From Clostridia bacterium (lineage in GTDB: Bacteria > Bacillota > Clostridia > Oscillospirales > Acutalibacteraceae), in assembly GCA_017475765.1 (NCBI GenBank), contig JAFVEY010000013.1:1-55518 (forward strand): a stretch of DNA of 55,518 nt, read 5' to 3'. The number at the start of each line of letters is the position of its first letter. The first letter of the stretch is position 1. Positions 1 through 55,518 of the stretch are shown piece after piece. The notes under the pieces were generated by a model. The model had not been told where the DNA came from and did no database searches. It saw nothing but the letters and a program-made list of their open reading frames with translations. The position numbers and the translations under genes were made by a program.

Positions 1-1
1 A

Positions 2-301
2 TTAGAATATCCCGAAGAAGTGATCGACATGATCAGCGTATTTTCGGGTGATGAAAGATTCAGAGATGAGTATAATTCAATGACCGATGAAACAAAGCAA
101 GGAGGAGTTTCTATGTGTGAAATTTATGACAAGATCCAGCAAGAAGGTATAACAATAGGTAAAGCAGAAGGCAGAAAAGAAGGTATTCTGATGACTCTTG
201 TTGAGCTTGTAAAAGACGGCATACTCACTTTAGCCGAAGCAGCCAAAAGAGCCAACATGACTGTTGAGGAATTTGAAATTCAGTCCGGCTTGAAAGCTTA
301 A
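2..301 (+). CDS. C-terminal part of an Rpn-family (PD-(D/E)XK) putative nuclease/transposase
   Basis: The frame is open from the first bases of the window to a TAA at 299-301, so only the last ~99 residues are visible. They contain the tail typical of Rpn/YhgA-like recombination-promoting nucleases and related PDDEXK-family transposases: a charged helical stretch with the hallmark EGRKEGI-type repeat (around EGITIGKAEGRKEGI) followed by a short helix-rich end (LTLAEAAKRANMTVEEF). The catalytic nuclease domain would lie upstream, outside the window. A rho-independent terminator follows immediately. The family call rests on the tail only; a plain coiled-coil protein cannot be excluded. Confidence 0.6.
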   Translation, partial: LEYPEEVIDMISVFSGDERFRDEYNSMTDETKQGGVSMCEIYDKIQQEGITIGKAEGRKEGILMTLVELVKDGILTLAEAAKRANMTVEEFEIQSGLKA

Positions 302-320
302 AATCATCATCACACTTCAA

Positions 321-366
321 AAAGCCGCTTCCGGTTAAAAACAGGAGCGGCTTTCATTTTGTTTTT
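321..366 (+). terminator. Rho-independent terminator after the Rpn-like gene
   Basis: A perfect 9-bp stem, AAAGCCGCT (321-329) with AGCGGCTTT (346-354), is followed by a T-rich tract (CATTTTGTTTTT). It lies 20 bases after the stop codon of the upstream gene. Confidence 0.85.
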
Positions 367-416
367 GAAAATACATGAATTTTTCAAGCGGATTCAGTAT
401 CATAATATCAACAAAT

Positions 417-460
417 AAAGCATACACATTGCCCTGATCAAAGGTTCTGTGTATGCTTTT
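417..460. terminator. Terminator hairpin between convergent genes
   Basis: A perfect 12-bp stem, AAAGCATACACA (417-428) with TGTGTATGCTTT (448-459), lies just beyond the stop of the minus-strand phosphatase gene. T-rich sequence follows on both sides, so it can act in both directions. Confidence 0.8.
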
Positions 461-471
461 CTTTTTATGAA

Positions 472-1074
472 TTATGCAATGACGCCCTTGATAGCGTTCA
501 TCAGTTCATCATATGTTTCAAAAGCCGGCAGATCGGGGTTGTCTGCCTTAATTTTGTCGGTACTCTTAAAGAGGAAGCCCGCCTTGCTTGCTCTGATCAT
601 ACCGAGATCATTGTAGCTGTCTCCGCTGGCGATCGTATCATAACCGATCGACTGGAGAGCCTTGACCGTTGTGAACTTTGAATTTTCCACTCTCATCTTA
701 AAGCCTGTTACCTCTCCGCTGTCGGAAACAACCAAAGAATTACAGAAAATTGTCGGATATCCCAATTTTTTCATCAAAGGTGCCGCAAACTGCGTGAAGG
801 TATCGCTGATAATGATAACCTGAGTAATGGAACGAAGCTCATCAAGAAACTCTTTTGCTCCGGGAATAGGATCAATCGTTTCTATGACATCCTGAATCTC
901 CTTGAGTCCAAGGCCATGCTCCTTAAGAATATTGATTCTGTACTTCATCAGCTTGTCATAATCCGGTTCGTCACGGGTCGTCTTTTTGAGTTCAGGAATC
1001 TTTGCAGCCTCCGCAAAAGCGATCCAGATTTCCGGAACCAGAACGCCCTCTAAATCCAAACAGGTAATATACAT
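472..1074 (-). CDS. thrH: Bifunctional phosphoserine phosphatase / homoserine phosphotransferase (ThrH-like HAD enzyme)
   Basis: A 200-residue HAD-superfamily protein close to the ThrH family: it dephosphorylates phosphoserine and can transfer phosphate to homoserine, linking serine and threonine synthesis in the cytoplasm. HAD motif I is the ThrH variant CLDLEGVLVPE at residues 5-15 (DLE, with Glu in place of the second Asp). Motif II is IISDTF near residue 90 and motif IV is ASGDSYNDLGM near 150. The whole length matches the family and there is no extra domain. It is transcribed alone from its own promoter (1105-1133) and ends in a strong hairpin. The neighbouring fumarate reductase operon runs into it from the same strand, so some read-through is possible. 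Confidence 0.9.
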   Translation of the reverse strand: MYITCLDLEGVLVPEIWIAFAEAAKIPELKKTTRDEPDYDKLMKYRINILKEHGLGLKEIQDVIETIDPIPGAKEFLDELRSITQVIIISDTFTQFAAPLMKKLGYPTIFCNSLVVSDSGEVTGFKMRVENSKFTTVKALQSIGYDTIASGDSYNDLGMIRASKAGFLFKSTDKIKADNPDLPAFETYDELMNAIKGVIA

Positions 1075-1104
1075 AAATCTCTTCCTTTCTTGAATATATG
1101 AGTT

Positions 1105-1133
1105 ATTATAACATTGAATTAACGATTAGTCAA
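1105..1133 (-). promoter_or_regulatory. Sigma-A type promoter for thrH
   Basis: On the minus strand TTGACT (1133-1128), a 17-base spacer and a perfect TATAAT (1110-1105) lie about 30 bases before the thrH start codon. Confidence 0.8.
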
Positions 1134-1147
1134 CACATCACAAAATT

Positions 1148-1867
1148 TTATATTTTCCTCCCCAAAAACCTCTTCCACACGGCTATGGCATTGGAATTGA
1201 CAAGAAGTTCCTCAATATCAATTCCGGCAGGACAAATATGACGGCAGGAAAGCGATTTTCCGCATCCGCCGAAAATATGCCTGCGGTATTGCTTTTTCAG
1301 CTCTGTTTTTTCCTTTTCGGGAAGCTCTTCCAGCAGCCTTGCAGCAGGAACCATGGAAGCCATGCCAAAAAAATGACCATCCGGATCAAAATTAGGGCAT
1401 ATTTCCAGACAGCAGCCGCATTGCAGACAGCGTGAGGATTCATAAAGAATATCATTTTTGCTCTCCGATGCAAAAGCGTCCGAGGAAAGCCAGGCATTGA
1501 TGGTTTTCAGATTTTCTGACAGAATACCTCTGTCCACCATCAGATCGGCGATCACAGGAAATTTTTTTAGCGGCTGCAATGTTATCTCCCCGCCTTTCAG
1601 CTCCGATAAACGAACGCTGCAAGCAAGTCCGGGTCTGCCGTTAATCAGCATTGCACAAGCACCGCATTTTTTTTGCAGACAGCTGCATTCCCATATAATT
1701 TTGTCGCTGATGTTTCCGTCCGTATCCGTCAGCGGATCCATCGAATTGAGCAGCGAAAGCGCTGTGGCGGCGGTTGCATTTTCAAGCTGCGTTTCAAGTG
1801 AAAAGCTCTGCCAATACGGCGTTTCCTTCCTACTCTTTTGTCTGAGAATCTTTATTTTATATTTCAT
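1148..1867 (-). CDS. frdB: Fumarate reductase/succinate dehydrogenase-like iron-sulfur subunit
   Basis: A 239-residue electron-transfer subunit of the FrdB/SdhB family. The plant-type [2Fe-2S] site reads C-x4-C-x2-C-x11-C (CLQKKCGAC...LAC, about residues 60-85). The bacterial ferredoxin-like half has CLQCGCCLEICP near residue 148 and C-x5-C-x3-CP (CGKSLSCRHICP) near 205, so all ligands for the [4Fe-4S] and [3Fe-4S] clusters are present. The start chosen is the ATG at 1867, with GAGG eight bases upstream; an ATG six bases earlier is too close to the GAGG. It overlaps the end of the flavoprotein gene by 11 bases, so the two are translationally coupled and form one complex. Direction of the reaction (fumarate reduction or succinate oxidation) is not decided by sequence. 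Confidence 0.88.
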   Translation of the reverse strand: MKYKIKILRQKSRKETPYWQSFSLETQLENATAATALSLLNSMDPLTDTDGNISDKIIWECSCLQKKCGACAMLINGRPGLACSVRLSELKGGEITLQPLKKFPVIADLMVDRGILSENLKTINAWLSSDAFASESKNDILYESSRCLQCGCCLEICPNFDPDGHFFGMASMVPAARLLEELPEKEKTELKKQYRRHIFGGCGKSLSCRHICPAGIDIEELLVNSNAIAVWKRFLGRKI

Positions 1868-3482
1868 TGTCATTTCCTCGTTTAACGGGAATATCCCTCA
1901 TGCTGATTTTAATCTCTTTGCCGTCAAAAACGGCAATGGTTGTCTTTTGGAATTCGCTGTCATTTCTGTCGGGATAATCCTCTCTTGTGTGTGCTCCCCG
2001 ACTTTCTTTTCTTTCCAGAGCGGAGAGAAGTACTGCTTTAGCAAGAAGCAGCCGTCTGTACTGTTTTTTTGTCAGCGAATTGCCGGATAAGCGGCTGTCA
2101 ATTTCTTTCAAAGCGTCATTCAGTCCCTGCTCATTTCTGAAAATACCGAGAGCCTGTTTCAATACCTCTGCCGAATATCTGTTGATGGAATAATCCTGCT
2201 CCGCCACGAAAGAGTCGCCGTTTTGCTCCTCATTCTCCATTCTCTTGACCTGCTTTGCATCATATTCCGCATCATCAGCCAAAACAGCCGCTTCCTTTGC
2301 CGCTGTTTTTCCTCCGTAAATCGCACCGAGCATGGAATTTCCTCCGAGACGGTTGGCACCATGATACTGACAGGCACACTCTCCTGCCGCATAAAGTCCC
2401 CTGATATTGGTGCGGTGGTGTTCATCGACACAGATACCGCCCATAAAATAATGGATTCCCGGAGAAACCTCTATCGGCTCTTTGACAGGATCAAGTCCGA
2501 GAAAATCAATACATTCCTGCCTGAGATCGGACAGCTTGTTTTTCCAGCAGAACTCGCTGATTCCCGTCATGTCCAGATAAACCCTATCTCCGCATTTGTC
2601 ATCCCGTCTGACAATTTCCATTTCCCTTGACACAACATCTCTCGGCATGAGATTTCCCAGTTCGGGATATTTTTCCTCCATGAAATACCAGGGTTTCCCG
2701 TCCTTTTCAATATAGAGTCTGCCTCCTTCTCCTCTTGCGGCTTCACTGATCAGGCAGCGCTTCTGAGGGATGGATATGGTTGTGGGGTGATACTGTATAA
2801 ACTCTAAATTGGCAAGCTCTGCGCCCTGAAAAAACACAGCCGCCGTAACATCCCCTGTATTGACTGTCGTTCCCGTTGTCAGTCCGGGGAATAAGCTGTT
2901 CATTCCGCCTGATGCAAGTATGACACATCCGTCCAAAGATATCCTTTGATGCGTATATATGTCAATCACATCAACTCCCACACAGACCCCTTCATTCATG
3001 ACAAGACAGGAAAATTCATGGTGTGGATAACGCTCTATCAGTCCCTCCGCCTCATATTTTCTTGCCTGATCAATCATAGCGTTCATCAGGATCTTACCCG
3101 TACTGCTTTTGGCATAAGCAGTACGTTTTTTCTTTTGTCCTCCGAAATTTCTCAGAACGGGATCCTTTCCCTTCATATATAACGGTGCTCCTATCGAACA
3201 CAGCCATCTCACCGTTTCAGGCGCATGAGAACAAAGTCCCCATACTGCATTAGGGTCGGCAAGATACACGCCGCCCTTCATCGTGTCATTGAAATGCTCC
3301 TGCGGTGTATCGTTTTCGCCCATAGTGTCCAATGCAGCATTGATACCTCCTTCCGCCATGACAGACTGCGCTCTTTCGGAAGGAAGAACAGAAATCAAAC
3401 GGCATTTCCTGCCGCTTTCGGCAGCCGTGATCGCCGCCGAAAGACCCGCAAGACCTGCACCTATAATATTGATCATACTCAT
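1857..3482 (-). CDS. frdA: Fumarate reductase/succinate dehydrogenase-like flavoprotein subunit, lacking the covalent-FAD histidine
   Basis: A 541-residue FAD protein of the FrdA/SdhA/NadB family. The N-terminus holds the dinucleotide fold IIGAGLAGLSAA (residues 6-17). Substrate-site residues are all present: QYHPTT, SEAARGEGG, PRDVVSRE, HYFMGGI and GANRLGGNS. The position that carries 8-alpha-histidyl FAD in E. coli FrdA (HTVAAEGG) reads QSVMAEGG here, with Gln39 coded by CAG at 3368-3366. FAD is therefore probably non-covalent, as in L-aspartate oxidase. Pairing with an FrdB subunit and a membrane protein argues against NadB. Start: ATG at 3482 with AAGGTGG eight bases upstream; it overlaps the preceding stop as ATGA. 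A non-fumarate substrate is possible. Confidence 0.87.
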   Translation of the reverse strand: MSMINIIGAGLAGLSAAITAAESGRKCRLISVLPSERAQSVMAEGGINAALDTMGENDTPQEHFNDTMKGGVYLADPNAVWGLCSHAPETVRWLCSIGAPLYMKGKDPVLRNFGGQKKKRTAYAKSSTGKILMNAMIDQARKYEAEGLIERYPHHEFSCLVMNEGVCVGVDVIDIYTHQRISLDGCVILASGGMNSLFPGLTTGTTVNTGDVTAAVFFQGAELANLEFIQYHPTTISIPQKRCLISEAARGEGGRLYIEKDGKPWYFMEEKYPELGNLMPRDVVSREMEIVRRDDKCGDRVYLDMTGISEFCWKNKLSDLRQECIDFLGLDPVKEPIEVSPGIHYFMGGICVDEHHRTNIRGLYAAGECACQYHGANRLGGNSMLGAIYGGKTAAKEAAVLADDAEYDAKQVKRMENEEQNGDSFVAEQDYSINRYSAEVLKQALGIFRNEQGLNDALKEIDSRLSGNSLTKKQYRRLLLAKAVLLSALERKESRGAHTREDYPDRNDSEFQKTTIAVFDGKEIKISMRDIPVKRGNDNEI

Positions 3483-4024
3483 ACAGCAATCCACCTTATG
3501 TAATAGACAATAAAACCTGCCGCCGCCGCAAGCATCAGCACCGACAGCCAGAAAATGATATCTCCGGCTTTCGGGCGGAGCTTTTTAATGCCGAATGATA
3601 TCAGCATCGGCTTGACATTAGTAATGACATGAACGGCTATGGCAGCGACAAGTAATATTTGTGTGATAAGCCTGAACTCGTCAAAAAGAGGAAGTCTTAA
3701 TCCGTGATCATTCGTTGTCGAAAAAGCCGTAATATGAAAAAATATCAGCACCATTATCAGAAAGCCGCTGATTCTTCTTGCCCAGAACAAACGATTTTCT
3801 TTGAAATAAGACACTCCCGTTTTTCGCCATACCCTGACAGATTGTGCCGTCAAAATAATTCCTATGATCGTATGTATAACAATCAGCAGTACCGCTGCCC
3901 ATGCGATCTCCTTCGTTGTTACAGAACCGATACCGAAAAGATTGAACGTCCCCAGAACAACATGAATCACAAACAAAATCAGTATTCCGCCGCTTAAAAC
4001 AGCATTTATTTTTCTCATCATCAT
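3479..4024 (-). CDS. Four-helix membrane protein, cytochrome b-like anchor next to FrdAB
   Basis: A 181-residue protein with four hydrophobic helices, several of them carrying a histidine at a similar depth (LFVIHVVLG, LIVIHTIIG, IFFHITAF, VAAIAVHVIT), plus a final hydrophobic helix. Paired intramembrane histidines are what b-type cytochrome anchors use to bind haem, and the protein lies in the place of the FrdC/SdhC anchor: it overlaps the upstream gene by 4 bases and the flavoprotein gene by 4 bases. It is therefore likely the membrane quinone- or electron-exchanging subunit of this complex. I do not recognise it as classical SdhC; a DUF4405-like cytochrome is an alternative. Haem binding is inferred from histidine placement only. 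Confidence 0.6.
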   Translation of the reverse strand: MMMRKINAVLSGGILILFVIHVVLGTFNLFGIGSVTTKEIAWAAVLLIVIHTIIGIILTAQSVRVWRKTGVSYFKENRLFWARRISGFLIMVLIFFHITAFSTTNDHGLRLPLFDEFRLITQILLVAAIAVHVITNVKPMLISFGIKKLRPKAGDIIFWLSVLMLAAAAGFIVYYIRWIAV

Positions 4025-4518
4025 TCACCGCTTACCATTACCGTTTTGATATTCCAAAGTCCGTCAAAGGAATCGGCAGAATATGCCTGTGCAAATTCCT
4101 TTGACATAATCATAATATCAAATTTTGCATATTCTGCCTTTGATACCATCAGCAGTCCGTTGATCTGATGCAGCGTCATCTGATTTTCGGGCAGTCTTGC
4201 CTGACATATCCTTGCAAATTCCAGACCGGCTCCGTCACTTGACGAAACAAAGCAGGATATATCATCAAAAATCAGCGGACTCTCTCCCTGAAAAAAACGG
4301 ATCCAGTCCTCTGTGGTTCCTCTCTTTTTGTGCATATCCTCATTGATAAGCACAATATACTCTCCCGATACCATATCGGCGCTTATCTGTGTTGCACTTG
4401 ATATGACATCGGCGCCCTCATTTCCGAAAATCAGCGGTCCTGCCAAAAAATAAGCTGGTATTCCGAAAAGCAACAGCAACCCTGCAAGCTTTATCATAAG
4501 ATGTTTAAAAAACTGCAC
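4021..4518 (-). CDS. Hypothetical membrane-anchored protein, first gene of the frd-like operon
   Basis: About 166 residues beginning at a GTG (4518-4516) that has a strong GGGAGGG site seven bases upstream (4532-4526); ATG codons further upstream have no ribosome site. One N-terminal hydrophobic segment (LAGLLLLFGIPAYFLAGPLIF) is followed by an outward-facing or soluble domain of ~125 residues with the segments EYIVLINEDMHKKRG and GLLMVSKAEYAKFDIMIMS. I do not recognise the family. It overlaps the cytochrome b-like gene by 4 bases, so it is co-translated with the FrdAB module and is probably an accessory or extracytoplasmic part of it. Confidence 0.65.
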   Translation of the reverse strand: MQFFKHLMIKLAGLLLLFGIPAYFLAGPLIFGNEGADVISSATQISADMVSGEYIVLINEDMHKKRGTTEDWIRFFQGESPLIFDDISCFVSSSDGAGLEFARICQARLPENQMTLHQINGLLMVSKAEYAKFDIMIMSKEFAQAYSADSFDGLWNIKTVMVSGE

Positions 4519-4558
4519 CGTATTACCCTCCCGAAATAGTTTCATTTCATCTGTATCT

Positions 4559-4586
4559 ATTATATCATTTTTCCGGTTAAAGTAAA
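4559..4586 (-). promoter_or_regulatory. Promoter of the frd-like operon
   Basis: Minus strand TTTACT (4586-4581), 16-base spacer, TATAAT (4564-4559) preceded by TGA, giving an extended -10. It lies between a terminator and the GTG start at 4518, so the four genes downstream form a separate transcription unit. Confidence 0.72.
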
Positions 4587-4596
4587 TAAACAAAAA

Positions 4597-4621
4597 GGGA
4601 ACGTCCGATGAGAACATTCCC
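4597..4621 (-). terminator. Terminator ending the P19/FTR1 operon
   Basis: Minus-strand stem GGGAATGT (4621-4614) with ACGTTCCC (4604-4597), eight pairs with one G-T wobble, followed by TTTTTGTTT. It lies 34 bases after the FMN-binding lipoprotein stop codon. Confidence 0.8.
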
Positions 4622-4654
4622 CTCCATTATAGATAAAACAACGGCAGTATCAGT

Positions 4655-5107
4655 CTATTCCCTTGCTTTATTAAGAGCGTCATATACCGCTTCTTTAAAT
4701 TCGGTATTGTTGACGGTCGCTCCTGAAATAGCGTCTACCTGCTCAACATCGTTGGTTTCAACAAGAAGCCTTGCATATTCCGGACAAGCCTTGACAGCCT
4801 TCTGGGCTTTATTGAAGAAATCCTGATTGGCAATTTCTCCGCCCTTCTTTCCGTAATCATCGTCCTTCAGCGTTCCGTCCTCTTCATATGTTCTGAACTC
4901 ACAAGCGACGATCACATTGTCCTTGATGGTGATCGTCGCAACGCCGTAGCCGCTTCCAGCATCCTCCTCTTCTTCTTCGCCTGTCACATAAACCTCGCTT
5001 TTGCCCTCATAGGTACCGTCTTTATATGAGTCCGATTCGGAGCAGGCGGAAAAGATGACGGCACACGCCGACATTGCCAGCAAGGCTGCTAAAATTCTCT
5101 TTTTCAT
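4655..5107 (-). CDS. FMN-binding domain lipoprotein (covalently flavinylated type)
   Basis: A 150-residue exported lipoprotein: basic start MKKR, hydrophobic segment and lipobox-like cysteine at residue 22 (FSAC). The mature part is an FMN_bind domain with the flavinylation motif DAISGAT followed by VNNTEF near the C-terminus; in this family ApbE attaches FMN to the Thr of the SGAT motif outside the membrane. An acidic run (EEEEED) precedes the core. Start: ATG at 5107 with GGGGAGG nine bases upstream. It is the last gene of the iron-import operon, 24 bases after the ATPase gene, which suggests a role as an extracytoplasmic electron carrier in iron reduction. No apbE gene is in the window, so the transferase must be elsewhere. 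Confidence 0.87.
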   Translation of the reverse strand: MKKRILAALLAMSACAVIFSACSESDSYKDGTYEGKSEVYVTGEEEEEDAGSGYGVATITIKDNVIVACEFRTYEEDGTLKDDDYGKKGGEIANQDFFNKAQKAVKACPEYARLLVETNDVEQVDAISGATVNNTEFKEAVYDALNKARE

Positions 5108-5131
5108 CAAAAGAAACCTCCCCGCACAGAA

Positions 5132-5908
5132 TCATTTTTTCTTTTTTGTCTTTTTGCCGGATTCGCTTTTTTTGTCTGCGGATTTCTCTTCGTCCGTCTT
5201 AACGGTCTTTGCAGACTTTTCGGATGCCTGATTCTGCTGATTGAAATTCTCGTTGATCACTTCCTTGACCAGTTTGCCGTGATCCAGCACGATCGTTCTC
5301 TGCGCAACCTCTGCCACCTCCGGGTCATGTGTGACAACGATCAGCGTGGTACCCTCGTTATGCAGCTGTCTGAAAAGATCTATGACGATATTTTCATTGG
5401 CTTCATCAAGGTTGCCCGTCGGTTCATCCGCAAGAATGATCTCAGGGTGATTGATAAGCGCTCTTGCAATACAAACTCTCTGCTGTTCACCGCCCGAAAG
5501 CTGGCTCGGAAGGTGCTTTGCACGGTCAGCAAGACCCACTCTTTCCAAAGCCTCCATGGCTTCCTTTTCATCGGGCATACTATGATAATACTGTGCAAGC
5601 ATTACATTTTCGACAGCTGTCAGATAATTGACAAGATGGAACTGCTGAAAGATAAGACCGATCTTATCTCTTCTTATTTCCGTCAGTTTTTTGGAGCTGA
5701 TTTTGGATATGTCCACATCATCAAGCAGAACCTCTCCGAGAGAGGACTTATCCATACAGCCTATGATATTCATCATTGTACTTTTGCCGGAACCCGAAGG
5801 ACCCATTATAGCGACCCATTCGCCTGTATCCACATTAAGGCTGACATTATCGAGTGCCTTCAGATTTCCGTAGATCTTTGAAACATTCTTTAATTCCAAA
5901 AGACTCAT
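5132..5908 (-). CDS. ABC transporter ATP-binding protein (LolD/MacB type) of the iron locus
   Basis: A 258-residue ATPase with Walker A GPSGSGKST (about residue 36), Q-loop FQQFHLV, signature LSGGEQQR, Walker B ILADEPTGNLD and switch histidine VVTHD. The FtsX-linked subfamily is indicated by the length, motifs and two adjacent FtsX-like permease genes. The C-terminal ~35 residues are a lysine-rich tail (ending KKTKKKK) not found in the minimal family. In the homologous Campylobacter P19/FTR1 gene set, an ATPase and two FtsX-like proteins are also encoded with the iron-binding protein. Likely powers a conformational, not classical import, step on the outer face. Confidence 0.9.
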   Translation of the reverse strand: MSLLELKNVSKIYGNLKALDNVSLNVDTGEWVAIMGPSGSGKSTMMNIIGCMDKSSLGEVLLDDVDISKISSKKLTEIRRDKIGLIFQQFHLVNYLTAVENVMLAQYYHSMPDEKEAMEALERVGLADRAKHLPSQLSGGEQQRVCIARALINHPEIILADEPTGNLDEANENIVIDLFRQLHNEGTTLIVVTHDPEVAEVAQRTIVLDHGKLVKEVINENFNQQNQASEKSAKTVKTDEEKSADKKSESGKKTKKKK

Positions 5909-5930
5909 TCCGAATTCTCCTTGCTATTAT

Positions 5931-7112
5931 TTATTCACCCTTAAGAACCAGGGCAGGATCCACATCGGTAGCGCTCCGTACAGGCAGCAGGCAGGCAGCC
6001 GCCGTAACAGCCACAGACACAACCAATGTCACAGGAATAAGAAGCGGCTGGAAGGTAATGGAACTGTTAAATACATTCATGCTGACCAGCTCTGCAAAAA
6101 AGTATCCGAGAACCGAGCCGAGTATGCCGCCTATTCCTCCAAGCATCATTCCTTCGCCCATAAATTCCCCTGTGATACTTTTATTTGATGCACCCAAAGC
6201 CTTTCTGAGTCCGATTTCTTTTCTTCTTTCCGTCACAACAGCCGTCATCGTTGTTGCAACACAGATCATCGTCAGCAGCAGCACCACAACCGTAACGATC
6301 AGGACAAGCGACTGGAGTTTCGAGAGAACAGTCGTTTCTGACTGCGTCACACGCTTTACCAGTCTCGGAGATACCGCTGAAACATCCTTTCCGATCTTAT
6401 CGGCATAGCTTTCCAGTTTATCCTGTGTTGCCGAAATGCTGAGCTCGACCATATCATAAGCGGCGCTTTCCCCTGTAAGAGCTTGCATATCCTGAAGTGA
6501 GATAAAGATATAATTCTCGTCAGAACCGCCTGTATCCAGTATACCTGTCACAGTAAACTTCATTGACTTTTCGTTTTCTTTTGTATTCTCGTCTGCATTC
6601 TTTTCAGCCGATACCTCCGAGGTGTTGGCAGGCACAAACGAAACGGTCATTTCATCGCCCTGCGCAACGCCGTAAAGCTCGGCTATATCCTCTCCCACAA
6701 GAACCTGTCCGCTTTCAGACGGCCATGCGCCTGTCACATACCAATAAGGACTTGTTGCCTTTGCACCCGAAAAATCCGTGGCAGCGGCAATGACAGGACG
6801 TTCATTGATCAGAACCGTTTCATATCTGTACGGCGCAACACCGACAATATTATTCTTATCAATATCAGCGAGCGCTCTGTCGGAATCAGAAGAAGAAATG
6901 CCGTCATTATCGCCAGCCGGAAGGAATATCATGTTTGCACCGTAATTTCTGAACTGTTCACCCATCTGCCGGGGAACGTCATAATAGATCGTAACCAGTC
7001 CCGACAGTATGGTTGCTCCGACCATTATCGCAAGAAGTGCAACCAACATTCTCGAACGGCGCCTTAAAAGTGACGCAGTGATCATACGAAAGAACATATT
7101 TTGTTTTTTCAT
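5931..7112 (-). CDS. FtsX/MacB-like permease, iron locus (second of two)
   Basis: A 393-residue protein with the FtsX-like layout: an N-terminal membrane helix (MLVALLAIMVGATILSGLV), an extracytoplasmic domain of roughly 200 residues, then three helices at the C-terminus with the conserved segment RRKEIGLRKALGASNKSI before them. The ATG at 7112 is preceded by GGAG at a good distance; a TTG four codons earlier is weaker. It lies 21 bases after the other permease gene and 22 before the ATPase gene. In the P19 system such proteins are needed for iron uptake although their exact transport role is not settled. Confidence 0.87.
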   Translation of the reverse strand: MKKQNMFFRMITASLLRRRSRMLVALLAIMVGATILSGLVTIYYDVPRQMGEQFRNYGANMIFLPAGDNDGISSSDSDRALADIDKNNIVGVAPYRYETVLINERPVIAAATDFSGAKATSPYWYVTGAWPSESGQVLVGEDIAELYGVAQGDEMTVSFVPANTSEVSAEKNADENTKENEKSMKFTVTGILDTGGSDENYIFISLQDMQALTGESAAYDMVELSISATQDKLESYADKIGKDVSAVSPRLVKRVTQSETTVLSKLQSLVLIVTVVVLLLTMICVATTMTAVVTERRKEIGLRKALGASNKSITGEFMGEGMMLGGIGGILGSVLGYFFAELVSMNVFNSSITFQPLLIPVTLVVSVAVTAAACLLPVRSATDVDPALVLKGE

Positions 7113-7133
7113 AACAATCTCCAATCCTATTCA

Positions 7134-8426
7134 TTAACGGCCATGCAGAACCTCGGCAGGACGCAGTCTGAGAAGCATTTTTATTGCAGGCAGACTGCCG
7201 GCAAGAGTAACCGCCAGTATCAGTATGGCAACTATGGGAATTACAATAACCTTCATTTCAATCGCAGAGCCGAACACACTCTGACCGATTACCTGAGCAA
7301 ATCCGTAACCGACAAAATATCCCGCCACTCCGCCGACGATGGCTGTGATCATGATTTCTGTCAGCACCACACCCAGCACCGAACCGTCCTTTGCGCCGAT
7401 GGCTTTCATAAGACCGATCTCATTGCTTCGCTCCATAACGCTTGCCGTTACCAGGTTGGAAATGCCGAGTGCGGAACCGATAAGGCTGAATATGGTGATC
7501 AGTATCATCAGCAGCTGCGTCTTATCCATGATCGCACCCTCGGATTCTGCCACCTGACGAACCGGTGAAGCGACCGAATCGGTGATGACCTCTTGTATCT
7601 GATAGCAGATCGAGCTGACATAAGCTGTGCAGTACCATGTTTCATACTGGCTGACAGAAAGAGCTGCCGGATTTTTGGCTGCCTTTCTTGCAAGCTCATT
7701 GTCGGGTGTAGTCAATGCGCTGACCTCAATGCTGCTCAGGAAGCCTTCGCCGTTGGCAAGCTTCTGTGCAGGTGCCAGAGAGGTGTAGATATAATCGTCC
7801 TCATCTCCTCCGGCATCAAATATGGCAGCAACCCTGAGTGCCTGTGTGCCGTATGTGGAGCTGACATTGATCGTATCGCCGACCTTAATATTTTCTTTTT
7901 CCGCCAGCGCTTTTCCAACCATAGCGGTATCAGCAGAATTGCCCTTCTGCTCATCGATCCATTCTCCGTCCGAAATATCCCACCATGTTCTGAGGTTTGC
8001 TATGCCTGTGTCAAGCGTTTCACCTGTCGGCAATTCAAGATGATGATTGAACCAGGTGCCGACCAGTTTTGCCTCGGTATCGCTGCCGACCGTTACCTTT
8101 GTATCTATGAAAGGCGTATAATCAACAATATTGAATGCCCAGAAAATCGTCTTTATATTTCCAAGCTCTGATTCGAGAAGATGTACGTTCTGAATATCAC
8201 CGTCATCGCTGATTCCGTACAGATCCTGCATGATGGAGCTTTCCTTCGGCTTTACGGTAATATTCGCACCATATGTTTTAAGCTCCTGATTGACCTTATC
8301 TCCGACATCAAGCATCACATTGAGCATTGCTGTGGCGAGAGAAGCTCCCAGCAATATCGTGAAGGCAATCATAAGCATCTTTCCCTTTTGTCTGAAAAGA
8401 GCTCCTCTTAACATTCTGAAAAACAC
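7134..8426 (-). CDS. FtsX/MacB-like permease, iron locus (first of two)
   Basis: A 430-residue FtsX-like protein: N-terminal helix MLMIAFTILLGASLATAML, a large extracytoplasmic domain with the start YGANITVKP and the repeated-type element GDTINVSSTYG, then three helices with VMERSNEIGLMKAIGAKDGSVLG. Its extracytoplasmic domain is larger than in the neighbour, so the two are likely heteromeric partners. Start is GTG at 8426 with AAGGGGG seven bases upstream. It begins 12 bases after the stop of the DUF2318 gene. Confidence 0.87.
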   Translation of the reverse strand: MFFRMLRGALFRQKGKMLMIAFTILLGASLATAMLNVMLDVGDKVNQELKTYGANITVKPKESSIMQDLYGISDDGDIQNVHLLESELGNIKTIFWAFNIVDYTPFIDTKVTVGSDTEAKLVGTWFNHHLELPTGETLDTGIANLRTWWDISDGEWIDEQKGNSADTAMVGKALAEKENIKVGDTINVSSTYGTQALRVAAIFDAGGDEDDYIYTSLAPAQKLANGEGFLSSIEVSALTTPDNELARKAAKNPAALSVSQYETWYCTAYVSSICYQIQEVITDSVASPVRQVAESEGAIMDKTQLLMILITIFSLIGSALGISNLVTASVMERSNEIGLMKAIGAKDGSVLGVVLTEIMITAIVGGVAGYFVGYGFAQVIGQSVFGSAIEMKVIVIPIVAILILAVTLAGSLPAIKMLLRLRPAEVLHGR

Positions 8427-8438
8427 TTTACTGCCCCC

Positions 8439-9704
8439 TTACTTGAATTTGCTTTCATTTTCTTCGAGCGCTGCCACAGGAACAATAATATATCCGTTTT
8501 CAATCTTATAATCAATGACGATCGGGTTGCATCCGCCCTTGAAGCCAATTGTGTTGATATTCATAACAACATCGCACAAATTGCATACCACCTGTCCGTC
8601 ACGCTCATAATAGCCCGTTTCGCCGCAGATATCGCAGGCATCAAGACCGACTCCGTACGCCTGTGAATTCGGCTTTTTGATCACAATAAAACGAACATCT
8701 ATATTATTTTTTGTCCTGTACACAAAACGGTGAAGATGACCGTCCTCCACCTGTTCAAAGGAAACATACAGGCTGTCGCCCCTGAGTTCACATTCCTCGG
8801 CGGCGGAAAGCTGTACCTCCTGATTATCCAGCGCATAAACAACCGTCAGATTGAATACGCCGATCAGACCGCACACTGCCATAGCCGCTGCCCAGCGTCT
8901 GCTGTTTCTCATTCCCGCACGTATTTTTCTCAGCTGTGCCGGATTATTATATTCCTGTGTCACTTTGGTGTTTTTGACAAACAGGATCACAGCAGCAACA
9001 ACAGCAAGTGCAATGCCGGCATAGATAAACCAGTTGCTGTAATTTTGCAGATATTTCGTCACAGTAAATACATCATGCCTGATCGGACTTTTCATGGAGA
9101 TGATCCTTCTGTTAAGAAGAACGCTGAAAAAGTTGCCGAGAAAACTTACCGTCAGCAGGCTCAGAGCGATTCTCATAAATACGGCATTCTGCACCTTTGA
9201 CATTTTCATCATCATGCGATAGACTGCTAATCCTGTCACCAGCACCAGTATCAAAGCCAGCAGGTAGCCGATGAACCTGTATATAAAATCAGTTGAAAAG
9301 ATGGAATTATTCGCCAAATCAAAATTGGACGGATAGGCGATCACATCGGGAAGCTCATAAAAACCTACCAATGCCAGCAAAACTCCGCCCAGCACCATTG
9401 CGATATACTCTCCCGGCTTTTTGGTCAGACGGCGGAGCGGTCCGATGGTAAAAACAATAAAAATAACAAAAACGGCAAAAAAAGCGATAAATGTGCGCAG
9501 ATTCCATATACTCATATCAAATTTCTTGGTATTGTTCTTAAAGTATGCCATAATTGCGGCAGCTATCACGCTTACACCGCAGGCAATAAACATCGCATTT
9601 CTTCCTTTTCTGCCGTAAAAGGTTTTCATAAACGAAAACAGGATTCCTGTGATAATACCTGCAAGAATCAGATTTTCCGTAACCAAAAACAAATATTTCA
9701 GCAT
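8439..9704 (-). CDS. DUF2318-type membrane protein with cysteine motifs (P19/FTR1 iron system)
   Basis: A 421-residue membrane protein with about eight N-terminal hydrophobic helices, followed by a C-terminal outward-facing domain carrying CDICGETGYY and, about 20 residues on, CNLCD, then GFKGGCNPI. This is the DUF2318 family, the third partner of the P19 and FTR1 genes in Campylobacter (Cj1660-type). The paired CxxC motifs could bind metal or an Fe-S cluster, or do thiol redox work. Start is ATG at 9704 with AGAGG seven bases upstream; the TTG codons further 5' have no site. A hairpin terminator lies between it and the upstream P19 gene, so its expression may be set lower than that of P19. 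Confidence 0.85.
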   Translation of the reverse strand: MLKYLFLVTENLILAGIITGILFSFMKTFYGRKGRNAMFIACGVSVIAAAIMAYFKNNTKKFDMSIWNLRTFIAFFAVFVIFIVFTIGPLRRLTKKPGEYIAMVLGGVLLALVGFYELPDVIAYPSNFDLANNSIFSTDFIYRFIGYLLALILVLVTGLAVYRMMMKMSKVQNAVFMRIALSLLTVSFLGNFFSVLLNRRIISMKSPIRHDVFTVTKYLQNYSNWFIYAGIALAVVAAVILFVKNTKVTQEYNNPAQLRKIRAGMRNSRRWAAAMAVCGLIGVFNLTVVYALDNQEVQLSAAEECELRGDSLYVSFEQVEDGHLHRFVYRTKNNIDVRFIVIKKPNSQAYGVGLDACDICGETGYYERDGQVVCNLCDVVMNINTIGFKGGCNPIVIDYKIENGYIIVPVAALEENESKFK

Positions 9705-9778
9705 AAAATAACCTCTGATATACAACAATAAAGAAAACTAGTTCAACAGATTAAACTATCATTCATATACGCAAAAGA

Positions 9779-9818
9779 GTGATAACAGCATCATACAATA
9801 CTGTTACCACTTCTAATG
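9779..9818 (-). terminator. Attenuating terminator between the P19 and DUF2318 genes
   Basis: Minus-strand stem GTGGTAACAG (9810-9801) with CTGTTATCAC (9788-9779), nine of ten pairs plus one wobble, then TCTTTTG. It sits in the 144-base gap inside an otherwise tight operon and no clear promoter is seen after it, so it probably allows partial read-through. Confidence 0.65.
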
Positions 9819-9848
9819 CTGTTGCCGCACAATGGCAGCCGGATCATA

Positions 9849-10514
9849 TTACCACTCTGTAACGGTGTAATCCCAGTTATCAAATGTAACTGTCACAGGC
9901 TCTTCCCAGAAACGTCCCTCAACACCTGTTTCATCGTCAATATGGAGGAGGAAGCCGTTCTCAACCGGGCTGTGAAGTGTAAATGATACCTTGTATGTGT
10001 CGGACTTGTCGAGCTTGATGTTTGCGCCGTAGTGAGGACCGTCATCAGCGTTCATTACCATGAATGTGCCGCTTGCAGCCTCGCTGCCGTCAGAACCTTC
10101 GATCTTGTAGTCAACTGTGAGATACGGGATCCAGTCGCCTGCGCCGAAGCCGAGCTTGTTATCCTCTTTAGCAGAAATATCAGCTTCAAGGTGAATATTG
10201 TAGCCTTCGCTGCTGATATCGTTAGTGCCGTTACCCTTCATATCAACAGGCTGGAAGTAAACTGCTGAAAGGTGTACCGGAATTCCCTCAACATCTGTTT
10301 CATTGATCGGGATCTCTGTGAAACCGCCGTCCTCATCAGGAGCAGCTGCGCCGCTGTTATCGGATGCTTCTGTTGATTCATCGGTTGACTTTGCTGTTGA
10401 AGCTACGCTTGCCTGGCTCTCAGTGCTTGATGAACCGCTTGAATTAGAGCAAGCTGCGAATGCAGCTGTCATGGAAGCTGCGAGTAAAAATGCGAATATC
10501 TTTTTTGCTTTCAT
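9849..10514 (-). CDS. P19/Tp34-family iron-binding lipoprotein
   Basis: A 221-residue lipoprotein: signal segment MKAKKIFAFLLAASM with Cys22 as lipid site (AFAAC), a Ser/Asp/Glu-rich linker to about residue 68, then the Iron_transport (P19) immunoglobulin-like domain. Visible family marks are YNIHLEADI, FMVMNADDGPHYG (Met and His of the metal site) and LLHIDDETG with its His near the end; P19 binds copper and iron through such Glu, Met and His residues. In pathogens P19 captures ferric iron outside the membrane for transfer to FTR1, whose gene is directly upstream. Attachment by lipid fits a cell without an outer membrane; Campylobacter P19 is a periplasmic protein. Confidence 0.9.
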   Translation of the reverse strand: MKAKKIFAFLLAASMTAAFAACSNSSGSSSTESQASVASTAKSTDESTEASDNSGAAAPDEDGGFTEIPINETDVEGIPVHLSAVYFQPVDMKGNGTNDISSEGYNIHLEADISAKEDNKLGFGAGDWIPYLTVDYKIEGSDGSEAASGTFMVMNADDGPHYGANIKLDKSDTYKVSFTLHSPVENGFLLHIDDETGVEGRFWEEPVTVTFDNWDYTVTEW

Positions 10515-10696
10515 AGTAATTTCTCTCCTTAAAAATTGATAGTTTATATTTGAATAATCCCCTCTGCATTGATAGCCAACGACACGAATTCATTCCTGTT
10601 ACAATCGGGGCTTTGCACCCGAATGTTTTAATGGAAAATTGTTTAATTTCGTTTACTATAACAGGAGGAATGACTCCTTGATCAGGTCAAAGAATG

Positions 10697-12379
10697 TTAT
10701 TTTGCCTGAGCCGCTGCTTTTTCCGGCTTTGGCTTTTTTTCTTTGACTTTTGCGGCTTTCGGTTTCGGCTGCAGCTCCGCTTCAAACTGTTCCTGTGATT
10801 CAGTAAGGAAGTGGATTCCCTCTGCGATACCGATGAAGGCAGGGATAAATGTCCAGCAGAATGCAAGATAAAGAAGTCCCTGTCCGTATTTGCCGAGATA
10901 AAATTTATGAATACCCAGACCGCCCATAACGACAGCCAGCACACCGGCTTCGTTCTTGTTCTTGTTTTTCCACTTCTGCATCACAAAGATCATCAGCGTG
11001 ATGAGAATAAGAATCAGCTGCGGAATAAGTGTTTCAAGGCACGGATAGATGCCGAGAACATCGAATACATCGTTGATCGGTATCAGATTGGCGAGCAGCT
11101 CAGGTGAAGTCATTGTGATAACATCGCCTTCGATAAGCTCCTTGATACCCGAACCCAGGAACGATATCGACATAACAAACATCAGTATTGAAGTTCCGAG
11201 GAAGAAAGGTCTGATCGGCAGTTTAACGCTGAAGAAGCGTATGATGATATAAACGAACACAAGGCACACACAGCCCACGCCGAAGCCCAGCCATATCGGA
11301 AGAGTGCTATCGGAGCTTGCGATAAGCGGCTGATAGAAGAGGATTACCTCTGCGCCCTCTCTGAATACGGCAAGGAATGCTGTAAAGCCGAGGGTAAATA
11401 TGCTGCCTGTTTCTGTCGAAACCTTCACCTGATCATCAATATATCTTGACCATGTTTCTGCTTCTGCTTTTGAAACCATCCAGTTGCTGACATAGAAAAG
11501 CACCAGCACAGCAATGAGAGCGGTAATACCCTCTATGATCTCCTGATTAGCGCTGTTGGCAAGTTTGAGAATATCGAGCAGCCATGCTGCAGCGAAGCTC
11601 GCCAGGATCGCAAGAAGTGAACCCAAATAAACAGCCTTGAGCTTGTCCTTGTTGCCCGACTTTACAAGATAGGCAATGATCGCACCGACTACCAGTATCG
11701 CTTCAAAGCCCTCACGAAGTATAATGCCGAAGCAGGCGAAGAAATTGACAAAATTAAAGCCGTCTGATGAATTCGCCACCGCAATCACATCATCATCGTC
11801 ATCATCCGATTGACCGGACACCGCCGATGTTTCGCCTGACGGAGCGCTTACCTGCGAACCGTCGCCGTAATTGATGCCGGAACGGTTGCTGACCTGTCTT
11901 GTAACGCCCGTTGTTCCGTCAAGAATATTGGCATCCTCACGAAGCATGGATCTGAGAGTGTCGATCTCTGTTTTAACGGACTCCGTATCATTGCTTCTGA
12001 TCTTCATCTTACAGGATTTGAACTGAAACTCCATAGCGCTTACTCTTGCGCCGGAGATACTTCCCATTGTTACTTTTTCAAAGCCTGTGATCTCATAGTA
12101 GCCGTAATATGCGTTGTTGATCGCATCAAATGCAGCTGATGTATCGCCTTCGTCATACAGCTCCTGTGCCGCATCCAGCACATCCTCCATGGCATCCACA
12201 ACAGCATTCCATGTCAGCGGATCGGGCTTGCCGTATGTAGACTTATAAATCTTCCAGTCCTTGCAGTAATCATCTGCCGCATTGACACCAACGCTGAATA
12301 TGCAAAATACTGCAATCAGAAGAGCTGCTGTCAGAGCTGCCGCCCGCTGGAGCTTTGTATAACTTTTTTGCTTTACCAT
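10697..12379 (-). CDS. FTR1-family iron permease with a C-terminal TM2 domain
   Basis: A 560-residue permease. A signal-like helix is followed by an extracytoplasmic domain of ~170 residues and an Asp-rich linker (SDDDDDDV). The FTR1 membrane part then has both iron-binding REGxE motifs, REGFEAILV (about residue 225) and REGAEVILF (about 345), among seven helices. After a helix and KWKNKNKNE comes an extra TM2-type domain (VMGGLGIHKFYLGKYGQGLLYL) and a Lys-Pro-rich tail, an addition not found in ordinary FTR1. It imports iron supplied by P19. Start: ATG at 12379, eight bases from AGGAGG. The leader carries a promoter, a terminator and two copies of the GTTA-N8-TAAC motif. Confidence 0.92.
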   Translation of the reverse strand: MVKQKSYTKLQRAAALTAALLIAVFCIFSVGVNAADDYCKDWKIYKSTYGKPDPLTWNAVVDAMEDVLDAAQELYDEGDTSAAFDAINNAYYGYYEITGFEKVTMGSISGARVSAMEFQFKSCKMKIRSNDTESVKTEIDTLRSMLREDANILDGTTGVTRQVSNRSGINYGDGSQVSAPSGETSAVSGQSDDDDDDVIAVANSSDGFNFVNFFACFGIILREGFEAILVVGAIIAYLVKSGNKDKLKAVYLGSLLAILASFAAAWLLDILKLANSANQEIIEGITALIAVLVLFYVSNWMVSKAEAETWSRYIDDQVKVSTETGSIFTLGFTAFLAVFREGAEVILFYQPLIASSDSTLPIWLGFGVGCVCLVFVYIIIRFFSVKLPIRPFFLGTSILMFVMSISFLGSGIKELIEGDVITMTSPELLANLIPINDVFDVLGIYPCLETLIPQLILILITLMIFVMQKWKNKNKNEAGVLAVVMGGLGIHKFYLGKYGQGLLYLAFCWTFIPAFIGIAEGIHFLTESQEQFEAELQPKPKAAKVKEKKPKPEKAAAQAK

Positions 12380-12450
12380 CAACACTTCCTCCTTTACGTT
12401 TTTAAGTAAGGTATTATGGCAAAGAACGACCGAACCGGAAAGCCGGCAAA

Positions 12451-12466
12451 GTTAAATCTGACTAAC
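12451..12466. promoter_or_regulatory. Candidate regulator-binding motif GTTA-N8-TAAC, copy in the FTR1 leader
   Basis: GTTAAATCTGACTAAC: half-sites GTTA and TAAC are perfect inverted copies with eight bases between, and the surrounding bases extend the symmetry (AAA-G...C-TTT). It is 72 bases upstream of the FTR1 start. The same motif is at 12594-12609 and 15150-15165. Confidence 0.5.
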
Positions 12467-12473
12467 CTTTATT

Positions 12474-12517
12474 TCTTAAAAAACCGAACTTATTTTAATT
12501 TTAAAACAAGTCCGGTT
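12474..12517 (-). terminator. Intrinsic terminator inside the FTR1 leader
   Basis: Minus-strand stem AACCGGACTT (12517-12508) with AAGTTCGGTT (12491-12482), ten pairs with one wobble, then TTTTTTAAG. It lies after the FTR1 promoter and about 95 bases before the start codon, so it can end the upstream ATPase operon and also interrupt FTR1 transcription. The bases CGAACCGGA (12519-12511) are also perfectly complementary to TCCGGTTCG (minus strand, 12439-12431), an alternative nine-pair helix that excludes the terminator stem. Confidence 0.75.
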
Positions 12518-12593
12518 CGTAAAAGCAATGGTTTACGATCAAATACTTTCCTTGTCATATCGGCTATAAAATCAACCCAAAGAATCATCATTG

Positions 12594-12609
12594 GTTAAAC
12601 ATATATAAC
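12594..12609. promoter_or_regulatory. Candidate regulator-binding motif GTTA-N8-TAAC at the FTR1 start site
   Basis: GTTAAACATATATAAC, extended to GGTTA-N8-TAACC. It begins about 15 bases downstream of the -10 element of the FTR1 promoter, so a bound repressor would cover the transcription start. Confidence 0.55.
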
Positions 12610-12624
12610 CTTTAATCCTTGTTA

Positions 12625-12653
12625 AATATATCATACCGAAACAGCGATGTCAA
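12625..12653 (-). promoter_or_regulatory. Strong promoter for the FTR1/P19 operon
   Basis: Minus strand TTGACA (12653-12648), 17-base spacer, TATATT (12630-12625). The predicted start is near 12618, giving a leader of about 240 bases before FTR1. Confidence 0.82.
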
Positions 12654-12715
12654 TAGTGTTCATCACGTTTTCGACATAAACAACAAAAAAGGAATGTATT
12701 ACTCGAAAATTCTAT

Positions 12716-13390
12716 TTATATTTTTTCAAGCTTCCCCGAATTCATGCGATATATCTCGTCCGCATATCTCTGCGCATCAGACTCATGTGTGACAAGCAGC
12801 ACAGAAGCGCCGTCATCTGCCGCCTTTCTCAGAATACCGAACACGATCTCTGTGTTTTCATCATCGAGATCGCCTGTCGGCTCATCAGCAAGGATAACAG
12901 GCGGATTTTTCATCAGCGCCCTTGCAATTGCAAGCCTTCTGACCTCGCCTCCCGAAAGCTCATGCGGATAGGAATCTGCAAGATGAGCAATTCCGACCAT
13001 TTCCAGAAGAGCGGCGGCTCGTTCATCCGCATCCTCGCCCTTTCCATACAGTATATACGGCAGCTTGACATTTTCAAGCACAGTAAGGCTGTCAAGTCCC
13101 GTCTGTCCCTGAGGGATCACTCCGATGTTGTCATTCCTCAGCAAAGACAGCTTCTTATCATTCAGGCTGTAAATATCGGTATCTCCCAGCATCACTCTGC
13201 CAGATGACGGAGAAAGAAGTCCGGCAAGGATATTCAGAAATGTGGTTTTTCCGCTGCCCGAACGTCCGATGATCTCCGTTACTGCTCCCTCTTTCAGAAC
13301 AAAGTCGGTTTCATTGACCGCATAGAAATAATTCTTGTCAGCAAATTTTCGGAAATATTTTTTTGTTACAGCTTCTGCTTTCAATATCAT
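12716..13390 (-). CDS. ABC transporter ATP-binding protein of the DUF4418 unit
   Basis: A 224-residue ATPase of the LolD/MacB type: Walker A GRSGSGKTT (about residue 40), signature LSGGEVRR, Walker B VILADEPTGDLD and LVTHE. It follows its permease gene after one base and is the last gene of a three-gene unit with the permease and DUF4418 protein. It is clearly paralogous to, but distinct from, the ATPase at 5132-5908 (no Lys-rich tail, Q-loop region reads VIPQGQTGL). Its nearness to the FTR1 operon and a shared upstream motif suggest a linked role. Confidence 0.9.
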   Translation of the reverse strand: MILKAEAVTKKYFRKFADKNYFYAVNETDFVLKEGAVTEIIGRSGSGKTTFLNILAGLLSPSSGRVMLGDTDIYSLNDKKLSLLRNDNIGVIPQGQTGLDSLTVLENVKLPYILYGKGEDADERAAALLEMVGIAHLADSYPHELSGGEVRRLAIARALMKNPPVILADEPTGDLDDENTEIVFGILRKAADDGASVLLVTHESDAQRYADEIYRMNSGKLEKI

Positions 13391-13391
13391 A

Positions 13392-14594
13392 TCAATTTCC
13401 CTCTCTGAGAATCAGACCTGCATCAACACGGCTAAGCTTGATTGCCGCATAAAAGGCTGCAACTGAGCTGATAACAACCGATGCTGCCAGCGTGATCAGA
13501 CCGCATATAGCCGCTGTGCCGAAATCAGGCAGCAAAAACGGCAGCTGAAGCTGATTTTCTATAACGGTGCTGAAGGAAGAAACGCATAATACAGCCGCAG
13601 CACATCCGAGAACCGACCCCGAAAAGCTCAGCACCGTTGATTCAGTCAGCACCATTTTGGCAAGCATACTTTTTGATGTTCCCATCACACGGTAAACCGC
13701 AAATTCTCTTTTCCGTTCATTGATCATTGCTGAAAATACCACAAACAGCAGGATGAGGACAAACACCCATACGGCAGCAATCAGAATTTGTATCACATTC
13801 GAGACACCGCCCAGACTGTCGGCAACTCCCGTCAGCATACTTTTTGTCCGTACTGCCTGCACATGGCGGACATACACATTGATATAATCCGTAACATCAT
13901 CTATGTTGTATCCGTCTTTTACCTTTATCAGAACAGATGAAACGATTTTATCCGGATCTTTCTTCGCAAGCTCATTCAGTCCCTTTTCAACGGAAGCCGC
14001 TATCAGTTTTTTGACCGTGTCCACATTGCCATACACCGCATTGTCCAGCTCTGTTCCGGTTCTGTCGAGCTTTGCGACAACATTACATTCCAGCCCATAA
14101 AATTTGAGTGTTCCGCCCACAAGCTTGTTGATATTGCAGCCGACCACAACATCCAGCGTGCCGAGTGTTTCTCCGTAGCTCTGCCTGATCCACGGTGTTA
14201 CCGAAAAATCCGTTTCCGGATCAAAGCCTATGATCTGAACGGGCATCGAGCAGCATCCCGAACTGACAGAAGCAAGATAGTACTGCGCCGAAACCTGTTC
14301 CACACCTTCCACCTGAGCTATCTTATCGACACATTCCTTATCCATATAAAAATATCCCGGTATTCCCTGAAGCACGATATTCTCAAGATTCATTTTTGAT
14401 TTAGCGGTATCCGGCACAACAATGATATCTGCTCCCAGCCTTGTTTCAAGAGCAGCAAGTCCTCTTTGAAGGCTGAGCACAGACAATGTTCCTCCCAAAA
14501 GCGTAAAAGCCATCAGAAACACAATCACTGCCAAAGCAGCTGTGCGGGAGGGTTTATGCCTGATATTTTTAAAAGGCAAGCTATGTACGGTCAT
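13392..14594 (-). CDS. FtsX/MacB-like permease of the DUF4418 unit
   Basis: A 400-residue permease: N-terminal helix TAALAVIVFLMAFTLLGGTLSVL, MacB-like extracytoplasmic domain beginning LGADIIVVPDTAKSKMN, then three C-terminal helices with NERKREFAVYRVMGTSKSM. The extracytoplasmic part includes YLASVSSGCCSMPVQIIG, a Cys pair seen in this subgroup next to DUF4418. Its start codon overlaps the DUF4418 stop (ATGA), so both are co-translated. Substrate unknown; context suggests metal- or haem-related export or release. Confidence 0.87.
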   Translation of the reverse strand: MTVHSLPFKNIRHKPSRTAALAVIVFLMAFTLLGGTLSVLSLQRGLAALETRLGADIIVVPDTAKSKMNLENIVLQGIPGYFYMDKECVDKIAQVEGVEQVSAQYYLASVSSGCCSMPVQIIGFDPETDFSVTPWIRQSYGETLGTLDVVVGCNINKLVGGTLKFYGLECNVVAKLDRTGTELDNAVYGNVDTVKKLIAASVEKGLNELAKKDPDKIVSSVLIKVKDGYNIDDVTDYINVYVRHVQAVRTKSMLTGVADSLGGVSNVIQILIAAVWVFVLILLFVVFSAMINERKREFAVYRVMGTSKSMLAKMVLTESTVLSFSGSVLGCAAAVLCVSSFSTVIENQLQLPFLLPDFGTAAICGLITLAASVVISSVAAFYAAIKLSRVDAGLILREGN

Positions 14595-15037
14595 TTGTCA
14601 TCACCCGATTTTTCCTTTACAGCTGATTTCTTCCTGTCGGCTGCCAGAATGATCACATCAACGGCAGCCGCAATGAGGATGACCAGTCCGATCACCGTGA
14701 CTGCCGGCTTGGAAAGCGAATTGCACTGCATACTTTCCATCATACAGGTTCCCATGATTACATTAGGCAGCAAAACAGCCATCAAAGCCGCCGGAATCGC
14801 CGCAATGCCGAGTCCGAGCTTTATGTCCTTCGGCAGGATCAGATGCAGAACCGAGATCGCACACAAAATACAAGCAGCCCCCATCACAGACTTTCCCATC
14901 CAATGGCAGGCCATAAAGCTGCCGTCCTCCTTGGGACCGCAGGGAGCAAAAAATGTTTCAATACCGACAAGGAGCAAGGCGCTGAACAAAAGCATGATTA
15001 CTCCTGTGACAAACGAAGCCGTTCCTTTTTTTTTCAT
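14591..15037 (-). CDS. DUF4418 four-helix membrane protein
   Basis: A 148-residue membrane protein with four hydrophobic helices. Family marks are TFFAPCGPKEDGSFMACHWMGK between helices 1 and 2 (Cys and the CHW motif) and MGTCMMESMQCNS between helices 3 and 4, so four outward-facing cysteines are placed on two loops. The function of DUF4418 is not known; the family is regularly found beside FtsX-like permeases and ATPases as here. First gene of the 15037-12716 unit. Confidence 0.85.
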   Translation of the reverse strand: MKKKGTASFVTGVIMLLFSALLLVGIETFFAPCGPKEDGSFMACHWMGKSVMGAACILCAISVLHLILPKDIKLGLGIAAIPAALMAVLLPNVIMGTCMMESMQCNSLSKPAVTVIGLVILIAAAVDVIILAADRKKSAVKEKSGDDK

Positions 15038-15092
15038 TACTATGACACCTCTGAAAATAGAATAAAAAGATTCTCTAAAATAAATCTATTGT

Positions 15093-15122
15093 ATTCTATC
15101 ACTTTCGGATTTAAAAAGTCAA
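15093..15122 (-). promoter_or_regulatory. Promoter of the DUF4418/FtsX/ATPase unit
   Basis: Minus strand TTGACT (15122-15117), 18-base spacer, TAGAAT (15098-15093), giving a leader near 50 bases. Other elements upstream (TATAAT at 15132-15127 and TTGACA at 15171-15166) leave room for a second promoter. Confidence 0.65.
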
Positions 15123-15149
15123 TGTCATTATACAACAAAAACGAATTAA

Positions 15150-15165
15150 GTTAGTTCTGTTTAAC
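15150..15165. promoter_or_regulatory. Candidate regulator-binding motif GTTA-N8-TAAC upstream of the DUF4418 unit
   Basis: On the minus strand GTTAAACAGAACTAAC, directly after a TTGACA (15171-15166). It agrees with the FTR1-leader copies in GTTAAA...TAAC. Confidence 0.5.
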
Positions 15166-15184
15166 TGTCAAATATACTGTAAAT

Positions 15185-15224
15185 ATGTCGGCAGAACCCG
15201 TATCTGTGCAGGTTCTGCCGACAT
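15185..15224 (-). terminator. Strong hairpin after fabV
   Basis: Perfect 14-bp stem ATGTCGGCAGAACC (15185-15198) with GGTTCTGCCGACAT (15211-15224), 22 bases after the fabV stop. There is only a weak T tract on the minus strand, so it may end transcription poorly or stabilise the mRNA end. Confidence 0.6.
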
Positions 15225-15245
15225 GATCAATTAAAAATTCTGTTA

Positions 15246-16427
15246 TTATTGAATACTCGGAATATTGACATTCTGGTCAATCTCTGCTTCATAGTCCACG
15301 CCCTCGGCTCCGAAACCGAACAGCTTGTAGAAATCCTCCCAATATCCGTCAAGATCTGCATGATCCGAAAGATTTTCCGTGCTGATATCCGCCCACAGCC
15401 TGTCAACCTCTGCCTGTATTTCAGGCTGCATTTCAAGATCGTCCATACGGATCCTTCCCTCGCTGTCGGTCAGAACGCTGCCGCCGCACAGCTTTTCATT
15501 GAACATTCTTGACATCTGCTCAATACAGCCCTCATGTACCCCATGCTCTTTCATTACCTTATAAAGTATCGAAATGTACAGCGGTACGATTGGAATAGCG
15601 GCGCTGGATTGTGTCACAAGTGCCTTATTGACAGAAATATAAGCCTTGATTCCGTCATCAGCCGCCGTTATTTCCTTTGCAGCAGCAAAAAGATCGTCCT
15701 TTGCCTTTCCGATGGAGCCGTCTGCATACATCGGATGCGTTATTTCAGGTCCTATATAAGAATAGGCAACCGTTACGGCATTATCTTCGATTGCGTCAGC
15801 CGCCTTCAGCGCCTCTATCCACAGCTTCCAGTCATCGCCGCCCATTACCTTGACAGTAGCCTCTATTTCTTCTGCACTTGCCGGTTCGACCGTTATATCG
15901 GAAACCGTCTTGTTTTTCAGATCAATCGTCTTGTTGGTGTAGGGTGCGCCGACCGTTTTCAGAACAGATGAATAAACAGTACCGTCAGCCGTTGTTCTTC
16001 TCGGAGCGGCAAGACTGTAAATAACACAGTCAACCTTGCCGAGATCCGCCTTGATAAGCGCTATGGTCTTATCCTTGATCTCCTGCGAATAAGCGTCTCC
16101 GTTGACCGTCTTGGCATAAAGACCGTCCGCAGCCGCAAATTCTTCAAAAGCAGCGGTATTATACCAGCCTGATGTGGCAGTTCTCGATCCGGAAGCAGGT
16201 TTGTCAAAAATCACTCCGACCGTTGCAGCATGGAAGGAATATGCCGCCGAAATTCTGGAGGCAAGACCGTATCCCATGGAAGCGCCGATCACCAGCACCT
16301 TTTTAAAGCCGTTTCCGGCATGAGGACGGTTTTTGACATATTCGATCTGAGATCTGACAGAAGCTCTGCATCCCTCCGCATGAGCTGTCGTACATATAAA
16401 ACCTCTTACCTTCGGTTTGACTATCAT
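15246..16427 (-). CDS. fabV: Trans-2-enoyl-CoA/ACP reductase (FabV/Ter family, NADH)
   Basis: A 393-residue short-chain dehydrogenase-like enzyme that reduces trans-2-enoyl thioesters, the last step of fatty acid elongation or a crotonyl-CoA reduction. The N-terminus MIVKPKVRGFICTTAHAEGC is the family signature. The NADH fold is KVLVIGASMGYGLASRI. The catalytic site is the long Tyr-x8-Lys type: YIGPEITHPMYADGSIGKAK near residue 235. Length matches the ~395-residue family. Start has GGAG ten bases upstream. It is apparently a single gene with a hairpin at its end. Confidence 0.95.
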   Translation of the reverse strand: MIVKPKVRGFICTTAHAEGCRASVRSQIEYVKNRPHAGNGFKKVLVIGASMGYGLASRISAAYSFHAATVGVIFDKPASGSRTATSGWYNTAAFEEFAAADGLYAKTVNGDAYSQEIKDKTIALIKADLGKVDCVIYSLAAPRRTTADGTVYSSVLKTVGAPYTNKTIDLKNKTVSDITVEPASAEEIEATVKVMGGDDWKLWIEALKAADAIEDNAVTVAYSYIGPEITHPMYADGSIGKAKDDLFAAAKEITAADDGIKAYISVNKALVTQSSAAIPIVPLYISILYKVMKEHGVHEGCIEQMSRMFNEKLCGGSVLTDSEGRIRMDDLEMQPEIQAEVDRLWADISTENLSDHADLDGYWEDFYKLFGFGAEGVDYEAEIDQNVNIPSIQ

Positions 16428-16499
16428 AGTATTTTCTCCTTTACATCAATATAATTTAACCGCTTCATCAGCGGACATTTACAGATAAAATCAGGCAAT

Positions 16500-17300
16500 T
16501 CAGCTCTTTACCTCAAATTCATCGGTTTTTCCGTTAAATATCATAACAGTATTACTGCCGTCAGCCGCCACATAAATCGGGGTCTGATAGCTTTGTGTAT
16601 GCTCATAGCTCAGCTTCGGCATAATTTTATAGCAGCTCAGATTTTTCGCATCGCTTAATCCTTCGCCGAATTCAAATGTATAGTTGATCAGCTTTTCCTT
16701 CAGTCCAATTGATATCGGCTCTATTGAATTTATCACAAAAAGCGCCTCTACCGGAGTAATCTCTGCACCCGGATAAAGCTCCGAAAGCTCCTTATCATTC
16801 TTACTTCCGCCAATCTCCACATCATTATAGGTTCCCAGAATTGTCACAGCAAGAACATCTGTTCCGTCACAGGCCACATAAGCATCATTGCCCACAAACA
16901 TTCTGACGGAATTCTGCTCGGCATAAAAGCTGACAGAATAATACGCCTTACCTCTTACTTCAACAGTTTTGTTATACAGCTTCTTATAGTCAGCGACCTT
17001 GCTCGGAAGAGCAAATTCTTCAAAAGCACAGCTGTCAAGCAGCTGCTCCGCTTCCGAAAATGATATGCTCTTTTTCGGAGCCGATACCTCCTGATTGCCG
17101 TAGCTTCTTTCAATAAGTGCACCTGTATCAGGTTCACCCGTACTTTCTCCAAAGTTATAATAGACTGTGCCGTTCTCATCCTCATACACATTCAAAGAAT
17201 TGTCTGTCAGGGACTCACTGCCCTGATCATTGACAGGAGTGCAGGCGCAAAAAGAAGCCAATGCGGCAGACAATATCAGAACCATCCATTTTTTCAGCAT
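16500..17300 (-). CDS. Hypothetical lipoprotein
   Basis: A 266-residue secreted lipoprotein: MLKKW start, hydrophobic segment and lipid Cys20 (FCAC). The mature part has an acidic, Ser/Asn-rich linker and then a domain of mixed strands with KTVEVRGKAYYSVSFYAEQNSVRMFVGNDAYVACDG, suggesting an OB-like fold, and a second half ending VMIFNGKTDEFEVKS. Family not recognised. Start is ATG at 17300 with GGAG seven bases upstream; it lies 12 bases after rlmA on the same strand and could be co-transcribed. Confidence 0.7.
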   Translation of the reverse strand: MLKKWMVLILSAALASFCACTPVNDQGSESLTDNSLNVYEDENGTVYYNFGESTGEPDTGALIERSYGNQEVSAPKKSISFSEAEQLLDSCAFEEFALPSKVADYKKLYNKTVEVRGKAYYSVSFYAEQNSVRMFVGNDAYVACDGTDVLAVTILGTYNDVEIGGSKNDKELSELYPGAEITPVEALFVINSIEPISIGLKEKLINYTFEFGEGLSDAKNLSCYKIMPKLSYEHTQSYQTPIYVAADGSNTVMIFNGKTDEFEVKS

Positions 17301-17312
17301 ATTCAATCTCCT

Positions 17313-18113
17313 TCATAGTTTTTGCAATACCCTTACAAAATAATTTGCTGTCAGACTCAGCCTTTCTGTTTCATACAGCCTTTCAAGTCTTTCCTTTTTC
17401 ATCCGTCTTGAATGCGGTGTCATCGCCAGAAGCTCTTTCAGCTCTGTATTATCCAGCTCAAACACAAAGCGTTTTTCAAGCAGACTGACCTCCTGAAATT
17501 GTTTTCCTCCGGCACAGGGGTGCTTATGCTGCTCGAATACCTCTTCATATATCAGCTTTTTCAGCTCCTTAAGATGCTCCGAACCAGCCGTCACTTCAAC
17601 AAATATGCCGCCCTTTTTCAGTATCCTCGCATATTCATCATTGACAAAAAGAGAAAACACAGCAGTAACAGCATCGGCAGAGCCGCTTTCAACAGGAATA
17701 TGCGAAGCAGTCGCAACCGTCCATAAGATACTTTTGCTTCTTGCACAAGCCATCCTTGCCGCTTCCTTTGCAATATCAACACCAATACAATACGCAGAAC
17801 AATTCTTTTCAAATGCGGCAGTATAATAGCCTTCTCCGCAGCCTATATCCACCACTATCGGGGAAACAGACGGAGAATATTTCTTTATCATATCGCAAAC
17901 ATCCCTACATATCGGCTGATAGTAACCCCTGTCAAGAAAAGCTCTTCTCGCTTCCAGCATATCCTTTGCGTCACCCGGAGCAAGAGAATGTTTATTCTGC
18001 ACGGGCAGCAGATTGACATAACCCTGTCTTGCCCTGTCAAAGCTGTGGCGCTTCGGACAGATCAGGCTTCTGTTCTTTTCAGTCAGCCTTTCTCCGCAGA
18101 CAGGACATATCAT
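17313..18113 (-). CDS. rlmA: 23S rRNA guanine-N1 methyltransferase (RlmA family)
   Basis: A 266-residue methyltransferase acting on a guanine of 23S rRNA helix 35. The N-terminal zinc finger CPVCGERL...CPKRHSFDRARQGYVNLL is the family hallmark. It is followed by VVDIGCGEGYYTAAF (SAM motif I) and later motifs FVEVTAG and AMTPHSRR. The ATG at 18113 has GAAGGA at the right distance; a TTG six codons earlier has none. Whether it is the RlmAI or RlmAII type (tylosin resistance) cannot be told. Confidence 0.9.
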   Translation of the reverse strand: MICPVCGERLTEKNRSLICPKRHSFDRARQGYVNLLPVQNKHSLAPGDAKDMLEARRAFLDRGYYQPICRDVCDMIKKYSPSVSPIVVDIGCGEGYYTAAFEKNCSAYCIGVDIAKEAARMACARSKSILWTVATASHIPVESGSADAVTAVFSLFVNDEYARILKKGGIFVEVTAGSEHLKELKKLIYEEVFEQHKHPCAGGKQFQEVSLLEKRFVFELDNTELKELLAMTPHSRRMKKERLERLYETERLSLTANYFVRVLQKL

Positions 18114-18147
18114 TTTAAATCCTTCAAACAAATACTGTCATCCCTTA

Positions 18148-18654
18148 TCATTTTATACGTTTCAGACCTCCGCCGCAGGCACATCTGTACATAAACGGCT
18201 TTGCAACGGCTTTGCTCATCCTCATCCGTCCGATTCTTTTGCCGCAGCTCTCGCACAGAAGGATATATCTCGCTTCCTGACTATGCCTCATTTCATCATC
18301 CAAAGGAGCCTCGACTCCCATTTCGCTGCAGCTGTTTGTCCGCTTTATATCATAGCCGTATGCCCGGTTCATCATGCCGGCATATTTTTTGAAAAGCCTG
18401 CCATGATTCATGCAGCCCGGACAGGTATGTATCAGCTCATGCGCAATCGTCTGTCTGCACGACTTTTCAGGAGCCTCCAACAGCATTTCAGACAGCTCAA
18501 TCACATATCCTCCGTTTACGGCAGTACACCGCCCGAACCGCTTTTTGGCCCTTTTGTTGATTCTGATATGCCCGTCGATCTTATCCGATACCGGCACACC
18601 GACAGCCTTTGCCTGAGCAGTCACGACTGTAAGCAAACTGTCAAAATCATTCAT
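18148..18654 (-). CDS. SprT-like zinc metalloprotease-family protein
   Basis: A 168-residue protein with the zincin motif HELIHTCPGCMNHG near residue 90 and a C-terminal zinc ribbon made by YILLCESCGKRIGRMRM and MYRCACGG. This is the SprT/SprT-like family related to the DNA-protein crosslink protease SPRTN; the bacterial function is not established. It shares one base with the stop of the upstream deacylase-like gene, so they are co-translated. Confidence 0.82.
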   Translation of the reverse strand: MNDFDSLLTVVTAQAKAVGVPVSDKIDGHIRINKRAKKRFGRCTAVNGGYVIELSEMLLEAPEKSCRQTIAHELIHTCPGCMNHGRLFKKYAGMMNRAYGYDIKRTNSCSEMGVEAPLDDEMRHSQEARYILLCESCGKRIGRMRMSKAVAKPFMYRCACGGGLKRIK

Positions 18655-19196
18655 TACAGCTCCACCTCAAACGGTTCATGCTTGATGGAAGGAAGTATCT
18701 TTTCCAGAAGATCTGAGGTTTTTATTTTCAGGCTTGATGTATTTTTGCACGGGTGACAGCCGATATAGTCATCCTTAAGAACATCCTTGTCTATCAGCAG
18801 CCTGACTCTGCCTTCCTTATCGTTCATCAACCCAAGAACACTCACCGAACCCGGCTCTATATTGAGAAACGCCTTCATAAAATCGGCACCGGCGAATGAA
18901 AGCCTTGCGCTGCCGATCTGATGGGAAAGATCCTTTGTCCGGAATTCCTTATCGCCGGGTATCATCAGCAGATAAAAATCTGTTTTCTGTCTGTTGGTCA
19001 GAAAAAGATTTTTGCATATTTTTATGCCGAGAATCTTTCCGACAGCTTCACAGTCCTCCATTGCTGCCGTGACATCGTGGTCAAGCCTTTCATATTCTAT
19101 CGCCAGACTGTCAAGCAGATCATAAGACGCATTTTCAGCCGCCGATCGTTCATCGGCAGGTCTGCCCCTATAAATTTCGCTGATATACATTATCAT
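18654..19196 (-). CDS. YbaK/ProX-type prolyl-tRNA deacylase-like protein
   Basis: A 180-residue single-domain protein of the YbaK/ProXp family, which clears wrongly charged tRNAs such as Ala-tRNA(Pro). Visible marks are KNLFLTNRQKTDFYLLMIPGD, RLSFAGADFM with GSVSVLGL (substrate pocket) and the final IGCHPCKNTSSLKI (GxHP-type motif). Closest to the clostridial PrdX subgroup, which in Clostridium lies by the proline reductase genes; those are absent here. Start has AGGAAA upstream and its own promoter at 19237-19265. Confidence 0.82.
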   Translation of the reverse strand: MIMYISEIYRGRPADERSAAENASYDLLDSLAIEYERLDHDVTAAMEDCEAVGKILGIKICKNLFLTNRQKTDFYLLMIPGDKEFRTKDLSHQIGSARLSFAGADFMKAFLNIEPGSVSVLGLMNDKEGRVRLLIDKDVLKDDYIGCHPCKNTSSLKIKTSDLLEKILPSIKHEPFEVEL

Positions 19197-19236
19197 TTCA
19201 CTTTCCTTTTCCTCTGTCTGTGAACTGTCCTGTTAT

Positions 19237-19265
19237 ATTATACCATTCACTCCCCGAAATTGCAA
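19237..19265 (-). promoter_or_regulatory. Promoter of the deacylase/sprT/rlmA cluster
   Basis: Minus strand TTGCAA (19265-19260), 17-base spacer, TATAAT (19242-19237), about 40 bases before the start codon at 19196. Confidence 0.75.
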
Positions 19266-19301
19266 CGGCATACAAAAATAAGCCCGGCAATACACACAAA
19301 A

Positions 19302-19327
19302 AGGTACTCAGCAAATGCCAAGTACCT
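19302..19327 (-). terminator. Terminator of galE
   Basis: Stem AGGTACT (19302-19308) with AGTACCT (19321-19327), followed on the minus strand by TTTTTGTG, seven bases after the galE stop. Confidence 0.8.
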
Positions 19328-19334
19328 CAACAAA

Positions 19335-20345
19335 TCATTTTATTCCATCAGGATTCTTCGTCTGGAAATTCCATGTATCCTCACAAATCTTATCTATATC
19401 ATATTCGGCATGCCAGTTCAGCTCTGTGTTGGCCTTTTCCGCATCGGCATAATAGGCAGGAAGATCGCCCTCTCTTCTGTCGCCTATGACGTAATTCAGC
19501 TTTTTGCCGCTTGCCTTTTCAAATGCGTGAATAATGTCAAGAACGCTGTACCCCTTGCCGTTGCCTATGTTGTAGGCTTCAATGCCCGTTGTTTCAAGTA
19601 TTTTTGCAACAGCGCAAAGATGAGCCTTTGCAAGATCAACAACATGGATATAATCACGGATGCAGGTTCCGTCCTTTGTATCATAATCGCCGCCGAATAC
19701 CGTCAGCTGGGGGAGCTTGCCTATGGCAACTCTTGAAATATACGGCATGAGGTTATTGGGAATACCGTTAGGATCTTCGCCGATAAGACCGCTTTCATGT
19801 GCGCCGATAGGATTGAAATATCTGAGAAGTGAAATACTCCATTGATCGTCAGAACGATACAGATCGCCGAGGATCTGTTCAATAAAATGCTTTGTTCTTC
19901 CGTAAGGATTGCTTACATCTCCTGTCGGCATTGTTTCCTTATAGGGGATAGGATTATTGCCGTAAACTGTTGCCGAGGAGCTGAAAACGATCTTTTTGCA
20001 GTCAAACTTGCTCATCACCTCAAAAAGCACAACGCTTCCATATACATTATTTTGATAATAAAGCAGCGGCAGCTTTGTTGATTCGCCTACTGCCTTAAGA
20101 CCTGCAAAATGTATGACAGCATCTATTGTGTTTTCTTCAAAGACCTTTTCAAGACCCTCTCTGTCACGGATATCACATTCATATCTTTTGACTGTTTTGC
20201 CTGTGATTTTCTCCACTCTGTTGAGAACCTCCGGAACGCTGTTATAATAATTATCAACAACAACGACATCATATCCGTCATTCAGCAGCTCAACGCAGGT
20301 ATGGCTTCCGATATAGCCTGCTCCGCCTGTTACCAATATAGTCAT
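19335..20345 (-). CDS. galE: UDP-glucose 4-epimerase
   Basis: A 336-residue extended short-chain dehydrogenase interconverting UDP-glucose and UDP-galactose. NAD motif VTGGAGYIGSHTCVELL is at the N-terminus; VIHFAGLKAVGES, the catalytic SSATVYG and YGRTKHFIE (Tyr-x3-Lys), and the sugar motif SLLRYFNPIGAH are all present. The start is ATG at 20345, seven bases from GGAGG; an upstream in-frame codon has no site. It stands alone between its promoter and terminator, so it serves general galactose and envelope sugar metabolism. Confidence 0.96.
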   Translation of the reverse strand: MTILVTGGAGYIGSHTCVELLNDGYDVVVVDNYYNSVPEVLNRVEKITGKTVKRYECDIRDREGLEKVFEENTIDAVIHFAGLKAVGESTKLPLLYYQNNVYGSVVLFEVMSKFDCKKIVFSSSATVYGNNPIPYKETMPTGDVSNPYGRTKHFIEQILGDLYRSDDQWSISLLRYFNPIGAHESGLIGEDPNGIPNNLMPYISRVAIGKLPQLTVFGGDYDTKDGTCIRDYIHVVDLAKAHLCAVAKILETTGIEAYNIGNGKGYSVLDIIHAFEKASGKKLNYVIGDRREGDLPAYYADAEKANTELNWHAEYDIDKICEDTWNFQTKNPDGIK

Positions 20346-20376
20346 AGAACTTCCTCCGTTTTCATTATAATAATAA

Positions 20377-20694
20377 ACTTTTCGGATATATACATTATAC
20401 ATTTATAATGATTCACTTGTCAACGGTCAGTTAAATAATACTACCGTCAGCAAAACAAACTTCAATGTCGGCGAAGCCGTGACAATCAAAGGCGCAGCCG
20501 CAGGCGGAACAGGTACCTATACCTATGAATTCTACTACAAGAGAAGCACCGCCACCGCATGGACAAAATTCGGTTCGGCAACATCAGCCACCTTCAAACC
20601 GTCATCGGCAGGTACATTTGATATTCGTGTATATGTAAAGGACAGCAAGGGTGCTTTTGCAGTAAAGGATTTCACCGTGACAGCAAATAAGTAA
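20377..20694 (+). pseudogene. Orphan C-terminal domain fragment (triple-tyrosine/Ig-like surface repeat)
   Basis: A plus-strand open frame from 20377 (after an in-frame TAA at 20374) to a TAA at 20692-20694. It lacks a start codon with a ribosome site. From about 20434 it reads as the last ~85 residues of a secreted repeat protein: NTTVSKTNFNVGEAVTI, then TYEFYYKRS, FGSATSATFKPSSAGTF and DFTVTANK. It is clearly homologous to the end of the protein cut by the right edge of the window (55336-55518, minus). It is probably the 3' remnant of a large surface or cell-wall protein gene; the galE promoter now overlaps its 5' end. A terminator still follows it. Confidence 0.7.
20394..20423 (-). promoter_or_regulatory. 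Promoter of galE
   Basis: Minus strand TTGACA (20423-20418), 18-base spacer, TATAAT (20399-20394). It lies within the open frame of the truncated repeat-protein fragment. Confidence 0.85.
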
Positions 20695-20756
20695 TGATTA
20701 ACAGTAAATAACACAAATTTTACATTCGAAAGAAATCTTGCTATACCGAAAAGACA

Positions 20757-20785
20757 GCAGCCGCACATCAAATCTGTGCGGCTGC
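20757..20785 (+). terminator. Terminator after the gene fragment
   Basis: Perfect 11-bp stem GCAGCCGCACA (20757-20767) with TGTGCGGCTGC (20775-20785), followed by CGTTTAAGTTT. Confidence 0.7.
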
Positions 20786-20821
20786 CGTTTAAGTTTAATA
20801 TAAGAAACGCAGATTTTATCA

Positions 20822-20865
20822 TTGAAGTTTTTAGACAATCATGTTATAATTGTCGTAATGACAAT
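20822..20865 (+). promoter_or_regulatory. tetR promoter with three operator half-sites
   Basis: TTGAAG (20822-20827), 17-base spacer and TATAAT (20845-20850) form the promoter. Three half-sites surround it: GACAAT (20834-20839), ATTGTC (20849-20854) and GACAAT (20860-20865), giving two overlapping inverted repeats with gaps of 9 and 5 bases. The middle half-site overlaps the -10 box, as expected for autorepression by the TetR protein encoded just after. Confidence 0.7.
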
Positions 20866-20882
20866 AAATTTGCAGGGGGTCA

Positions 20883-21449
20883 ATGATGTCTGAATCAATC
20901 GTAACAAAAAAAGCAATAGCAGAAGGCTTTAAAGGTCTTATGGCAAAAAAGCCTTTTGAAAAAATAACCATTTCCGATATCACTTCTGTCTGCGGTCTGA
21001 ACCGTCAGACTTTCTATTACCATTTTCAGGATAAATATGAGCTTCTTAACTGGATATTCTATAATGAGGCAATTACTCCTTTTATTAATGATCTTTCCTT
21101 CGATAACTGGAGCGAAAGACTTCTGCAAATGCTGAAAACCATCAAAAGCAATTCCAGATTCTATGCCAACGCAATGAATACCTCCTACGGAGCTGAATTC
21201 AAGGATTATATGCACAAAGTCAGCACAAATGTATTTATTGACGTCATTGAAAATATCGCAAACGGAAAAACCATTGCAGAGGATGATAAGAAGTTCATCG
21301 CCGAATTTTTCTCCTACGGAATCATCGGAAGTATGGTTTCATGGGTGACAAACGGCATGAAGGAACCTCCGGAGGTAATCATCTCCCACATTGAAAACCT
21401 TGTCAATGACTGCAAGCGTCTTGCAGTCAGCCGATATATGAATTCATAA
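20883..21449 (+). CDS. TetR/AcrR-family transcriptional regulator (DhaS-like)
   Basis: A 188-residue regulator. The N-terminal helix-turn-helix is ITISDITSVCGLNRQTFYYHFQDKYELL (residues ~28-55) with the TetR FYYHF signature. The C-terminal ligand domain has FSYGIIGSMVSWVTNGM, typical of the DhaS-like/TetR_C group. Start: two adjacent ATG codons at 20883 and 20886 after GGGGG. No clear target gene is beside it: upstream is a fragment and downstream a convergent terminator. Likely represses itself through the half-sites at its promoter. Confidence 0.88.
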   Translation: MMSESIVTKKAIAEGFKGLMAKKPFEKITISDITSVCGLNRQTFYYHFQDKYELLNWIFYNEAITPFINDLSFDNWSERLLQMLKTIKSNSRFYANAMNTSYGAEFKDYMHKVSTNVFIDVIENIANGKTIAEDDKKFIAEFFSYGIIGSMVSWVTNGMKEPPEVIISHIENLVNDCKRLAVSRYMNS

Positions 21450-21450
21450 A

Positions 21451-21493
21451 AAACTGTCAGCATACAGTACCAACCGTATGCTGACAGTTTTTT
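21451..21493. terminator. Bidirectional terminator between tetR and tsaD
   Basis: Perfect 15-bp stem AAACTGTCAGCATAC (21451-21465) with GTATGCTGACAGTTT (21476-21490), followed by TTT on the plus strand and preceded by A residues, so it can serve tetR and, from the other side, tsaD. Confidence 0.85.
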
Positions 21494-21544
21494 CCATTCA
21501 GGTCATTAGCAAAAATAATGTTTCCGCAGCTTTTGAAGGAGGGG

Positions 21545-22552
21545 TCAAAGCTCAATGCTCATAGTTGCGGCAGCATTCAGTCCTATATCTGCAATATTTC
21601 CTGAAAGATATTCATAATATGCCTGAGCGCCGACCATTGCGCCGTTATCTCCGCAAAGCTCAAGCGGCGGATAAAAACATCTGCGGCCGCTTTTTTCTGC
21701 TTTCTCGTCGATTTTCTTTCTGAGAAGTGAATTTGCCGAAACTCCCCCTGCAAGCACAAGTGTATGATATCCCAGATCATCAGCAGCTCTCATAAAATTA
21801 TCCGTCAGGCTTTCGACAACCGCCTTTCTGAAAGAGGCGGCAATATCGCTGACAGGCAGCGCTTCTCCCCTCTGCTCGGCATTATGTATCAGATTTATGA
21901 CGGCGGTTTTCAGTCCCGAAAAGCTGAAATCATATTCCGCACCGCTCACCTTTGGATGGGGAAGCCTGAACGAATCCGGATCTCCCAGCTCTGCCGCCTT
22001 GTCCAGATGTATTCCCCCCGGATACGGCATTCCCATCGTTCTTGCCGCCTTGTCAAAGGCTTCACCTGCTGCATCATCTCTCGTCTTGCCTATGATCTTC
22101 ATTTCGGTATAGCTTTTCACCTCAACGATGTGGCTGTGTCCGCCTGAAACCACAAGACATAAAAACGGCGGCTCAAGCTCAGGATGAGCAAGATAATTGG
22201 CTGCAATATGAGAGCGCAGATGATGAACCGGTATCAGCGGCAGACCTGTCGCAAGCGACAGTCCTTTGGCAAAATTCACCCCGACAAGCAAAGCGCCGAT
22301 CAACCCCGGCGCATAAGTGACAGCAAGAGCATCAAGCTCTCCGAAAGTCATTCCTGCCTGTGCAAGCGTTTCCCTCACCACACCGTTGATTGCCTCGCAA
22401 TGCCTTCTGGAAGCAATTTCCGGCACCACACCGCCATACAGCTTATGCTCCTCCACCTGAGTGGCAACCACCGAAGAAAGAATCTTTCTTCCGTCCTCGA
22501 TCACAGCCGCCGCCGTTTCATCACAGGAGCTTTCTATTGATAATATTTTCAT
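21545..22552 (-). CDS. tsaD: tRNA N6-adenosine threonylcarbamoyltransferase TsaD
   Basis: A 335-residue ASKHA-fold enzyme that transfers threonylcarbamoyl to A37 of ANN-reading tRNAs. N-terminus LSIESSCDETAAAV is the family start; the iron-binding histidines are in VHHLRSHI (H-x3-H), followed by VSGGHSHIVEV and VLAGGVSANSLLR. It overlaps the end of rimI by 4 bases, the common rimI-tsaD coupling. tsaB and tsaE are not in the window. Confidence 0.96.
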   Translation of the reverse strand: MKILSIESSCDETAAAVIEDGRKILSSVVATQVEEHKLYGGVVPEIASRRHCEAINGVVRETLAQAGMTFGELDALAVTYAPGLIGALLVGVNFAKGLSLATGLPLIPVHHLRSHIAANYLAHPELEPPFLCLVVSGGHSHIVEVKSYTEMKIIGKTRDDAAGEAFDKAARTMGMPYPGGIHLDKAAELGDPDSFRLPHPKVSGAEYDFSFSGLKTAVINLIHNAEQRGEALPVSDIAASFRKAVVESLTDNFMRAADDLGYHTLVLAGGVSANSLLRKKIDEKAEKSGRRCFYPPLELCGDNGAMVGAQAYYEYLSGNIADIGLNAAATMSIEL

Positions 22553-23013
22553 AACCGTTCACCGTCTTTCTCATCAAAAGCCTTTGTCATAATCAGCGCA
22601 TCCTCTGTCGGACTGCGGTAAAAATTCTTTCTCAGTCCTATCTCTTCAAAACCCATAGAAGCATAAAGCCTGACAGCCGGCTCATTGGAAGGACGAACCT
22701 CAAGAGAAATGGATTCCGCTCCGAGCTGCTTTGCATCAGCACAGGCCCTTTCAATCAGAGCCTTCGCCGCCCCCTGCCGTCTGAAATGCGGAAAAACAGC
22801 AACATTGGACACATAACAGCTTTCGCACACAACAAATGTACCGATATATCCTGCCGTCCTGCCGCCGCATAGAGCCACAAGGAAATGAGCCGTTCTGTTG
22901 TCAAGCTCTTCACGCAGACTGTTTTCCGACCATGGCGTCGAAAAGCATATTTTCTCCAGCTCTGCAAGAGCAGAAATATGCTCCTCTGTCATTTTCACAA
23001 TATCAAATTCCAT
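22549..23013 (-). CDS. rimI: Ribosomal protein alanine N-acetyltransferase RimI
   Basis: A 154-residue GNAT enzyme predicted to acetylate the N-terminal alanine of ribosomal protein S18. Acetyl-CoA motif A is NVAVFPHFRRQGAAKALIE (R-x-x-G-x-A) and is followed by LEVRPSNEPAVRLYASMGFEEIGLRKNFY, the RimI signature with its final Tyr. It sits seven bases after the phosphatase gene and overlaps tsaD, the usual partner. Confidence 0.92.
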   Translation of the reverse strand: MEFDIVKMTEEHISALAELEKICFSTPWSENSLREELDNRTAHFLVALCGGRTAGYIGTFVVCESCYVSNVAVFPHFRRQGAAKALIERACADAKQLGAESISLEVRPSNEPAVRLYASMGFEEIGLRKNFYRSPTEDALIMTKAFDEKDGERL

Positions 23014-23020
23014 CGTTTTA

Positions 23021-23473
23021 CTATCCCTTTTTCACCTCATGCGGATATGTCCGTATCAAAAACTCACAGAACTCATCTATTGATTTTTCGATCATTCTGC
23101 GGCACCGCCTGTACGTCACAAGATCTGAACCGTAAGGGTCAGGAATACCTCCGCCGAGAATATATATCTTGCTCTGCGGTACACCGATAGACAAAAGCGT
23201 CTGCGCATGACTCTGCGTCATGACAACATAAATATTCGTGATCTGAATATCATACTCCCTTATGATTCTCGGCTTGTGTCCGCTGATATCTATATTGATC
23301 TCATTGCATACCTTGACGGCATTCTGAGAAACGCCGCTGTTGCTGCAGAATCCGAGAGCCGCACTGCTGAATACGCTCTCTATTTCATATTCTTCGCATT
23401 TTCTTTCAAATATCGCTTTCGCCATGGGGCTGCGGCAGGTATTTCCGGTACAAATAAATAATATATACAGCAT
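23021..23473 (-). CDS. Low-molecular-weight protein phosphatase (arginine/tyrosine type)
   Basis: A 150-residue phosphatase. The P-loop CTGNTCRS is at residues 8-15 (C-x5-R) and the general acid Asp is in GIPDPYGSD near residue 115. The Thr in the P-loop (GNTCRS) is the feature that separates protein arginine phosphatases (YwlE) from tyrosine phosphatases (GNICRS), so arginine phosphatase activity is likely; no mcsB is in view to support it. Start is ATG at 23473, nine bases from GGAAGG. Confidence 0.87.
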   Translation of the reverse strand: MLYILFICTGNTCRSPMAKAIFERKCEEYEIESVFSSAALGFCSNSGVSQNAVKVCNEINIDISGHKPRIIREYDIQITNIYVVMTQSHAQTLLSIGVPQSKIYILGGGIPDPYGSDLVTYRRCRRMIEKSIDEFCEFLIRTYPHEVKKG

Positions 23474-23493
23474 AGTTATCATCCTTCCCGAAA

Positions 23494-26082
23494 TTATGTT
23501 TTAGCTTCATACCAAGTTTTGCCGACGCCCGCATCTGCGGTAAGCGCAACTGAAAGCTCGACCGCATTCTGCATTTCCTCGCTCAGAATGGCAGCCGCTT
23601 TTCCAGCCTCATCCTCAGGTGCTTCAACGATCAGCTCATCGTGTACCTGAAGGATAAGTCTTGATTTCATATTCTCCTTTTTCAGTCTGTCATATACCTT
23701 TATCATGGCGATCTTGATAATATCTGCCGCTGTTCCCTGTATCGGCATATTTCTTGCCACTCTTTCACCGAAGGCTCTGATATTGTGGTTGGATGATGCC
23801 AGTTCGGGGAGATATCTTCTTCTGCCGAACATAGTGGTCACATAACCGTCACTCTTTGCCTTTTCCACAATGCTATTCATATAGCTGTCTATGCCGGAAT
23901 ACAGCTTCAGATAATCCTTGATATATTTATCCGCTTCCTTTCTTGTCACACCGATGTCCTTTGCCAAAGAAAAAGCGCCTATTCCATAAACGATACCGAA
24001 ATTGACAGCCTTTGCCCTGCTTCTCAGCGCCGGTGTCACCATATCATCAGGCAGTCCGAAAACCTTTGCGGCGGTTGAGGTATGGATATCATAATGATTT
24101 TCAAAAGCCTCGATCATCTGCTTGTCTGCCGCAATATGCGCCAGAACCCTGAGCTCAATCTGAGAATAATCAGCATCCGCCAGCAGACATCCGTCGGCTG
24201 CCCTGAAAAATCTTCTGAATTCCTTTCCCCTTTCCGTTCTTACGGGTATATTCTGAAGATTCGGCTCTGTTGAGCTGATTCTGCCCGTTCTGGTTTCCGT
24301 CTGGTTAAAGCTGGAATGAATTCTTCCGTCAGCTCCTATTACTTTCAGAAGTCCGTCACAATAGGTGGATTTCAGCTTGGTAAGCGTTCTGTATTCCAAT
24401 ATATCATTAATGACAGGATGATAATTTTTCAGCTCCTCCAGCACCTCTGCGCTTGTGGAATAGCCGCTTTTGGTTTTCTTGCCTTTTGGAAGCGCCAGCT
24501 TTTCAAAAAGTGCCGAACCGAGCTGCTTCGGGGAATTGATATTAAATTCATAGCCAACCTGCTCATAAATACTGTTTCTGAGTCTTTCGATATCGGCGTT
24601 CATGCTTTCGCCGTAATCATATATTCCCTGTCTGTCAACGGCAAAACCTGTATTTTCCATGGAAGCAAGCACTTTTGCCAGCGGCAGTTCAATATCATGC
24701 AGCAGCTTTGTCAGTTCCTTCGCATCGATCTCTGCCGACAGCTTATCCGCAAGCGGTATAAAGCTTTCCAGCACAGAAGCCTTATCTGACTTAAGCGGCG
24801 TAATATTATATTCGCTCACAAGCCTTTCCAGCTGGTAATCCGGTGAATTCGGATTCAGAAGATAGGCGGCAAGCATGGTATCGAAGATAATACTTCTGCA
24901 TTCAAAGCCTGCTTTTTCAGCTGCCGCAAATATCGGCTTGATATCATGAGTACGTTTTTGAATACTTTCATCTGAAAGCAGCTTTTCAACAAATACTCTG
25001 AACTCAGCATTGAACGCATTGGCGCTGTAAATGATATCATCAGCGCAAAGGCTTATTTCTGTTATATCGTCCCCGTCACCTGATGCAATAAAATCGACAC
25101 GCTTTCCCTTAAGCTGCTCATACAGCTCCAAAAGATGATCTGCTTCTTTGACCTGAAGCACTCTGCTGTCCTGCTCCGATGATTCCTCCGAAAGCGTTTT
25201 GGCGATATCCTCTCCGCTGACACCCCACTTTTCCATAAGAGAGAAAAGCTCATACTGAGCCAGCAAAGCCGCTGTCTGTGATTTATTGCGCTGAGCGGGG
25301 ATGTAGCCGTCTATATCTGTATTGATCGGCGCTTCTGTGCAGATCGTGCCGAGCATAAGACTCATATAGGCGCTGTCCTTTCCGGCAATGAGCTTATTTT
25401 TCATTCCCGGCTTGATGTCGAGCGTGTCAATATTTTCATAGATATTATCGACGCTGCCGAATTTGCTGATAAGCTCCGCTGCACCCTTCTGACCGATTCC
25501 CGGAACACCGGGGATGCAGTCCGAGGTATCTCCCTGTATCGCCTTGATATCAATCAGCTGCTTCGGTGTGACACCGTAGACCTCTCTTATCTTTTCTTCA
25601 TCATAGAGCGTTACCTCCGGCTTGCCGAATTTTGTTGCAGCAATTCTCACCGATACAGTCGGCGACACAAGCTGCAGACTGTCCCTGTCGCCTGTTGCAA
25701 TAACACATTCATAGCCTTCATCCGTACATTTTTTGGCAAGGGTTCCGAGAATATCATCTGCCTCATAGCCCTCACAGGTAACGATTTTATAGCCGAGTGC
25801 TGCAATGATTTCCTTAAGCGGTGCAAGCTGCTCTGCAAGTTCCTGCGGCATTCCCTTTCTGTTCGCCTTATATCCTCCGTAAGCCTTATGGCGGAAAGTG
25901 GGCGCCTTCAGGTCAAAGGCAACGGCAACCGCATCGGGACTGCTTTCGTCAAGCAGTCTGCGGAAGGTTGTCAGAAATCCGTATATAGCATTTGTATAAT
26001 GTCCGTCCTTGGTTGTCAGCAGCTTTATTCCGTAAAAAGCTCTGTTCAGAATACTATTTCCGTCAAGTACAAGCAATTTCAT
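23494..26082 (-). CDS. polA: DNA polymerase I with inactive proofreading domain
   Basis: An 862-residue family A polymerase. Residues 1-290 form the 5'-3' exonuclease (LVLDGNSILNRAFYG, EADDILGTLA, GDRDSLQL). The middle domain (about 310-460) lacks the DxE catalytic pair: where E. coli has DTETD this protein has IASGDGDDITEIS, so it cannot proofread. The polymerase has motif A DYSQIELRVLAHI, motif B RSRAKAVNFGIVYGIGAF and motif C QVHDELIVE. Used for Okazaki fragment processing and repair. It lies 19 bases after alr and 20 before the phosphatase gene. Confidence 0.97.
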   Translation of the reverse strand: MKLLVLDGNSILNRAFYGIKLLTTKDGHYTNAIYGFLTTFRRLLDESSPDAVAVAFDLKAPTFRHKAYGGYKANRKGMPQELAEQLAPLKEIIAALGYKIVTCEGYEADDILGTLAKKCTDEGYECVIATGDRDSLQLVSPTVSVRIAATKFGKPEVTLYDEEKIREVYGVTPKQLIDIKAIQGDTSDCIPGVPGIGQKGAAELISKFGSVDNIYENIDTLDIKPGMKNKLIAGKDSAYMSLMLGTICTEAPINTDIDGYIPAQRNKSQTAALLAQYELFSLMEKWGVSGEDIAKTLSEESSEQDSRVLQVKEADHLLELYEQLKGKRVDFIASGDGDDITEISLCADDIIYSANAFNAEFRVFVEKLLSDESIQKRTHDIKPIFAAAEKAGFECRSIIFDTMLAAYLLNPNSPDYQLERLVSEYNITPLKSDKASVLESFIPLADKLSAEIDAKELTKLLHDIELPLAKVLASMENTGFAVDRQGIYDYGESMNADIERLRNSIYEQVGYEFNINSPKQLGSALFEKLALPKGKKTKSGYSTSAEVLEELKNYHPVINDILEYRTLTKLKSTYCDGLLKVIGADGRIHSSFNQTETRTGRISSTEPNLQNIPVRTERGKEFRRFFRAADGCLLADADYSQIELRVLAHIAADKQMIEAFENHYDIHTSTAAKVFGLPDDMVTPALRSRAKAVNFGIVYGIGAFSLAKDIGVTRKEADKYIKDYLKLYSGIDSYMNSIVEKAKSDGYVTTMFGRRRYLPELASSNHNIRAFGERVARNMPIQGTAADIIKIAMIKVYDRLKKENMKSRLILQVHDELIVEAPEDEAGKAAAILSEEMQNAVELSVALTADAGVGKTWYEAKT

Positions 26083-26101
26083 GGTATGTCACCTGTTCTA
26101 A

Positions 26102-27307
26102 TCAATTTGTTGTGCCGGCTATGCTGTCCATGATACCGACATTTTTTCCGTCCTTTATATAAACACGGGGCACACGCTTGCCGACAAGACAAACGACCTC
26201 ATAATTGATAGTACCCGTCATTTCCGCAATATCATCAAACGACATAGCGCCGTCCGAACCGTCACCGATAACCGTAACCTCATCCCCGACTCTGATATCC
26301 TCAATATCGCTGACATCCAGCATGACCTGATCCATGCAAACTCTGCCGATCACCGCTGCTCTTTTTCCGCCGACAGACATATATGCACGATTTCCCAGAC
26401 TTCTTGTGTAGCCGTCGGCATAGCCTATCGGAACTGTTGCTATTCTGGTGGTTTTTTCTGTCACGAATGTTCCTCCGTAGCTGACAGCCGTATTCGCCTC
26501 TACTGTTTTGATCTGTGCAATCACGCTTTTTATCTTCATTGCCGGACGAAGCTCCAGTTTATGGGACACCTTCCATGACGGAGCAAGACCATACAGAATA
26601 ATTCCTGCACGCACACAGTTAAAATGCGCCTGCGGATAATCCATAATCGCACCGCTGTTGGAGCAATGCACAACATCAAATGTTATTCCGTCCTTTTTCA
26701 GTTTATCCACAGCATCGGAAAAACATTCAAGCTGATGCAGCGTGGGAAGTTTTCCTTCATCGCCCTCATCGGAAAGTGCAAAATGCGTAAAGATTCCCTC
26801 GTGGACAAGATTCGCCAGCTCACACACTTTCCGGATGCTTTCTATTGATCCTCTGTCACGCTCTGTATTCTGATACATAAAACCGATACGGCTCATTCCC
26901 GTGTCCAGTTTGATATGTATCTTTACATTGACATGATCCCTGACTGCCGACTCCGAAAGCTCCTTTGCATAATCCTCCGAAAAAACAGCCTGAGATATAT
27001 TATTTTCCGCAAGCTCCTTTGCAAGGTAAGTCGGTGTAAAGCCCAGAATCAGTATCGGCAGAGAAACGCCGTTTTCTCTGAGCTGCATTGCTTCTTCTAT
27101 ATTGGAAACGGCAAATCTTGCGGCGCCGAGCTTTTCATAGAGCTTTGCAAGAAAAACCGCACCGTGGCCGTAGCCATCAGCCTTTATCACACAAATGATA
27201 CCCGCATTTTCATCTGTTGCCCTTCTGATGGAACAGAAATTATGTCTGATCGCATCCGCATCGACCTCTGCCCATGTTCTTCTGAGAAATGTATTCATCA
27301 CAAACAT
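26102..27307 (-). CDS. alr: Alanine racemase
   Basis: A PLP enzyme of about 400 residues making D-alanine for peptidoglycan. The PLP lysine is in CVIKADGYGHGA (near residue 43), the second catalytic base Tyr in VSYGGTF, and IGYADGYTRSL and GRVCMDQVMLDV are typical. The exact start is uncertain: in-frame ATG at 27307, GTG at 27301 and ATG at 27298 all lie just after a weak AAAGG; conserved sequence begins FLRRTWAEVD. Has its own promoter and heads the alr-polA-phosphatase-rimI-tsaD run. Confidence 0.95.
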   Translation of the reverse strand: MFVMNTFLRRTWAEVDADAIRHNFCSIRRATDENAGIICVIKADGYGHGAVFLAKLYEKLGAARFAVSNIEEAMQLRENGVSLPILILGFTPTYLAKELAENNISQAVFSEDYAKELSESAVRDHVNVKIHIKLDTGMSRIGFMYQNTERDRGSIESIRKVCELANLVHEGIFTHFALSDEGDEGKLPTLHQLECFSDAVDKLKKDGITFDVVHCSNSGAIMDYPQAHFNCVRAGIILYGLAPSWKVSHKLELRPAMKIKSVIAQIKTVEANTAVSYGGTFVTEKTTRIATVPIGYADGYTRSLGNRAYMSVGGKRAAVIGRVCMDQVMLDVSDIEDIRVGDEVTVIGDGSDGAMSFDDIAEMTGTINYEVVCLVGKRVPRVYIKDGKNVGIMDSIAGTTN

Positions 27308-27366
27308 TGCCTTTCATAAAATATATCACAAAAATCAATCATACAAAAATTAAAATATACACTATT

Positions 27367-27395
27367 ATTTTACCCTATCATTAAATCAATGTCAA
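27367..27395 (-). promoter_or_regulatory. Promoter of alr
   Basis: Minus strand TTGACA (27395-27390), 17-base spacer, TAAAAT (27372-27367), about 60 bases before the start. Confidence 0.82.
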
Positions 27396-27429
27396 TTGAA
27401 AAGGCGGTATGTTTTTATAAACTTAAGAA

Positions 27430-27471
27430 AAAATTACGGCAGGGAAAATACGAAACTCATTTCCCTGCCGT
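27430..27471 (-). terminator. Terminator after the PrsA-like gene
   Basis: Perfect 12-bp stem ACGGCAGGGAAA (27436-27447, plus strand) with TTTCCCTGCCGT (27460-27471), followed on the minus strand by AATTTTTTC. Confidence 0.88.
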
Positions 27472-27481
27472 TTATCTTTAT

Positions 27482-28576
27482 TTATGAATCTGCCTTTATG
27501 ATATCAATTGTTCTCTGAACGGAATATCTTGAAATACAGTCATCGTTTGTTTCATATTTCAGTTTATTCTGTTCAGCTTCAAGATACTCCTTGTATTCAT
27601 CATTTTTCATATTGTAAAGAATGGAAATTCTTGAAATAGCGTCACCGTCATTAGCGTCATCGCTGATTCTATCGGCATCCTCCGAAATAGAACCCTTATA
27701 AATCACATAGTGTGTTTTATCAACTGTTTTGACAGCAGCCTTTTTTTCATCAAGCTCTTTTATGGCTGCCGCAAGCTCTTCGCTCAGACCTGCATTGTCG
27801 AGTATGGTGACATTTTGGGATTTCGTAACCGTATCTGTTGAAAAATCCGTCTTGAACTGCTCCTCAACGGCTGCCGTATCGGATCCGTCATCATTCAGCA
27901 TTTTTGCATACTTAGCAAAGTTTTCGGTGATCGTGTCCTTTGTTTCATCGCTTACATCAACCGTATTGCCTTCATCGTCCATTTCCGTCAGAGGATAGGC
28001 AATATAATAATAATCGGTATAGTTATCGGTGAAATACTTTTTCAGCTCATCGTCGGTTACTTCCTTTTCGCCGCCCTCACCATAAATATTCTTGAAAATC
28101 AAATCCGAAAGATACTGCGTTTTCACTTCAACATTCGCAAAGGTATTGCTTGAAACGCCGAGCTTTTCATAAAACGACTGACCCATATTATAATAGTACA
28201 AGTACTGCTCCTCTATGGAATTCAGTTCTTCTTCATCCACCTCGATTTTTTTATCCGCTGCCAGCTTTTCAACCGTAAGCTGGGCAATGGCGGATTTCTT
28301 TGCATCTTCGCTGATCCAATCTACGATTTTCTTGCCCTCCACCTTGACATCGTCAAGATTCTTATCCTTGATATCAAAGCTTTCGCCCGAATCCTCCTGA
28401 ATCTTTGACATAGCACTATTATAAGAAGTGTAGGTATAATAGATCCAGTTGCCGTTGGTAAGAGTGGATGTATCTGTTTTTATGCTCCATGTTGTATCGG
28501 CGCAGCCAGAAGCGCTGAGCATAACGACTGCGGCAGATAAAACAGCTGCTGTTTTCAGAATATTTTTCATTTTCAT
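27482..28576 (-). CDS. PrsA/SurA-like peptidyl-prolyl isomerase-family lipoprotein
   Basis: A 364-residue lipoprotein: MKMKNILK start, hydrophobic segment, lipid Cys25 (ASGC). The N-terminal half is helical in the SurA/PrsA chaperone style (AKKSAIAQLTVEKLAADKKIEVDEEEL, then a DDELKKYFTDNYTDYYYIAYPL segment that begins the rotamase-like part). A full parvulin signature is not clear, so it may be a chaperone without isomerase activity. It lies downstream of mfd, where foldase genes are often found in Firmicutes, and has its own promoter. Confidence 0.72.
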   Translation of the reverse strand: MKMKNILKTAAVLSAAVVMLSASGCADTTWSIKTDTSTLTNGNWIYYTYTSYNSAMSKIQEDSGESFDIKDKNLDDVKVEGKKIVDWISEDAKKSAIAQLTVEKLAADKKIEVDEEELNSIEEQYLYYYNMGQSFYEKLGVSSNTFANVEVKTQYLSDLIFKNIYGEGGEKEVTDDELKKYFTDNYTDYYYIAYPLTEMDDEGNTVDVSDETKDTITENFAKYAKMLNDDGSDTAAVEEQFKTDFSTDTVTKSQNVTILDNAGLSEELAAAIKELDEKKAAVKTVDKTHYVIYKGSISEDADRISDDANDGDAISRISILYNMKNDEYKEYLEAEQNKLKYETNDDCISRYSVQRTIDIIKADS

Positions 28577-28620
28577 TTAACTGTCGTCCTTTCAGAATTG
28601 TTACTTAGGCATATAGATCT

Positions 28621-28649
28621 ATTATATAACAAATCATCCGTAAAGTCCA
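28621..28649 (-). promoter_or_regulatory. Promoter of the PrsA-like gene
   Basis: Minus strand TGGACT (28649-28644), 17-base spacer, TATAAT (28626-28621), about 45 bases before the start. Confidence 0.68.
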
Positions 28650-28699
28650 TAAAAATTTGAAATAAATTCTCCGTATCATCAAAAATCAAAGACCTTTTC

Positions 28700-31600
28700 T
28701 TACTTTCTGATACCCGTATCAAATATCGTTTCCAAAGCGGCTCCTGCCGGTTCGCCTATCTTCAGCTTTACGCTGATATTCGGCTTGACTGTCATATTCA
28801 GCTTTGCTCTGCCCTTCATCTTCACAATAATATTGGCAGCGCCCTGACAGCGTATTTCATCAAAATAAATATAGAGCGTATCGTCACGCTGACGTATGGC
28901 ATTAACACCAATTGTCTGCGCCTTGCTCCTGACAAGCGCAATATTAATGAGTCCCTCAACAGCCTTCGGGATATCTCCGAAACGGTCTGTCATTTCATCT
29001 ATGACATCTCCTGCATCGTCATTGGTGCGTATATCCGCAATCCGTCTGTACATTTCCAGTCTGTGATTCAGATTGCTGATATAATTTTCCGGTATATGAG
29101 CGTCTGCCTGAATATCCACAACACAGTCCCTGTCCTCAGGCTTCGGTTTCTCTCCCTTTGCTGCGCTGACGGCTTCTCCGAGGAGCTTCATATACATATC
29201 ATATCCCACATCTGTCATATGGCCATGCTGCATAGCTCCCAGCATATTGCCTGCACCCCTGATTTCAAGGTCACGCATAGCAATTTTAAAGCCTGATCCG
29301 AATTCTGTAAATTCCCGGATCGCTTCCAGTCTTTTCTGAGAGATCTCGCTGATCGCCTTATCACGCTGAAAGGTAAAATAGGCATAGGCTCTTCTTGTTG
29401 ACCTGCCGACTCTTCCTCTCAGCTGATGAAGCTGGGAAAGTCCCATTCTGTCAGCATTTTCAATAATCAGCGTATTGGCATTCGGGATATCGACACCTGT
29501 TTCGATGATAGTGGTGCATACCAGCACATTGATCTCCTGCTCCAGCATTTGCCGCCATACCTCCGAAAGCTGTGCTTCCGTCATTTTTCCATGACCGAAT
29601 CCGACCTTTGCTTCGGGAATAGCATGACTGATCTCAGATGCCTTGCTTTCAATACCGCTGACACGGTTATAAAGATAGAAAACCTGACCGCCTCTTCTCA
29701 GCTCTCTGCGGATCGCCTCGTTGATCACCGCATCGTCATATTCCAGAACATACGACTGAACGGGATGTCTGTCCTGCGGCGCTTCCTCCAGCGTTGACAT
29801 ATCCCTGATGCCCGACATCGCCATGTTCAGCGTTCTCGGAATAGGCGTTGCGGAAAGAGTGAGGATATCGACATCCTTATACACCGCCTTGAAGTTTTCC
29901 TTTTGCTCCACACCGAACCGCTGCTCCTCGTCAACGATAAACAAACCGATATCACGGAACCGGATGTCCTTCTGTATCAGTCTGTGCGTTCCGATCACCA
30001 TGTCAATATCTCCACGTTTCAGCTTTTCGATGATCTGCTCCTGCTGTCTGGGTGTACGGAAGCGTGAAAGAAGCTCGATCGTGATCGGATAGCCCTCAAA
30101 GCGTCTGATCACGGTCTGATAATGCTGCCATGCAAGAATAGTTGTAGGAACAAGCAAAGCGCATTGTTTGCCGTCGGTAACACATTTGAATGCCGCACGG
30201 AGGGCGACCTCGGTTTTGCCGAAGCCGACATCTCCGCAAAGAAGTCTGTCCATCGGCACAGGTCTTTCCATATCCGCTTTGATTTCGGCAATACAGCGTT
30301 TCTGATCATCTGTTTCTTCATATTCAAACTTATTTTCAAAATCTCTCTGCCACTCGTTATCTCCCGAAAAGGCAAAGCCCTTCGCCTTCATTCTTTCGGA
30401 ATACATTCTTATCAGCTGATCGGCAATATCCTTGACAGCCGACCGCACCCGGCTTTTCGCCTTTTTCCACTCATTGCCGCCCAGCCTGCTGAGCTTAACG
30501 GTGCTGTCCTCCTTGGGACCTATATATTTTGCGATCATATCCAGCTGAGTTACCGGAACGAAAAGAGTGTCGCCCTTTGCATAGTTGATGATGATATAAT
30601 CCTTAACAACGCCGTGGATCTCTTTTTTCTCCACGCCTGCAAATTGTCCGATACCGTGAGCGGAATGAACGACATAATCTCCCGGAGAAAGCTCCGCAAG
30701 ACTGAAAAGGGCATTATTTTTTTTCCGCCTTTTGGTTTTCTTTTTTACAGCAGCTCCCGAAACATGAGAGTGAGCGATCAGGCAAAAGCCTGCTGACGGA
30801 TACTCAAAACTTGCGCTCAGACTTCCCGGCGCCACATAGATCCCCTCGCCCTCCAGCTCAGAGTCCGGCAGGATATAGCCTGCACTGATACCCCTTGCCA
30901 GCAGAACGCTGTACACGTTTTCGGCATTTTTCTCTGTACCTGCCAGTATGATACAGGTCTTATCGGATGCGGACAGACTTTCCAGATCTTCGCACAGAAC
31001 GCTGACAGAGCCGCCCCAAAGAGAAAGCTGCTTTGCAGTAAAATTGACAAGCTCTCTCAGCGGCAGTTCACAGCTTCCACGGGCAAAGTTATCAATAAAG
31101 ATAGTATCTCTTTCGGAAAGTGCGCTGAGATGATCCTGCCATTCTCCCATAAAGCGGTCAAGTCCTCTGCACAGAATTCCCTCCGACATATAATCCGCCA
31201 GATCCTCGCTCCACTGATAAAGCACCGACCGCACCCTGTCCTTCAGATTCGGCTGCTCCGAAACGAAAACCAATTCATTTTCCACAAAGTAGTCAAAAAG
31301 CGTTGACGGCTTTTCATAGACAAGGGAATAGTATTTGTCCAGCGATGTCAGTCTGCCGTCCGTCCGGATTTTTTCCGCTTCCCCGGACATGACCGCTTTT
31401 GCCTTCGGGGCATTTTTATCACGCAGAGAGGAGGCTTTTTTCTCTATTTTGCGAGCAAGCTCCTCTTTGTCATCAAAAAGTATTTCACTTGACGGTGTTA
31501 TCGTAAAGCTGTCAACCCTGTCGGTTCTTCTTTGTGTTTCGACATCAAATTCCGAAATCGTGTCTATCTCATCGCCCCAGAATTCTATTCTGTACGGACG

Positions 31601-32161
31601 TGAAGCTGACGGCATAAAGAGATCAACGATTCCTCCCCTTGCAGAAAACTGTCCGCTGCCCTCCACCTGTTCGGCTCTGACATAGCCGCAGGCAAAAAGC
31701 AAGGCAATGAGCTTTTCAGGAGAAATTTCCGCTCCCTCTCTCAGAACCGCTGTATTGTTTTTCAGTATTTCCGGCGGAACGGTATACTGGAGCGCAGCAT
31801 CCGCACAGGCAATCACGACATCACATTTTCCTTCAGAAAACGCAAAAAGAGCGCCTATCCTCTGATGGATAAACTCTCCCGAAACACCCGTCACCTCACG
31901 GAAGGTAAAATCCCTTGCCGGATAATACATTGCTTTCGTTCCCATCTCATTCAGATCGGCACACAGTCTTGCCGCCTCTGCTTCATCGGCAGCCAGAACC
32001 AGCGCCCTTCTTTTCAGTCTTGCACACATGGTATGGATCAGGTGCGCCTTATGTATTCCCGAAAGACCTGTTGCCATAGCAGGTGTTCTGCCGCTGCCGA
32101 CGGCTCTTTCGAGTGTTCTGTATTCCTCTGTGCCGAAAAGCACATCCCTTAAAAATCTCAT
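28700..32161 (-). CDS. mfd: Transcription-repair coupling factor Mfd
   Basis: An 1153-residue translocase that removes stalled RNA polymerase and recruits UvrA. The N-terminal third is the UvrB-like part (YRIEFWGDEIDTISEFD). The RNA polymerase-interacting domain is GDYVVHSAHGIGQFAGVEKK near residue 490. The motor has Walker A CGDVGFGKTEVA, DEEQRFGV and the later LHQLRGRVGRS and TRG-type GGQVFYLYNRVS; the C-terminal UvrA-masking domain follows. Full length for the family. It lies 23 bases after a small hypothetical gene and within a pth-aroQ-mfd run. Confidence 0.97.
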   Translation of the reverse strand: MRFLRDVLFGTEEYRTLERAVGSGRTPAMATGLSGIHKAHLIHTMCARLKRRALVLAADEAEAARLCADLNEMGTKAMYYPARDFTFREVTGVSGEFIHQRIGALFAFSEGKCDVVIACADAALQYTVPPEILKNNTAVLREGAEISPEKLIALLFACGYVRAEQVEGSGQFSARGGIVDLFMPSASRPYRIEFWGDEIDTISEFDVETQRRTDRVDSFTITPSSEILFDDKEELARKIEKKASSLRDKNAPKAKAVMSGEAEKIRTDGRLTSLDKYYSLVYEKPSTLFDYFVENELVFVSEQPNLKDRVRSVLYQWSEDLADYMSEGILCRGLDRFMGEWQDHLSALSERDTIFIDNFARGSCELPLRELVNFTAKQLSLWGGSVSVLCEDLESLSASDKTCIILAGTEKNAENVYSVLLARGISAGYILPDSELEGEGIYVAPGSLSASFEYPSAGFCLIAHSHVSGAAVKKKTKRRKKNNALFSLAELSPGDYVVHSAHGIGQFAGVEKKEIHGVVKDYIIINYAKGDTLFVPVTQLDMIAKYIGPKEDSTVKLSRLGGNEWKKAKSRVRSAVKDIADQLIRMYSERMKAKGFAFSGDNEWQRDFENKFEYEETDDQKRCIAEIKADMERPVPMDRLLCGDVGFGKTEVALRAAFKCVTDGKQCALLVPTTILAWQHYQTVIRRFEGYPITIELLSRFRTPRQQEQIIEKLKRGDIDMVIGTHRLIQKDIRFRDIGLFIVDEEQRFGVEQKENFKAVYKDVDILTLSATPIPRTLNMAMSGIRDMSTLEEAPQDRHPVQSYVLEYDDAVINEAIRRELRRGGQVFYLYNRVSGIESKASEISHAIPEAKVGFGHGKMTEAQLSEVWRQMLEQEINVLVCTTIIETGVDIPNANTLIIENADRMGLSQLHQLRGRVGRSTRRAYAYFTFQRDKAISEISQKRLEAIREFTEFGSGFKIAMRDLEIRGAGNMLGAMQHGHMTDVGYDMYMKLLGEAVSAAKGEKPKPEDRDCVVDIQADAHIPENYISNLNHRLEMYRRIADIRTNDDAGDVIDEMTDRFGDIPKAVEGLINIALVRSKAQTIGVNAIRQRDDTLYIYFDEIRCQGAANIIVKMKGRAKLNMTVKPNISVKLKIGEPAGAALETIFDTGIRK

Positions 32162-32184
32162 CTTTCCTCCTTTATATATGTATG

Positions 32185-32463
32185 CTATATTCCCTCAGCC
32201 ATTGATTTCAGACTATCATATTCCGACATAAAATGCCATATACCCTTTCTGCCTTTGCCAAGAACACCCCAAACCAAAGAGCCGTCCTCATCATCAATGA
32301 TTTCACCAATATAACTGTCTCCGTATTTTATCATTCTCTTCGGTATTTCATTTTCTGAAAAGTCTGTTTTTGATAATTTGATTTCAGAAATAATCTCACA
32401 GTCATGACTTTTGATAAATGCCATTTCTTCTTCGTTATATTCAACATTAAATTTCAATTTCAT
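32185..32463 (-). CDS. Small hypothetical protein
   Basis: A 92-residue acidic soluble protein with no membrane helix or known motif; it contains IKYGDSYIGEIIDDEDGSLVWGVLGKGRKGIWHF. It fits tightly between chorismate mutase (12 bases) and mfd (23 bases) on the same strand, so it is expressed with them. I do not recognise a family. Confidence 0.62.
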   Translation of the reverse strand: MKLKFNVEYNEEEMAFIKSHDCEIISEIKLSKTDFSENEIPKRMIKYGDSYIGEIIDDEDGSLVWGVLGKGRKGIWHFMSEYDSLKSMAEGI

Positions 32464-32475
32464 AATAGTATTTCC

Positions 32476-32757
32476 TCAATTCTTGTTAAATTCGTTCATC
32501 TCCATGCTGATAAATCTTGCGATCATTTCTCTGTAAAGCGCTTCTACCATATCAGGATTGGCACCGTACTCCTTCGCCTTTGTGCGAACTTTCTGTATGA
32601 CTGCTTCCACACGGGCAGGTGCTTTTACACCCTCTTCGCTTTTCTTAAATGCGGATGCCTGCACAACATAACCTGTTCTTTCCGCTATCAATTTAATAAT
32701 CTCATTATCAATTCTGTCGATATTGGCACGTACTTCTTCTAAACTCTTACATTCCAT
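32476..32757 (-). CDS. Chorismate mutase (AroQ class)
   Basis: A 93-residue single-domain mutase converting chorismate to prephenate. All-helical AroQ fold with LEEVRANIDRIDNEIIKLIAERTGYVVQASAFKKSEEGVKAPARVEAVIQKVR; Arg, Lys and Glu active-site residues are in these helices. The start is ATG at 32757, eight bases from GGAGG; a TTG ten codons earlier is unsupported. No prephenate dehydratase is attached or adjacent. Confidence 0.88.
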   Translation of the reverse strand: MECKSLEEVRANIDRIDNEIIKLIAERTGYVVQASAFKKSEEGVKAPARVEAVIQKVRTKAKEYGANPDMVEALYREMIARFISMEMNEFNKN

Positions 32758-32791
32758 GTTATTTTCCTCCATCAAAATATCACTCAATCCA

Positions 32792-33394
32792 TCACGAATT
32801 AAAAAGGTTCATTGCTTTGTCAATTTGTCCGTTGATCATAAGTTCAACTGCATCACAAGCCTTTTCGGCGGCTTCGCCGAGCGTTTTGTATTCGCTTTCG
32901 GTAAAACGGGAAAGCACCCAGTCGGCAAGATCCCATTTTTCCGGTTTATGCCCGACACCCAGCTTGATTCTCGGAAATTGATCGCTGCCCGAAAGATAGA
33001 TAATGTTCTTTATGCCGTTATGCCCTCCGTCGCTTCCCTTGCGTCGGATACGCATTTTGCCGACATCAAGGGAGATATCGTCAAAAATCACGATGACATT
33101 TTCGGGCGGTATTTTATAGAATTTCATTGCCTCTGTCACCGCAAGTCCCGAATTGTTCATATAGGTGGACGGCTTCATCAGAAGCACCTTTTTATCTCCT
33201 ATCACACAGGCGGTGCAAAGAGATTTATATTTTATCCTGTCGATTCTGACATTCAGCCTTTCTGCCAGCCTGTCAACAGCAATAAATCCTGCATTGTGAC
33301 GTGTGCCGTCATATTTTGATCCGCTGTTTCCAAGACCCACTACAATGTATTCCACGCTGCCCGAAGGCTCTTCTTTTTTCTTAAAAAACATCAT
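32792..33394 (-). CDS. pth: Peptidyl-tRNA hydrolase
   Basis: A 200-residue hydrolase that recycles peptidyl-tRNA. Core begins IVVGLGNSGSKYDGTRHNAGFIAVD with the catalytic Asn and His; LMKPSTYMNNSG, IFDDISLDVGKMRIRRKGSDGGHNGIKNII and RIKLGVGHKP complete the signature. A short N-terminal MMFFKKKEEPSGSV extension precedes the usual start. The ATG at 33394 with GGGG upstream is preferred; the longer reading would overlap the glycosyltransferase gene. It precedes aroQ and mfd; pth-mfd linkage is common in Firmicutes. Confidence 0.95.
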   Translation of the reverse strand: MMFFKKKEEPSGSVEYIVVGLGNSGSKYDGTRHNAGFIAVDRLAERLNVRIDRIKYKSLCTACVIGDKKVLLMKPSTYMNNSGLAVTEAMKFYKIPPENVIVIFDDISLDVGKMRIRRKGSDGGHNGIKNIIYLSGSDQFPRIKLGVGHKPEKWDLADWVLSRFTESEYKTLGEAAEKACDAVELMINGQIDKAMNLFNS

Positions 33395-33407
33395 CTGCAC
33401 CCCACCA

Positions 33408-35147
33408 TTAACCGATAAATATCTTTTCATAAACGACCACAGAATTAATACTGTATATTACAATGACAGCCGTCAATAAAATACCGCCTGTCATGCACAC
33501 TATCCTGCATTTTTCCTTTTTGCACCCAATCATCAGCTGCACCGCTCTGCCGGCAAAATAGGCTCCCAAAACGATAAGCGGAACGGCATATCTGATATTC
33601 TGCGTGCAGACATGAGGAAAAGTCAGGCAGAATATATAATAAAACAACAAAAACACAAAATAAAGGATTCCCAAAAATGTCTTATGCACAAAGCTGAGCT
33701 TTTTGTCAAAAATAAAGGTATATATCATCCCTGCAAAGCCTGCCAGCGCTATGATAATGGCAGACCATAAAAGTATCTTGTCAAAGCCTGCTATTCCGGG
33801 ATAATATTTTACTGTAAACAGCTCATCAAACATGGAAGTCTTGAATATCCCCACAAGAGGATTATATTCATTATAGGCGCCGTCAAATCTGACAAACTGC
33901 TCTCCGGCATTTTCAAACTGAAAGGCTCTGAAATCAAACAGTCTTTGCAGAACCGGCACATTCCCGATATACTGATCCGAATCCTCAGACAGCTTAAGCA
34001 CATAAGAAATCGGCACATCATACCGGAGATTGTTCCGTATCTCCCACCAAAGTGCAAGAGGTGCGCATACCAGCAGAAATGCCGCATACTGCCACAGATA
34101 CTTTTTGATGTTTTGACGATCCTTAAAAAATACATAGGCAAACACAAAGCCTATCGCCGGCGCCACCATCCACCCCGACAGCTTTGCCATCATTGCACAG
34201 CCGACACATACAGCAATGCACATCAGCCTTCCAAAATGGCGGCTTTTATACCAATACAACGTATTCAGTATTGCTCCGAGCATGAATGTGATCGAAAGCA
34301 TATCATTATTGATACTGCCTCCAAGTATATAGAAGGCAGGGCAAAAAGCAGCCACCGCACAAGCCGCTGTCATTCCGCCCCCTTTCAGTCCCAGCTGACG
34401 GAATATCTTATAGGACAAGATCATGCTGATCGTTGAATAAAATAATGTGAGTATCTGAACATTTTCAAAGGCATTATCGACATTCATTCCGAAAATCAGC
34501 TGTATTCTGACCCACACATCGGCAATGATATGATGCAGCGGCGGATGATAAAACTGATATACCGTTCTGACATCAAAATCAGGCAGTTGTGCCTGATATA
34601 CAAAATAAGCAATATACCCCAGATGTCCGTTCATTTTCTCGATGCTGCCGACATCATGCTGCTTCTGCTGAATCGTAAACGTCATAATATAGGCAAGCCT
34701 TATCAGAAAACCTGCTATAATGATAAGCAAAACAGCCTTTTTATCATCAAGCCGTTTCTTGCAGAAAAGATATACCGCCGCAGCGAAAAGCATCAGAAGT
34801 CCGACATTCAGTATCAAAAGCTGAGGTTTATGCACAAAGCTGAGAAAATATAAAAAGACAAGCGTAAGCACCGCAGATATTACACTCAACAAAGTCATCA
34901 TCCGATATCTGCTGCCCTTTTCGGCATGACAAGATATATAGCTTGAGCCGATCAGACAGCAAAGCATAAAGGCAACAACGCTGACCATCAGCCATAGCAG
35001 TCTGAGCTGTCCGGCAGAAGTGAGTGCTGTTGCCGCCAGACACGCCGCTGCCGAGGTCATGAACGGATGCTTTGCCGCCCATTCCGCCAAACGAAGCAGA
35101 ATCGGCTGATCGTGCGGTTTTTCAATTTTGATCTGTGTATCTGTCAT
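33408..35147 (-). CDS. GT-C (family 39-like) membrane glycosyltransferase
   Basis: A 579-residue protein with about thirteen transmembrane helices. The first large outward loop has FYHPPLHHIIADVW, the HPPL motif of ArnT/GT39/GT83-like enzymes that use a polyprenyl-phosphate sugar, and nearby GSIEKMNGHLGYIAY. Acts on the outer face, probably adding a sugar to a wall polymer, lipid or protein. Start is ATG at 35147, five bases from GGAGG. It is the third gene of a unit with GtrA and an FAD enzyme, which together suggest synthesis, flipping and transfer of a lipid-linked sugar. Confidence 0.8.
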   Translation of the reverse strand: MTDTQIKIEKPHDQPILLRLAEWAAKHPFMTSAAACLAATALTSAGQLRLLWLMVSVVAFMLCCLIGSSYISCHAEKGSRYRMMTLLSVISAVLTLVFLYFLSFVHKPQLLILNVGLLMLFAAAVYLFCKKRLDDKKAVLLIIIAGFLIRLAYIMTFTIQQKQHDVGSIEKMNGHLGYIAYFVYQAQLPDFDVRTVYQFYHPPLHHIIADVWVRIQLIFGMNVDNAFENVQILTLFYSTISMILSYKIFRQLGLKGGGMTAACAVAAFCPAFYILGGSINNDMLSITFMLGAILNTLYWYKSRHFGRLMCIAVCVGCAMMAKLSGWMVAPAIGFVFAYVFFKDRQNIKKYLWQYAAFLLVCAPLALWWEIRNNLRYDVPISYVLKLSEDSDQYIGNVPVLQRLFDFRAFQFENAGEQFVRFDGAYNEYNPLVGIFKTSMFDELFTVKYYPGIAGFDKILLWSAIIIALAGFAGMIYTFIFDKKLSFVHKTFLGILYFVFLLFYYIFCLTFPHVCTQNIRYAVPLIVLGAYFAGRAVQLMIGCKKEKCRIVCMTGGILLTAVIVIYSINSVVVYEKIFIG

Positions 35148-35208
35148 AATTTCCTCCATAACGATTGGGCTGCTGTCGGACAATTTCCGCCAGCAGCCTG
35201 TTCTGCCG

Positions 35209-36774
35209 TTATTTTGATTTTGTTTCGTGATATTCCTTTTCGGTATTCACATTCCATATATCATGCTTATCGGTTCTGCCTGCTTTGATGGCTTCCGCTG
35301 CCCTTATGGCAGTAAGCATGGAGTGATCCATATTGTTGTAGCGGTGCTGACCGTTTCTGCCGATGCAGTAAAGATTTTCATACCCGTCCAGACAGCTGAT
35401 CAGCTCATTCATTCGGGAGTAGGTGTCAAAATAGGCAGGATATGCTTTTTTCACCTTTTCACGGTGGCTGTCAAGAATATCGGAAGAAGAAATGACTCCC
35501 ATTGATTCCAGTTCCTTTGCCGCCATCGAAATACATTCCTCATCGCTCATATTCCAGAAATCATCGCCCTCGGCACAGAAATATTCCAACCCGATCCATA
35601 CTGTATTTTCAGGATCCTTTACCATATACGGCGACCAGTTGTTGAATATCTGTATTCTGCCGAGCTTGACATCAGGCTCCTGAACATAGATCCAGCAGTC
35701 GGGCACGATATTGCCCAGCGTTTTTATCTCTGTCTGATTTTTCAGATCAAGTTTTCTGACAAGAAGTCCTACTGTGACGAAATCCCTGTACGGCAGTCCC
35801 TTTGCAACAGAGATCATATCCTCGGACGGCTTATCTCCTGTCATTCCGCATACGAGATCCTTGACAGGCATGGAGGAAACAAACACATCGCCCTCTATTA
35901 TTTTTTCTCCGTCCTTTGTATCACAAACAACTGACTTTATTCTGCCGTTTTCACACACTATATTTCTGACATTATATCCCTTCAGCAGCTTTGCTCCTCT
36001 TTGCACGGCAATATCGGCAGCCGTTTCCCACAGCTGACCCGGACCGTATTTAGGATACCAAAACTGCTCGATCAGAGAGGTTTCAACCTCTTTATTTTTC
36101 TTATTGCCTCCGAAGGCTTTGGAGAACATATCCTTCAGAACAGCTCTTATGGAAAGTCCCTTTACCCTCTGAGAACCCCAGTCGGCGGAAATATCTCTCG
36201 GATGTCTGCCCCACAGCTTTTCGGTATAGCCCTCAAAAAACATACTGTACAGCTTTTTGCCAAAACGGTTGATGTAGAAATTCTCCAAAGAATCCTCCGG
36301 TTTTTTTGCAACGCTCGCCTTAAGGTAGCTGAAGCCTGCCGCCATTGTCGTTGCAAAGCCCATGTTTTTAATTGTCGAAGCCGACATCTTTACAGGATAA
36401 TCAAAAAATTTCTTTCTGTAATAAATTCTTGAAACTCTTGTCCTGACAAGCATTACCCTGTCTTCCTTTTCCGGGTCGGGGCCTCCCTGTTCCAAAGGCT
36501 TTTCCCTTCCGAGCTTTTTATCGTCAAACGAAGGCTTTCCCTGCACGGGCATAAGCTCGCTCCACCATTTCATTACCTCATCGCTTTTGGAGAAAAATCT
36601 ATGTCCGCCGATATCCATACGGTTGCCGTTATATCTTACAGTCTGTGAAATACCGCCGATTGCCTGACTTTCTTCAAGAATCGTAACCTCAATATCCTTG
36701 TTTCCGTCCTTTAAAAGCTCATTGGCAGCTGTCAGTCCGGCAGGACCTGCCCCTATTATCACTACTTTTTTCAT
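35209..36774 (-). CDS. FAD-dependent protoporphyrinogen oxidase/UDP-galactopyranose mutase-like enzyme
   Basis: A 521-residue flavoprotein. FAD motif [20 protein letters not shown] is at the N-terminus, followed by [23 protein letters not shown] and, near the C-terminus, [30 protein letters not shown], typical of the amine-oxidase/UDP-galactopyranose mutase-like group. The final [11 protein letters not shown] part is usual for family members found next to GtrA and glycosyltransferases. Substrate unknown; by context it likely modifies a nucleotide or lipid-linked sugar, not porphyrin. The gene start follows the GtrA stop after 25 bases. Confidence 0.78.
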
Positions 36775-36799
36775 AATTCTGTTCACCTTTCCGTATGAA

Positions 36800-37282
36800 T
36801 TAATCCTCGGCATGACGATAAAGTATCAGCTTTCTTGCAAAAAAGTTCCACATATAGACAAGCACCACCGCCAGCATCTTTCCTATGATATAATACTTGT
36901 CTGCCGGTATCAGAGAGCCGAATACGGCATTTCTGACCAAAAAGCCTTCCCCGAATATTCCTTCGACCGCAAACGGCTCCATGATAAGCTGTGTCAGACC
37001 GAGTCCGATAATGCCTATCACGCCAAAAGCAATAAAATCAATAAACCTGTTCTTGACCTTTGCTTTTGCAAACACCCAGAAGGCGGAGATGATATAATTG
37101 ACGAGCAGTCCGACAATAAAGCCAAAAACGGCGGAAATCGCTTCGGACATACGAAAAAGCTCCCGGAACAATATCAGCACACCCATGTCTGCCAATGTTG
37201 CAATTCCCCCGACAAACAGGCTTCTGAAAAACTGTATGAATGTATTTTTCGTATCGCCTATAAAAAGACTTTTCAGCTTCAT
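36800..37282 (-). CDS. GtrA-family four-helix membrane protein
   Basis: A 160-residue GtrA protein: four helices, starting [25 protein letters not shown] and ending [21 protein letters not shown], which is the family's C-terminal signature (NF.x.RK.L). GtrA proteins help move undecaprenyl-linked sugars across the membrane. It is the first gene after a clear promoter and precedes the FAD enzyme and the GT-C enzyme. Confidence 0.9.
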
Positions 37283-37335
37283 TTATTTACCCTTTCAAAA
37301 CTATATTTTTTCCATAACGAAATACTATAATTGAT

Positions 37336-37364
37336 ATTTTAATGCAAATATACTAAATTGTCAA
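37336..37364 (-). promoter_or_regulatory. Promoter of the gtrA unit
   Basis: Minus strand TTGACA (37364-37359), 17-base spacer, TAAAAT (37341-37336), 54 bases before the GtrA start. Confidence 0.8.
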
Positions 37365-37490
37365 CCTCGGCACAAAATTTCATTGTATATTATCAAGATA
37401 ATGAATGTTCTGCAATAAAATATCAGGTATTAAAGCAGCGAATAAAGCAGCGAACTTTTTTCTTTATGACAGTTTTTTATTTTTTTCTTA

Positions 37491-37519
37491 TTGTTTTTAT
37501 CGCTTTGGTGCATTATAAT
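37491..37519 (+). promoter_or_regulatory. Promoter of the small membrane protein/prmA unit
   Basis: TTGTTT (37491-37496), 17-base spacer, TATAAT (37514-37519). A tandem copy of a 12-base unit (AAAGCAGCGAAT-like, about 37431-37454) lies further upstream. Confidence 0.7.
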
Positions 37520-37557
37520 AATACTATTGGCAATTTACTCTATACGGAGGTATATTC

Positions 37558-37812
37558 ATGAAAAAGTCAACAGTGATCCTGATCGCTCTTGTCGCATTTT
37601 TTGTGGGAGTTGTCGGTGGATTTTCATTTTCTCCCGTCAAGCACGGTATCAATATTGATGTCGAGATCGGCAACAACAGCGGCAACAAAACTATACATAA
37701 AACTTCCGGTTCCAAACCGGAGCTTCCCGAAAAAAGCAGCAGCGCTTCAAAGGCAGACGAACTGAAAACAAAAAGGAGAAAAGGAAAATGGATTGGACAG
37801 AAATCATCGTGA
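37558..37812 (+). CDS. Small membrane-anchored hypothetical protein
   Basis: An 84-residue protein with one N-terminal membrane helix (TVILIALVAFFVGVVGGFSF) and a polar Ser/Lys-rich tail that faces outward if the helix is a signal anchor. ATG with GGAGG eight bases upstream. It overlaps the start of prmA by 25 bases in another frame, so prmA is probably translated by coupling. No family recognised. Confidence 0.65.
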   Translation: MKKSTVILIALVAFFVGVVGGFSFSPVKHGINIDVEIGNNSGNKTIHKTSGSKPELPEKSSSASKADELKTKRRKGKWIGQKSS

Positions 37813-38705
37813 CCGTTTCCGCAAAGGATATCGAAACGGCAGGAAATATCGCTCAGATGACGGTTCCCTACGGAATCTATATCGAGGATTATTCAAGTCT
37901 TGAGCAGGAGGTTCTGGAGATCGCCAATATTGATCTCATAGATGAGGAGCTGCTCGCAAAGGACAGAGAACACGGAAAAATACACATCTATATCAGTCCG
38001 GAAGAAAATCCTGCCGAAGCTGTTTCCTATATAAAGGAAAGACTGCAGGCGGAGGGGATCGGATATGAGATCAGCTCGGACAGCTGTGATGTTGAAAGCT
38101 GCCTTGTCAGCTGGAAAAAATATTTCAGCCCGATAAAGGTCGGAGAAAAAATACTGATCCGTCCTGTGTGGCGTGACGACTTTGAGCCGGACGGAAGGAT
38201 CGTTCTGAATCTGGAGCCGGGTCTTGCCTTTGGAACAGGAACACACGAAACAACAAGGCTTTGTCTTGAAGCGTTGGAAAAGCACATCACAAACGGCTGC
38301 ACCATGCTGGATGTCGGCTGCGGCAGCGGTATTCTTTCGGTGGCAGGTCTGCTTCTGGGCGCTGAAAGCGCTGTGGGAATTGATATTGACGAGATGGCTG
38401 TCAAGGCTTCGAGAGAAAATGCAAAGCTCAATCATGTGGAAAGCAGATATACCGGAATAAAGGGCAATCTTGCAGACGAGGTCAGCGGCACTTATGATGT
38501 CATTACAGCCAATATCGTGGCTGATGCTATCATCCTGCTTTCCTCCGATATAGAAAAGCTGATGAATGACAATACCGTTTATATTATGAGCGGTATCATC
38601 GACACAAGGCTTGATGATGTTCTTTCGGCACTTCCCGCAAGTCTTGAAGTAATAGAGCAGTATGAAGAAAAAGGCTGGATATGCCTTGCTGCCAAGAAAA
38701 AATAA
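37788..38705 (+). CDS. prmA: Ribosomal protein L11 methyltransferase
   Basis: A 305-residue SAM methyltransferase acting on L11. N-terminal substrate domain MDWTEIIVTVSAKDIETAGNIAQM; then DFEPDGRIVLNLEPGLAFGTGTHETTRLCL, the PrmA signature, SAM motif MLDVGCGSGILSVAGLLLGA and ITANIVADAII. ATG at 37788 has AGGAG and AAAGG before it within the end of the upstream gene. In many Firmicutes prmA precedes rsmE; here the next gene is an unrelated membrane protein. Confidence 0.95.
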   Translation: MDWTEIIVTVSAKDIETAGNIAQMTVPYGIYIEDYSSLEQEVLEIANIDLIDEELLAKDREHGKIHIYISPEENPAEAVSYIKERLQAEGIGYEISSDSCDVESCLVSWKKYFSPIKVGEKILIRPVWRDDFEPDGRIVLNLEPGLAFGTGTHETTRLCLEALEKHITNGCTMLDVGCGSGILSVAGLLLGAESAVGIDIDEMAVKASRENAKLNHVESRYTGIKGNLADEVSGTYDVITANIVADAIILLSSDIEKLMNDNTVYIMSGIIDTRLDDVLSALPASLEVIEQYEEKGWICLAAKKK

Positions 38706-38744
38706 CTGCTGTACCGTAACAGTAAAACATTCAATAGGAAAGGC

Positions 38745-39302
38745 GTGTTTTCATTGAACAGAAAAAAGGATATATCGGGACTGATTTTTTCGGCGATACT
38801 TGTTATTGCCTATGTGATATGCTCATACTTCTTTATAGGTATTATCGAAAGCTCCAAGGCTCTCGGCGACAGCGCAAAGCTGCTGCTTGTTTCATTGGTG
38901 TTTGTCCTGTTTGGTCTTATACTTTTTTATGCGACAAGAGTAGGTGACGGCAAGCAGATTCACCGTTTTTCTCTTGCGACCCTGATCATACTGGATCTCC
39001 CGGCACTCTATATCATTCTTTCGGCAGCAGCTCCCGGACTTCCCTTCCCCCTCGACCTCACACAGTCGGATGAAATCGTAAAGCTGGCAGCTGTCGCTCT
39101 GGGTTACGGTGTTCCGTATACCTTCCTCAGCGGCTATGAGCAGGATATCATTCTCGAAAACAAATCCGATCACAAATCCGAAGAAAGCTACGAACCCGAT
39201 GAACTTGACGAGCCGTCTGACAAGAATACGGAAACTGATGACGGAGAAGATGCCGGCAAGACCCCGGAAGCGGAGCTTCCTACATCCGAAACCGATGAAT
39301 GA
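38745..39302 (+). CDS. Hypothetical membrane protein
   Basis: A 185-residue protein with four hydrophobic helices (starting GLIFSAILVIAYVICSYFFIG) and a strongly acidic C-terminal tail of ~50 residues (ESYEPDELDEPSDKNTETDD). Start is GTG at 38745 with AGGAAAGG upstream. Same strand as prmA after 39 bases and convergent with the crp-family gene. No family recognised. Confidence 0.62.
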   Translation: MFSLNRKKDISGLIFSAILVIAYVICSYFFIGIIESSKALGDSAKLLLVSLVFVLFGLILFYATRVGDGKQIHRFSLATLIILDLPALYIILSAAAPGLPFPLDLTQSDEIVKLAAVALGYGVPYTFLSGYEQDIILENKSDHKSEESYEPDELDEPSDKNTETDDGEDAGKTPEAELPTSETDE

Positions 39303-39346
39303 AATCATCGCCCCTGGCAGAGAGGTTCTGCCGCTCAATGACATTT

Positions 39347-40018
39347 CTACACATCAAACTCTGTCAGCCCTTTCAGAGCGTTCCGGTCTGTTATGATGAT
39401 TTGGCGGTAGCCTGTCTTTACCATTCCGTTTTCTGCAAGCGATGATATGATTTTGCTTACGGTTACTCTTGTGGTGCCTATCATGCTGGCAATATCCTCG
39501 TGAGTGGTGAAAATCGTATCTTCTCCGCTTTGTTCGCAAGCGCTGAGAAGAAAAGCCGCAATGCGGTTTTTGGCACTCATAAAGGCTATGGAATCGACCT
39601 GTGCCGAGAGCAGCCGTATGGTCTGTGCCTGGAGCTGCAGAAGCTCCAGCGCCGTCTGAGGGTTCCGGCGGATGATATCCGTAAGGACATTTCTGTTGAC
39701 GGAAACAAGCTCCGACCGGATGACGGCACGGGCAGAGGACATTCGTGCCTGACCGTCAAAAAAGGCGGCTTCTCCGAGGACAGCGCCCTTCTTGATCACC
39801 GAAAGAGTTTTTTCGGCGCCGTTTTCCGATGTGATAAATATTTTGACCCTGCCCTTTTTCAGATAGTAAAAACATTCGGGTTTATCGCCCTGATGATAGA
39901 TGACCCGTCCTTTTTCAAAAATACGAACCATCGGCATGGATTCAAAAATTTCCGAAAGAGTCCGTGTGTTGGCGGTGTTGCCTTTTTGGAGATAGATGGC
40001 AGGTTTTTCGTATGTCAT
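39347..40018 (-). CDS. Crp/Fnr-family transcriptional regulator
   Basis: A 223-residue regulator: N-terminal cyclic-nucleotide-like barrel (GRVIYHQGDKPECFYYLKKGRVKIFI, then GAVLGEAAFFDGQARMSSARA), long dimer helix and C-terminal winged HTH DIASMIGTTRVTVSKIISSLAENGMV. There is no N-terminal cysteine cluster, so it is not an Fnr oxygen sensor; effector unknown. Transcribed divergently from the CD3324-like gene with ~200 bases between. Confidence 0.88.
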   Translation of the reverse strand: MTYEKPAIYLQKGNTANTRTLSEIFESMPMVRIFEKGRVIYHQGDKPECFYYLKKGRVKIFITSENGAEKTLSVIKKGAVLGEAAFFDGQARMSSARAVIRSELVSVNRNVLTDIIRRNPQTALELLQLQAQTIRLLSAQVDSIAFMSAKNRIAAFLLSACEQSGEDTIFTTHEDIASMIGTTRVTVSKIISSLAENGMVKTGYRQIIITDRNALKGLTEFDV

Positions 40019-40046
40019 AAAAAATTTCCTTTCTAATCAATACTGC

Positions 40047-40075
40047 TTGACAATCCCTGGCAGATATGATATAAA
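40047..40075 (+). promoter_or_regulatory. Promoter upstream of the CD3324-like gene
   Basis: TTGACA (40047-40052), 17-base spacer, TATAAA (40070-40075), giving a leader of about 145 bases. The leader holds a short frame 40155-40213 (19 codons, AGAGG upstream) whose end overlaps the region just before the next start; I cannot tell whether it is translated. Confidence 0.65.
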
Positions 40076-40227
40076 TTCATTAAATCATTTTCATCAGGGA
40101 GGGATATTGTTTTGACGAGATATGTAATCAACGCATAAGCAGAGGCTATGCGTATGGAAAATGAAGTAGAAGAATATAGTCATAGCCCTGCTTTTCCGTA
40201 TAAAACTGGATGATTGCGGAGGGCGTT

Positions 40228-40494
40228 ATGAGCTATAAAAAAGCAGAACAGGTGCTGCCGGCGGAGCTGGTGGAACTGATTCAGGAGTATGCAGACGGTA
40301 TTTGCCTTTATATTCCGAGAAAGGAAAGCAATCGGAAAAAATGGGGCGAAAGTACTGCTACCCTATCCGAAATGGCAGAAAGAAACAACAGGATATTCAA
40401 TGATTATACTCATGGTATGAATATCAGAAGTCTTGCGGAAAAATATTTTCTTTCGGAAAAAAGCATACAAAGAATTATAAGAAACATGAAATAA
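40228..40494 (+). CDS. CD3324-family DNA-binding protein (Mor-like HTH)
   Basis: An 88-residue protein resembling the CD3324/Mor-transcription-activator group: AEQVLPAELVELIQEYADGICLYIPRKE, then RNNRIFNDYTHGMNIRSLAEKYFLSEKSIQRII, the latter a helix-turn-helix. ATG at 40228 has GGAGG five bases upstream; an ATG six codons earlier lacks a site. A terminator follows. The role is likely transcription control; the target is unknown. Confidence 0.8.
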   Translation: MSYKKAEQVLPAELVELIQEYADGICLYIPRKESNRKKWGESTATLSEMAERNNRIFNDYTHGMNIRSLAEKYFLSEKSIQRIIRNMK

Positions 40495-40500
40495 ATACGG

Positions 40501-40536
40501 TGAGCCGATGAGAAATCTTCGGCTCAAATTTTTTTT
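40501..40536 (+). terminator. Terminator of the CD3324-like gene
   Basis: Stem TGAGCCGA (40501-40508) with TCGGCTCA (40519-40526), then AATTTTTTTT. Confidence 0.85.
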
Positions 40537-40551
40537 GAAAAATAAATGAGG

Positions 40552-40581
40552 TTGCTGTTTTGATATGTTGATTGATATAAT
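40552..40581 (+). promoter_or_regulatory. Promoter of the GNAT gene
   Basis: TTGCTG (40552-40557), 18-base spacer and TATAAT (40576-40581) with TGA directly before it (extended -10). Confidence 0.7.
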
Positions 40582-40615
40582 AAAGTGAAAGATCAATATG
40601 ACAGGAGGAAAATTT

Positions 40616-41479
40616 ATGGACCGTTCTATTATCAAAAATTACAGGAAAAATGACAAACTAAGAATTTCCTTCAATACTCTTGCAAAGGAAACCTTTGGAT
40701 TGGACTTTGAACCTTGGTATCACAGTGGTTTCTGGAATGAAAAATATATTCCCTATTCGGTGCTTTGCGAAGGAAGGATCATCTCTAATGTTTCTGTTAA
40801 TCTTATTGACTGTGAGTATGCCGGACGAAAAAAGCGCTATATTCAGCTGGGTACAGTAATGACGGATAAAAAATATCGTCACAAAGGATATATCCGTATG
40901 CTTATGGAGGAAATCAGGAGAGATTATTCCGGCTGTGATGGTTTTTTTCTGTATGCAAATGACAGCGTATGTGATTTTTATCCTAAATTCGATTTTGAGA
41001 AAGCGGAGGAATATCGGTTCCGTGCAGAAATCCACACCAGCAGCAGTCCGTCTGCCATACCTGTTTCCATGCAGACTTCTGACGATTGGACACACTTTTT
41101 GAAAGAAAAAAAGCAGCGGAAAAGCAGCGGTGTGCTGAATCTTGATACAGATGATTTACTGATGTTTTATCTTACGCAGTTTATGAAGGATCATGTATTT
41201 TACATCCCCTCTCCAAACTGCTATGTGATAGCAGAAGCAGACAATGACATATTGACAGTATATGATATTTTTTCAGAGCAGCCTGTGGATATCATCTCTG
41301 TTTGCAGCTGCTTCGGTGCAGGGATCAAATCAGTCGATTTTGCGTTTACACCTGACGATACCCACCATCTTGAAAAATATCTGTACCGTGAAGATGACAG
41401 TACATTTTTTATTCTTGGTGAAGGTTTGAAGCAGGACATGAAGCATATAGGTGCTTTCCCTGCTGTTGCTCATGCGTGA
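40616..41479 (+). CDS. GNAT-family acetyltransferase
   Basis: A 287-residue protein whose first half is a GNAT domain (ISNVSVNLIDCEYAGRKKRYIQLGTVMTDKKYRHKGYIRMLMEEI, with the R-x-x-G-x acetyl-CoA loop RHKGYI; FFLYANDSVCDFYPKFDFEKAEEYRF). The second half resembles the Eis-like C-terminal extension and contains no second clear GNAT loop. Substrate unknown. Start is ATG at 40616, seven bases from AGGAGG. Confidence 0.82.
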   Translation: MDRSIIKNYRKNDKLRISFNTLAKETFGLDFEPWYHSGFWNEKYIPYSVLCEGRIISNVSVNLIDCEYAGRKKRYIQLGTVMTDKKYRHKGYIRMLMEEIRRDYSGCDGFFLYANDSVCDFYPKFDFEKAEEYRFRAEIHTSSSPSAIPVSMQTSDDWTHFLKEKKQRKSSGVLNLDTDDLLMFYLTQFMKDHVFYIPSPNCYVIAEADNDILTVYDIFSEQPVDIISVCSCFGAGIKSVDFAFTPDDTHHLEKYLYREDDSTFFILGEGLKQDMKHIGAFPAVAHA

Positions 41480-41565
41480 ATACAGAGTTGACTGAATGGA
41501 ACAAAATGAAAGGGTATGCCGTTAATGAAATTGTAGCATAGTTTACAATCTTTTTCAAGAAGCTG

Positions 41566-41574
41566 TGATATAAT
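41566..41574 (+). promoter_or_regulatory. Extended -10 promoter of leuC
   Basis: TGATATAAT (41566-41574) with no good -35 box at 16-18 bases. There is no room for a T-box or leucine leader in the 33 bases before the leuC start, so leucine control must act otherwise. Confidence 0.55.
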
Positions 41575-41606
41575 AAGCATGAAATTACTTTAGGAGGCAA
41601 TCAATC

Positions 41607-42875
41607 ATGGGAATGACAATGTCACAGAAAATTCTCGCCGCTCATGCGGGTCTTGAATCCGTCAAAGCAGGTCAGCTTATCGAAGCAAAGCTGGATATGG
41701 TTCTCGGAAACGATATCACTTCTCCGGTAGCAATCAATGTATTTAATGACGGCGGTGCCTGTCAGGTATTCGACAATACAAAGATATCCATGGTAATGGA
41801 TCACTTCACACCGAACAAGGATATCAAGGCTGCCGAGCAGTGCGCACAGGTAAGACGCTTTGCGGACAAGTATGACATCAAAAACTTTTTTGATGTCGGA
41901 CAAATGGGTATCGAACACGCACTTCTCCCCGAAAAAGGTCTTGTAGGTCCCGGAACGCTCTGTATCGGCGCAGACAGCCACACCTGTACTTATGGCGCTC
42001 TCGGCGCTTTTTCGACAGGTGTAGGCTCGACCGATATGGCTGCCGGAATGATCAGCGGCAAGGCATGGTTCAAGGTGCCGTCCGCCATTAAATTTGTTCT
42101 GACAGGAAAGCCTGCTGCACATATCAGCGGCAAGGATGTGATCCTTCACATTATCGGAATGATAGGCGTTGACGGCGCACTTTACAAATCTATGGAGTTT
42201 TTCGGCGACGGTCTGCAATACCTCAATATCGACGACAGACTCTGTATTGCCAATATGGCGATCGAAGCCGGCGCAAAGAACGGCATTTTCCCTGTTGACG
42301 ACATCACAAGAGAATATACCGAGGGACGTTTCAAGGGTGAGCCGAAAGAATATTTTGCAGATGACGATGCGGAATATGAGGCAGAATATATCATCGACCT
42401 TTCAAAGCTCCGCCCGACAGTAGCTTTTCCGCACCTTCCGGAAAATGCAAGAACCGTTGACGAAATAGGCGAAACAGAGGTAAAAATTGATCAGGCTGTT
42501 ATCGGCTCATGCACCAACGGAAGAATTTCCGACCTCAGAGCCGCTGCCGATATTCTCAGAGGCAAAAAGGTGGCGAAGGGTGTCCGCTGCATTATTATCC
42601 CCGGCACACAGAATGTATATCTTCAGGCGATGCACGAGGGTCTTTTCGATATCTTTATTGAAGCAGGAGCAGTTGTGTCAACACCCACCTGCGGTCCCTG
42701 TCTTGGCGGTCACATGGGTATTCTTGCAAAGGGCGAAAGAGCGATATCCACAACCAACAGAAACTTTGTCGGCAGAATGGGTCATGTGGAATCCGAGGTC
42801 TATCTTGCCAGCCCTGCCGTAGCAGCAGCAAGTGCCGTAACAGGCTATATTACCGACCCCGGAAAAGTAAAATAA
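41607..42875 (+). CDS. leuC: 3-isopropylmalate dehydratase large subunit
   Basis: A 422-residue aconitase-family subunit for isomerising isopropylmalate in leucine synthesis. Fe-S ligands are visible in IGSCTNGR and [22 protein letters not shown] and [15 protein letters not shown] are family marks. Its 420-residue size is the short LeuC2/homoaconitase-like type. ATG at 41607 is nine bases from AGGAGG. leuD is 788 bases downstream instead of adjacent; leuA and leuB are not in view, so a related substrate such as citramalate-derived isomers is possible. Confidence 0.93.
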
Positions 42876-42916
42876 TCATCTTATCATTTCCAATTTGATA
42901 TACGAGGTATAAAATT

Positions 42917-43420
42917 ATGGGTATAATCAAGAACATAGAACAAGCAGATGAGATGTTTCAAAAAGGCAGTCTTTATGTTCCTATGTTTGGCAGGGATATT
43001 GAGGTCTGGATCGAGAATGAAGCAGGAATAGATTATGCAGAACGCTGTGCAGAACATCTCACGGCACTCAGCGATGAGATGATTGATACCATCTGTGAAA
43101 AATCAGTTATTTATTATCAATTCATGCTGGAAGAGTGGGGCGATTTTGAAGAGGTCAGCGGCGGTATCCTTGATGAGATCAGAAACACCATCCCCGAAGA
43201 TGCCGAAGGACGAGACATTCTGAAATATATCACCTCTCCGTCCTTGTATATTCTTTCACCGGAAGCAGATGATATCGGTTACAGCATAGAGTGCGGATGT
43301 GTGTGGGAACCCGAACATGGATTGGAGATCATCATCCGCAACAATACCGTTCTGTATGTTGGTCCTGCGGAAGGCTTGGGAGCTTGGGAAGATGATGATG
43401 TATATGAGATCGATTATTAA
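42917..43420 (+). CDS. DUF6985-like hypothetical protein
   Basis: A 167-residue acidic soluble protein: LYVPMFGRDIEVWIENEAGIDYAERCAEHL in the first third and CGCVWEPEHGLEIIIRNNTVLYVGPAEG near the end, a layout seen in small immunity- or DUF6985-like proteins. It has AGG-rich sequence before ATG and lies between leuC and leuD, 41 bases after leuC. Its relation to the dehydratase is unknown; it may be an insertion. Family assignment is tentative. Confidence 0.6.
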   Translation: MGIIKNIEQADEMFQKGSLYVPMFGRDIEVWIENEAGIDYAERCAEHLTALSDEMIDTICEKSVIYYQFMLEEWGDFEEVSGGILDEIRNTIPEDAEGRDILKYITSPSLYILSPEADDIGYSIECGCVWEPEHGLEIIIRNNTVLYVGPAEGLGAWEDDDVYEIDY

Positions 43421-43456
43421 TCATAGTAAACGACATTTAAATTATCTTATTTGAAG

Positions 43457-43595
43457 TATGCGGGTGCAGGGGCTTCAGCTCCTGCCGGGGTCCAGGGCGA
43501 GCAGTGCCGGTGGGGTTTGGGGGTGCGGGTGTCTAGTGGACACCTCTGCGAAGCAGAAGCACCGACCGAGCCGGCAGGTGAGACTCAAAGCCCCA
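43457..43595. repeat. GC-rich structured intergenic element between leuC and leuD
   Basis: About 140 bases that are strongly GC-rich (G-rich on the plus strand) in an otherwise AT-rich gap. Nested inverted repeats: GGGGCTT (43469-43475) with AAGCCCC (43588-43594), CCTGCCGG (43481-43488) with CCGGCAGG (43571-43578), GGTGTC (43528-43533) with GACACC (43539-43544), and TCTGC-GAA-GCAGA (43545-43557). It has the form of a small interspersed palindromic element. There is no open reading frame. Copy number cannot be judged here. Confidence 0.6.
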
Positions 43596-43663
43596 ACTAT
43601 CAGTAATCAGGAATAAATGAATGACGTTGACTATCAATTTCAACGCATGAGGAGGAAATATCA

Positions 43664-44152
43664 ATGAAAGCACAGGGAACTGTACATAAATACGGAGATA
43701 ATGTGGATACGGATGTAATCATCCCCGCAAGATATCTTAACACAAGCTCTCACAAGGAGCTTGCATCACACTGCATGGAGGATATCGACATCGACTTTAC
43801 CAAAAAGGTCAAGGAAGGCGATATCATCGTAGCCGAGAAAAACTTCGGCTGCGGCTCTTCCAGAGAACACGCACCGATCGCAATCAAGGCTTCGGGCATC
43901 AGCTGCGTTATCGCTTCAACCTTTGCCCGCATCTTTTACAGAAATTCTATCAATATTGGTCTGCCGATACTGGAATGTGATGCTGCTTCAAAGGAGATCC
44001 AATCGGGCGATGAGGTCAGCATTGATTTTGATACAGGCGTTATCACGGATATCACAACGGGCAAAACCTATCAGGCAGAACCCTTCCCGCCGTTTATACA
44101 GAATATTATTGCTGACGGCGGCCTTATCAAACACGTTACAAAAGAAGCCTGA
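43664..44152 (+). CDS. leuD: 3-isopropylmalate dehydratase small subunit
   Basis: A 162-residue swivelling-domain subunit: [72 protein letters not shown] with the YLRT-type loop region replaced by RYLN, typical of the LeuD2 group partnering 420-residue LeuC. Start has GAGGAGG eight bases upstream. It is followed by a terminator. The intervening gene and repeat are unusual, since leuC and leuD are normally adjacent. Confidence 0.93.
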
Positions 44153-44173
44153 CCCCTGTCCTTACTAATCTTG

Positions 44174-44212
44174 CCGCTCCCGAAGGTCAATACCTGTCGG
44201 GAGCGGTTTTTT
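44174..44212 (+). terminator. Terminator of leuD
   Basis: Perfect 10-bp stem CCGCTCCCGA (44174-44183) with TCGGGAGCGG (44197-44206) followed by TTTTTT. Confidence 0.92.
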
Positions 44213-44266
44213 GACAGCTTTTTTGCAAAATTCTGACAAGTTTAAAAGAAATTTTGACAAGGATAC

Positions 44267-44295
44267 TTGACATATATTGCATTGCGTGGTAATAT
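44267..44295 (+). promoter_or_regulatory. Promoter of the membrane protein/XRE pair
   Basis: TTGACA (44267-44272), 17-base spacer, TAATAT (44290-44295). Confidence 0.75.
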
Positions 44296-44345
44296 ATAGA
44301 TATAGTATTAACCGACAGAGCTTTGAAAGGGCGTTCATCAGCAGT

Positions 44346-44660
44346 ATGGATAAGGAAGAAATTCTTCAAAAGAACAAACAGAAAAGCAAAAATTCTCTTG
44401 ATGAAAGAGAACAGCGGGTCTATAACTATTCATTCGGCATAGGCGCTGTGGTTGTCGGTATACTTTGTCTGGTGTTCAGCATATACAGAGCATTGAATTT
44501 TCAGCCCTTTTATGAGTTTGTTGCCATTATCACCGCCTATCTTTCCACGACATTTATCTATCAGTTCAGAAGCCTCAGGCGTATCCGCTATCTTGCGGGG
44601 GGCATTGCGGCGGGAGCAGCATCGGCTGCCTGTATCATAATGTTTTTTGTGGGTGTGTGA
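44346..44660 (+). CDS. Small membrane protein paired with an XRE regulator
   Basis: A 104-residue protein: charged N-terminus (MDKEEILQKNKQKSKNSLDEREQRVYNYS) and three hydrophobic helices (IGAVVVGILCLVFSIYRAL, FVAIITAYLSTTFIYQF, AGGIAAGAASAACIIMFFVGV). DUF6442-like membrane proteins that sit directly before a YozG-type regulator look the same, and the regulator starts three bases after this stop. May sense or relay a membrane signal to the regulator. Start: ATG at 44346; ribosome site is weak. Confidence 0.65.
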   Translation: MDKEEILQKNKQKSKNSLDEREQRVYNYSFGIGAVVVGILCLVFSIYRALNFQPFYEFVAIITAYLSTTFIYQFRSLRRIRYLAGGIAAGAASAACIIMFFVGV

Positions 44661-44663
44661 GCA

Positions 44664-44885
44664 ATGAATGAGATAACTTTTCAGAACAAACTTCGTGTTG
44701 CCCGTGCGGAAAAGCGGATATCTCAGGGTGAGCTTGCTGAAATGGTCGGTGTCTCAAGACAGACTATCAGTTCCATAGAAAATAATCAATTTTGTCCCAG
44801 CGCAAAGCTGGCGCTGCTCTTGTGTATTGCGCTGGATAAAAAATTTGAAGAGCTGTTTTATTTTGATAACGCTCCGCAGCAATAA
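44664..44885 (+). CDS. XRE-family HTH regulator (YozG-like)
   Basis: A 73-residue single-domain Cro/CI-type protein: LRVARAEKRISQGELAEMVGVSRQTISSIENNQFCPSAKLALLLCIALDKKFEELFYF, the usual short YozG-like form. It immediately follows its membrane partner. Probably regulates its own two-gene operon. Confidence 0.9.
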   Translation: MNEITFQNKLRVARAEKRISQGELAEMVGVSRQTISSIENNQFCPSAKLALLLCIALDKKFEELFYFDNAPQQ

Positions 44886-44930
44886 CCATTGTTTATAAGA
44901 TTATATCTTCATATACATTCCTCCTAAAAG

Positions 44931-44977
44931 CAGAGAATCTCCGAGCATGAATGAATGCTTGGAGATTCTCTGTTTTT
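44931..44977 (+). terminator. Terminator of the XRE operon
   Basis: Stem CAGAGAATCTCCGAGCAT (44931-44948) with ATGCTTGGAGATTCTCTG (44955-44972), one G-T wobble, then TTTTT. Confidence 0.88.
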
Positions 44978-45070
44978 AATGCTCTTTGAGAGTTAGCTAT
45001 GAAGATATTTTTGTGTAAATTGTAATATTTAATAAAAATATACTATTTGTATAATATTTGGTGAAAATAT

Positions 45071-45108
45071 AACCGGCGGACGGGTTGAAGTTTAACCGCC
45101 CGTCGGTT
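45071..45108. terminator. Hairpin after the DUF4097 gene
   Basis: Near-perfect stem AACCGGCGGACGG (45071-45083) with CCGCCCGTCGGTT (45096-45108). T tracts are modest on both sides (ATATTTT on the minus strand, TTTTGCGTTTT on the plus strand). It lies 8 bases from the DUF4097 stop. Confidence 0.7.
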
Positions 45109-45115
45109 TTGCGTT

Positions 45116-45976
45116 TTATTCCTCGTCGATGCTAATATCTCCGCTTGTTGTCCGCAGCTCGCAGCGGTTTTTGCCGATTCTTTTGGGGACGTTTACATCA
45201 CCGCTTATGGTAGAGGTGTCATATTCCCAGCTGCCCGACATAGTACCCACTATATCTCCGCTTACCGTATGGGCAGAAAGACTTTCGCTGACTGGATTAT
45301 TGAGCTGAATATCTCCGCTGGTCGTATTCAGATTAATATAATTTTTTGCCATTGGATTACGGAGTGTGATATCTCCGCTTACAGATTCTGCTGTCATTGT
45401 TCCACACAGTATACTGTCGAGGGCAACTGATCCGCTTATTGTGTCAAAAGAGCCGGATTCATTGACTTTGATTTTGGTAATGCTGATATCTCCGCTTATC
45501 GTATTTATGACAGCGTTATCAAAGCTGTAATGGTTTTTGAGCGTAACATTGCCGCTGACGGTATCAATATTAAGGTCATGATAGGTGCCTTCAGGAAGAT
45601 AAACCGTTACATTTTCCGATTCCCATCCTATATTAAAAAAGCCAATATGTTCAAACCATTGTCTGTTGTCCTCTTCCCTGATATCCAACGTACCGTTATT
45701 GACGCTGACATTATATTTCAGGTGGTCGTGGTCATAGCATATGACCGTACATTCATTACCTTCGGAAGGCAGAAATTCTACATTGTCAGAAACATTTTTG
45801 ATAGAAATGCTGTCAAATTCATTACTGATAGTAAAGGTTTTCTTTTCGCCCTGACTTTTTTGGACGATCCTGCTGAAATCAAATCCGACTGTTGCCGCAC
45901 CGATCGTACTGATCAGAAGTCCTGAACCGATCAGAATGGCGGCGGTAATCATGGCTGTTTTTATGCTTTTTTTCAT
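45116..45976 (-). CDS. DUF4097-family beta-strand repeat protein
   Basis: A 286-residue exported or anchored protein: N-terminal helix MITAAILIGSGLLISTIGAATVGF and then repeated strands with SGDI/SGNV turns (TVSGNVTL, TISGDISI, TISGSVAL, SVSGDITL, TSGDIQL, TVSGDIV, TISGDVNV), at least eight copies, giving a beta-helix. Such proteins occur behind DUF1700/HAAS proteins and PadR regulators; the group has been linked with cell-envelope sensing. Last gene of the padR operon. Confidence 0.85.
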   Translation of the reverse strand: MKKSIKTAMITAAILIGSGLLISTIGAATVGFDFSRIVQKSQGEKKTFTISNEFDSISIKNVSDNVEFLPSEGNECTVICYDHDHLKYNVSVNNGTLDIREEDNRQWFEHIGFFNIGWESENVTVYLPEGTYHDLNIDTVSGNVTLKNHYSFDNAVINTISGDISITKIKVNESGSFDTISGSVALDSILCGTMTAESVSGDITLRNPMAKNYINLNTTSGDIQLNNPVSESLSAHTVSGDIVGTMSGSWEYDTSTISGDVNVPKRIGKNRCELRTTSGDISIDEE

Positions 45977-45977
45977 T

Positions 45978-46556
45978 TTATTCGCCTCCTGTGAATAATG
46001 ATTTTACAGAGTTAAAAATCCATTTTGTAAATCGTATATAGGCTTTTGTAATCTGATTGACACCGAAAAAGGCAAATATGGTAATTCCAGCTATAATAAG
46101 TGAAAAGCCGAGCGTCATAATTGCTTCCCCCGGAACTCCTAATTTGAACGGGAAAGTGATAATGCCTGCAACAGAGGCAGCCGCCATGGATATAACTGCG
46201 GCATAAAGCGACAGGATGACCGCCCAGAGCGAGATATAAACTCCGAAAAGTCCGATCGCAAATCCTCCCCATATCGGTGAGCTGATGATGAGCAGAACAA
46301 TTTCAAGACAGCTGAGCTTTCTTCTGCTGCTGACTTTCTTTTTAACATTGCTGCCGGTCTGAGAGGAGGTGGCACGTATATGTGCAGCGATATCTCCGAG
46401 ATTGCCTAAGGAAGCGACAGCTTCTTCTTCGCTCATGCCGTCCTCCATGCTGTCCTCAATCATTTCGGAATAAAATTCTATTGAGTTTTCGATATCCTCC
46501 TGCGGCAGACCGATCAGAGATGCCCTTAAAGAATTGATAAATTCATTTTTCGTCAT
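45978..46556 (-). CDS. DUF1700/HAAS-domain membrane protein
   Basis: A 192-residue protein: N-terminal helical HAAS domain (MTKNEFINSLRASLIGLPQEDIENSIEFYSEMIEDSMEDGMSEEEAVASLGNLGDIAAHI), then three hydrophobic segments. These proteins work with PadR-family regulators and DUF4097 proteins. Start is ATG at 46556 with GGGAGG upstream; the start lies inside the 3' end of padR (14-base overlap). Confidence 0.87.
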   Translation of the reverse strand: MTKNEFINSLRASLIGLPQEDIENSIEFYSEMIEDSMEDGMSEEEAVASLGNLGDIAAHIRATSSQTGSNVKKKVSSRRKLSCLEIVLLIISSPIWGGFAIGLFGVYISLWAVILSLYAAVISMAAASVAGIITFPFKLGVPGEAIMTLGFSLIIAGITIFAFFGVNQITKAYIRFTKWIFNSVKSLFTGGE

Positions 46557-46869
46557 TAATGTGATCCTCCCTTGAAATAAAATGATAGATGGCGGTGATC
46601 TCCTGCCATTCCGTGTCAAAATCCTTAAGCCGCTGCAATCCTTTTGGCGTGATATGGTAATATTTTCTCAGTCTGCCGTTATGCTCGACAGAATATTCAT
46701 TCAGAAGCTCACTCGCTTCCAGCCTTCGCAGGATAGGATAAAGTGTAGATTCAGAAATGGTAAGATACGGCTTGATGTCTTTTATGATCTTATAGCCATA
46801 GGAATCGCCGTTTTTTATCGAAGCCAGAACGCAGATATCCAAAAGACCTCTTTTAAGCTGTATATCCAA
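46543..46869 (-). CDS. PadR-family transcriptional regulator
   Basis: A 108-residue PadR regulator: LKRGLLDICVLASIKNGDSYGYKIIKDI, SESTLYPILRRLEASELLNEYSVEHNGRLRKYYHITPKGLQRL, the complete winged HTH of the short (PadR-s2-like) class. The start chosen is TTG at 46869, six bases from GGAGG, which gives exactly the usual 108 residues; upstream in-frame ATG codons would read through the operator. Represses its own operon in related systems. Confidence 0.9.
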   Translation of the reverse strand: MDIQLKRGLLDICVLASIKNGDSYGYKIIKDIKPYLTISESTLYPILRRLEASELLNEYSVEHNGRLRKYYHITPKGLQRLKDFDTEWQEITAIYHFISREDHINDEK

Positions 46870-46893
46870 AATAGCCCTCCTTTCAGACAAATC

Positions 46894-46948
46894 ATACCTC
46901 TTGACAAGCAATACTATACCATACATAGTATTATTTGTCAAGAGGTAT
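46894..46948. promoter_or_regulatory. Nested palindromic promoter/operator of padR, with mirror-image promoters
   Basis: Outer 14-bp arms ATACCTCTTGACAA (46894-46907) and TTGTCAAGAGGTAT (46935-46948) are perfect inverted copies. Inner 8-bp arms AATACTAT (46910-46917) and ATAGTATT (46925-46932) are perfect too. The minus-strand promoter is TTGACA (46941-46936), 17 bases, TATAGT (46918-46913). By symmetry the plus strand reads TTGACA (46901-46906), 17 bases, CATAGT (46924-46929). The inner palindrome covers the -10 box. Confidence 0.8.
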
Positions 46949-46960
46949 CATCAAAATACA

Positions 46961-46987
46961 AAAAAACCGGCAGAAGTTCCTCTGCCG
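46961..46987 (-). terminator. Terminator of the Nudix gene
   Basis: Stem CGGCAGA (46987-46981 on the minus strand) with TCTGCCG (46974-46968), followed on the minus strand by GTTTTTTT. Confidence 0.85.
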
Positions 46988-46993
46988 ATTTGA

Positions 46994-47698
46994 TCAGGCG
47001 CCGTTTCTGAGCTGCTCATAAAGTATTTTTCTGACCTCTCTGAGAATATTGGTATCGTTTTCGTGGCGGCACATTTTAAGAGCCTCGTCAATGCTGACCC
47101 AAAGGTAATAATCTATTTCGGTCTGCTGCATATTGACAATGCTTTTTTCTGCCTTTGCCAGAAAGAATACGGCTGTTTTGCGTATCTTCCCGAAAGGACG
47201 GTATGTACTGATCTGACGGAAGCCGGGGACGATGGTAACAGTCAGACCGGTTTCCTCCTTTATTTCACGCAGGGCGGTCTGCTGTTCGTTTTCTCCGCTT
47301 TCGATATGTCCCTTTGGGAAGGTCCAGCATTTGCCGTTATGGTTTTTGACAAGCAGAATACGTATTTCATTGCGGTCGGTGATGCGGTAGATCACTGCAC
47401 CGCAGGATTTTTCATAGATACAGTTAATTTTTTTGAATTTGAGTGATGTACGCTCCAGACGTTCGGAAATCTCAGGCTCATAGAAAACCTCGTTTTCAGG
47501 TGCTGCAATCAGTCTTGTCTGTGCGCCTGTTGTGCCGATGGCTGCCGCTATAATGATGCAGTCGATATTTCCGTGAAGCTCATGGTTTGTAATGATATAA
47601 ACACGGCGCATATCGCTGCTTCCGACAATATTGCCTGAATATAGTCTTTTTTCGGACAGAATGCCGAAAATTTCAATGGTTACGTTTTTGCCGAGCAT
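46994..47698 (-). CDS. Nudix hydrolase with an N-terminal degenerate pyrophosphatase-like domain
   Basis: A 234-residue protein. The C-terminal half is a Nudix hydrolase with the full box GHIESGENEQQTALREIKEETGL (G-x5-E-x7-REUxEExGU) and KGHIESGE context, of the bis-nucleotide/mutT-like kind. The N-terminal ~95 residues (LGKNVTIEIFGIL, then IIIAAAIGTTGAQTRLIAAPENEVFYEPEISERL) resemble the small inorganic pyrophosphatase-like proteins of Firmicutes, without their acidic metal-site cluster. ATG at 47698 is eight bases from GGAGG. Substrate unknown. Confidence 0.85.
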   Translation of the reverse strand: MLGKNVTIEIFGILSEKRLYSGNIVGSSDMRRVYIITNHELHGNIDCIIIAAAIGTTGAQTRLIAAPENEVFYEPEISERLERTSLKFKKINCIYEKSCGAVIYRITDRNEIRILLVKNHNGKCWTFPKGHIESGENEQQTALREIKEETGLTVTIVPGFRQISTYRPFGKIRKTAVFFLAKAEKSIVNMQQTEIDYYLWVSIDEALKMCRHENDTNILREVRKILYEQLRNGA

Positions 47699-47763
47699 CG
47701 GCATTCCCTCCTTTTTGATAATATCCTCCTGTCGGAAATAAGGGGATGAGGATTCCTGATTTT

Positions 47764-48993
47764 TTACTTGAGTATGGTTTTTAGTTCGTTTGTCCTGATC
47801 TCGGTATTAGCTGTCATAACGCTGTTGATCACAAGAACATCGGTATATTTGTTTTTCTTGATATAATCAATAATATTGCCGCTGTAATATCTCGGATCAA
47901 CGATATAGATTTCATCGAAATCAGCCACCGTATACGGAGCAAAAGCGCAGCCGTAGGAGTCGGTGATAATACATAGCTTTCTGCCTGTTTTCAGGTCGGT
48001 CTTGATATCCATATAGGGGTTGCTTCCCCAGATAAATGCGCTGTAAGCATTGGAGCCTTCCGCAAAGGATGCGATCAGCGGTACCTCGACAGCCTCCTTT
48101 TTGCCGTTTTCAAGAAGCATACAGGTGTAATTGCCGGGCATGGTGTAGTATTTCACCGTATCCGGATTTGACTGCAGGAGCTTATTGCCGTTTTTGTTGG
48201 TATCGGTTTTTGTTGCGGCAATCAGCGAACCCTGAAAATTCTCTATCCTGCCTTCGGAAAGCGTTTTGATATCAACCGCCTTGACTCCGGCGCTGGCGCA
48301 GAAGTCACAGTACGCATAATAGGCGCCCAAAGCAGTCCAGTTGTGGTCGGTTTTGAAATAGATGTATTCATCTTTATGCTTTTCCAATGTGGAAGTGACG
48401 TCTATTGTCTTGACATCGCTTCCGAGAGAATCATAAATAGATTTGATATTCTGTTTTTCGTCCGCACCGAGATCCTGATATTTTTCGGGAAGTCCGTAAA
48501 GACTGTGTGTGGGTGCTGTCAGGTTATATACATTGATATCCTTGCCCAACGACTTTTTGATGGAAGCGACAGTCTGAGCATATTTATCGGCTACGCCTGC
48601 ACTTCCGTAAAATATCTCATAGCCCTGACGGTCATAGACAAAAACATTTCCGTCAAACTCTCCTTTGAGATCTGCTGACGGCGCCGATGAAGCGGCAGAA
48701 GATTCCTGATCGTTTTTTGACGCTTCGGATACCTGCTTTGAAGTGTCCGTTTCCTGCTTGGACGGTGTGTCCGCCGACTGTGCCTGTGAGGCTTCGGGTT
48801 CTGCCGTGAAGTTGCCGAACACTCCGAAATAAACGCCGGCACCGACAGCGCCGGCAGCAAGAAGCACACATATACAAACAATCACTATGATGATTTTCTT
48901 TTTATTATCATTCCCTCTTCGGTGTCTTCCATAGCTGTAAGAGCCGTATGAACGGGAGCGGTAGGAGCTGTAACCGTATGATTTTCTGCTCAT
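47764..48993 (-). CDS. DHHW-family membrane-anchored protein (AlgX/SGNH-like)
   Basis: A 409-residue protein. N-terminal cytoplasmic tail of ~30 residues is rich in Tyr, Ser and Arg (SYGYSSYRSRSYGSYSYGR), then one membrane helix (KIIIVIVCICVLLAAGAVGAGVYF), a low-complexity Ser/Glu/Gln linker and a C-terminal catalytic-like domain. The DHHW motif is in IYFKTDHNWTALGAYYAY (TDHNW) and SYGCAFAPY and LITDSYG match the SGNH-like family used for polysaccharide O-acetylation or export. Substrate unknown. Confidence 0.78.
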   Translation of the reverse strand: MSRKSYGYSSYRSRSYGSYSYGRHRRGNDNKKKIIIVIVCICVLLAAGAVGAGVYFGVFGNFTAEPEASQAQSADTPSKQETDTSKQVSEASKNDQESSAASSAPSADLKGEFDGNVFVYDRQGYEIFYGSAGVADKYAQTVASIKKSLGKDINVYNLTAPTHSLYGLPEKYQDLGADEKQNIKSIYDSLGSDVKTIDVTSTLEKHKDEYIYFKTDHNWTALGAYYAYCDFCASAGVKAVDIKTLSEGRIENFQGSLIAATKTDTNKNGNKLLQSNPDTVKYYTMPGNYTCMLLENGKKEAVEVPLIASFAEGSNAYSAFIWGSNPYMDIKTDLKTGRKLCIITDSYGCAFAPYTVADFDEIYIVDPRYYSGNIIDYIKKNKYTDVLVINSVMTANTEIRTNELKTILK

Positions 48994-49185
48994 TTCAATC
49001 CTCTTTCAAAATGTATTTGTACTCATATTAAGTATAATGTATTTAGTGGAAAAATACAACCTTATAATAATACAAACTTCTGTATAAAAAATAAAAATAT
49101 TTATTCAAATATGCAATTGATGCACATAAATGCTCAGAAAATGTGTTAATATACCAATTTATGCCGAAAAAGGCGATATATTTTG

Positions 49186-49214
49186 TTGCATGGAGCCGCC
49201 GATTGTGTTAAAAT
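49186..49214 (+). promoter_or_regulatory. Promoter of the aminotransferase/trpS unit
   Basis: TTGCAT (49186-49191), 17-base spacer, TAAAAT (49209-49214), 47 bases before the start codon at 49261. Confidence 0.72.
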
Positions 49215-49260
49215 CTTATATGTATATTATACCCAAATTATAAAGAAAGAAGCTGTTGAA

Positions 49261-50457
49261 ATGGAATATATACTCTCCGAAAGAGTCAAGACTCTGAAAC
49301 CGTCCGCTATCAGAGAAATATTCAAATATGCCGCCGACCCGTCCGTTGTTTCGCTTTCTGCCGGCAATCCGGCTCCGGAAGCCTTCCCAACGAAGGCAAT
49401 TGCAGAGATTTCGGCAAAAATACTGGAAGAAAATCCGATAGGCGCTTTGCAATACAGCGTCACGGAGGGTTATCCGCCGCTCAGAGAAGCTGTTGCGGAC
49501 TATATGAAAAAGAAGTATGATGTCGGCAGAGAAAATGATGATATCATCATCACATCGGGGGCACAGCAGGTCATGGATCTGCTCACCAAAACCGTTTGCA
49601 ACGAGGGCGATACCATTATTTGCGAAGCGCCCAGCTTTATCGGCTCTCTCAATACATTCCGTTCCTATCGCTGCCGTCTTTGCGGAATTCCCGTCGAAAA
49701 TGACGGCATGAACCTTGAAGCGCTGGAAAAGGCTTTGCAGACGGAAAAAAATGTACGCTTTATCTATATCATCGCCAATTTCCAGAATCCTTCGGGAATT
49801 ACAACAAGCCTTGAAAAGCGCAGAGCCATTTATGAGCTTGCCAAAAAATATCATACCCTGATACTGGAGGACAATCCGTACGGAGAGCTGAGAATCAGCG
49901 GTGAGGATGTTCCGTGTATCAAATCGTTTGATACAGACGGTATTGTTGTCTATGCAGGATCTTTTTCAAAGGTTCTTTCACCGGGAATGCGTCTCGGATT
50001 TACGATAGCGCCGAAACCTGTACTTCAGAAAATGATCGTATGCAAGCAGGGTGAGGATGTTCATACCAACTCATGGGCGCAGATGGTGGCACATAAGTTT
50101 ATGACAGAATATGATTTTGAAGCACATCTTACATCACTCAGAGAAATATACAGAAAGAAAGCGAATTTCTGCATGGAGCTTCTCGATCAGTATCTTGTGC
50201 CTGGCGGCATCACCTATCAGCGCATAGAGGGCGGTCTGTTTATCTGGTGCAGACTTCCCGAAAATACCAGAATATCTATGAGTGAATTCTGCAAAAAGGC
50301 TGTGCTTAACAAAGTATGTGTTGTCCCCGGAAATGCTTTTCTGACGGATGAAGCCGAGCAATGCAGCTCTTTCAGAATCAACTTTTCCACTCCCACAGAC
50401 GAACAGCTTGAAAAGGGAATAAAAATACTCGGAAAACTTGCCACGGAGGTACTTTGA
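49261..50457 (+). CDS. PLP-dependent aminotransferase (class I/II, LysN/MocR-like fold)
   Basis: A 398-residue aminotransferase: SLSAGNPAPEAFPTKAI, GALQYSVTEGYPPLREAVADYM, IITSGAQQVMDLLTK, ANFQNPSGITTSLEKR, LILEDNPYGELR and the PLP lysine in YAGSFSKVLSPGMRLGF. The pattern is of the subgroup that includes 2-aminoadipate and aromatic/valine-pyruvate aminotransferases without an HTH domain. Substrate uncertain. ATG at 49261; earlier in-frame codons lie across the promoter. trpS begins one base after the stop codon, so both are co-transcribed. Confidence 0.9.
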   Translation: MEYILSERVKTLKPSAIREIFKYAADPSVVSLSAGNPAPEAFPTKAIAEISAKILEENPIGALQYSVTEGYPPLREAVADYMKKKYDVGRENDDIIITSGAQQVMDLLTKTVCNEGDTIICEAPSFIGSLNTFRSYRCRLCGIPVENDGMNLEALEKALQTEKNVRFIYIIANFQNPSGITTSLEKRRAIYELAKKYHTLILEDNPYGELRISGEDVPCIKSFDTDGIVVYAGSFSKVLSPGMRLGFTIAPKPVLQKMIVCKQGEDVHTNSWAQMVAHKFMTEYDFEAHLTSLREIYRKKANFCMELLDQYLVPGGITYQRIEGGLFIWCRLPENTRISMSEFCKKAVLNKVCVVPGNAFLTDEAEQCSSFRINFSTPTDEQLEKGIKILGKLATEVL

Positions 50458-50458
50458 T

Positions 50459-51484
50459 ATGTCAGAAGAAATCAGAACACAGGAAACACCCGAAAAGAAG
50501 AAAAGAATATTCAGCGCCATTCAGCCGAGCGGAACGATCACTCTCGGCAATTATCTCGGAGCGCTCAGAAACTGGGTGAAGCTGCAGGATGATTATAACT
50601 GTATATTTGCAGTTGCAGATCTTCATGCGATCACCGTAAGACAGGATCCGAAGGTATTCCGACAGAATATACTGAACGCTTATGCGCTTCTTCTTGCCTG
50701 CGGAATAGACCCCGAAAAAAGTATGTTCTTCATTCAGAGTCATGTCCACACTCATGCGGAGCTTGCATGGCTGCTCAATTGCTACACACAGTTCGGGGAG
50801 CTTTCCAGAATGACTCAGTTCAAGGATAAGTCACAAAAACACACCGACAATGTCAATGCTGGTCTGTTTACCTATCCTTCGCTTATGGCTGCGGATATTC
50901 TTCTTTATCAGGCTGATCTCGTTCCTGTCGGAGCAGATCAGAAGCAGCATCTGGAACTGTCAAGAAATATTGCCGAGCGCTTTAACGGCATTTACGGCAA
51001 AACCTTTACCGTTCCCGATCCGTACATTGCAAAGGTGGGCGCAAGGGTAATGTCGCTTCAGGATCCGACAAGAAAAATGTCAAAATCCGATGAAAATGCC
51101 AATTCATGGGTGGCAGTACTCGACAAGCCGGAAACCATCATGAAGAAATTCAAGAGAGCCATCACCGACAGCGATGCGAAAGTATGTGTCGGCGAGGGCA
51201 AGGACGGCATCAACAATCTTATCGGCATTATGAGCGCCGTAACAGGCAAAACAGCTGACGAGATCACAGCAGAATTTGAGGGCAAAGGCTACGGCGATTT
51301 CAAAACGGCTGTCGGTGAAGCGGTCATCGAGGAACTGCGCCCCATTCAGGAGAGATTTGACAGATATATTAAAGATAAGGCATATCTTGAAGAGCAGTAC
51401 CGCAAGGGTGCAGAATTTGCCCTTAAAATTTCACAGCGTACGCTTGACAAGGCTATGAAGAAGATAGGCTATCTGCCGAAATAA
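50459..51484 (+). CDS. trpS: Tryptophanyl-tRNA synthetase
   Basis: A 341-residue class I synthetase. AIQPSGTITLGNYLGALRNW carries the HIGH-equivalent (TLGNY), DPTRKMSKSDENA the KMSKS loop, and LLYQADLVPVGADQKQHLELSRNIAERFN is typical. ATG at 50459 has GGAGG nine bases upstream. Coupled to an aminotransferase gene, which suggests but does not prove a link to aromatic amino acids. Confidence 0.96.
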   Translation: MSEEIRTQETPEKKKRIFSAIQPSGTITLGNYLGALRNWVKLQDDYNCIFAVADLHAITVRQDPKVFRQNILNAYALLLACGIDPEKSMFFIQSHVHTHAELAWLLNCYTQFGELSRMTQFKDKSQKHTDNVNAGLFTYPSLMAADILLYQADLVPVGADQKQHLELSRNIAERFNGIYGKTFTVPDPYIAKVGARVMSLQDPTRKMSKSDENANSWVAVLDKPETIMKKFKRAITDSDAKVCVGEGKDGINNLIGIMSAVTGKTADEITAEFEGKGYGDFKTAVGEAVIEELRPIQERFDRYIKDKAYLEEQYRKGAEFALKISQRTLDKAMKKIGYLPK

Positions 51485-51592
51485 TATTGAGCAGCGACAA
51501 AAACAAGTGATTTTATGAAAACCACCAATTCCGGCAGAAAATGACAGCTGCTATTCCGATAAAAGCAACAGGGAACGATAAGGGAGACTTTT

Positions 51593-52534
51593 ATGGCGAA
51601 GAAAAGAAAAAAGGAAAGAATAAAGGTAATGTTTATTGTCAACCCTAAATCCGGCAAGCGCAGACCGTATTTTTCGGCAGGCAAGATTGCGGATATGTTT
51701 GCCCAGAATAATATGGAGGTTGCCGTTTATTTTACCGCCCCCGGCTATAAGGCAGATTTTTTGGTAAAAGAGCATATCAATGAATTCGATATCGTCGCCT
51801 GCTGCGGCGGTGACGGAACTATCAGCGAGGCGATTTCGGGAATGATGGAATGTGGAGCAAACAAGCCTTTGGGATATGTGCCGGCAGGAACAACGAACGA
51901 TCTTGCCAGAAGCCTGAATATAACCACCAATATGTCCAAAGCGGCTAAGGCGATTATTACGGGAAAGCCTCAGCCGCTGGATGTGGGGAGCTTTGATGAC
52001 GATTACTTTATCTATATTGCCTCCTTCGGGGCTTTCACAGAGGTTTCCTATGCGACATCTCAGAAAGCCAAGAATCTTTTCGGCAGACTTGCCTATATTT
52101 TCGGTGCAGTAAAATATATGCACACGATCAAGTCCTATCATCTGAAGGTCAATACCGATACAATTGATACCGAAGGGGATTATATTTTCGGTGCGGTGAC
52201 AAATTCAACCTCCGTCGCAGGAATCTTCAAATTTGAAAATGAGTTTGTGGACTTTGCTGACGGACAGTATGAGGTCATGCTTATCAGGCGTCCGGATAAT
52301 ATTTTTACTGCCTTTGCAATATGTATGTCAATGCTGAACAAAACCTACGGACACAAAAATATAGAGCTGTTTAAGGCTTCGGAAATTGAATTTATTTCCG
52401 AAGATCCGCTGGACTGGGCAGTAGACGGAGAACATAAGCAGGGAGGAAATGTCGTTCATATCAAGAACAATCCGCAGGCGATCCATCTGATCGCCAAAAA
52501 TCACGGCTGGAGTCCTCCGCCGGTTGAGTCATAA
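51593..52534 (+). CDS. Diacylglycerol/lipid kinase family protein
   Basis: A 313-residue lipid kinase of the DagK/YegS group: KVMFIVNPKSGKRRP, DIVACCGGDGTISEAISGMM, GYVPAGTTNDLARSLNI (kinase signatures GGDGT and PxGTxND), with an acidic beta-sandwich second domain. Start ATG at 51593 with AAGGGAGA upstream. Follows trpS after ~110 bases; has a strong terminator after it. Exact lipid substrate unknown. Confidence 0.92.
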   Translation: MAKKRKKERIKVMFIVNPKSGKRRPYFSAGKIADMFAQNNMEVAVYFTAPGYKADFLVKEHINEFDIVACCGGDGTISEAISGMMECGANKPLGYVPAGTTNDLARSLNITTNMSKAAKAIITGKPQPLDVGSFDDDYFIYIASFGAFTEVSYATSQKAKNLFGRLAYIFGAVKYMHTIKSYHLKVNTDTIDTEGDYIFGAVTNSTSVAGIFKFENEFVDFADGQYEVMLIRRPDNIFTAFAICMSMLNKTYGHKNIELFKASEIEFISEDPLDWAVDGEHKQGGNVVHIKNNPQAIHLIAKNHGWSPPPVES

Positions 52535-52548
52535 ATAATAATAAAAAA

Positions 52549-52584
52549 CCACCGCTTACAGTATGGCAAGGCTGTAAGCGGTGG
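52549..52584 (+). terminator. Terminator of the lipid kinase gene
   Basis: Perfect 13-bp stem CCACCGCTTACAG (52549-52561) with CTGTAAGCGGTGG (52572-52584), then GATATTTTTC. Confidence 0.85.
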
Positions 52585-52644
52585 GATATTTTTCTGTGGG
52601 GTATGGCAGGTTCCCACAGGATAATAAACGGGGGAATTCCAATA

Positions 52645-52696
52645 GTAAAAAACGGCTCTGCTGTGTATGAGGACAGACCTTTCTGCGGCAGAGCCG
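52645..52696 (-). terminator. Terminator of metY
   Basis: Minus-strand stem CGGCTCTGC (52696-52688) with GCAGAGCCG (52661-52653), nine perfect pairs, then TTTTTTAC. It lies 34 bases after the metY stop. Confidence 0.88.
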
Positions 52697-52729
52697 ACTG
52701 TCAAATAAACTTCCTTCAATAATATGTGA

Positions 52730-54025
52730 TCAAGCCTCGAATACAGCTTTGAATGCCTGATCAAGATCTTCGATGATATCATCAACGTGCTCTGTACCGA
52801 TGGAAAGACGGATGGTGTTCTGTCTGATACCCTGATCCTCAAGCTCTTCCTCTGTGAGCTGTGAATGTGTTGTTGTTGCAGGATGGATAACAAGAGATTT
52901 AACATCGGCAACATTCGCGAGAAGTGAGAATATCTCAAGGCTGTCGATAAACTTATGAGCTTCTTTCTGACCGCCCTTGATCTCGAATGTGAATATGCTT
53001 GCGCCGCCGTTCGGGAAGTATTTCTCATACAGCGCATGATCCGGATGATCCGGGAGTGACGGATGATTAACCTTCTCAACATACGGGCTGTTTGCGAGAT
53101 ATTCAACAACCTTCTTTGTGTTCTCAGCATGACGATCCAGACGGAGTGAAAGTGTTTCTGTTCCCTGGAGAAGCAGGAATGCTGCAAACGGAGAGATGGA
53201 AGCACCTTCATCACGAAGAAGAATTGCTCTGATATATGTTACGAAAGCTGCAGGACCAACAGCATCAGCAAAGGAAATGCCGTGATAGCTGGGGTTAGGA
53301 GCTGCGATCGGCGCATATTTGCCGCTTGCTTTCCAGTCGAACTTACCGCTGTCAACGATAACGCCGCCGAGAGTTGTACCGTGGCCGCCGATGAACTTTG
53401 TAGCAGAATGAACCACGATATCAGCGCCGTGCTCGAACGGGCGGATAAGGTACGGAGTACCGAATGTGTTATCAACAACAACAGGAAGACCATGCTTGTG
53501 AGCGATCTCTGATATAGCGTCGATATCCGGAATATCGCTGTTCGGGTTGCCGAGAGTTTCGATGTAAACAGCCTTTGTGTTCTCTTTGATAGCGCCCTCT
53601 ACTTCTTCCAGGTTGTGAGCGTCAACGAAAGTTGTTTCGATTCCGAACTGGCTGAGCGTATGAGCGAGGAGATTGTAGCTGCCGCCGTAAATAGTCTTCT
53701 GAGCGACAATGTGATCGCCTGCCTGTGCAAGAGCCTGAATTGTGTAGGTGATAGCTGCTGCACCTGAAGCAACTGCAAGAGCTGCAACGCCGCCTTCAAG
53801 AGCTGCGATTCTCTTTTCAAAAACATCCTGAGTGGAGTTGGTAAGTCTGCCGTAGATATTGCCGGCATCACGGAGACCGAAACGGTCTGCTGCGTGCTGT
53901 GAGTTATGGAAAACATAAGAAGTTGTTGCATAAATCGGAACGGCTCTTGAATCGGTTGCCGGATCCGGCTGTTCCTGACCTACATGAAGCTGAAGTGTTT
54001 CAAATCTATAATTCTTGTTGCTCAT
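52730..54025 (-). CDS. metY: O-acetylhomoserine sulfhydrylase / cysteine synthase-like (MetY)
   Basis: A 431-residue PLP enzyme that uses O-acetyl-homoserine (or -serine) and sulfide to make homocysteine (or cysteine). N-terminus FETLQLHVGQEQPDPATDSRAVPIYATTSYVF; PLP lysine in VVHSATKFIGGHGTTLGGVI; IRLSIGTEHVDDIIEDLDQAF at the end. Length and the ~60-residue insert after the lysine separate MetY from MetB/MetC. ATG with GAGG eight bases upstream. The leader contains a strong promoter, a Cys-rich short reading frame and competing helices, so cysteine supply probably controls it. Confidence 0.94.
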   Translation of the reverse strand: MSNKNYRFETLQLHVGQEQPDPATDSRAVPIYATTSYVFHNSQHAADRFGLRDAGNIYGRLTNSTQDVFEKRIAALEGGVAALAVASGAAAITYTIQALAQAGDHIVAQKTIYGGSYNLLAHTLSQFGIETTFVDAHNLEEVEGAIKENTKAVYIETLGNPNSDIPDIDAISEIAHKHGLPVVVDNTFGTPYLIRPFEHGADIVVHSATKFIGGHGTTLGGVIVDSGKFDWKASGKYAPIAAPNPSYHGISFADAVGPAAFVTYIRAILLRDEGASISPFAAFLLLQGTETLSLRLDRHAENTKKVVEYLANSPYVEKVNHPSLPDHPDHALYEKYFPNGGASIFTFEIKGGQKEAHKFIDSLEIFSLLANVADVKSLVIHPATTTHSQLTEEELEDQGIRQNTIRLSIGTEHVDDIIEDLDQAFKAVFEA

Positions 54026-54042
54026 AATAAATACCTCTTTCT

Positions 54043-54057
54043 GCGGAGCTTATCCGC
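54043..54057 (-). promoter_or_regulatory. Hairpin before the metY ribosome site, with competing pairing to the leader
   Basis: Minus-strand hairpin GCGGA (54057-54053) with TCCGC (54047-54043) ends about 4 bases before the AGAGG site (54038-54034). AACAGCG (54061-54055) is fully complementary to CGCTGTT (54141-54135), which spans the first Cys codons of the leader peptide; the two pairings share bases 54055-54057. A weaker stem ATGGG/CCCAT lies at 54088-54105. Confidence 0.5.
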
Positions 54058-54123
54058 TGTTAAATTAAGTTAGTTTTATTCTAAAATATGGGAAGTTATC
54101 CCCATTTGTTTAATTGTCAGATA

Positions 54124-54192
54124 TCAACAGCAACAACAGCGCATTCGTCCATTGCGGAAATTGTGGCGCAGAGATTTTTGAATAATTGACAT
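54124..54192 (-). CDS. Cysteine-rich leader peptide upstream of metY
   Basis: A 22-residue reading frame on the minus strand: ATG at 54192-54190, stop TGA at 54126-54124. It begins MSIIQKSLRHNF and ends GRMRCCCC, i.e. four Cys codons (TGT TGT TGC TGT) directly before the stop. AAGGAGG lies nine bases before the ATG and a perfect promoter stands 53 bases upstream, so it is almost surely translated. Poly-Cys upstream reading frames that regulate sulfur genes by ribosome stalling are described in actinobacteria; this is the same layout in front of a homocysteine/cysteine synthase gene. Function is inferred. Confidence 0.8.
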   Translation of the reverse strand: MSIIQKSLRHNFRNGRMRCCCC

Positions 54193-54244
54193 AGGCAAGC
54201 GCCTCCTTTAATTTATTGAATACCTATATGTTTGGTATGGATTG

Positions 54245-54273
54245 AGTATACACCATAATTCCCTCATTGTCAA
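54245..54273 (-). promoter_or_regulatory. Promoter of the leader peptide/metY unit
   Basis: Minus strand TTGACA (54273-54268), 17-base spacer, TATACT (54250-54245). Transcription would begin near 54238, giving a ~210-base leader. Between 54274 and the mrp terminator nothing else is seen. Confidence 0.85.
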
Positions 54274-54379
54274 TAGGAATTATCAATTTTTTTCAAAATC
54301 TCCATAGGCATAATTTATACGCCATGATAGATTTCCTCTATAACTAAAGTATGAATCAATAAATTTGCGATATATTATA

Positions 54380-54416
54380 TGAAAAAGCGCCTGTTCCTGA
54401 TTCGGTTCAGACGCTT
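54380..54416 (-). terminator. Terminator of the mrp-like gene
   Basis: Minus-strand stem AAGCGTCTG (54416-54408) with CAGGCGCTT (54393-54385), eight pairs with one wobble, then TTTTCAT, 17 bases after the stop. Confidence 0.75.
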
Positions 54417-54432
54417 CGGACAGATTTCTGTT

Positions 54433-55278
54433 TTATTTGCCGGCAACGATTTTTTCAAGCCTGTCGGCAGCCTGTGCCGCATATTCGTTTTCAAGACTTT
54501 CAATTCTGCCTTCATCGCAGGCCTTTGCGTTTTTCGGATCAATAGGAAGACGGGCGAGAATTTCCAGTCCGTATTCGTCAGCGACCTCCTCCAGCCTGCT
54601 TTCGCCGAAAGGATAGTATTTCTTTCCGCAGTCGGGACAGACAAAGCAGCTCATGTTTTCGATCATTCCCAGTATCGGGATATTCATCATCTTTGCCATT
54701 CTGACAGCCTTGCCGACGATCATTGAGACAAGTTCCTGCGGAGATGTCACGATGACAATACCGTCAAGCGGCAAAGACTGGAATACCGTCAGCGGCACAT
54801 CGCCTGTGCCAGGCGGCATATCGACAAACATATAATCAACATCATTCCAAATGACATCGCTCCAGAACTGTTTTACCGTTCCGGCAAGTATGGGGCCTCT
54901 CCAGATGACAGGGTCTGTGTCATTTTCAAGAAGAAGATTGACAGACATGATGTCAATACCGCCGCAGGTGGTCACAGGGAAAAGACCGTCCTCGTTTCCG
55001 GTTGCTTTTTGGGTAATGCCGAAAGCCTTCGGGATGGAAGGACCTGTGATATCAGCGTCAAGAACGGCGGTGTGATATCCTTTTCTGCTGAACATGACAG
55101 CCATCAGGGAAGTGACGATAGATTTGCCGACTCCTCCCTTTCCGCTGACGATGCCTATTACCTTTTTCACAGAGCTGTGGACATTCAGCTTTTCGTGCAT
55201 ATCCTGCACCTGACCGCCTTCTTTTGATGAGCAGCTCACATTACAGGAGCCGCAGTCATGGGTACATTCTTCGGTCAT
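54433..55278 (-). CDS. Mrp/NBP35-type iron-sulfur cluster carrier ATPase
   Basis: A 281-residue P-loop ATPase. An N-terminal Cys cluster (CTHDCGSCNVSC, residues ~5-16) recalls NBP35. Deviant Walker A GIVSGKGGVGKSIVTSLMAVMF, DADITGPSIPKAFG, FVDMPPGTGDVPL and the conserved CxxC in SCFVCPDCGKKYYPFGES follow. Assembles or carries Fe-S clusters in the cytoplasm. ATG at 55278 has AGGAG eight bases upstream. It fits the iron-rich theme of the window but lies 40 kb from the iron locus. Confidence 0.92.
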   Translation of the reverse strand: MTEECTHDCGSCNVSCSSKEGGQVQDMHEKLNVHSSVKKVIGIVSGKGGVGKSIVTSLMAVMFSRKGYHTAVLDADITGPSIPKAFGITQKATGNEDGLFPVTTCGGIDIMSVNLLLENDTDPVIWRGPILAGTVKQFWSDVIWNDVDYMFVDMPPGTGDVPLTVFQSLPLDGIVIVTSPQELVSMIVGKAVRMAKMMNIPILGMIENMSCFVCPDCGKKYYPFGESRLEEVADEYGLEILARLPIDPKNAKACDEGRIESLENEYAAQAADRLEKIVAGK

Positions 55279-55335
55279 TAAAAACACTCCTATTTAATAT
55301 TATTATTAAATCAGCAAATTATATTCTGCTTTGTT

Positions 55336-55518
55336 TTATTGAGCTTTTGCCGCTGTCACGGTGAAATTCTTGACAGAAGCATTGCCGACGCTGTCCTTGG
55401 CATATACTCTGATATTAAAACTTCCTGCCGATGCCGGCTTGAAAGTCGCTGTTGTTGCCGAACCGAATCTCACCCATTTGTCCGATGTCGTTCTCTTGTA
55501 GTAAAATTCGTACTTATA
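55336..55518 (-). CDS. C-terminal domain of a triple-tyrosine/Ig-like repeat protein (cut by window edge)
   Basis: Minus-strand frame from the window end to a TAA at 55338-55336, so only the last ~60 residues are visible: YKYEFYYKRTTSDKW, FGSATTATFKPASAGSF, then KDSVGNASVKNFTVTAAK. Its closest relative in the window is the orphan fragment at 20377-20694. Such domains are repeated at the ends of large secreted or wall-bound proteins in Ruminococcus-like species. The rest of the protein, with any signal peptide or enzyme part, is outside. Confidence 0.75.
   Translation of the reverse strand, partial: YKYEFYYKRTTSDKWVRFGSATTATFKPASAGSFNIRVYAKDSVGNASVKNFTVTAAKAQ

Follow-up and report, generated by a model that had tools for sequence, protein, structure and literature searches.

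The short reading frame upstream of metY in this Clostridia genome belongs, to judge from alignments and profile searches, to a conserved and so far unnamed family of leader peptides of about 18 residues. These leaders mark sulfur-assimilation and methionine-uptake genes, which a ribosome pausing on the leader probably switches on. The family itself, its genomic context, a nearly fixed CGA codon, an in-frame enrichment of Cys codons and a complementarity between leader and downstream gene start were all computed. For the 55,518-nt stretch of DNA analyzed here (the window), we consider the chances about even that its leader is a member of a family of attenuators in which a pausing ribosome senses sulfur amino-acid shortage and opens the downstream gene. 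What is new here is that a conserved peptide is combined with an almost invariant codon and wired in two different ways; leader-peptide attenuation is already known.

The locus lies on the minus strand of the window. A -35 hexamer identical to consensus (TTGACA, 54268..54273) is separated by 17 nt from a -10 hexamer one base off consensus (TATACT, 54245..54250), together matching 11 of 12 sigma-70 consensus bases; the promoter described as perfect in the initial annotation is thus perfect only in its -35 half. At a 9-of-12 threshold the scan yields two promoter-like sites where chance alone would give 1.8, so the match is no more than suggestive. About 50 nt downstream of the -10 hexamer is the leader ATG (54192), with a Shine-Dalgarno sequence (AAGGAGG, 54202..54208) ending 9 nt 5′ of it, an arrangement that speaks against a leaderless transcript of the mycobacterial type. 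The frame (54124..54192) encodes MSIIQKSLRHNFRNGRMRCCCC in 22 codons and closes with TGA (54126-54124), 98 nt before the metY ATG (54025). We confirmed the AAGGAGG, the 22-codon frame ending Arg-Cys-Cys-Cys-Cys-stop and this spacing, all as initially annotated. The downstream gene had also been named correctly: its product matches TIGR01326, O-acetylhomoserine aminocarboxypropyltransferase, with 639.9 bits (cut-off 495.1; metY, 52730..54025), behind the Shine-Dalgarno sequence AAAGAGG (54034..54040).

Within the leader frame, alignment of 167 leaders places the conserved core RHNFRNGRM at residues 9-17 (54142..54168). The Arg codon preceding its last Met is CGA (54145..54147), and the frame continues into four Cys codons, TGT TGT TGC TGT (54127..54138), of a kind enriched in frame among relatives. 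A degenerate Arg-Cys4-TRR pattern occurs at two places in the 2.32-Mb genome, the other of which ends in TGG and has no stop. We found no intrinsic terminator on the minus strand between 54020 and 54320, and no match to any Rfam family at gathering scores across the window.

The family core, MxxxFxxL[LV]RxN[FYW]RxGRM, was found in 167 distinct leaders by alignment and strict motif, with a range of Clostridia and some Treponema. Our starting set consisted of 80 metY loci, the best 80 of the matches listed and chosen for metY. A leader with the same core is present in 34 of them, 32 by the strict motif plus L003 and L004, which carry K for R two residues before the Asn and stand outside the 167. 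A relaxed pattern applied to the other 46 loci returned only three matches, at a chance-like level (L016, L073 and L078). A protein profile built from 30 leaders was used in six-frame searches of genomes, in draws that overlap. It matched 42/150 genomes of the same family at E ≤0.05 (the weakest probably by chance), 76/394 of the order draw and 30/391 of the class draw (both at E ≤0.001), and in a phylum-wide draw of 398 genomes only the window's own. The window leader scores E 3.6e-8 against this profile, which includes it. Twelve weak same-family matches (E 0.006-0.05), some of them probably chance, were left out, and seven further matches fail the strict motif (L211, L212, L219, L226, L227, L233 and L235); L226 carries GWRCGRM before metY. 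The family is easily found by profile, and annotation of such regulons can follow.

Leader length is nearly constant. The codon 11 positions before the core Asn is ATG in 69/89 leaders, and the stretch from the first to the last Met spans 18 residues in 140/166, a length that our start-codon rule slightly prefers; in the window it is 17. Eight Treponema/Spirochaetaceae loci among the 80, including T. porcinum (L012), carry the leader. At L012, L019, L020, L025, L031, L040, L057 and L081, metY is 86-88% identical to that of the window and has the leader attached. The leader and metY look like a unit that was transferred horizontally. In the literature searched, outside which most subscription papers lie, the core peptide strings matched only an unrelated ENFRNG, and a search for leader peptides of metY-type genes gave nothing relevant.

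We examined the genes behind the leaders through the best tblastn match within 1.7 kb downstream. Across the 167 leaders this is metY in 140 cases, MetQ in 16, MetN in 4, an SsuA-like protein in 3, an SsuC/TauC-type (sulfonate/taurine) permease in 2 and a sulfate-binding protein in 1, with 1 leader lacking a match; the transporter reference proteins came from loci of the leader set. A sulfur or methionine gene likewise follows 134 of the 135 leaders that were found by profile and satisfy the strict motif. NCBIfam curated cut-offs are exceeded by metY and the sulfate-binding protein; MetQ (133.9 bits), MetN (362.8), the SsuA-like proteins (47.1 and 105.2) and the permease (83.0, TauC) score below them. 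The window's own genome contains a second family leader, MKFFRDILRHNWRNGRM-stop, which is tail-less and scores E 0.004 against the profile (L232, frame about 1157-1210; G000:C67:67155-67205). Its distance to the downstream ORF, which encodes a sulfate-binding protein (TIGR00971, 380 bits), is 74 nt. With 166/167 leaders preceding sulfur-type genes, the leader marks sulfur-assimilation and methionine-uptake genes, and the initial reading of the frame as a leader before metY is supported by its conservation. The only leader of the 167 without a matched sulfur gene (L186, core at about 1055) is followed by a terminator-like hairpin and, by reading, a putative ThiF-like ORF.

In Bacillota, genes of these kinds are controlled by the SAM-I riboswitch (RF00162) and the T-box (RF00230). 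We rejected known RNA elements of this sort as an explanation for the region before metY, there being no Rfam match to them in the window or at 60 metY starts. These 60 loci were drawn from the 80, with 20 of them carrying the leader and 40 lacking it; the Rfam search returned tRNAs, tmRNA and one Gut-1 RNA, none of them at a metY start; the Gut-1 RNA (RF01706) lies at L011:2113-2188, about 190 nt 5′ of the leader start. A search for a SAM-I riboswitch in the window's own genome, whose assembly is 95% complete, gave no match. The methionine and sulfur genes of this genome therefore need another sensor, for which the window leader is a candidate. Eight T-box matches were found in the same genome, all away from the window. 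One of them directly precedes cysE (L142, G000:C48:166739-167508) and has a specifier that we read as UGC, which would place cysE under cysteine control by a separate device.

The strongest constraint within the core falls on a codon rather than on an amino acid. Where Arg precedes the last Met, it is encoded by CGA in 160 of 163 leaders and by CGC in the other three, while four of the 167 have a Val or Leu codon in its place. Leaders found by profile have CGA at this Arg in 135/135 cases; in seven of eight Treponema-type leaders it is replaced by CGC, GTC, GTG or CTC. By comparison, all six Arg codons occur at the two remaining core Arg positions, where CGA is used in 21/167 and 9/165 leaders, and CGA makes up 2.7% of the 1014 Arg codons in the metY genes downstream of the first 89 leaders. 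All 167 leaders have ATG for the last Met, a residue that the motif required. If one synonymous codon is preferred across leaders this divergent, selection would be acting on the codon instead of the amino acid, which would be rare in bacteria, and wobble decoding would be tied to gene control.

In the window's own genome we found tRNA-Arg genes with the anticodons ACG, CCG, TCT and CCT, of which only ACG and CCG serve CGN codons. A TCG anticodon was not found in this 95% complete assembly, in which 1 of 41 Rfam tRNA matches was left uncalled by ARAGORN. The leader CGA is therefore presumably read by an inosine-34 tRNA-Arg. Decoding of CGA by such a tRNA is described in the available portion of PMC3711424, and an excerpt of PMC6301793 reports that CGA-CGA pairs are inhibitory in yeast. 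We also considered whether CGA is kept for base pairing and rejected this, as CATTCG, the complement of CGAATG, occurs downstream of 2/167 leaders against a mean of 1.9 for shuffled words. The shorter CATTC is enriched downstream (20 vs 7.4), and the AUG part of CGA-AUG may therefore be base-paired there.

What follows the core varies. In 49/167 leaders the stop comes straight after GRM (TGA in 41, TAA in 8), whereas 118 have a tail, of which 99 contain Cys within the first eight codons and 19 do not. In-frame TGY accounts for 123/382 tail codons after GRM, compared with 8/382 and 7/382 in the other two frames (89 leaders). This enrichment indicates that the Cys codons are selected as codons, yet they are an optional add-on. 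The initial annotation's emphasis on Cys codons is thus supported by the in-frame enrichment, but poly-Cys is not the defining trait. With 49 tail-less leaders, and with RxN[FYW]RxGRM and CGA as the constant parts, sensing of Cys-tRNA alone cannot be the general mechanism.

The leader RNA is also complementary to the start of the gene it precedes. In the window, the minimum-free-energy fold predicts a start-masking helix on the minus strand. Its 5′ strand (54119..54136) comprises TTGTTGCT (54136-54129) and GATATCT (54125-54119), and its 3′ strand (54015..54036) comprises AGGTATT (54036-54030) and AGCAACAA (54022-54015). Thus TTGTTGCT, within the Cys codons, pairs with AGCAACAA, which spans metY codons 2 to 4, and GATATCT pairs with AGGTATT, overlapping the metY Shine-Dalgarno sequence. 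A different switch had been suggested at first, between CGCTGTT (54141-54135) and AACAGCG (54061-54055). This seven-base complement does exist, as an alternative pairing that uses the same Cys codons as the best fold, but no AACAGCG partner was seen in the closest relatives examined (L003, L004 and L106), and we discarded it as a conserved switch.

Modelling a ribosome on the GRM or Cys codons of the window leader opens metY nucleotides +4..+12 (0.26 to 0.56-0.70), leaves the Shine-Dalgarno sequence unopened (0.59 free vs 0.41-0.60 stalled) and slightly closes the metY start codon (0.54 to 0.43-0.47), with stall masks that were shifted by one base (leader start taken as 54191, true 54192). In this model the metY start opens only in part. 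The window locus (L100) reaches a rank of only 0.27 in a single-locus swap test.

Across the family, we compared leader nucleotides -18..+20 around the last Met with positions -18..+12 of each leader's own gene start, using the 135/167 loci whose gene start lies 45-130 nt after the leader Met. The mean pairing energy is -11.09 kcal, against -8.80 for permuted partners (z -12.2; none of 2000 permutations as good), where partner permutation ignores sequence relatedness. The core alone gives z -5.0, the tail z -11.0, tail-less leaders z -4.3 and an upstream-leader control z -0.6. In some leaders the NFRFG codons complement the Shine-Dalgarno sequence, and in others the codons just after GRM do so. 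A core of the form TTYCG[TC]TT accompanies the Shine-Dalgarno sequence GAAAGGAA in 15/19 cases, compared with 8/55. In the folding model, mean Shine-Dalgarno accessibility over the 135 loci is 0.36 for the free RNA and 0.54 when a ribosome covers GRM, with 69 loci rising and 7 falling by at least 0.15. A longer fold gives 0.36 to 0.51, and an equal mask placed upstream leaves it at 0.36. The opening is broad over ribosome positions in this ordinary class (0.45-0.53 from -30 to +9) and unpeaked at GRM.

A subclass of 16 leaders, with tails of the form ..[SADT]R, is wired in another way. Most are predicted to form a long-range helix between the tail and a strand that doubles as the left arm of a terminator. 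The subclass was hand-picked: 19 leaders match the tail pattern, and L193, L217 and L220 were left out. The first folding covered 15 of the 16 (L038 had no T-run by that search). At L070 and L153 the T-run first used is probably not that of the terminator, and L153 was redone with a later one; subsequent models used 14 loci and then 12 (without L038, L070, L166 and L175). In the 12 loci modelled together the T-run lies 117-130 nt after the leader Met, and in the absence of a ribosome the terminator arm shows a local pairing of 0.14. Pairing in these models rises to 0.63 or 0.85 with the Met codon in the P site (footprint edge at +12 or +15, respectively), to 0.34 or 0.62 with AUG in the A site, and to 0.17 or 0.37 with the P site at -6; it stays at or below 0.20 for P sites at -9 and before, and drops again with the ribosome about ten codons past GRM. 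At L166 and L175 the terminator forms in either state, and L050 goes from 0.28 to 0.71 in one model and stands at 0.79 in both states in another.

As modelled, the subclass switches between antiterminator and terminator at almost the ribosome position that matters in the ordinary class, and stalling immediately beyond GRM would turn its genes off. This led us to reject a simple "arrest at GRM" with one sign, under which the terminator subclass would respond oppositely to the ordinary class. Cys codons are scarce in this subclass, where a modelled stall at those codons would favour termination. The first tail codon is Cys in 2/16 subclass leaders vs 68/102 elsewhere; for the first four tail codons the figures are 3/16 vs 93/102, a comparison affected by the selection pattern, which fixes tail positions 3-4. 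By eye, ACCTCTTTC at L079 (about +70..+78, counted from the leader Met) appears complementary to the metY Shine-Dalgarno sequence GAAAGAGGT, which may add a further level of control in the terminator subclass.

From these data we infer a pause, its trigger and the direction of control. A ribosome would translate the ~18-residue peptide and slow at the conserved codon pair CGA-AUG near its end, which is followed by Cys codons in many members. In most members the leader RNA near CGA-AUG is predicted to pair with the ribosome-binding site of the next gene, and a paused ribosome would expose that start and turn the gene on; in the subclass, ribosome position near the same site would choose between antiterminator and terminator. 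The decisive pause would fall before the last Met joins the chain, when CGA occupies the P site and AUG stands in the A site. The signal would be a shortage of charged tRNA-Met, to which the Cys tail of the ordinary class would add charged tRNA-Cys. Conservation of the amino acids suggests that the nascent chain slows the ribosome as well.

A bolder form of this explanation, to which we give clearly less than an even chance, is a switch that reads both codon and peptide and serves an entire sulfur/methionine regulon of Clostridia. In it, the conserved chain and a P-site CGA (inosine-34, I.A wobble) would make decoding of the next AUG, and then of the Cys codons, acutely dependent on the supply of charged Met- and Cys-tRNA, with the same ribosome position wired to start unmasking in most lineages and to a terminator in others. 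We infer tRNA shortage as the trigger, and I.A wobble as sensitising AUG decoding. Shortage of tRNA-Met is favoured because a pause with AUG in the A site fits both classes with the same sign, on, within model error, whereas a pause one codon later fits only the start-unmasking class. This agreement in sign hangs on the exact stall position and the assumed footprint, since in the subclass the terminator is already favoured once Met occupies the P site. Also speaking against the attenuator explanation, a single Met codon would be an unusual sensor. The unopened Shine-Dalgarno sequence of the window, the breadth of the opening over ribosome positions in the ordinary class and the Treponema-type leaders that lack CGA count against it as well.

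Alternatively, the RxNFRxGRM chain, inside the tunnel, could sense a metabolite such as methionine, SAM, cysteine or another sulfur compound and arrest at GRM with no codon-level starvation. We regard this as unlikely, if worth serious consideration. The peptide is conserved through synonymous change, with all six Arg codons at the middle Arg, and its length to the last Met is fixed, both as expected of an arrest peptide; so is the TGA that ends 41/49 tail-less leaders, TGA being also the stop of the arrest peptide TnaC. Yet an arrested ribosome holding Met in its P site would unmask the start in the ordinary class and promote termination in the subclass. A single ligand would then drive the same genes in opposite directions, and neither the single synonymous CGA nor the Cys enrichment after it would be explained.

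Distinctly improbable, in our estimate, is a plain poly-Cys attenuator resembling those of mycobacteria, in which low Cys-tRNA stalls the ribosome on the Cys codons and these alone control metY. This was the mechanism first proposed for the window, and part of it survives: Cys codons are enriched in frame after GRM, those of the window themselves pair with the metY start in the predicted fold, and they are sited where a modelled stall helps to unmask the start and are scarce in the subclass of opposite sign. As the sole general mechanism it fails on the tail-less leaders and the 19/118 tails without early Cys. Nor do short frames at the 46/80 metY loci without the core supply it, none of those listed having three Cys in a row; five of these loci have two or three scattered Cys (L036, L043, L068, L071 and L073). 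The T-box with its apparent UGC specifier before cysE in the same genome further argues against it. That the product is a small protein or modified peptide acting in trans (by metal or thiol binding, or as a precursor peptide), its position before sulfur genes reflecting operon membership only, is very improbable: mostly Cys-containing tails, a conserved core and the strong Shine-Dalgarno sequence in the window would suit it, but 49/167 leaders are tail-less, one Arg codon is nearly fixed at a synonymous site, the complementarity to the downstream start is locus-specific, and the leader peptide matches nothing in NCBIfam or Pfam up to E 10, in a search whose filters may lose so short a query.

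The attenuator reading that we prefer shares features with several known systems. Translational attenuators of the ErmC/ErmB type are drug-induced: a hairpin masks the start of the downstream gene until a ribosome pauses on the leader. Release of a start by a paused ribosome is predicted here too, and the family shares with these attenuators a leader complementary to the downstream ribosome-binding site; the peptide is different, and the signal is nutrient-linked, as judged from gene context. Unlike a classical transcription attenuator, the window leader has no intrinsic terminator, a feature present in the subclass among its relatives. Conservation of the peptide beyond the codons sensed is shared with nascent-chain arrest peptides. 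Among these, TnaC and plant CGS1 (MTO1) are conserved and control amino-acid metabolism, CGS1 being a methionine-pathway gene and TnaC being catabolic and working through Rho. We know of no sequence relation of the GRM leaders to TnaC or CGS1.

Poly-Cys leader peptides of actinobacterial cys genes are reportedly the subject of Canestrari et al. (2020, Mol Microbiol). An excerpt of PMC13236596 refers to Canestrari et al. 2020 on such leaders, and attenuation is proposed for them in the accessible part of PMC1262725. As presented there, they resemble the window leader in having a short upstream frame with Cys runs near the stop, before sulfur genes; they differ from the leaders described here, which have a constant RxNFRxGRM core with CGA, optional Cys, their own Shine-Dalgarno sequence and a range of Clostridia and Treponema. 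The window does share one trait with the mycobacterial type, a Cys run just ahead of the stop in a short leader frame, but what the family conserves is not that run, as it would be in an attenuator of that type. A leader frame with Cys codons is also known from uORFC-8-2 before cysS in Rhodobacterales, for which the portion of PMC8632094 available proposes stalling on low Cys-tRNA. In contrast to the window leader, uORFC-8-2 is there said to regulate cysS by transcriptional read-through, in alpha-proteobacteria (PMC8632094).

Upstream of the leader promoter, the window contains a minus-strand gene (54433-55287) for a Mrp/ApbC-type iron-sulfur cluster carrier ATPase, which scores 337.5 bits against NF041136, under the cut-off of 450. 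Just 3′ of the -10 hexamer is an operator-like palindrome, ATACC-N9-GGTAT (54220..54238, minus strand). A perfect TACC..GGTA occurs upstream of 17/165 leaders compared with 0/165 shuffled regions, and with at most one mismatch the counts are 57 and 20, respectively. In relatives L116, L152, L155, L159 and L162, a palindrome pair flanks the -35 hexamer (ACCTATTGACA.GGTAGG-like). Beside L136, L138 and L139 we noted by reading a divergent, putative Rrf2/IscR-like gene.
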